IMG/VR virus record: IMGVR_UViG_3300021389_000154
Location: 1 to 24,303 of that record
Reading direction: 5' to 3' (one strand)
Origin: a virus
DNA: 24,303 nt
Translations under genes and position numbers: made by a program
The notes under the pieces: model-generated
Seen by the model: only the letters and a program-made list of their open reading frames with translations
Told to the model about the DNA's origin: nothing
Databases searched by the model: none
Shown: positions 1 through 24,303 of the stretch, piece after piece
How positions within the stretch are numbered: the first letter of the stretch is position 1
Layout of the letters: every line of letters begins with the position of its first letter

Positions 1-150
1 ACGACTAGTCCTGCTTCAAAATTAGAAGTTGATGGAGGTGATATTGAGGTAAGTGATTCGCTTAATGGATTAATATTAAAATCACCTGACGGAACAAGAT
101 ATAGAGTAACAGTTGCAAACGGAGGTACGCTTACAGTATCAGCAGTATAA
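1..150 (+). CDS. C-terminal end of a fibre-like virion protein (partial)
   Basis: An open frame runs from the first base to a TAA at 148-150 and gives 49 residues; the start lies outside the window. The tail of the protein reads LKSPDGTRYRVTVANGGTL followed by a short end. From memory, a closing segment of the type 'KSPxGTRYxxTVxxxGxL' is common at the C-termini of fibre and other virion proteins of Bacteroidota phages, where it probably forms a small beta domain. That recollection and the position next to structural genes are the only basis for the fibre call. The frame is followed by a 39-base A-rich gap, then the next gene on the same strand. Confidence 0.5.
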   Translation, partial: TTSPASKLEVDGGDIEVSDSLNGLILKSPDGTRYRVTVANGGTLTVSAV

Positions 151-189
151 TAAAAAAAAATAAATAACTAATAATTAAAAAACAAAAAA

Positions 190-636
190 ATGGGATACAA
201 TAAACCAAATCCATTAAAAGCAATGGAGTCAGCTTTAAAAATGTATAAAGCCGAGAAAAAAGGTGGTATGCATAGAATGGAGTCACCTATGTACGCAGGT
301 CATTCACCTATGGAAATGTCAAGAGAATTAAAAGACATGCCAATAGTAGATATCGAAAAAGGTGATGCTAAAGGTTCACCAGCAATGGCTGCTAAGCCAG
401 ATTTTTTAGATTTAGATAAAGATGGTAATACTTCTGAGCCTATGAAAAATGCTGCTAAAGCTAAAGGTTCTCCAGCTAAAAAACAAGGTTACAACGATAG
501 ATTAGATGAAAGTTTAGCTAAAGACGGCAAAGAGTCTAGCAAAAAACAATCTATGAAAGATCGTAGAGACGAATCAAAAGGAATGGAAAAATCAAAAGGA
601 AAAGGAGCTTATTCTTCTGATCCAAAAATGAGCTAA
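190..636 (+). CDS. small Lys/Met/Ser-rich protein with a calcium-loop-like motif and SP motifs
   Basis: Function not recognised. The 148-residue product is rich in Lys, Met, Asp and Ser and probably largely unstructured. Residues 74-83 read DLDKDGNTSE, matching the DxDxDG start of an EF-hand or dockerin-type calcium loop, although position 12 of the loop is Met rather than Glu or Asp. Short motifs with Ser-Pro recur: ESPMY (31-35), HSPME (38-42) and two copies of AKGSPA (about 60-65 and 91-96). The C-terminal third (about 100-142) holds two similar charged units, RLDES and RRDES, and then GMEKSKGK. Similar proteins are, as far as I recall, frequent in uncultured marine phages. The start codon follows an A-rich leader with no Shine-Dalgarno sequence. 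The next gene begins 2 bases after the stop. Confidence 0.75.
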   Translation: MGYNKPNPLKAMESALKMYKAEKKGGMHRMESPMYAGHSPMEMSRELKDMPIVDIEKGDAKGSPAMAAKPDFLDLDKDGNTSEPMKNAAKAKGSPAKKQGYNDRLDESLAKDGKESSKKQSMKDRRDESKGMEKSKGKGAYSSDPKMS

Positions 637-638
637 AC

Positions 639-1304
639 ATGGGGCATAAAATTCATAAGCATATGAGTGGTGGAAAATCATCATCATCACCATTGAACCA
701 ACAAAGTGCTAGATACAGAGACCAAAGAGGCGGTAGCGTAATGAGTCAAGACTATAGAGACCCTAAAGTTACTGATGCGGAAATAAAAGCTAGAATACTT
801 GCAGAAAGAGAAGAAGCAAAGCTAATGGGCTTGACAGGTCTTAGAGGTGATCGATCAATGCTTGTAGATGAAGATAGTGGAACTATTACTTCACCAACAC
901 CAGGCGGATTAGGTGATCGTATAGCTTACATACCTAGCCAAGAATCTTTACCAGGTATTGATCCAGAGATTTATGAACTAGGAAGAGGAGCGGTTAAAGA
1001 TTCGTTAAGCTATGTTAATAGAGGTATGGGCGGTACGGCAGAAAGACTTTATGGAAAAGATTTAGCGAAAGATCTTAGAATGGCTACATCTCCAGATTCA
1101 TACGAAGCAACTTTAAGGTCAGCCGTAGAAGAAGGAGGAAAACCTGGTTTTGAAGGTGGTGCTTTTGAAGTAGATCCAGTTTCTGGGAAAAGAGGTTATA
1201 CTCCAAGAAACCTTCAAGATATACAATTTTCTCAAAGAATAACAGACAAAGAAAGAAGTTCGATACTTAAAGATATAATAAAAAGCAAACTATTTAATAA
1301 ATAA
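639..1304 (+). CDS. hypothetical protein, 221 residues, with N-terminal SPLNQ motif
   Basis: Function not recognised. The product starts with a His/Ser-rich stretch containing SPLNQQ at residues 17-22, the same kind of short motif found in neighbouring small proteins. A charged, probably helical part follows (about 47-60, AEIKARILAEREEAK). The rest is mixed Gly/Asp/Ser sequence ending in a basic helix (KDIIKSKLFNK). No signal peptide, membrane segment or catalytic motif is visible. The gene starts 2 bases after the stop of the gene before it and ends 4 bases before the next start, so it is almost certainly co-translated with both. A virion or assembly role is inferred only from position between fibre-like and packaging genes. 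Confidence 0.7.
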   Translation: MGHKIHKHMSGGKSSSSPLNQQSARYRDQRGGSVMSQDYRDPKVTDAEIKARILAEREEAKLMGLTGLRGDRSMLVDEDSGTITSPTPGGLGDRIAYIPSQESLPGIDPEIYELGRGAVKDSLSYVNRGMGGTAERLYGKDLAKDLRMATSPDSYEATLRSAVEEGGKPGFEGGAFEVDPVSGKRGYTPRNLQDIQFSQRITDKERSSILKDIIKSKLFNK

Positions 1305-1308
1305 TAAA

Positions 1309-1932
1309 ATGGGAAGAGGATACAGTGGAAATCACCCTCGCTATTCAGGCGAGAAATACGATGCTAAAGAAGCATACAACAAAGATCTAACAGCTTCTGC
1401 TAGATTACACTACTTAGAAAACGACAGACATGATCACGATTCACCTCATCACATGAGTGTTAATCAAAGACTTGATGATTCTTTTGGTATGGGACAAAAC
1501 ACAGGTTCTGCTCCATCACCAATGAATAAACATTGTAAAAGTCATTCACCTGTTAATAACAGAGCTGGGAAATTAAGAGAAAAAGCTGCTAAAATATCTA
1601 GCAAAACTGAAGGACAAGGCGGTTATGATTACGAAAGTCCTAAAGTACAAAAACTTTTAAGCAAAGCTAGAAAAGTAGACGAAAGAAGTGGAATGAAATC
1701 TAGAGATGAAAGATCTGGAGAACTAAGAGGTAGAGAAATGGATGATATGATGGATAATAGACCAGATAGTCCTTTCAATGCTTGTGCTAAAGACGAAGGT
1801 GGAAGTGGTTGTATCCAAAAAATGGGTGGAGCATGGAGAGTAATTAGTAATAAAACAGATAAACCTTGGCCAGCAAAATACGGAAGCAAATCAAAAGCTG
1901 AAGCTGCTTTAAGAGGTTATCACGCAGGATAA
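1309..1932 (+). CDS. hypothetical protein with SP motifs and a small C-terminal domain
   Basis: Function not recognised. The 207-residue protein has a His/Asp/Tyr-rich N-terminal third (HYLENDRHDHDSPHH at about 34-48, then NQRLDDSFGM) that resembles the RLDES unit of the protein encoded at 190-636. Three Ser-Pro motifs follow: SPMNK (70-74), SPVNN (80-84) and SPFN (154-157). The middle is a charged, low-complexity Arg/Glu/Asp stretch. The last 45 residues look like a compact domain: two cysteines, then WRVISNKTDKPWPAKYGS and AEAALRGYHAG, a pattern I recall from small marine-phage proteins but cannot name. The gene starts 4 bases after the previous stop, with an AT-rich leader. Confidence 0.72.
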   Translation: MGRGYSGNHPRYSGEKYDAKEAYNKDLTASARLHYLENDRHDHDSPHHMSVNQRLDDSFGMGQNTGSAPSPMNKHCKSHSPVNNRAGKLREKAAKISSKTEGQGGYDYESPKVQKLLSKARKVDERSGMKSRDERSGELRGREMDDMMDNRPDSPFNACAKDEGGSGCIQKMGGAWRVISNKTDKPWPAKYGSKSKAEAALRGYHAG

Positions 1933-1933
1933 T

Positions 1934-2218
1934 ATGGATATACTAGGTAAAATTAGATCAAGTTTTTCAAATAAAAACGGTTTTAAAATAGGTTTTTCAA
2001 ACAGATCTCCTTTAAACCAGTATAAAAGCACCATGCCAACTAATTTTAATTTACCTAAGTTAAATGCTGACGTTGGTGTTGGACAAAATATAGTTTCTGG
2101 CGACAAAGCTTTGAGCGACGCTAATTTACAAGAATCAGAATTTATCGGAAAGTCAATACAAGGTGCTGTTAAAGAAATTAGTGACGCTGTTGTAAAAAAG
2201 AAAAAAAATGGAAGCTAA
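1934..2218 (+). CDS. hypothetical protein, 94 residues, with SPLNQ motif
   Basis: Function not recognised. The product is 94 residues long and begins with a basic, amphipathic N-terminus (MDILGKIRSSFSNKN). SPLNQ occurs at residues 25-29, the fullest match to the motif shared with neighbouring proteins. The C-terminal half could form a helix ending in a Lys run. There is no signal peptide or membrane segment. The start lies one base past the previous stop and the end overlaps the next start by 11 bases, so translation is probably coupled. Confidence 0.65.
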   Translation: MDILGKIRSSFSNKNGFKIGFSNRSPLNQYKSTMPTNFNLPKLNADVGVGQNIVSGDKALSDANLQESEFIGKSIQGAVKEISDAVVKKKKNGS

Positions 2219-2369
2219 AGGGTTAGGAGATAGTATAGCAAATTTTACTAAAAAAACTGGTATTAATTCAGCAGTGCAAGCAGTGTCTAAAGCAATGGGT
2301 AAACCTTGTGGTTGTGCTAAAAGACAACAGATATTAAACGAAAAGTTTCCATATAAAAATTCAAAATAG
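2208..2369 (+). CDS. 53-residue protein with CGC-KRQ-LN-FPY motif
   Basis: This short gene starts at an ATG preceded by a run of eight A residues inside the end of the previous gene (11-base overlap) and stops at a TAG at 2367-2369, one base before the next ATG. The product has a helical N-terminal half and then CGCAKRQQILNEKFPYK (residues 34-50). I recall the pattern Cys-Gly-x-Cys, Lys-Arg-Gln, Leu-Asn, Phe-Pro-Tyr from very short proteins in many tailed phages, with no function known to me. The two cysteines could bind a metal or form a disulfide, but with only two an intermolecular site would be needed. It is believed real because the frame fills the gap exactly between coupled genes and carries a recognisable motif. 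Confidence 0.72.
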   Translation: MEAKGLGDSIANFTKKTGINSAVQAVSKAMGKPCGCAKRQQILNEKFPYKNSK

Positions 2370-2370
2370 T

Positions 2371-2712
2371 ATGTTTAGATTAAAAAATAAATTTACTATA
2401 GAATCACCATTTAAACAAGATAATACACCTATTTATAATACAAGTCTTGAAGATGGAGTTTTAGGTAAAGCAAATAATAACGGTACAATTTTAGTATCAG
2501 ATAAAATAACTGATTCAGAAGAAAGACAAAGCGTTATTGATCATGAAAAAGTTCATTTAGATCAAATGAAAAGAGGTGACTTAGATTATGATGATGAAAA
2601 TGTATACTGGAAAGGTAAAACATATTCTAGAGAAGATATGCAAGAAGGTGCAGAAAACTTACCATGGGAAAAAGAAGCGTATAATAAAACAGATCCATTT
2701 AAAAAATATTAA
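2371..2712 (+). CDS. small HExxH metallopeptidase-like protein
   Basis: The 113-residue product carries HEKVH at residues 58-62, the HExxH zinc site of gluzincin-type metallopeptidases, in a helix-like context (VIDHEKVHLDQMKRGD). A downstream glutamate in LPWEKEAY (E100 or E102) is placed where a third zinc ligand would be expected in minimal peptidase families. The N-terminus has ESPFKQ (11-16), related to the SP motif of neighbouring proteins. No signal peptide is visible, so it would act in the infected cell or in the virion. A role in trimming virion proteins or in lysis is possible, but only the motif supports an enzyme; it could also be a zinc-binding structural protein. The gene starts one base after the preceding stop. 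Confidence 0.72.
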   Translation: MFRLKNKFTIESPFKQDNTPIYNTSLEDGVLGKANNNGTILVSDKITDSEERQSVIDHEKVHLDQMKRGDLDYDDENVYWKGKTYSREDMQEGAENLPWEKEAYNKTDPFKKY

Positions 2713-2720
2713 TATTTAAT

Positions 2721-3173
2721 ATGTCAAAAAAATTTAAAGACACTAAAGTAGGTAAATTTCTATCTAACGCAGCTCCTGGAATTTTAAATACAGTAGGTGA
2801 TGTATTACCTGATAATGGTGTTATGGGTTTAGTAAAAAATCTTATACATAAAGAACCGGCTTTACCGCCAGAAGATAAAGAAAAAGCTTTATTATTATTG
2901 CAGCAAGATATAGTTGAAATGCAAGAAATAAGTAAACGTTGGTCAAGCGACATGACGTCAGATTCTTGGTTAAGTAAAAATACTCGACCAATGACACTTA
3001 TATTTTTAACTGTGTCTTTAATTATTTTAATAGTTTTAGACAGTGGTAATATAGGTTTTGGAGTTAATGATACTTGGGTAGATTTATTAAAATCTTTGCT
3101 TATAACAGTTTATGTAGCTTATTTTGGTTCACGAGGGGTGGAAAAATTCAAAAAAATGGGTAATAATAAATAA
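2721..3173 (+). CDS. holin-like membrane protein (GTA_holin_3TM-like)
   Basis: The product (150 residues) probably inserts in the host inner membrane and forms lesions that start lysis. The N-terminal part is soluble, with a helix rich in Lys, Glu and Gln (about 52-73). SDSWLSKNTRPMTLIFLTV (80-98) follows and leads into a first membrane segment at about 90-107; a second lies at about 119-136 and ends YFGSRGVEKFKK. The SDSWLSKxxRP and YFGSRGxEK signatures are what I remember of the phage holin family first described for gene transfer agent release. Two membrane segments are clear; a third, weaker one could lie near residues 15-40. No endolysin gene is recognised next to it. It follows the metallopeptidase-like gene by 8 bases. 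Confidence 0.72.
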   Translation: MSKKFKDTKVGKFLSNAAPGILNTVGDVLPDNGVMGLVKNLIHKEPALPPEDKEKALLLLQQDIVEMQEISKRWSSDMTSDSWLSKNTRPMTLIFLTVSLIILIVLDSGNIGFGVNDTWVDLLKSLLITVYVAYFGSRGVEKFKKMGNNK

Positions 3174-3201
3174 GAGTATTATATTAATTAAATCCAATTA
3201 A

Positions 3202-3561
3202 ATGAAAAATTTATTATTAAGTGCGTTAATGCTGTTTAGTATTAGCATCCAAAGCCAAGACTTTGGTGACAAATTAAAAGGAGTTTGGTCAAGCGAACAA
3301 ACAAGTTATTATGTAGTAATATTACACGATAAACAAAAGTATGAGTTTACTAATTTTTCCTTTGAAGAAAATAACGTATTGCAAGAGACTTTTGTAGAAG
3401 AAGGTAAAGATTACGTTAAAACAAAAATTCACAATCCTAAAAATAATTGGGAAGTATTTATAACTTACAAGTATGTAAATAAAAATACTTTAACAGCTAA
3501 GTTTGAAGGATCTATTAATCAAACGTCTTTTTATAAAAGACACTGGGTTATGACAAATTAA
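3202..3561 (+). CDS. small secreted protein with N-terminal signal peptide
   Basis: The first 20 or so residues (MKNLLLSALMLFSISIQSQ) form a typical Sec signal peptide: a Lys, a hydrophobic core, and a polar Gln/Ser-rich end like those in flavobacterial secreted proteins. There is no lipobox cysteine, so cleavage by signal peptidase I is expected near residues 17-21. The remaining 98 residues alternate polar and hydrophobic residues with many Tyr, Phe and Trp, suggesting a small beta-barrel or lipocalin-like fold; this is inference from composition. In a phage, such a protein would act in the host periplasm, for instance in lysis or superinfection exclusion. Its place directly after the holin favours a cell-envelope role. 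Specific function not recognised. Confidence 0.72.
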   Translation: MKNLLLSALMLFSISIQSQDFGDKLKGVWSSEQTSYYVVILHDKQKYEFTNFSFEENNVLQETFVEEGKDYVKTKIHNPKNNWEVFITYKYVNKNTLTAKFEGSINQTSFYKRHWVMTN

Positions 3562-3571
3562 ATTAAATAAA

Positions 3572-3814
3572 ATGAACAAAGAAAACAAAATTACTGAAGA
3601 AGAGTTAAAAAAAGTAAGAGACTTTCAGTCTAAACTTTTTGAATTAACACAAAAAATAGGTTTGGTAGAAACCCAAAAACACGCTATACTTCATGAAATA
3701 GCTGGAGTTAACCAAAACCAAGATAGTGTTAAGAAAGAATTAGAAAATAAATATGGTTCTGTAAGTATAAATTTAGAAGACGGAACTTATACAGAAAACA
3801 CAAAAAATGAATAA
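3572..3814 (+). CDS. small coiled-coil protein, prefoldin-like in shape
   Basis: The 80-residue product is mainly a charged helix with heptad-like spacing of Leu, Ile and Val from about residue 8 to 63, broken near HAILHEIAGVNQNQ, which would give a helical hairpin similar in shape to prefoldin subunits. The end reads YGSVSINLEDGTY, a short beta-like tail. No catalytic motif or membrane segment is present. A chaperone-like or virion role is possible because a GroES-like gene lies close downstream, but the evidence is only the predicted shape. The stop overlaps the next start by 8 bases, suggesting coupled translation. Confidence 0.68.
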   Translation: MNKENKITEEELKKVRDFQSKLFELTQKIGLVETQKHAILHEIAGVNQNQDSVKKELENKYGSVSINLEDGTYTENTKNE

Positions 3815-4034
3815 TGTAGTTAGAAAAATCAGCATTGGTTCTGATTATAAAAATGACGCAATGCATTATTCTGTAGGTCAACAAGTTTATGGTGGGCATG
3901 AAATATCTCATATATTATTAGATGAAAAAGATAATTCATATAACATACATATAAAGAAAAACAACGAGGTATTGCCATGGAAGAAATTTAATTCTAACAT
4001 GGCTATATCTATAGAATATGATTTAGAATATTAA
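3807..4034 (+). CDS. hypothetical protein, 75 residues
   Basis: Function not recognised. The product looks like a small beta-rich domain: YSVGQQVYGGHEISHILLD, then a strand YNIHIKK, then VLPWKKF and a final strand ISIEYDLEY. From memory, similarly built short proteins occur next to terminase genes in marine Bacteroidota phages. The start overlaps the preceding gene by 8 bases and the TAA shares one base with the ATG of the next gene, the tight packing expected of real genes in one transcript. A shadow ORF on the opposite strand covers part of the same region and was discarded. Confidence 0.65.
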   Translation: MNNVVRKISIGSDYKNDAMHYSVGQQVYGGHEISHILLDEKDNSYNIHIKKNNEVLPWKKFNSNMAISIEYDLEY

Positions 4035-4639
4035 TGAATAGTTTATATGATTTTATTATAGAACCTATAGGTGATAGGTATGATAATAAAAAAACAGTAG
4101 GTGGTAAAGATTTAATACTTAATACAAAAATTGAATCTTGGAAATTTGTTAATAGATTAGCAAAAGTTGTAGCAGTGCCAATAGCATTAAAAACCCCTAT
4201 AAAAAAAGGCGATACTATAGTTGTTCACCAAAATATATTTAGAAGATTTTACAATATGAAAGGTGAGCAAAGCAACAGTAGGTCTTATTTTAAAGATAAT
4301 ATGTATTTTGCTGCTATTGATCAAATATATTTATACAAACACGACACAGAGTGGTTGTCTTTTGGAGATAGATGCTTTGTAATGCCTATTAAAAATTCTA
4401 ACGATCTAATAAACAGAAAAGAAGATCCTAGTATTGGAGTGCTTAAAATTAGTAATAATAAACTAGAGGCATCTAATATTAAACCAGGAGACACTATAGG
4501 TTTTGTTCCAGGTGCTGAATGGGAATTTATTGTAGACGATCAACGTCTTTATTGTATGAAATCAAATGATATTGTAATTAAATATGGAAATCAAGAAAAC
4601 CAAAAAGAGTATAATCCAAGCTGGGCAAGTAGCAGTTGA
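4034..4639 (+). CDS. tandem GroES-like (co-chaperonin) protein
   Basis: The product (201 residues) appears to contain two GroES-fold units. Unit 1 (about 5-100) reads FIIEPIGDRYDNKKTVGGKD at its start, a flexible Gly-containing stretch like the GroES mobile loop, then PIKKGDTIVV (55-64), the counterpart of the GroES V-x-x-GD-x-V-x-F strand. Unit 2 (about 111-187) repeats the plan: CFVMPI, IGVLKIS, IKPGDTIGFVPG (149-160), and RLYCMKSNDIVIKYG, which resembles the closing 'yliMreSDIlAi' strand of GroES. Phage co-chaperonins such as T4 gp31 replace host GroES so that GroEL can fold the capsid protein. Position just before the packaging and capsid genes fits that role. The call rests on motif resemblance, and the duplication is unusual compared with the roughly 100-residue cellular GroES. 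Confidence 0.62.
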   Translation: MNSLYDFIIEPIGDRYDNKKTVGGKDLILNTKIESWKFVNRLAKVVAVPIALKTPIKKGDTIVVHQNIFRRFYNMKGEQSNSRSYFKDNMYFAAIDQIYLYKHDTEWLSFGDRCFVMPIKNSNDLINRKEDPSIGVLKISNNKLEASNIKPGDTIGFVPGAEWEFIVDDQRLYCMKSNDIVIKYGNQENQKEYNPSWASSS

Positions 4640-4862
4640 AGAATTAATTAAAGTAGCCAAAGAACCTATTGTTGATTCTGATGATGATATATCTGCTGAC
4701 AGACTTAAAAATGCCGCAGCAACAAAAAAGTTAGCTATATTTGATGCATTTGAAATTTTAAATAGAATACAAGAAGAGGAAGATATAATTGAAGGCAAAG
4801 TAGAAAATGAAACCAAAAAACCTAGAGAGTTTAAAGGTTTTGCTGAAGGAAGATCTAAGTAA
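4584..4862 (+). CDS. probable terminase small subunit or terminase-associated protein
   Basis: The 92-residue product is predicted all-helical: IIQAGQVAVEELIKVAKE (about 10-27), then DRLKNAAATKKLAIFDAFEILNRIQEEEDII (about 40-70), and a charged tail. No helix-turn-helix motif can be named with confidence. The call comes from size, helicity and position directly before the large terminase, where small terminase subunits usually lie; these bind the packaging site and hand DNA to the motor. The start overlaps the GroES-like gene by 56 bases in another frame; no later ATG in this frame keeps the first helix, so this start is preferred. The stop TAA shares one base with the ATG of the large terminase. 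Confidence 0.55.
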   Translation: MEIKKTKKSIIQAGQVAVEELIKVAKEPIVDSDDDISADRLKNAAATKKLAIFDAFEILNRIQEEEDIIEGKVENETKKPREFKGFAEGRSK

Positions 4863-7075
4863 TGTACGAGCAAACTTTATATAAAATACTAGACGATCAT
4901 ATAAAACCTAAGATAATAAAACAATTAAATAGGTATAAAAAATGGGAGTATGGTTATAACGCAGAACATGATATTATTGTTATTTCAAAGACTGGTAAAA
5001 TAGGTGAAATATACGATATTCAAGGACTTAAAATAGCATTGCCTTTAGAAGAAAACGTTCATAAGTTTAAAGAAAACAAATGGACAGTTTTTGAATATCC
5101 TAAAGTTTTAAAGAAAATAAAAACAGTATTCGACTGGAGAGAATATCCAGAGGATTTTAAAGAACAATGGTATGAATATATTAACGAAGAATTTAGAAGG
5201 CGTGAAGAAGGTTTCTGGTATATTAATAAGGATAAACCTACTTATATTACTGGTAATCACTACATGTACTTGCAGTGGAGTAAGATTGATGTTGGGCAAC
5301 CAGACTTTCGAGAGGCAAACCGTCTCTTTTTCATATTCTGGACCGCAGTACACGCCGACGCACGGTGCTATGGTATGTGCTATCTCAAGAATAGACGTTC
5401 AGGCTTTTCGTTTATGGCATCCGGAGTTACGGTGGATATGGCGACCATATCAAGCGACTCACGTTTTGGGATATTGTCCAAATCTGGCGCCGACGCTAAG
5501 AAGATGTTCACCGATAAGGTTGTACCAATATCCGTTAATTACCCCTTCTTTTTCAAACCGATCCAGGACGGTATGGACCGCCCAAAGACCGAACTCGCGT
5601 ACAGAGTCCCAGCGTCCAAGTTCACAAGAAGATCGATTGTATCGACCGAGCAAACCGAGGATCTCACCGGGTTGGACACCACAATCGACTGGAAGAACAC
5701 AGGGGACAATGCCTACGATGGAGAGAAACTCAGGCTCCTCGTCCACGATGAATCGGGCAAATGGGAGCGCCCGAACAACATCCAGAACAACTGGCGTGTT
5801 ACGAAAACCACCCTTAGATTAGGTAGTAGAATTATCGGTAAGTGTATGATGGGATCAACATCAAATGCTTTAGATAAAGGAGGTGCAAATTTTAAAAAAT
5901 TATTTTATGACTCAGATGTCACAAAAAGAAATGCAAATGGACAGACACGTTCAGGGCTCTATTCTTTGTTCATTCCTATGGAATGGAATTACGAAGGATA
6001 CATTGATTCTTACGGCCATCCTGTCTTCGACACACCAAAAGATCTTGTTAAAGGTCCTCACGGAACACCAATCACGACTGGAGTTATTGAGTATTGGCAA
6101 AACGAAGTCGATGGTTTAAAACAAGATCAAGATGCTTTAAATGAATTTTATAGACAATTTCCAAGAACTGAAGAACACGCCTTTAGAGATGAGGCTAAAT
6201 CTTCTTTGTTTAATTTAACTAAAATATATGAACAAATAGATTGGAATGCAGATATAAAAAGATCATCTGTTATAACACAAGGAAGTTTTCAATGGTCAGG
6301 AGGTATTAAAGATACTACAGTTATATTTGTACCAAATAAAAATGGAAGATTTTTTATTTCTTGGGTTCCACCTAAAAGATTACAAAACAATGTAATAAAT
6401 AAGTTAGGCAACAAATATCCTGGAAATGAAACTTTAGGAGCATTTGGTTGTGATAGTTATGATATCTCAGGTACAGTAGACGGTAGAGGTTCTAATGGAG
6501 CTTTACATGGTTTAACTAAATTTAGTATGGAAGATGTACCTCCAAATCATTTCTTTTTAGAATATATCGCTCGTCCACAAACAGCTGAGATATTTTTTGA
6601 AGATGTGCTTATGGCTTGTATTTTTTATGGTATGCCTATACTTGCAGAAAACAATAAACCTAGATTACTGTATCATTTTAAACGTAGAGGTTATAGAAAT
6701 TTTGCAATGAATAGACCTGATAAAGTTTATAACAAACTATCTGTTACAGAAAGAGAAATAGGTGGTATACCTAACTCTAGTCAAGATATAATACAAGCGC
6801 ATGCAGCTGCAATAGAAAGTTATGTTGAAAGTTATGTTGGACTTAGAGATGATAATACATACGGAGATACATATTTCCAAAGAACATTAGAAGACTGGGC
6901 TAAATTTAATATAAACAATAGAACAACACATGATGCTTCTATTAGTTCTGGTTTAGCGATTATGGCTTGTAATAAAAATAAATATAGACCTGTTCCTAAA
7001 ATGATAAGAAAAAATTATGATTTAGGAATAAAAAAATTTGATAATAGTGGGTTATTATCTAAAATTATAGATTAA
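4862..7075 (+). CDS. terL: terminase large subunit (packaging ATPase and nuclease)
   Basis: This enzyme pumps DNA into the procapsid using ATP and cuts the concatemer. The 737-residue length is typical of a two-domain large terminase. The ATPase domain has a deviant Walker A, KNRRSGFSF (176-184), with Lys early and none in the usual GKS/T place, a variant known in several phage terminases. Walker B with catalytic Glu is LRLLVHDESG (290-299, D296, E297). A coupling motif GSTSN lies at 331-335. The RNase H-like nuclease domain shows FGCDSYD (528-534, D531), acidic residues near 580-596, and HDASISSGLAIMA (690-702, D691). Residues 142-319 are encoded by DNA of much higher GC and contrasting codon use, and 361-417 by a milder tract; the reading frame is unbroken throughout. 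The portal gene follows directly. Confidence 0.92.
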   Translation: MYEQTLYKILDDHIKPKIIKQLNRYKKWEYGYNAEHDIIVISKTGKIGEIYDIQGLKIALPLEENVHKFKENKWTVFEYPKVLKKIKTVFDWREYPEDFKEQWYEYINEEFRRREEGFWYINKDKPTYITGNHYMYLQWSKIDVGQPDFREANRLFFIFWTAVHADARCYGMCYLKNRRSGFSFMASGVTVDMATISSDSRFGILSKSGADAKKMFTDKVVPISVNYPFFFKPIQDGMDRPKTELAYRVPASKFTRRSIVSTEQTEDLTGLDTTIDWKNTGDNAYDGEKLRLLVHDESGKWERPNNIQNNWRVTKTTLRLGSRIIGKCMMGSTSNALDKGGANFKKLFYDSDVTKRNANGQTRSGLYSLFIPMEWNYEGYIDSYGHPVFDTPKDLVKGPHGTPITTGVIEYWQNEVDGLKQDQDALNEFYRQFPRTEEHAFRDEAKSSLFNLTKIYEQIDWNADIKRSSVITQGSFQWSGGIKDTTVIFVPNKNGRFFISWVPPKRLQNNVINKLGNKYPGNETLGAFGCDSYDISGTVDGRGSNGALHGLTKFSMEDVPPNHFFLEYIARPQTAEIFFEDVLMACIFYGMPILAENNKPRLLYHFKRRGYRNFAMNRPDKVYNKLSVTEREIGGIPNSSQDIIQAHAAAIESYVESYVGLRDDNTYGDTYFQRTLEDWAKFNINNRTTHDASISSGLAIMACNKNKYRPVPKMIRKNYDLGIKKFDNSGLLSKIID
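5287..5818 (+). other. GC-rich, codon-shifted tract inside terL (ATPase core)
   Basis: By hand count, bases 5341-5820 hold 244 G or C of 480 (about 51%), against 16 of 60 in 5101-5160 and 16 of 60 in 5881-5940. All ten Leu codons from residue 142 to 318 are CTC, CTT or TTG and none is TTA, although TTA dominates Leu elsewhere in the window. ACC, GAC, TCC, CGC and CTC abound. Both edges are sharp, near ATTGATGTTGGG and ACCCTTAGATTAGG, and the frame is intact. The tract encodes Walker A through Walker B of the packaging ATPase. This most likely marks recombination from a higher-GC relative; a metagenome assembly chimera is the main alternative. Confidence 0.85.
5941..6113 (+). other. second, milder composition shift inside terL
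   Basis: Bases 5941-6120 hold about 75 G or C of 180 by hand count (about 42%), between the AT-rich surroundings and the strong tract upstream. Leu codons here are CTC, TTG and CTT until a TTA at the end, and C-ending codons (TAC, GTC, TTC, GAC, GGC, ATC) are frequent. An AT-rich stretch of roughly 100 bases separates it from the first tract. The encoded residues, about 361-417, lie between the ATPase and nuclease domains. It suggests mosaic exchange in patches rather than one clean block. Confidence 0.6.
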
Positions 7076-9478
7076 ATGAGAAAAGTATATACTAACGGTA
7101 ATAGCATTTTTCCTAGCCAAGTGGTTAGCGACGCTGAGAAAGCATCTTGGGAATATGGTGAGCAAGTTGCTCAAGCTATAGAACAAGAATGGTTTAATCA
7201 AGGAAGAACAAATGGTAATAGATACCTAACTACATGGAATAATTATAATAGACTTAGATTATATGCTAGAGGTGAACAACCTACTCAAAAATATAAAGAC
7301 GAATTATCTATTAATGGTGATTTATCTTATCTTAATTTAGACTGGAAACCAGTACCTATTATATCTAAGTTTGTAGATATATTATCAAATGGTATTTCTA
7401 ATAAAGATTATGATATAAACGCTTTTGCACAAGATCCTGCTTCAATACAAAAAAGAACCAGTTATGCTGAATTACTAGCACAAGATATTTTTGCAAGAGA
7501 CACAATGAAACAAATAACAGCTCAACTAGGTAAAGAGCTGTATAATACAAACGTACCTGAAGATCAATTACCACAGACTCCAGAAGAGTTAGAGCTTCAC
7601 ATGCAATTAACTTACAAGCAGTCTGTAGAAATAGCAGAAGAAGAAGTTATAAACCAAGTTTTAGATTACAATAAATGGGATTTAACAAGACGTAGAGTAA
7701 ATTATGATTTAGTTACGTGTGGTATTGGAGCTGTTAAAACAGATTTTAATTTATCTAACGGTATAACAATTGATTACGTAGATCCAGCTTATTTAATATA
7801 TTCTTACACAGAAGATCCAAACTTCGAAGATATATATTATGTAGGCGAATTAAAAGCGCAAACATTACCAGAAATAGCGAAGCAATTCCCAACACTTGAT
7901 GACAATACTTTAGAGAGAATACAAGAATATCAAGGCAGTCAAGAAAGTAAGTATGGTTTTGGCCAAGGTGCTTGGGATTCAAATACAATTCCTTTATTAT
8001 ATTTTGAATATAAAACATATAGTAACCAAGTTTTTAAAATAAAAGAAACTGATAGTGGTTTGTTAAAAGCTATAGAAAAACCAGATAGTTTTAATCCACC
8101 AGAAAATGATAATTTTGAGAGAGTAGGTAGAACAATAGAGGTTTTATATAGAGGTGTTAAAGTTTTAGGTACAAATATATTATTAAGATGGGAATTATGT
8201 CCTAATATGACTAGACCTTTTGCTGACACTACAAAAGTAGAAATGAACTACGCAATATGTGCTCCTAGAATATACAAAGGTCGTATTGATTCTACAGTTG
8301 GTAGAATAACTGGTTTTGCAGATATGATTCAAATAACTCATCTTAAACTACAACAAGTAATAGCTAGAATGGTACCAGATGGTGTGTTCTTAGATATGGA
8401 TGGTTTAGCAGAAGTTGATTTAGGCAATGGAACAAACTACAACCCAGCAGAAGCATTGAATATGTATTTTCAAACAGGTTCTGTTGTAGGTAGATCACTT
8501 ACTCAAGATGGTGAATTAAATAGAGGTAAAGTACCTGTTCAAGAGTTAACTACAGGATCTGGTCAAGCTAAAATACAAAGTTTAATATCTACGTATAATT
8601 ATTATTTACAAATGATACGTGATGTAACCGGACTTAATGAAGCTAGAGATGGTAGTACACCAGATAAAAGTACTTTAGTTGGTCTACAAAAGTTAGCAGC
8701 ACAAGCTTCAAATATAGCTACAAAACATATTAACAACGCTAGTTTATATTTAACATTGAGAATATGTGAAAATATATCTAAAAAAGTTAACGATATGTTA
8801 GATTATCCTTTAACTGCTAATGTATTAAAACAAAGTATATCTGTATTTAATACTGAAACATTAAAAGGTTTAGAACAGATTAATTTACATGACTTTGGTA
8901 TATTCTTAGATCTTGAACCAGATGAAGAAGAAAAAGCAATGTTAGAACAAAACATACAAGTTGCTTTATCAAGTGGTGGTATTGATTTAGAAGATGCCAT
9001 AGAAATACGTCAAATACGTAATTTAAAGCTTGCTAACCAAATGCTGAAAATGAAACGTAAACGTAAGTTACAACGTGAAAGACAAATGCAAGCTGAAATG
9101 TCTCAAAACCAAGCACAAGCAAACGCACAAGCTAGTCAAGCAGCTGCTGAAGCTGAAGTACAAAAACAACAAGCTTTAACGTCTGAAAAAGTAAACTTTG
9201 AACAAGCAAAGTCTCAGTTTGAAATACAACGAATGCAAGCAGAGGCTGAAATAAAAAGACAACTAATGTCAGAAGAGTTTAATTATCAAGTTCAATTAGA
9301 ACAAATGAAAACTCAAAGAGAAACTAAACGTGAACAACAAATAGAAGATCGTAAAGACAAAAGAACAAGAATAGCAGGTACACAACAAAGTGCTATGATA
9401 TCTCAGAGACAAAATGATTTATTACCTACTGATTTTGAAAAACAAGGACAAATGGAAGATCAGTTTCCAATTGTTTAA
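7076..9478 (+). CDS. portal protein
   Basis: The portal forms the dodecameric ring at the capsid vertex through which DNA enters and leaves and to which terminase and neck bind. The call rests on position directly after terL, on an 800-residue length that fits large podoviral and crAss-like portals, and on the alpha/beta body (about 60-600) followed by a long C-terminal helix-rich part. Recognisable body segments include LDWKPVPIISKFVDILSNG (about 90-108) and IRDVTGLNEARDGSTPDKST (about 514-533), the latter like the 'xxxTGxNxxxxG' stem region of other portals. From about 655 to 770 there is a Gln/Lys/Arg/Glu-rich coiled coil comparable to the barrel extension of P22-like portals. The ATG immediately follows the terL stop. 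Confidence 0.85.
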   Translation: MRKVYTNGNSIFPSQVVSDAEKASWEYGEQVAQAIEQEWFNQGRTNGNRYLTTWNNYNRLRLYARGEQPTQKYKDELSINGDLSYLNLDWKPVPIISKFVDILSNGISNKDYDINAFAQDPASIQKRTSYAELLAQDIFARDTMKQITAQLGKELYNTNVPEDQLPQTPEELELHMQLTYKQSVEIAEEEVINQVLDYNKWDLTRRRVNYDLVTCGIGAVKTDFNLSNGITIDYVDPAYLIYSYTEDPNFEDIYYVGELKAQTLPEIAKQFPTLDDNTLERIQEYQGSQESKYGFGQGAWDSNTIPLLYFEYKTYSNQVFKIKETDSGLLKAIEKPDSFNPPENDNFERVGRTIEVLYRGVKVLGTNILLRWELCPNMTRPFADTTKVEMNYAICAPRIYKGRIDSTVGRITGFADMIQITHLKLQQVIARMVPDGVFLDMDGLAEVDLGNGTNYNPAEALNMYFQTGSVVGRSLTQDGELNRGKVPVQELTTGSGQAKIQSLISTYNYYLQMIRDVTGLNEARDGSTPDKSTLVGLQKLAAQASNIATKHINNASLYLTLRICENISKKVNDMLDYPLTANVLKQSISVFNTETLKGLEQINLHDFGIFLDLEPDEEEKAMLEQNIQVALSSGGIDLEDAIEIRQIRNLKLANQMLKMKRKRKLQRERQMQAEMSQNQAQANAQASQAAAEAEVQKQQALTSEKVNFEQAKSQFEIQRMQAEAEIKRQLMSEEFNYQVQLEQMKTQRETKREQQIEDRKDKRTRIAGTQQSAMISQRQNDLLPTDFEKQGQMEDQFPIV

Positions 9479-9486
9479 TTATTAAT

Positions 9487-9511
9487 TATTTAATTATATT
9501 ATATTATGGCT
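9487..9511 (+). repeat. 25-base leader repeat, copy 1 (start of scaffold gene)
   Basis: A perfect 25-base match to 12197-12221 that runs from the A/T-only leader through the ATG and into the second codon (ATGGCT). The leader part is TATTTAATTATATTATATT. It may be a shared promoter -7/-10 region or a translation enhancer, since Bacteroidota genes use A/T-rich leaders instead of a Shine-Dalgarno site. Low sequence complexity weakens the case, but the exact register with the start codon in both copies is notable. Confidence 0.55.
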
Positions 9512-10672
9512 GAAGAAGCAAAAGAACCTGTAAAACAGGAGGGTGACTTTAAAATAAAGTCAAAACCAAAAAGTAAAAAACCAAAACAACTAACTAAATC
9601 TGATAAAGAAGTAGCAAAAATTGATTTATCTAAACCAGAAGCACAAGGCGAAATACAACCCGCTGTTGCTAAAATGGATTTAACTAAAGAACCAGAAAAA
9701 GTTGTAGAAAAAAAACCGGTTGTTGAAATTAAAGAAGAAACTTTACCAGAAACTAAAGAAGAATCTTTTACTGAAGTTATTGAAGAAGTAGCTGAAAAAG
9801 TTGAAACTACTCCAATACAGAAAAAAGAACCTTTAATTGAAACTCCTAAATTACCAGAAAACATTGAAAAACTGGTTAAGTTTATGGAAGATACAGGCGG
9901 TACAGTATCTGATTACGTAGAACTAAATAGAGATTATAGTTCTTTAGATGATAAACAGGTATTACAAGAATATTATAAAAAAACTAAACCACATCTAGAC
10001 AGTGAAGATATAGGTCTATTATTAGAAGATTATCAATACGATGAAGATTTAGATGAGGCAAAAGATATACGAAGAAAAAAACTAGCTTATAAAGAAGCTG
10101 TTGCTCACGCTAAAAATGATCTAGCTAAATTAAAGGATCAATACTATGCTGAGATAAAAAACAGACCTGGAGCTAATCCAGAACAGCAAAAAGCTACAGA
10201 TTTTTTTAATCGTTACAACAAACAGCAAGAAACTATAAAGCAGTCACAGGAAATTTTCCAAAAACGTACTAATGATTTGTTCGGATCAGAATTCAAAGGT
10301 TTTGATTATTCTGTAGGAGACAAAAATTTTAGATACAAGGTAAAAGACCCAAGACGTGTTGCTGAAGCTCAAGGTAATATTGAAAACTTTGTCAATAAAT
10401 TTATTGATAATAATGGAAATATTTCTGATACAGCTGGTTATCACAAAGCTTTATATGCTGCGATGAATGCGGACAAGCTAGCTTCTCATTTTTATGAGCA
10501 AGGTAAAGCAGATGGTGTTAAAACTATCGTTAAACAATCGAAAAATCCGGCTACAGACACACCAAGGCAGGTTGCTACTGGAGATGTTTTTGTGGGTGGA
10601 ATGAAGGTAAAGTCTATTAGTGGATCTGATTCATCAAAATTGAAAATAAAAAAACGAACATTTAACAATTAA
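9506..10672 (+). CDS. probable capsid scaffolding protein
   Basis: Scaffolding proteins guide capsid assembly and leave or are cleaved before maturation. The gene lies between portal and major capsid protein, the classic scaffold position. The 388-residue product has a Lys/Glu/Pro-rich, probably disordered N-terminal third (1-115) with the near-repeats KIDLSKPE and KMDLTKEPE, a helical middle (about 118-255; LVKFMEDTGGTVSDYVELN and EYYKKTKPHLDSEDIGLLLEDYQ), and a strongly basic C-terminal end KLKIKKRTFNN, reminiscent of the basic coat-binding tail of P22 scaffold. No catalytic motif is visible. The start lies in a 25-base leader repeated upstream of the gene at 12216. An antisense ORF over the N-terminal part is a by-product of the Lys/Glu bias. 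Confidence 0.65.
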   Translation: MAEEAKEPVKQEGDFKIKSKPKSKKPKQLTKSDKEVAKIDLSKPEAQGEIQPAVAKMDLTKEPEKVVEKKPVVEIKEETLPETKEESFTEVIEEVAEKVETTPIQKKEPLIETPKLPENIEKLVKFMEDTGGTVSDYVELNRDYSSLDDKQVLQEYYKKTKPHLDSEDIGLLLEDYQYDEDLDEAKDIRRKKLAYKEAVAHAKNDLAKLKDQYYAEIKNRPGANPEQQKATDFFNRYNKQQETIKQSQEIFQKRTNDLFGSEFKGFDYSVGDKNFRYKVKDPRRVAEAQGNIENFVNKFIDNNGNISDTAGYHKALYAAMNADKLASHFYEQGKADGVKTIVKQSKNPATDTPRQVATGDVFVGGMKVKSISGSDSSKLKIKKRTFNN

Positions 10673-10684
10673 AATTTAGAAAAA

Positions 10685-12136
10685 ATGGCTTTAAACCCAC
10701 AATTTGGTACTATAATACCAAGTCAACAACAAGAGCTTTTACAATCTAACTATTTACAGTGGACAGATGCTGGAGCTGCTAACTTTGCAGATTTTGCACA
10801 GCAGTATTTACCAGAAATCTACGAAGCTGAAGTTGAAAGATATGGTAACAGAACCTTATCTGGATTCTTAAGAATGGTTGGAGCAGAGCTTCCAATGACA
10901 AGTGACCAAGTAATCTGGTCTGAACAAAATAGATTACATATTGCATATGATGTACCAGCTGCTAACGTAGTTGCAGGACCTCCAACAGTATTAACACTGC
11001 CAGGAACTGTAACAAATGTTGTATCAGCTAGAGCTACAGTAGTTATCTTAGATAACTTTGGTGCTGAAGCAAAATGTTTAGTAGTAGCTTCTACACCTGG
11101 TGTAGGTGGTACTATAACAGTTGAACCTTACACGTCTACTTGGGCTGCTGCTGGATTAGTAGGAGATCTTAAAATATTCGTATACGGTTCTGAATATGCT
11201 AAAGGATCAGTTACTTTAAACAGTAACGGTGGTGCTTCTACATTAGCGAACAATGAGTACGTAAGTGTTGAGCCTGCTTTCACACAATTTAGTAATAACC
11301 CTATCATTATCAGAAACAAATACACAGTAAATGGATCTGATACAGCTCAAATCGGCTGGGTAGAAGTTGCTACTGAAGATGGAACTGGTGGATACCTTTG
11401 GTATTTAAAATCTGAATCTGAAACAAGATTAAGATTTGAAGATTACCTAGAAATGATGTGTGTTGAATCAGAAGTTACAGCAGCAGGTTCTGCAGTTGCT
11501 TTAGGTGCTTCAGGCGCTATAGGTTCTCAAGGTTTATTTGCAGCTATCGAAGATAGAGGTAATGTACAAGTTGGATTCTCTGCTGCTACAGGTATTGGAG
11601 ATTTTGATGGTATCCTTAGAAACTTAGATACACAAGGTGCAATTGAAGAAAACATGTTATTCTTAGACAGATCTACGGCTCTTGACTTTGATGATATGCT
11701 TGCAGGAATTTCTGCAGGATTCAACGGTGGTACTGCATTTGGATTATTTGAAAACTCAGAAGAAATGGCTTTAAACTTAGGTTTCAGTGGTTTCAGAAGA
11801 GGTTCTTATGACTTCTACAAAACTGATTGGAAATACTTAAACGACGCTTCAACGCGTGGTGGTATGACTGGACCTCAGTCTATTGAAGGAGTATTAATTC
11901 CTGCAGGAACAACAACTGTTTACGATCAAATTTTAGGAACTAACATCAGAAGACCTTTCTTACACGTAAGATATAGAGCTTCACAAACTGATGATAGAAG
12001 AATGAAATCATGGTTAACAGGTTCTGTTGGTGGTGCATTTACTTCAACTCTTGACGCTATGGAAGTTAACTTCCTATCTGAAAGATGTTTAGTAACTCAA
12101 GCTGCTAACAACTTTGTATTATTCAAAGGAGTGTAA
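10685..12136 (+). CDS. major capsid protein
   Basis: This is the shell protein, presumably of HK97 fold. Support: position after portal and scaffold, 483-residue length, a helical N-terminus (about 25-60, FADFAQQYLPEIYEAEVERYGNRTLSGFLRMVG) followed by beta-rich sequence with many Ala, Gly, Thr and Val, and a strong terminator right after it. A beta-rich stretch at about 90-170, including Gly-rich turns, may be an inserted surface domain. Codon choice is more C-ending (TTC, ATC, AAC) and a little higher in GC than in neighbours, as expected for the most highly expressed virion gene. The leader is AATTTAGAAAAA, A-rich with no Shine-Dalgarno site, which suits strong initiation in Bacteroidota. 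crAss-like affinity is likely from gene order but untested. Confidence 0.85.
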   Translation: MALNPQFGTIIPSQQQELLQSNYLQWTDAGAANFADFAQQYLPEIYEAEVERYGNRTLSGFLRMVGAELPMTSDQVIWSEQNRLHIAYDVPAANVVAGPPTVLTLPGTVTNVVSARATVVILDNFGAEAKCLVVASTPGVGGTITVEPYTSTWAAAGLVGDLKIFVYGSEYAKGSVTLNSNGGASTLANNEYVSVEPAFTQFSNNPIIIRNKYTVNGSDTAQIGWVEVATEDGTGGYLWYLKSESETRLRFEDYLEMMCVESEVTAAGSAVALGASGAIGSQGLFAAIEDRGNVQVGFSAATGIGDFDGILRNLDTQGAIEENMLFLDRSTALDFDDMLAGISAGFNGGTAFGLFENSEEMALNLGFSGFRRGSYDFYKTDWKYLNDASTRGGMTGPQSIEGVLIPAGTTTVYDQILGTNIRRPFLHVRYRASQTDDRRMKSWLTGSVGGAFTSTLDAMEVNFLSERCLVTQAANNFVLFKGV

Positions 12137-12148
12137 TTACTCAATATT

Positions 12149-12190
12149 AATAACTATCCCTGTCTTCGGGCAGGGGTAATTATTATTTTT
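12149..12190 (+). terminator. intrinsic terminator after the capsid gene
   Basis: The core stem CCCTGTC / GGCAGGG (12158-12164 with 12169-12175, one G-U pair) closes a TTCG tetraloop. The stem continues outward through A/T pairs with one mismatch and is followed by TATTATTTTT. UUCG loops are exceptionally stable. It would end or strongly reduce transcription downstream of the capsid gene. Confidence 0.85.
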
Positions 12191-12196
12191 ATAAAC

Positions 12197-12221
12197 TATT
12201 TAATTATATTATATTATGGCT
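12197..12221 (+). repeat. 25-base leader repeat, copy 2
   Basis: Identical to 9487-9511, again ending in ATGGCT at the start of a gene. This copy follows directly after the capsid terminator, so the gene behind it needs either read-through or its own promoter; that makes a promoter role for the repeat plausible. No clear Bacteroidota -33 TTTG element was identified near it. Confidence 0.55.
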
Positions 12222-13046
12222 AAAAAAGCTAAAGCAGAAGAAGTTGTTGAGGTTGCACCTCAAGAAGTTGTAGCAAAACCTACACCTATAAAACCAGTTA
12301 AAAAACAAGATGACTGGGAAATAAAAGATAGAACTTATTTACTTAAAGGAAGTAAATCACCTTTAACTTTTACAATACCAAGCAAACACACGTTAAGACA
12401 CCCAATGTTATGGTTCGATAATAAGAAAAATGAACAGAGAGAACTAAGATATGCTACGAATATGAATAGTCCATTTCGTGATGAACAAAAAGGCGAAGTA
12501 ACATTAGGACATATTACGTTTGTTGATGGAACATTAAGTGTTCCAAAAGAAAAAACAGCTTTACAAAAGTTGTTATCTATATATCACCCAATGAAAGATC
12601 TTAAATATACTGAACACAAACCTGTTAGTATAGCACAAGATGAACTTGAAGATATTGAATGGGAAATCGAAGCATTAAACGTTGCTAGAGATATGGATAT
12701 TGATTTAGCAGAAGCTATTGTAAGAGTAGAGTATGGTTCAAAAGTAAATAAAATGTCTTCAAAAGAATTAAGAAGAGACTTATTATTACTTGCTAAAAAG
12801 AACGCTAGATTGTTTATGTCTCTTGCTGCTGATGAAAATGTGCAGTTAAGAAACTTTGCAATTAATGCGGTAGAACATAACATTATAAGAATATCACCAG
12901 ACCAAAGATCAATTCATTGGACTAGTAATGATAGAAAATTAATGACTGTTCCATTTGATGAAAACCCTTATTCAGCTATTGCTGCGTGGTTTAAAACAGA
13001 TGAAGGAGTAGAAGTATTTAAGTCAATAGAAAAAAGACTAAAATAA
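12216..13046 (+). CDS. conserved phage virion-associated protein, function unknown
   Basis: Function not recognised. The 276-residue product has a Lys/Val/Pro-rich flexible N-terminus (1-33), then a beta-rich domain (about 34-115; DRTYLLKGSKSPLTFTIPS, MLWFDNKKNEQRELRYATNM, SPFRDEQKG), and a helical C-terminal half (about 140-276; LEDIEWEIEALNVARDMDIDLAEAIVR, SSKELRRDLLLLAKKNARLF). I recall similar proteins next to the capsid gene in marine phages, but no assigned role. It is the only gene between two strong UUCG-loop terminators, so it may be transcribed as its own unit. A head decoration or auxiliary protein is a reasonable guess. Confidence 0.7.
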   Translation: MAKKAKAEEVVEVAPQEVVAKPTPIKPVKKQDDWEIKDRTYLLKGSKSPLTFTIPSKHTLRHPMLWFDNKKNEQRELRYATNMNSPFRDEQKGEVTLGHITFVDGTLSVPKEKTALQKLLSIYHPMKDLKYTEHKPVSIAQDELEDIEWEIEALNVARDMDIDLAEAIVRVEYGSKVNKMSSKELRRDLLLLAKKNARLFMSLAADENVQLRNFAINAVEHNIIRISPDQRSIHWTSNDRKLMTVPFDENPYSAIAAWFKTDEGVEVFKSIEKRLK

Positions 13047-13053
13047 TAATAAC

Positions 13054-13080
13054 AGGGGCGGATTCGTCCGCCTCTTTATT
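13054..13080 (+). terminator. intrinsic terminator before the neck genes
   Basis: A 9-pair stem, AGGGGCGGA (13054-13062) with TCCGCCTCT (13067-13075, one G-U pair), closes a TTCG tetraloop and is followed by TTATT. It begins 8 bases after the stop of the upstream gene. The design, with the same TTCG loop, matches the terminator after the capsid gene. Confidence 0.82.
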
Positions 13081-13094
13081 AAAACACAAATATA

Positions 13095-13829
13095 ATGGTA
13101 AACGTCAATACAGTATATCAAACGGTATTATTAATCCTTAATCAACAACAAAGAGGTTATATAACTCCTGATGAATTTAATAAAATTGCTACGCAAGCAC
13201 AGCTTACTATGTTTGAGGCTTATGCTAGTGATTTAAACCAACAATATCGTTTACCGAGTAATGATACAGAGTATTCAGACAGAGTAAAAAATATCGAACA
13301 AAAGTTACAATTTTTTCAAAGAAACACTGTGATACCTTACAATGTAGTTAATTCTAATTTTCCTTTATTAGACAACGCTGTACTAGATAATCCTGTTGTA
13401 GTAGGTACTACTAATGTATTATATAGATTAGGTTCTGTATTTTATAAAGACACAGACCTTGGACAATACGTTCAACCTAACGAGTTAAGACAATTATTAC
13501 TTTCCCCTTTAACTCAACCTACAGAAAACTTTCCAATATATACTTACGTAGAAAACGTAGTTAAAGTATATCCTAACACTATAAATGATGATATATCTAT
13601 ATCATATTTAAAAAAGCCTAACAATGTTGTTTGGGGTTTTACGACTAATGCTGTAGGTGCTTTTATATACGCGGTAGGTACTTCAGTTCAATTTGAACTA
13701 GACGTTACAGATCAAGATGAATTAATAATGAGAATACTTGCTTACGCAGGTGTTATAATACAAGATCCAACTATCATACAAACAGCTTCACAAGCTGTAG
13801 CTACTGTAGATGCAAACGAAAAAAGTTAA
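13095..13829 (+). CDS. neck/ring protein
   Basis: The 244-residue product starts with a helical part (NTVYQTVLLILNQQQRGYITPDEFNKIATQAQLTMFE, about 5-41) and a charged linker, then a beta-rich part (about 95-215) and a closing Ala/Thr-rich helix. The opening pattern 'VYQTVLxILNxxQRGYITPxEFNKxAxQAQL' is one I recall from crAss-like and other Bacteroidota podoviruses in the neck position between capsid and tail genes. It probably forms one of the rings that join portal to tail. The gene follows a terminator, so a promoter is expected in the short leader, though none is obvious. The next gene starts 6 bases after the stop. Confidence 0.58.
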   Translation: MVNVNTVYQTVLLILNQQQRGYITPDEFNKIATQAQLTMFEAYASDLNQQYRLPSNDTEYSDRVKNIEQKLQFFQRNTVIPYNVVNSNFPLLDNAVLDNPVVVGTTNVLYRLGSVFYKDTDLGQYVQPNELRQLLLSPLTQPTENFPIYTYVENVVKVYPNTINDDISISYLKKPNNVVWGFTTNAVGAFIYAVGTSVQFELDVTDQDELIMRILAYAGVIIQDPTIIQTASQAVATVDANEKS

Positions 13830-13835
13830 TAAGAT

Positions 13836-15074
13836 ATGGCAATACCAAATGGTGGATTAATCACCGAAACAAATCAACAATATTACGCGGGCGCGCAGGG
13901 TTTTACAGTGACAGATATCGCAGGGCAAAGTAACTTTACATTTACATTTAATACTAATTTAATATTAGGTGATCCTAACCCTGCTAATACTGATTATGCT
14001 TTAAATAATTTTAAACTATACTCTAGCTCAGATGGTATAAACTATATAGAATATGTATTAGCCTATACTTTAGATAGAAACGTTATTTCTTTAGCAGCTC
14101 CATTAGCTCAAAACAAAACACTAGTATGTCAGTTAAAAACAATTGACGGTGGTAGTTTTGGTAATAGAGATGCTTATGGCGTTACTACAGAACAAAACTA
14201 TGGAAGTTATAGTTATGTTACATTAAAAGACGTAGTAAATAACTTTATAGTTGGTTTTGTTGGAAAAGATAAATTAATACCAGACGCTAAAAGAACTGAT
14301 ATAATATTTCACGCTAAACGTGGTTTACAAGAATTTAGTTATGATACTTTAAAGTCTATTAAATCTCAAGAGCTAAATATACCGCCAAGTTTAAGTGTTA
14401 TATTACCTCAAGATTATGTTAACTATGTTAGAGTTTCAAGAATAGATGCTTTGGGTGTTAAAAGAATTATATACCCTGCTAACAATTTAACTATTTCTCC
14501 TTATGAAAATCCACTACAAGATTCAGTAGGTGCTCCAACTCAAGATAACTTTGGTGAAAACACAGAAGGAACTTCATTAACTGAAATGAAATGGAAAAGA
14601 GGTAATAGTAATTTAATAAATGGATTACCATCTTTCGGTCTTTATAATGAAGGATTAGATTGGGCTGGATATAACTGGGGCTTTGGAGGTTACTGGTATT
14701 GGGGCTGGGGAGAACAATATGGAATGTCACCACAATACGCTCAATACAACGGTTGGTTTAATATGAATGAAAGAGAAGGTAAAATGTCTTTTTCAAGCAA
14801 CCTAGTAGGCGGTTTAATAGTGTTAGAGTATGTCTCTGATGGTCTTGCTTATGATTTAGATAGTAGAATACCAAAACTAGCAGAAGATGCTTTATATGCT
14901 TATATTTCTCATGCTATAATTTCTACTAGAATTAATCAACCTGAATACATTGTACAAAGATTACGTCAAGAAAAAAGTGCTAAATTAAGAAATGCTAAAA
15001 TAAGATTATCAAACATTAAACTTGATGAAATAGTTCAAGTAATGAGAGGTAAATCTAAATGGATAAAACGATAA
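13836..15074 (+). CDS. head-tail connector (P22 gp4 / tail tubular A-like) with extra N-terminal domain
   Basis: The 412-residue product seems to join two parts. Residues about 1-115 form a beta-rich unit (FTVTDIAGQSNFTFTFNTN, then YIEYVLAYTLDRNVISL). From about 127 the sequence looks like a P22 gp4-type connector: VTLKDVVNNFIVGFVGKDKLIPDAKRTDIIFHAKRGLQEFSYDTL, then a beta part, and a C-terminal helical segment LAEDALYAYISHAIISTR ... VQRLRQEKSAKLRNAKIRLS (about 349-392). Such proteins seal the portal and bind the tail. An aromatic Gly/Trp/Tyr cluster occurs at 276-292 (DWAGYNWGFGGYWYWGW), likely a tip or loop. The connector call is from memory of family features; the N-terminal unit is an addition relative to P22 gp4, which is much shorter. 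Confidence 0.6.
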   Translation: MAIPNGGLITETNQQYYAGAQGFTVTDIAGQSNFTFTFNTNLILGDPNPANTDYALNNFKLYSSSDGINYIEYVLAYTLDRNVISLAAPLAQNKTLVCQLKTIDGGSFGNRDAYGVTTEQNYGSYSYVTLKDVVNNFIVGFVGKDKLIPDAKRTDIIFHAKRGLQEFSYDTLKSIKSQELNIPPSLSVILPQDYVNYVRVSRIDALGVKRIIYPANNLTISPYENPLQDSVGAPTQDNFGENTEGTSLTEMKWKRGNSNLINGLPSFGLYNEGLDWAGYNWGFGGYWYWGWGEQYGMSPQYAQYNGWFNMNEREGKMSFSSNLVGGLIVLEYVSDGLAYDLDSRIPKLAEDALYAYISHAIISTRINQPEYIVQRLRQEKSAKLRNAKIRLSNIKLDEIVQVMRGKSKWIKR

Positions 15075-15077
15075 CAC

Positions 15078-18000
15078 ATGCCACAAATTACTAATACGTT
15101 TCTAAAGTCTAAAATGAATAAAGACTTAGATTCTAGAATATTACCAAATGGCGAATATAGAGATGCTAGAAATTTACAAATAAGTAGATCTCAAGGATCA
15201 GAAGTAGGAGAATTTGAGAACATATTAGGTAACACGCAGTTAAAAAATTTATATACTGGAGAAGGCGGTAAGTTTATAGGTCAATTTACTAATGATACTA
15301 CTGCTGATATTTATTTATATAATACTAGTTATGATGGAGAAAGTGTATGCCCTAGAGATACTATAGTGTATTTTAATTCTTTTGGCGCTACTAATGATAT
15401 AATTGTTTTACAAGATAGTTTAGGTAATGTATTAAACCCACAAACACTAGGATTAGAAGTGGGTATGTTACTTTGGGGTAGTTCATGGGGATTACCAAGT
15501 TTACCTTCTGGAATTGACGGTCTTGAATTAGATCCTGTAATAAAAAATATAACAACTACTAATATAGAAATAAACCAACTTTTACCTAGTAGTATGCAGG
15601 TGTTAGATAAGATTTATATCAATTATAACAACACTATACATAGATATAATACTTTAAGTAATGAATTAGTTTTATTAGTTAGAGGTGGTTTTTTAAATTT
15701 TAATAAAAATAATAGAATAACTGGTATTAATCTTATAGAGGACTTATTGTTTTGGACAGACAATCGTAATCAACCAAGAAAAATAAACATTAGCTTAGCA
15801 AATCCTTTAGCTTTGAGTAGTCCTGTTCATTATGTTAATGAAGATCAAATATCTGTTGCTAAATATTATCCTTATGAAACTCCTTTAGTTTTAGATTATA
15901 ATATAAAATCAATAAGCGCTGGAGCTCAAGCAGCTGCGCCTTTAAAAGGTTATGTATTAACTCTTACTGATACTACGAATATAAAAATAGGTGATATAGC
16001 TACTGGTTTTCCTGGTCAAGGAGCTCAAGAATTGTGGAATGTTATAAGTATAAAACCTGGCGTCGATGTTACTATTTATAGTAATTTTAAAGATGGTTCA
16101 GCAACAATGACACCTGGTACTTACAATGGATTAACTACTGAGCGAATTAGTTTTAAAAGACCATCTAGTAAAAATTTATCAGAAAGAAAAAATACAAATG
16201 GATTCGATACTACGGTTACTTCAGCAGCAGCGTTATATGTTGCTGGAACTGATGTTACAGTATCATACAATTATTACAATCAAGCTACTGATCAAAGTCC
16301 TCAACCAACACCACGTGTGGGTGATTTTATAACAAGCATAGATATGGGTATAACTCTTGTTGACGAAGTTTGTATACAACAAATTACCTCAATAAATGCA
16401 GCAGGAGTAGGTGGTACTATGGTATTACAGTTTACTAAAGATGTAACAATTGTAGCTCCTGGTGATGATATAACTATATCTGCTAATCCAAATTACGATT
16501 CTACATTTGGTGGTGATCCAGATTTAATTGAAGAAAAATTTGTAAGATTTAGTTATAGATTTAAATTTGAAGATAATGAATATTCTTTAGCTGCTCCTTA
16601 TACTCAAATATGTTTTATACCAAAACACGCCGGCTTATTTGGAGGAGGTCAAAATGAATCTCTTCAAGATATGCAAAATGCGTACGATTCTACAGTAGTA
16701 GAATGGTTTACAAATAACATAGATACTGTTTCTTTAAAAATACCGCTACCTGAAACTGGTAATGTAAATAGCTTAGAGGCTTTAAACTCTTTAATAAATG
16801 ACTATAAAATAACAAATATAGAAATTTTATATAAAGAAAGTGATGCTCTTTCTACTAAAATAATAGAAAGCATCGATATAAACAACGGTACTTTACTTTC
16901 GTTCTTTGAAAGTATACCTTCTGATGGCACTGCTAATTCTGAGAACTGGTACTATAATTTTGATTATAAATCTATAAAAGCTTTTAGAACTCTACCAACT
17001 TCTGAGCAAAATAGAGTTTATGACAATGTACCTATTAAAGCTTTAGCGCAAGAAGTTACAGCGAATAGAGTTATGTACGGTAATTTTGTACAAAAACATA
17101 CACCACCTAATAATATTGATTATGAAGTTATAACTGAAAATAAATCGTTAAACTTTGATAATTACGCTCAATATTCTTACCACACTGTAAAACAAAATAG
17201 AAATTATCAAGCTGGTTTTGTTTTAAGCGATAGATATGGAAGAGCTTCTAGCGTTGTACTTTCTTCTAATGATGATAATCCAAATATAGCAGGTTCTACT
17301 GTGTACGTTCCTTATACTAACTTTAATGAAGTAGACAATCCAATAGATGATGTAACTGTATACAAATGGTTAGGAAATGCTTTAAGATTAAAAGTAAATA
17401 ATGGTATAACACAAGTACTTAATAATTCTCAAACTGGCGAACCTGGTTTATATAAATCATGGTCAGATACAGAAGTAGATTCAGCAGAAGTTTTAAACGG
17501 TGGTACTAATTATGTAGTTGGAGAAGAAATTAGTACAGTTTACAACGCTTCTTTAGTAGGGCAAGGAAGTGGATTAAGATTAAAAATCGAAACTGTCGGT
17601 GCTGGCGGGGTTATTGAAGCCGTAAGCGTTATTGATAGAGGACAAGGTTATGTTAATAACCAAGTTGTTGATTATAACTCAGGAAGTGCAGCTGGAGCTG
17701 GAGCAACTTTTACAGTAACAGTTAACCCACCAAATGTAACAGGTTGGCAGTCTTATAAAATAGTAGTAAAACAGCAAGAGCAAGAATATTATAATGTTTA
17801 TTTAGCTGGTTATGTTTCAGGTTATCCTGAAGACACAGCTACTGATTATGGTAGAATAGCTTTTACTGCTTTGTTTGGAGATAATATAAATAAAGTTCCT
17901 AGAGACGTACAAGAAATAGGTCCAACAGATACTGAATTTAGTAGTTCAGTCACTTTATTTGGTAGAGTAAATAATCCTAATATAAATAATCAACAAAAAG

Positions 18001-19997
18001 GTGGGGCTGGTAATTTTTATTATGAAAATAGAGAATACCCTTGGAACTGTCAATATTATCCAGGTAGAGTAAAAGATGAAGTTGTAACAATAGGTCCAAT
18101 TGGAGCTGGTGGTTTAGAGTTAGCTAATTCTCCTTTTAGTGCAAATACTGGTAATGCTGATAAATTTAATAATGAGGTAGGTAACGCAAAAATACCTTGG
18201 GGTGGTACTGGACAAGAGCAAAGTTTTCATAATGTAGAACAAAACCCTTTGTGTGGAGTAATAAAAATTGGAGCAGAAGAAACACAACCAAATTTAACAC
18301 AACCTGGTTCACCTCAATTAAATACATTAGGCGCTAAAGTCACTGATAATCCTATACCTCCAACTTCACCTCCATCTCCTGAAATAGGATGTATGGTTCC
18401 TTTTTTGAGTGTATCGGAAACATCACCTGTAGAAAGTGCATTAGAAATTTTTTATGAATCATCAACTGCTGGTAATTTCATAGACTTAAACAGAGCTGTT
18501 ATAGCTGATTATGGAGGTGTATCAAAAGTTTCCTCTTCAATTGGTAGTTTTGATGAAAGTGACACGGTTGGCACGGATATTATAACTGCTTTTAGTTTTG
18601 AAGATTCAATAGGTAATTCATTACTTTTAGATGGTGTTCCTCTGATAACTCAAGTATTAGATTCAAATGGTAACGATGTTACTGGTATATTTAGTATAAC
18701 TGAAACAGTACCTACGGTATACGATGATTTTGATTTAGAAACAAATAGTTTGTTTTGGTATGGATCTCCTACGGTTAGCAAGTCTAATCAGTGGTTTATA
18801 ACTTTTCAAACAACATATATTTCTGGACCAGATACTTTTGTAGACGTATTAACAAACGCTATAACTGTTAATCTAAACAACATAGCTCCAACTATAGGAG
18901 GTTTTACTCCTACACAAACTACATCAGCTGATAATGGTGTTCAGCAAGCGTGTGGTAGTAGTACAAGTGGTTATGATACAACTATGACTGGTGTGTTTGG
19001 TCAATTTACTAACGCTAAAAATAGTTCAGCAGACGTACCTAATCAAACTCAAGAATTATGCTACACGCTAAGTGTTACAGCTGAACCTGTTGGTTCTACA
19101 GCTGTATGGTCTATAGATCAAACCGGTACTTTAAGCTTAACAAGTGGAACTTTAATTAACGGAACTTATACTTTTGAATGCACTGTTACAGACGCTTCTT
19201 TATCTTGTGTTTCAAGTGCTGGTAGTTTACCATCAATACCATGTCAATATGATTTAGTATTTGGTACACCTCCAACCAACAAAGCTATATGCTTTGGACC
19301 TACATCTCAAATGAACACATTAGACACTTCATGTGGACCATCAACTGGAACTGGTAAACCATTAGAAGTATTCTTTGGAGCAAATCAAAGTATTAATTCT
19401 GGAGTTGTAGGTGGAACTGGTAGTGGCACACAGACAATACTAGCTACTATAGACACGGCTTTAGGAAGCCCATCAAATGGATACGGTTTAACGTCTTCAA
19501 ATAGCACAAACTTGAGATATTACAACGTGCGTCAAGAAGCAAATACTACAGCAGATCCTATATTTCAATGTATTCCACCTATTACTTTTACTACAGGTGC
19601 TTTAGACCAAGGTATAATAGCTATTCAAGCTGTATTAACAAAAACAGCTACGGTATCACCTGATAATGAATATAAAACTAATTTTACAATATTATACAGA
19701 GCAACTCCAACAGACGCTTGGACACTAGCAACTTGTCTACCAACTTCACCAGCTCAACCCTTAGGTGGAACTGTAGGTAATTTTAATTTACTAGAAGTTG
19801 TAGGCGCTGGAGGAGCAACAGCTTCTTTAACTTATTATTTTGAAAATGTCGGTGAATATGCGGTAAGAAATAATGGTGTTTATAGCGTTGGTTGCACGGC
19901 TTGTTCTACGTGTGCTGAGTTTACTGTAGATTACTACGACGCTCTGCAAGCACAGCCAGTTGCTGCTCCTTGCGTAGATTGTTTAGGACCACTGTAA
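15078..19997 (+). CDS. large tail protein, P22 gp10 / crAss tail-stabilization-like
   Basis: The 1639-residue product begins KSKMNKDLDSRILPNGEYRDARNLQIS, the opening I associate with large P22 gp10-like tail or muzzle proteins of Bacteroidota podoviruses. A beta-propeller blade is suggested by DLLFWTDNRNQPRKINI (about 222-238). Further family-like stretches are ANRVMYGNFVQ (about 660) and NRNYQAGFVLSDRYGRASSVVLSS (about 706-729). After about residue 1100 the sequence becomes Ser/Thr/Gly-rich and Ig-like, as in receptor-facing extensions. The last 36 residues hold five cysteines (1606, 1609, 1612, 1632, 1635; CxxCxxC plus CxxC), which is unusual for this protein type. The gene ends in TAATAA and the following gene appears to carry the rest of the family's usual sequence. 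Confidence 0.68.
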   Translation: MPQITNTFLKSKMNKDLDSRILPNGEYRDARNLQISRSQGSEVGEFENILGNTQLKNLYTGEGGKFIGQFTNDTTADIYLYNTSYDGESVCPRDTIVYFNSFGATNDIIVLQDSLGNVLNPQTLGLEVGMLLWGSSWGLPSLPSGIDGLELDPVIKNITTTNIEINQLLPSSMQVLDKIYINYNNTIHRYNTLSNELVLLVRGGFLNFNKNNRITGINLIEDLLFWTDNRNQPRKINISLANPLALSSPVHYVNEDQISVAKYYPYETPLVLDYNIKSISAGAQAAAPLKGYVLTLTDTTNIKIGDIATGFPGQGAQELWNVISIKPGVDVTIYSNFKDGSATMTPGTYNGLTTERISFKRPSSKNLSERKNTNGFDTTVTSAAALYVAGTDVTVSYNYYNQATDQSPQPTPRVGDFITSIDMGITLVDEVCIQQITSINAAGVGGTMVLQFTKDVTIVAPGDDITISANPNYDSTFGGDPDLIEEKFVRFSYRFKFEDNEYSLAAPYTQICFIPKHAGLFGGGQNESLQDMQNAYDSTVVEWFTNNIDTVSLKIPLPETGNVNSLEALNSLINDYKITNIEILYKESDALSTKIIESIDINNGTLLSFFESIPSDGTANSENWYYNFDYKSIKAFRTLPTSEQNRVYDNVPIKALAQEVTANRVMYGNFVQKHTPPNNIDYEVITENKSLNFDNYAQYSYHTVKQNRNYQAGFVLSDRYGRASSVVLSSNDDNPNIAGSTVYVPYTNFNEVDNPIDDVTVYKWLGNALRLKVNNGITQVLNNSQTGEPGLYKSWSDTEVDSAEVLNGGTNYVVGEEISTVYNASLVGQGSGLRLKIETVGAGGVIEAVSVIDRGQGYVNNQVVDYNSGSAAGAGATFTVTVNPPNVTGWQSYKIVVKQQEQEYYNVYLAGYVSGYPEDTATDYGRIAFTALFGDNINKVPRDVQEIGPTDTEFSSSVTLFGRVNNPNINNQQKGGAGNFYYENREYPWNCQYYPGRVKDEVVTIGPIGAGGLELANSPFSANTGNADKFNNEVGNAKIPWGGTGQEQSFHNVEQNPLCGVIKIGAEETQPNLTQPGSPQLNTLGAKVTDNPIPPTSPPSPEIGCMVPFLSVSETSPVESALEIFYESSTAGNFIDLNRAVIADYGGVSKVSSSIGSFDESDTVGTDIITAFSFEDSIGNSLLLDGVPLITQVLDSNGNDVTGIFSITETVPTVYDDFDLETNSLFWYGSPTVSKSNQWFITFQTTYISGPDTFVDVLTNAITVNLNNIAPTIGGFTPTQTTSADNGVQQACGSSTSGYDTTMTGVFGQFTNAKNSSADVPNQTQELCYTLSVTAEPVGSTAVWSIDQTGTLSLTSGTLINGTYTFECTVTDASLSCVSSAGSLPSIPCQYDLVFGTPPTNKAICFGPTSQMNTLDTSCGPSTGTGKPLEVFFGANQSINSGVVGGTGSGTQTILATIDTALGSPSNGYGLTSSNSTNLRYYNVRQEANTTADPIFQCIPPITFTTGALDQGIIAIQAVLTKTATVSPDNEYKTNFTILYRATPTDAWTLATCLPTSPAQPLGGTVGNFNLLEVVGAGGATASLTYYFENVGEYAVRNNGVYSVGCTACSTCAEFTVDYYDALQAQPVAAPCVDCLGPL

Positions 19998-20026
19998 TAA
20001 AAATATAAAATAAGTAATAATAACAT

Positions 20027-21454
20027 ATGGCGACTACACTAGAAATATCATACTTTAATTCCTTTTGGCTAAAGAGATTAAAAAACGCTACTCAATATCA
20101 AGAAAGATTACCAGATGGTACAATTGATGTTGATGCAGGTGGTGTGACTACTGGTACTCCAGATGTGACTACTGGTGCTGGTTATATCGATTCAAATATT
20201 TATGAAGATTGGTTTGTTGAAGAAGCTAGAATAGAAGGTGGTTTTAACAACGCTTCTGTTGATTTTGGCAACAAAGCTTATATAGTAGAAGAAGAAGATA
20301 GACAAGAGCGTAGAGAAAGTTCTATTATTTATTCAGGTGTATACAATTCTAAAAATGGCGTTAATAATAGTAATCAATTTCCTATTGGTGAAGATATAAC
20401 AAGATCTGTTGATCCTGCTTCTGGTAGTATACAAAAATTATTTGCAGAAAATACTAATTTAGTAATATTACAAGAGCGAAAAGTAAATAGAGCGCCAATA
20501 GATAAAGATGTTGTGTTTACGCAAGAAGGTCAACCTTTAACAACTAATAGTACTTTAGTGATAGGAACACCTAGCGCTTTTGAAGGTAATTTCGGTATAT
20601 CTAAAGACCCAAGTTCTTTTGCTGTGTATGGATATTTTAAATATTTTACAGATAGAGACCGTGGAGTAGTTATGCAGTTAGGACCTAATGGACTTACTGA
20701 AATATCTAACTTTGGTATGATAGATTATTTTAGAGACAAATTAAACGCTGTGTCTACTGATGCTAATTTAGAGGTAATAGGTGGTTATGATGTATTTCAA
20801 AAAAATTATGTTTTAACTATAGGCTCAGAAACATTACATTATGACAATCAAGTAAATGGTTGGGTTAGTTTTCAAGATTATTTACCAGAAATATCCACAA
20901 GTTTACAAGGAGAGTATTATACTTTTAAAGCAAACAGTATTTGGAAACATTATAGTAACCCTAAGTTTAATACATTTTATGGTACTACTTATAAATCAGA
21001 TGTTACATTTGTTTTTAATCCACAACCTACTAGAACAAAAACTTTTAAAACTATAGACTATACAGGTAGTAATGGTTGGGAAGTTGTTTATTCTAATGTA
21101 GATTACACTGGTACAGATACAAATCCTCAGGATCCTACTTTAGGAGAAACAGATTTAAACCAAAGTGGTAATAAAATATTTAGTTACGATCAAGGTTACT
21201 ATGTTGATCCTAATACTGGTATATCTTACAGAGCAGGTTTTGATAGAAAACAAAATAAATATTACGCGCCTATAAAAGCAAATGATGATGTTTTACCTGG
21301 GCAAGTTGTAGTTTCAAGTATAAGCAATAACAATAGTAGTCTTAGCGGTATAAAAGGTATGTATTTAACTGTTAAGTTTTCTACTGATGGAGCAGCTTCT
21401 GATGAAGATTCTAAACAATTATTTTCTGTAGGCGCTACTTATAACAATAGATAA
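20027..21454 (+). CDS. tail protein, likely the separated C-terminal part of the gp10-like family
   Basis: The 475-residue product opens with ISYFNSFWLKRL and contains RRESSIIYSGVYNSKNGVNN, NQFPIGEDITRSVDPASGSIQKLFAE, NTNLVILQERKVNRAPIDKDVVF, FGISKDPSSFAVYGYFKYFTDRDRG and LTEISNFGMIDYFRDKL (within residues about 90-245). In other Bacteroidota podoviruses I remember this run of motifs at the C-terminal side of a single very large gp10-like tail protein, where it forms beta-propeller blades. Here it is a gene of its own, 29 bases after the double stop of the 1639-residue gene, with a clean ATG and an A/T leader. It probably assembles with the product of that gene. A short repeat VTTGTPDVTTG occurs near residue 40. 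Confidence 0.65.
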   Translation: MATTLEISYFNSFWLKRLKNATQYQERLPDGTIDVDAGGVTTGTPDVTTGAGYIDSNIYEDWFVEEARIEGGFNNASVDFGNKAYIVEEEDRQERRESSIIYSGVYNSKNGVNNSNQFPIGEDITRSVDPASGSIQKLFAENTNLVILQERKVNRAPIDKDVVFTQEGQPLTTNSTLVIGTPSAFEGNFGISKDPSSFAVYGYFKYFTDRDRGVVMQLGPNGLTEISNFGMIDYFRDKLNAVSTDANLEVIGGYDVFQKNYVLTIGSETLHYDNQVNGWVSFQDYLPEISTSLQGEYYTFKANSIWKHYSNPKFNTFYGTTYKSDVTFVFNPQPTRTKTFKTIDYTGSNGWEVVYSNVDYTGTDTNPQDPTLGETDLNQSGNKIFSYDQGYYVDPNTGISYRAGFDRKQNKYYAPIKANDDVLPGQVVVSSISNNNSSLSGIKGMYLTVKFSTDGAASDEDSKQLFSVGATYNNR

Positions 21455-21459
21455 ATTAT

Positions 21460-21867
21460 ATGAAATTAAATTCAAGATCATTAACTGAAAGTGACTGGTC
21501 GTTGCTTGAAAGTTGGTGGAAAGACTGGGGTTGGCCAGTTTTAAGTAAAGACATATTGCCTGACAACGGAACAGGTGGTATAATGATAGAGCATGATAAA
21601 AAACCTATAGCTGCAGGATTTATATACTGGAGTAACTCGGGTATGTGTTGGTTAGACTGGGTGATATCTGATCACAAAGGAAATAAAAGAGCTAGACCTT
21701 TAGCGGTAAAACTATTAATAGAAACCGCAGAAGCTATGGTAAAAGCAGCTGGTAAAAAATGCTTAATGTCAATAAGCAGAAGTAACAGTTTGTTAAAAAT
21801 ACATGAAAAATTAGGATGGACTATAGATAAGACACCATCTCACGAAATGATAAAAAGATTAATTTAA
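21460..21867 (+). CDS. GNAT-type N-acetyltransferase-like protein
   Basis: The 135-residue product has the GNAT strand-helix plan: GGIMIEHDKKPIAAGFIYW (39-57) as strands 2-3, MCWLDWVISD (62-71) as strand 4, a helix LAVKLLIETAEAMVKAAG (81-98), strand CLMSIS, and HEKLGWTID (115-123), the usual [Y/H]EKLGF/W signature of motif B. The acetyl-CoA loop is not canonical: NKRARPLA (75-82) replaces Q/R-x-x-G-x-G/A, so activity or donor may differ. GNAT-like genes among tail genes are, as I recall, common in marine phages, perhaps modifying a virion or host protein. It starts 6 bases after the tail gene and is clearly in the same transcript. Confidence 0.72.
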   Translation: MKLNSRSLTESDWSLLESWWKDWGWPVLSKDILPDNGTGGIMIEHDKKPIAAGFIYWSNSGMCWLDWVISDHKGNKRARPLAVKLLIETAEAMVKAAGKKCLMSISRSNSLLKIHEKLGWTIDKTPSHEMIKRLI

Positions 21868-21877
21868 AAATAATAAT

Positions 21878-22600
21878 ATGGCAGCAGTAACAGCAGTGGT
21901 GGCCGGAGTAGGAAAAGCAGTAGGAGGAGCAGTACAAGCCGGTAAAGCGCATAAAGAAATGCGTAGAGCTAGGGGAAGAAAACAAGAGGCAAAATTTCAA
22001 ATGGAAAGCGCTAGAGCAAATAGAGCAGAAATAACAAATCCTTACGCTGGTGTAACAGACCTGTCAGGATTAGCTAGTGATTTATCTTCACAAATTACTA
22101 ACCCTTTTAATCAACTAACAGTGTCTACAGCTGCTGCAGAAATGCAAGCTGAAGAAGCTGATATAGCTTTAGCAAATACTTTAGATACATTAGAACAAAC
22201 TGGAGCTAGCGCTGGTGGCGCAACAGCTTTAGCAATGGCGGCTTTAAAATCTAAAAAAGAAGTATCTGCTAGTATAGGTAAACAAGAAGCAGAAAACTCA
22301 AGAATGAGAGCTCAAGGCGAGGCTTCGATGCAACAACAGAAAATTAATGCGGCGCAAAAATATCAAGATGTATTAATAGAACAAGGAGCAAGAGTGCAAG
22401 ATGCTGAGATTGCTGGTGAAATTTACCAGTATCAAGCTGCAGAAAATAGAACTAATGCAGATATACAAATGTATTCTCAAATGTATCAAGGATTTGCTAA
22501 CCAACAATCTAAATCATCACTTACTTCAGCGGCTGGATCGGGTGCTATGATCTCAGGTATAGGATCAATAGCTGGTGGTTTACTAGGATCTGACCAATAA
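21878..22600 (+). CDS. probable internal virion (ejection) protein
   Basis: The 240-residue product has an Ala/Val/Gly-rich hydrophobic N-terminus (2-22), a long Ala/Gln/Glu-rich helical middle (about 25-205; repeated QAEEADIALANTLDTLEQ, KKEVSASIGKQEAENSRMRAQGEASMQQQK), and a Gly/Ala/Ser-rich hydrophobic C-terminus (ISGIGSIAGGLLG). This plan is like T7 gp14 and other small ejected core proteins that enter the host envelope with the DNA. The gene lies after the tail genes and before further large virion genes, the usual place for ejection proteins. No sequence-specific motif fixes the call. Confidence 0.65.
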   Translation: MAAVTAVVAGVGKAVGGAVQAGKAHKEMRRARGRKQEAKFQMESARANRAEITNPYAGVTDLSGLASDLSSQITNPFNQLTVSTAAAEMQAEEADIALANTLDTLEQTGASAGGATALAMAALKSKKEVSASIGKQEAENSRMRAQGEASMQQQKINAAQKYQDVLIEQGARVQDAEIAGEIYQYQAAENRTNADIQMYSQMYQGFANQQSKSSLTSAAGSGAMISGIGSIAGGLLGSDQ

Positions 22601-22611
22601 AAAAATAAAAA

Positions 22612-24165
22612 ATGAACGAAATAATCAAAGCTCATAACAGTAAAATGAATAGACTTGTTGATGTGTCTCAAGTGAGACGCGCTAACGAGTTAGACTTTTT
22701 TACAGATGCTAGTATAAAATATAGAGATTATCTTAATAATCCACTTGCTTTAAACCCTAATGAAAGTAAAAGTCTTCAAGACGTTATAGTTAATACTTTT
22801 TTAGCACAAGCTCAAGATAGAGTAGATGGTGTATTAGTAAGACAAACTAGACTGGCTACTGATATTAAAAACATGAGTCAAGAGCAAATAAAAGAAGATA
22901 AAGAATATATATCAACTTTTTTTACAAGACTAAATGAGATACAACAATTAGGAGGATATTTGATTGTTGCGGTTGAACCTGTTAAACCTGATAACTTATC
23001 TAGTTTTATAGCTAATTATAATAATCTTAATATAAATGGAACTAGTGAAAAGACTAAAGACATGAATATGTTTATGTTAGCTGGATGGGCTGGTTTATTT
23101 GATTACTTTAGCGATGTTTATGTAGAAAAAGATTTTACTTTTAGAAAAACAACAAATAAAGAAATAGCTGTATTAACACAGAGAATTTTTATTAGAATTA
23201 ACGGAGAAACATTTGAAAAATATTTACATAAAAAATCATATATTATAGAAGACTTTTTGTCAGATAGAAATATTTATATTGATGACATGGGCGAAGGTTA
23301 TTATGTTATTTATGGTGAAGTTGATTCTACACAAACACCAGATGGTGATTTGTTAGATTTATATATAACAGAAGTTCCTGAAAAAATGGATTTATCTTCT
23401 ACGTTTGATAACGCTGGTATAACTGTAAACGCAACAATACAACCACAATACTTTTTAGGAGGATCAGTACCAACTGCAGACCGTAATAATCCAGATCAAG
23501 ACACTTCCATAAAAATACCTATGTATAAAGTGGTTAATGATAAATTAAAAAGATCTATAATTAAACCTATCAATACTTCGGCTATAAATTTAACACCAGC
23601 TTATAAGTCTGAAATAAACTCTCATGTTGCTGGTTTATTTGCTTTAGCTAGTGGTAATATTTCTGTACTATCTGGTTATACTAATAAAAGATTAGGTATT
23701 GATTTACCTTTAGGTATAAATGAAGTAGCAACTAAAGAATTGCAAAAATTATACGAGTCTTTATCTCCAGAAGGTAAAGCAAGCTTTGTAGGTAATAGAT
23801 ACCAGTTTAATACTATATCTAAAAATTCAAATCAAAAAATAAGTTTGATTGACGCACAAAAAGCTTTTGTAACTCAATTAATTATGGATTCTAATTTAGA
23901 TATAAAACTAGTACAAGAAGATGTACCAGGTGGACCAAGTTTTGTAAAAGAAACTTTGACAGATAAAACTAAGCAAGGTAAAGATTTAATAAAAGCTTTA
24001 AATGAAAATGAAATGCCTTTGCCTGATTTTTACAAAAACATGTTAGGTATAACTGAATGGCAGGCTGGACTACCTTTGTATTATCAAAAATTACCAGAAG
24101 AAACTACAGATTTACCAACAGAACTTGATGAAAAAACAGCAGCTTTAGTTGCTCAATATTCTTAA
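22612..24165 (+). CDS. virion-associated protein, 517 residues, function unknown
   Basis: Function not recognised. The product has a helical N-terminal part (about 1-110; NESKSLQDVIVNTFLAQAQDRVDG), a mixed region with an aromatic patch FMLAGWAGLFDYFSDVYVEKDF (about 154-175), a beta-rich middle (about 185-320; RIFIRINGETFEKY, YIDDMGEGYYVIYGEV), and a helical C-terminal third. No catalytic motif, signal peptide or clear membrane span is seen. It sits behind the probable ejection protein and before another gene, so it may be an ejected or internal virion protein. The leader AATAAAAA before the ATG is A-rich. Confidence 0.68.
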   Translation: MNEIIKAHNSKMNRLVDVSQVRRANELDFFTDASIKYRDYLNNPLALNPNESKSLQDVIVNTFLAQAQDRVDGVLVRQTRLATDIKNMSQEQIKEDKEYISTFFTRLNEIQQLGGYLIVAVEPVKPDNLSSFIANYNNLNINGTSEKTKDMNMFMLAGWAGLFDYFSDVYVEKDFTFRKTTNKEIAVLTQRIFIRINGETFEKYLHKKSYIIEDFLSDRNIYIDDMGEGYYVIYGEVDSTQTPDGDLLDLYITEVPEKMDLSSTFDNAGITVNATIQPQYFLGGSVPTADRNNPDQDTSIKIPMYKVVNDKLKRSIIKPINTSAINLTPAYKSEINSHVAGLFALASGNISVLSGYTNKRLGIDLPLGINEVATKELQKLYESLSPEGKASFVGNRYQFNTISKNSNQKISLIDAQKAFVTQLIMDSNLDIKLVQEDVPGGPSFVKETLTDKTKQGKDLIKALNENEMPLPDFYKNMLGITEWQAGLPLYYQKLPEETTDLPTELDEKTAALVAQYS

Positions 24166-24174
24166 TATAATTAT

Positions 24175-24303
24175 ATGGAAGAAGAAGAAATCACTATAGA
24201 TGACATTTTCAATAATAATTTATCAATACAAACTAGTGTTGATTCTTTAGAAGAAGAAGATCAAGCTGTTGACTCTAACGCTGTTGATTATTTAGAAGAA
24301 GAA
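24175..24303 (+). CDS. acidic N-terminus of a further gene (partial)
   Basis: An open frame from ATG at 24175 runs off the end of the window without a stop and gives 43 residues. It starts MEEEEITIDDIF and continues acidic (LEEEDQAVD, YLEEE). The start lies 9 bases after the preceding stop with an A/T leader like the other genes. In related phages large ejected proteins or virion enzymes follow at this place, but nothing here identifies the product. Confidence 0.6.
   Translation, partial: MEEEEITIDDIFNNNLSIQTSVDSLEEEDQAVDSNAVDYLEEE

Follow-up and report, generated by a model that had tools for sequence, protein, structure and literature searches.

A modular N-terminal tag on unlike late proteins of a tailed-phage clade, with a possible role in head assembly

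Genes and Ser-Pro motifs of the window

The window, by which we mean the whole stretch of 24,303 nt analysed here (positions 1 to 24,303 of IMG/VR virus record IMGVR_UViG_3300021389_000154), carries an island of short genes upstream of genes for packaging and head proteins. The features used below are:

190-636, + strand: gene 1, 148 aa, lysine-rich; SPMY, SPME and two KGSPA repeats
639-1304, + strand: gene 2, 221 aa; SPLNQ at residue 17
1309-1932, + strand: gene 3, 207 aa; SPMNK, SPVNN and SPFNA
1934-2218, + strand: gene 4, 94 aa; tag-like FKIGFSNRSPLNQ at residue 17
2208-2369, + strand: gene 5, 53 aa GLGDSI..CGC protein without SP; phrog_32048, E 4e-4
2371-2712, + strand: gene 6, 113 aa HExxH zincin-like protein; tag-like FTIESPFKQ at residue 8
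2721-3173, + strand: holin, phrog_3427, E 2e-17; closes the window's island
4034-4639, + strand: GroES-like protein, phrog_13932; anchor for finding relatives
4862-7075, + strand: terminase large subunit, phrog_6681, E 4e-158
7076-9478, + strand: portal protein, E 2e-144
9506-10672, + strand: scaffold-like protein, so named from its place between the portal and the capsid-type protein and from its helical make-up
10685-12136, + strand: virion structural protein, phrog_13704, E 1e-87; probable major capsid protein, judged by position

Gene 1, which also has an acidic loop (DLDKDGNTSEP), had no match in Pfam or NCBIfam searches. The sole NCBIfam match in the window was GldD_lipoprot for gene 3202-3561 (E 0.002, far under the cut-off), and PADLOC gave no match. 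The Ser-Pro motifs reported in the initial annotation were all found in frame at their positions:

283-297, + strand: SPMYA, gene 190-636
304-318, + strand: SPMEM, gene 190-636
687-701, + strand: SPLNQ, gene 639-1304
1516-1530, + strand: SPMNK, gene 1309-1932
1546-1560, + strand: SPVNN, gene 1309-1932
1768-1782, + strand: SPFNA, gene 1309-1932
2006-2020, + strand: SPLNQ, gene 1934-2218
2404-2418, + strand: SPFKQ, gene 2371-2712 (HExxH)

The initial annotation had described these as one motif shared by five consecutive genes. Five genes do carry SP, but gene 5 lies inside the run without it; likewise, five sites fit the proposed pattern S-P-[MLVF]-[NK]-[QKN], whereas SPMY, SPME and SPFNA fall outside it. 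The expected enrichment over shuffled sequences was borne out. SP[MLVF][NK][QKN], a pattern picked after inspection of the data, occurred 5 times in the first six proteins against a mean of 0.02, a count reached by none of 5,000 within-protein shuffles, and the shorter SP[MLVF] occurred 8 times against a mean of 0.63 (0/5,000 shuffles reaching 8). The window's other 18 genes contained no match to the full pattern (shuffle mean 0.10) and 6 to the shorter one (shuffle mean 3.98, p 0.21). In the set of 80 loci retrieved through the HExxH protein, the full pattern lay within the first 40 residues in 7 of 121 families (shuffles 0.62); by our reading, four of these are the window genes' own families and three are others.

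Conservation of the motif in orthologues, which had been proposed as a check, was uneven. Gene 4 retains SP in 7/7 non-redundant homologues, but SPME is poorly conserved, SPVNN is nearly private to the window, and the S and P of the HExxH protein are poorly kept, identity to the window at these positions being 0.15 and 0.36 in 88 homologues. The Phe four residues before this S is invariant in 20 aligned homologues. Gene 2 has only two non-redundant homologues in the loci, and in genes 1 and 3 the SP repeats are internal rather than N-terminal.

A longer tag in related phages

In relatives, the SP piece is, judged from their sequences, the end part of a longer tag of ~9-12 residues at the N-terminus, approximately F-K-[MIL]-K-x-(S/A)-P-[MLF], which is clearest in the form MAFKMKGSPM and in some cases has a further SP-x-[KN]-Q piece after it. 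The conserved core mostly begins at residue 3. Window genes 1-3 match the SP part only, and in a near-identical relative of the window (L002) the HExxH protein is the sole tagged protein by a loose N-terminal pattern.

Written as a DNA pattern, the tag matched 89 times in 84 IMG/VR stretches, all 89 within open frames, and 26 times in 257 Gb of cellular genomes, none of these in a frame of at least 60 codons with S-P: five of the 26 frames reach that length, and S-P follows FKMK in none of the five. Three of the five (L174, L178, L190) have T-P after FKMK, which the family-level pattern would accept; the long bacterial frames L178 and L193 match by chance. Since the DNA pattern starts with ATG in both searches and thus favours gene starts, the N-terminal position was judged on loci not chosen by the tag. 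There, FK[MIL]K.{0,2}[SAFT]P had 16 matches in 3,259 distinct proteins (shuffles 0.7 anywhere), and all 16 start within the first 20 residues. When the motif-chosen loci were added and residues 31 onwards were clustered separately, the tag was present in 48 out of 369 families, against a mean of 0.045 in shuffles, a count that is an upper bound because 37 of the 48 are single sequences. The tagged families otherwise have no detectable mutual similarity; one short N-terminal peptide common to unlike proteins is thus found by family counts, in unselected loci and in modular alignments.

The modular alignments concern DUF5872 and DUF6321 proteins, which are tagged here and untagged in other phages. 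Small basic proteins of these types in roseophage CRP-7, pelagiphage HTVC028P and Methylophilales phage Venkman align over the same domains and lack FKMK..SP. In CRP-7, Venkman and S-TIP28 their genes sit a short way upstream of that for the terminase; S-TIP28 dropped out of the modular alignment, and its lack of the tag comes from reading the sequence only. A literature search on DUF5872/DUF6321 returned a paper on an algal virus.

The tag Ser is written with all six codons, and Pro and Gly with all four. In some proteins the tag start is displaced to residue 6, 16 or 18, so that its place does not depend on the start codon. Codon diversity and displaced tags led us to reject a DNA-level element or a start-codon effect as the main cause. 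Net charge per residue was 0.076 in the 48 tagged families and 0.020 in 305 others (up to 400 aa). Tagged families are also more disorder-prone, judged by composition, and are no smaller than their neighbours (median 139 versus 111 aa).

Genomic setting and clade

The 15 records selected solely by the tag all belong to one terminase family and contain the HExxH gene, which was found in 0/36 loci of the neighbouring A2 group, several of which have few upstream genes in view. A wider tag pattern had 53 matches in the 15 records, 53/53 on the terminase strand and 46 within ~13 kb upstream, while the reversed pattern used as control had none. A second tagged island follows a giant late gene, distant from GroEL. 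Terminase relatives include Flavobacterium and Cellulophaga phages, those of the window belong to Elemovirus, Pervagoviridae and Pachyviridae, and by the terminase the tagged phages probably infect Bacteroidota.

A further protein that matches a loose tag pattern was present in 35/54 HExxH-positive versus 8/55 HExxH-negative loci (Fisher p 7e-8), and in 10/18 versus 4/51 when A1, A2 and phage-record loci alone were compared (p 8e-5). In a terminase tree, built by a quick method and midpoint-rooted for drawing only, all 27 HExxH-positive rows fall inside one clade of 35 (support 99). Five of the eight negative rows in this clade show only 5-8 short genes, so that the island is out of view; in three loci scored negative at first (L199, L058, L068) the gene is present by tblastn, having been missed probably because the ORF finder took ATG starts only, or because of distance. 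The sister group has 24 rows and no HExxH-positive one, an absence that is less sure where fewer genes are in view, at least 20 short upstream genes being shown by nine rows. The loose pattern fits 23/35 rows in the clade versus 3/28 outside, and the three outside fits (L334, L361, L084) were rejected as not tag-like. As HExxH gene and tag both lie in one terminase clade, few independent events are involved, and their co-occurrence was downgraded as independent evidence.

No tagged cultured phage was among the six of 87 terminase-related records read at locus positions 11,000-27,000. A tblastn search of cultured and named phages with the HExxH protein returned six remote records, none tagged; the DNA of one island had no match among named phages, and a search with a 24-residue tag peptide, a weak search, gave no match whatsoever. 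In Cellulophaga phages the matching island holds small basic proteins annotated as structural; homologues of such proteins from Calle and phi38:1 were sought among the tagged phages and none was found. Full-text searches for the tag letters and related ideas found no description of the tag in the text these searches reached.

Possible functions of the tag

The tag, its modularity, its selection at the protein level, its late-gene-island setting and its clade are established. The initial annotation had suggested a docking or processing signal, and this is the right kind of explanation, as the motif is non-random, modular, selected as protein and located in late-gene islands near structural genes; only the signal's tail had been seen, however, and the core F-K-[MIL]-K precedes S-P. 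As best explanation, which could equally well prove right or wrong, we propose an assembly- or capsid-targeting tag acting like the capsid targeting sequence (CTS) of phage T4. One tailed-phage clade appends the tag to many unlike late proteins, which tend to be basic and disorder-prone, and the Ser-Pro motifs of the window would be a worn version of it. The tag would dock its bearers onto a common head-assembly partner, most likely the scaffold-like core or the capsid protein, and the docked proteins would be taken up into the particle and delivered together with the DNA. One such cargo would be the HExxH protein, which may also be the enzyme trimming the tag.

In PMC9026906 the T4 CTS is described as a short N-terminal peptide that is carried by small, basic internal proteins and has affinity for the core. 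By description, the likeness to the CTS of IPI, IPII and IPIII is that basic late proteins which are otherwise dissimilar share a short peptide at the N-terminus; bearers are more numerous here, and their packaging and the removal of the tag are predictions. In phi-crAss001, a Bacteroides phage, virus-coded proteins are stored in the particle (PMC10172136, excerpt), but this cargo (gp45, gp46 and RNA-polymerase proteins) is few and large, the excerpt describes no shared tag, and the window's terminase relatives belong to the three taxa named above.

The scaffold-like protein has EGDFKIK at its N-terminus and SKLKIK at its C-terminus, both in low-confidence tails of the model. Of 39 proteins encoded downstream of the portal, 24 have FK[MILV]K close to the N-terminus, but it is missing there in three loci chosen for the tag (L124, L155, L160). 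Among the families of 13 window genes that were tested, including those of terminase, portal, capsid, tail, holin and GroES-like protein, tag matches were found in the scaffold-like family only, which accounts for 4/94 tagged proteins and for 4/16 of those in unselected loci. The resemblance between scaffold and tag spans few residues.

More tentatively, the tag may be a general sorting code, a detachable FKMK-x-SP address that any small protein can acquire, read by scaffold or core and trimmed by the HExxH protein. Virions would then act as carriers into which a quickly changing assortment of injected proteins can be plugged. Should the tag indeed load proteins, predicted virion cargo could be listed from the first ten residues of the products of many unnamed phage genes, and sequence searches together with proteomics could test what these phages inject apart from DNA. 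Nature would then have a second capsid-targeting code next to that of T4, and the tag would be a candidate short address with which to direct proteins of choice into phage heads.

It is unlikely that the tag is instead a processing site, cut at or near its position during assembly by the island's putative HExxH metallopeptidase or another protease. H58, E59, H62 and E100 are invariant in 20 aligned homologues, and the model places HExxH on one helix (49-68) and the downstream glutamate on a second (98-106), an arrangement found in zincins that makes E100 a putative metal ligand. The best structural match of this small zincin-like model, in which the tag region has low confidence, is IrrE (Z 6.4, all hits below 8), followed by abylysin, ArdC and a DNA-protein-crosslink protease entry; with Foldseek the best E was 0.15 in PDB and 6.6e-12 in viral models. 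Phage zincins have been proposed to process or accompany packaged proteins (PMC5512222), and a Peptidase_S78 prohead protease was found in 0/15 tag-chosen records, the control search being positive in 4/14 genomes; Peptidase_S77 (gp21-type) was likewise found in 0/15, yet the control genomes gave no match either. The presence of the HExxH gene in all tag-chosen records and its absence from the A2 loci also favour processing, but enzyme and tag share one clade, hence few independent events. Furthermore, a cut at a core that mostly starts at residue 3 removes little, and S and P are mostly unconserved within the HExxH family. The likeness to polyvalent proteins is a phage HExxH metallopeptidase-type domain; here it stands alone (102-145 aa among the homologues aligned), and HExxH and tagged proteins are separate short genes rather than several effector domains on one polypeptide.

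We consider it quite improbable that the tag docks its bearers to a late factor outside the head, such as phage GroEL/GroES or the tail or lysis machinery. GroEL-like and GroES-like genes of relatives share the tagged island, but the untagged relatives MW202828 and elemo have both genes too, the second island stands away from GroEL, and tagged proteins are disorder-prone by composition. A tag that binds nothing, spreading as an N-terminal cassette or serving as a translation-start sequence, is very doubtful: the Phe and Lys codons of the tag (TTT 70/72, AAA 138/148) are more AT-rich than the loci average, but both TCN and AGY serine codons occur, some tags lie 6-18 residues past the start, and genes 1 and 3 have internal repeats. 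Chance or composition, that is a short motif picked post hoc in lysine- and serine-rich, in several cases low-complexity, proteins, is rejected on the strength of the within-protein shuffles and the control in cellular genomes, and its probability is negligible.

Ser-Pro motifs of the window and a longer tag in its relatives

The initial annotation described a Ser-Pro motif recurring in consecutive small genes at 190-2712 and read it as a possible docking signal or as a site cut by the HExxH protein encoded in that cluster. All SP sites assigned to these genes are in frame where they had been placed, and the pattern S-P-[MLVF]-[NK]-[QKN] was enriched, with 5 occurrences in six genes against a mean of 0.02 (5,000 shuffles of each protein, never reaching 5) and none in the other 18 window genes. 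SPMY, SPME and SPFNA, named alongside, do not fit this pattern, and the run is broken by the gene at 2208-2369, which has no SP. Conservation among homologues was uneven: SP is retained in 7/7 non-redundant homologues of the 1934-2218 protein, but SPVNN is nearly confined to the window, and S and P are mostly lost among 88 homologues of the HExxH protein (2371-2712). In 80 loci fetched via the HExxH gene, the same pattern again exceeded expectation (7/121 families vs. 0.62). A second repeated motif, R[LR]D[ED]SxGM-like (RLDES, RRDESKGM, RLDDSFGM), occurs at 190-636 and 1309-1932 and in loci L014, L015 and L101; it sits in the same low-complexity proteins, beside the acidic DLDKDGNTSEP loop of gene 1, which we take to resemble an EF-hand or dockerin loop.

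In relatives the signal extends beyond the SP pieces of the window, which are part of it. In the HExxH-gene loci (80 kept out of 577 relatives), unlike proteins start with MAFKINSPL, MPFKMKGSPLN, MAYIQHDSPFLK and similar sequences. A DNA pattern encoding M-[AP]-F-K-M-K-x-[S-like]-P, searched across IMG/VR, hit 84 stretches with 89 matches on re-reading, each inside a frame no shorter than 35 codons (in 5 cases the frame runs off the locus end), and many of these read MAFKMKGSPMQRNFGIG..SPIKQ. The second half, SP-[IVM]-K-Q, is what had been noticed in the window; it lies within the next 30 residues in 17/93 tagged proteins vs. 0.75 expected. In 257 Gb of cellular genomes the DNA pattern gave 26 matches, 5 of them in frames of at least 60 codons, none of these five with S-P. 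No paper with the tag letters or a description of the tag was found in the literature covered, most subscription papers and bioRxiv lying outside its scope.

Statistics and modularity of the tag

Among 3,259 distinct proteins from loci fetched via other proteins than the tag, FK[MIL]K.{0,2}[SAFT]P occurred 16 times, always beginning within the first 20 residues; shuffles gave 0.7 anywhere and 0.1 within the first 40 residues. Proteins of L001-L080 and L088-L169 were clustered on residues 31 onwards, which keeps the tag from uniting families, and 48 of the 369 resulting families carried it within the first 40 residues (shuffles, 0.045). The figure of 48 is an upper limit for unrelated bearers, since the motif had served to choose about half of these loci and 37 of the families consist of one sequence each. 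The 80 HExxH-fetched loci alone gave 4/121 families with the strict tag (0.03 expected) and 10/121 with a looser form (0.41 expected).

Within the tag, Ser is encoded by all six of its codons, and Pro and Gly each by all four, and in some proteins the tag begins at residue 6, 16 or 18. This codon variety and the displaced starts imply more than a nucleotide element or an effect of the start codon; selection acts at the protein level. DUF5872-type proteins begin MA-FKMKGSPLQ-VRKTKEGAALKRWFKEDW in the tag clade vs. MA-VRKTAKGAKLKQWFKEDW in roseophage CRP-7, and DUF6321-type proteins MA-YIQSDSPFNK-LRKTTKGKG vs. MA-IRRTTKGKK in pelagiphage HTVC028P (assigned by Pfam for tagged L144 and L054, by alignment for the remainder). 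The tag was also absent from the compared proteins of Methylophilales phage Venkman, HTVC023P and CRP-7, and from the DUF5872-type protein of L293, a locus of the untagged sister group. Judged from these alignments, the tag is modular. Small basic proteins of DUF5872-, DUF6321- or phrog_7595-type are also encoded upstream of the terminase gene by phages that otherwise differ (L082, L293, L196, L363 and L364); some placements were made by eye.

Clade and genomic position

The window is a 24,303-base IMG/VR virus record whose terminase, portal and capsid-type proteins match phage families. Terminase relatives in the phage collection comprised 87 records (68 Flavobacterium, 15 Cellulophaga, 2 Tenacibaculum, 1 Maribacter and the Manatee Spring genome, the closest at 62%); those read, where classified to genus or family, are placed in Elemovirus, Pervagoviridae and Pachyviridae. 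A tree built from 63 terminase rows united all 27 HExxH-positive rows in a single clade of 35 rows (support 99); its sister group of 24 had no HExxH.

All 15 records chosen by the tag carry both the phrog_6681 terminase and the HExxH family. The ATGNNNTTYAARMTNAAR pattern matched 53 times in them, always on the terminase strand (reversed control, 0). Counted from listed positions, 46 matches lie upstream of the terminase gene within about 13 kb, 4 of these (record G005) only if the two ends of the record are treated as joined; some of the 46 mark HExxH gene starts, and one G005 match is inside the HExxH gene. The remaining 7 lie downstream, six of them in another island that follows a giant late gene and has more tag-like starts (five records read). 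Giant late proteins of L368 (713-8794), L369 (268-8034), L370 (37-3288), L372 (102-5288), L107 and L117 (851 to 2,693 aa, some cut by the locus end) have a QQ[AKR]SPLG[RK][YLI] segment in common, which was not seen in the L371 giant; that of L368 additionally has SPLFKQ and APLFKK, resembling the adjacent small tagged protein (MAFKMKLKSPLFQK).

Candidate functions of the tag

With moderate confidence, we propose that the tag may work like the capsid targeting sequence of phage T4, described in PMC9026906 as a short peptide that stands at the N-terminus of small, basic internal proteins and has affinity for the head core. The tag would dock its bearers to the head, and the docked proteins would be packaged and delivered. 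What the sequences establish is the tag itself, its modularity, its protein-level selection, its location and its clade; no T4-family membership is claimed for it. The protein encoded between portal and capsid-type protein, with conserved N-terminal EG[DE]FK[ILV]K and C-terminal SKLKIK in low-confidence tails flanking a helical middle (model, mean pLDDT only 63), is a possible partner. Among 13 window-gene families, only this one had members that the blind tag pattern matched (4/94 tagged proteins; 4/16 matches in unselected loci). FK[MILV]K stands near the N-terminus in 24/39 proteins downstream of the portal gene and is absent there in L124, L155 and L160, all tag-chosen.

In the HExxH protein, H58, E59, H62, E100 and the tag Phe (F8) are invariant across 20 aligned homologues, and a small zincin-like core is predicted for it (model, mean pLDDT 84), the tag lying within the low-confidence N-terminus. 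Its model matches viral models better than solved folds, the nearest of which are IrrE/PprI, abylysin, ArdC and a DNA-protein-crosslink protease entry (all Z < 8). This protein may be cargo, a tag-trimming enzyme, or both. Of the rival explanations for the tag, a putative protease site ranks first but appears unlikely. Ranked next, and somewhat more doubtful, is a putative docking site for a chaperonin or other late factor; a neutral cassette comes last and is improbable.

Three further window genes were noted. The small GLGDSI..TKATGI..CGC protein (2208-2369; L082, 12748-12918) occurs in tagged and untagged relatives alike, with no tag in the displayed members of its 94 homologues. The gene at 3202-3561, between holin and terminase, encodes a small protein that looks secreted and weakly matches the gliding lipoprotein GldD, far under the cut-off. 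The structural-module gene at 21460-21867 belongs to phrog_17252, a family without assigned function, and occupies the position of a gene annotated as N-terminal acetyltransferase subunit in MW202828.
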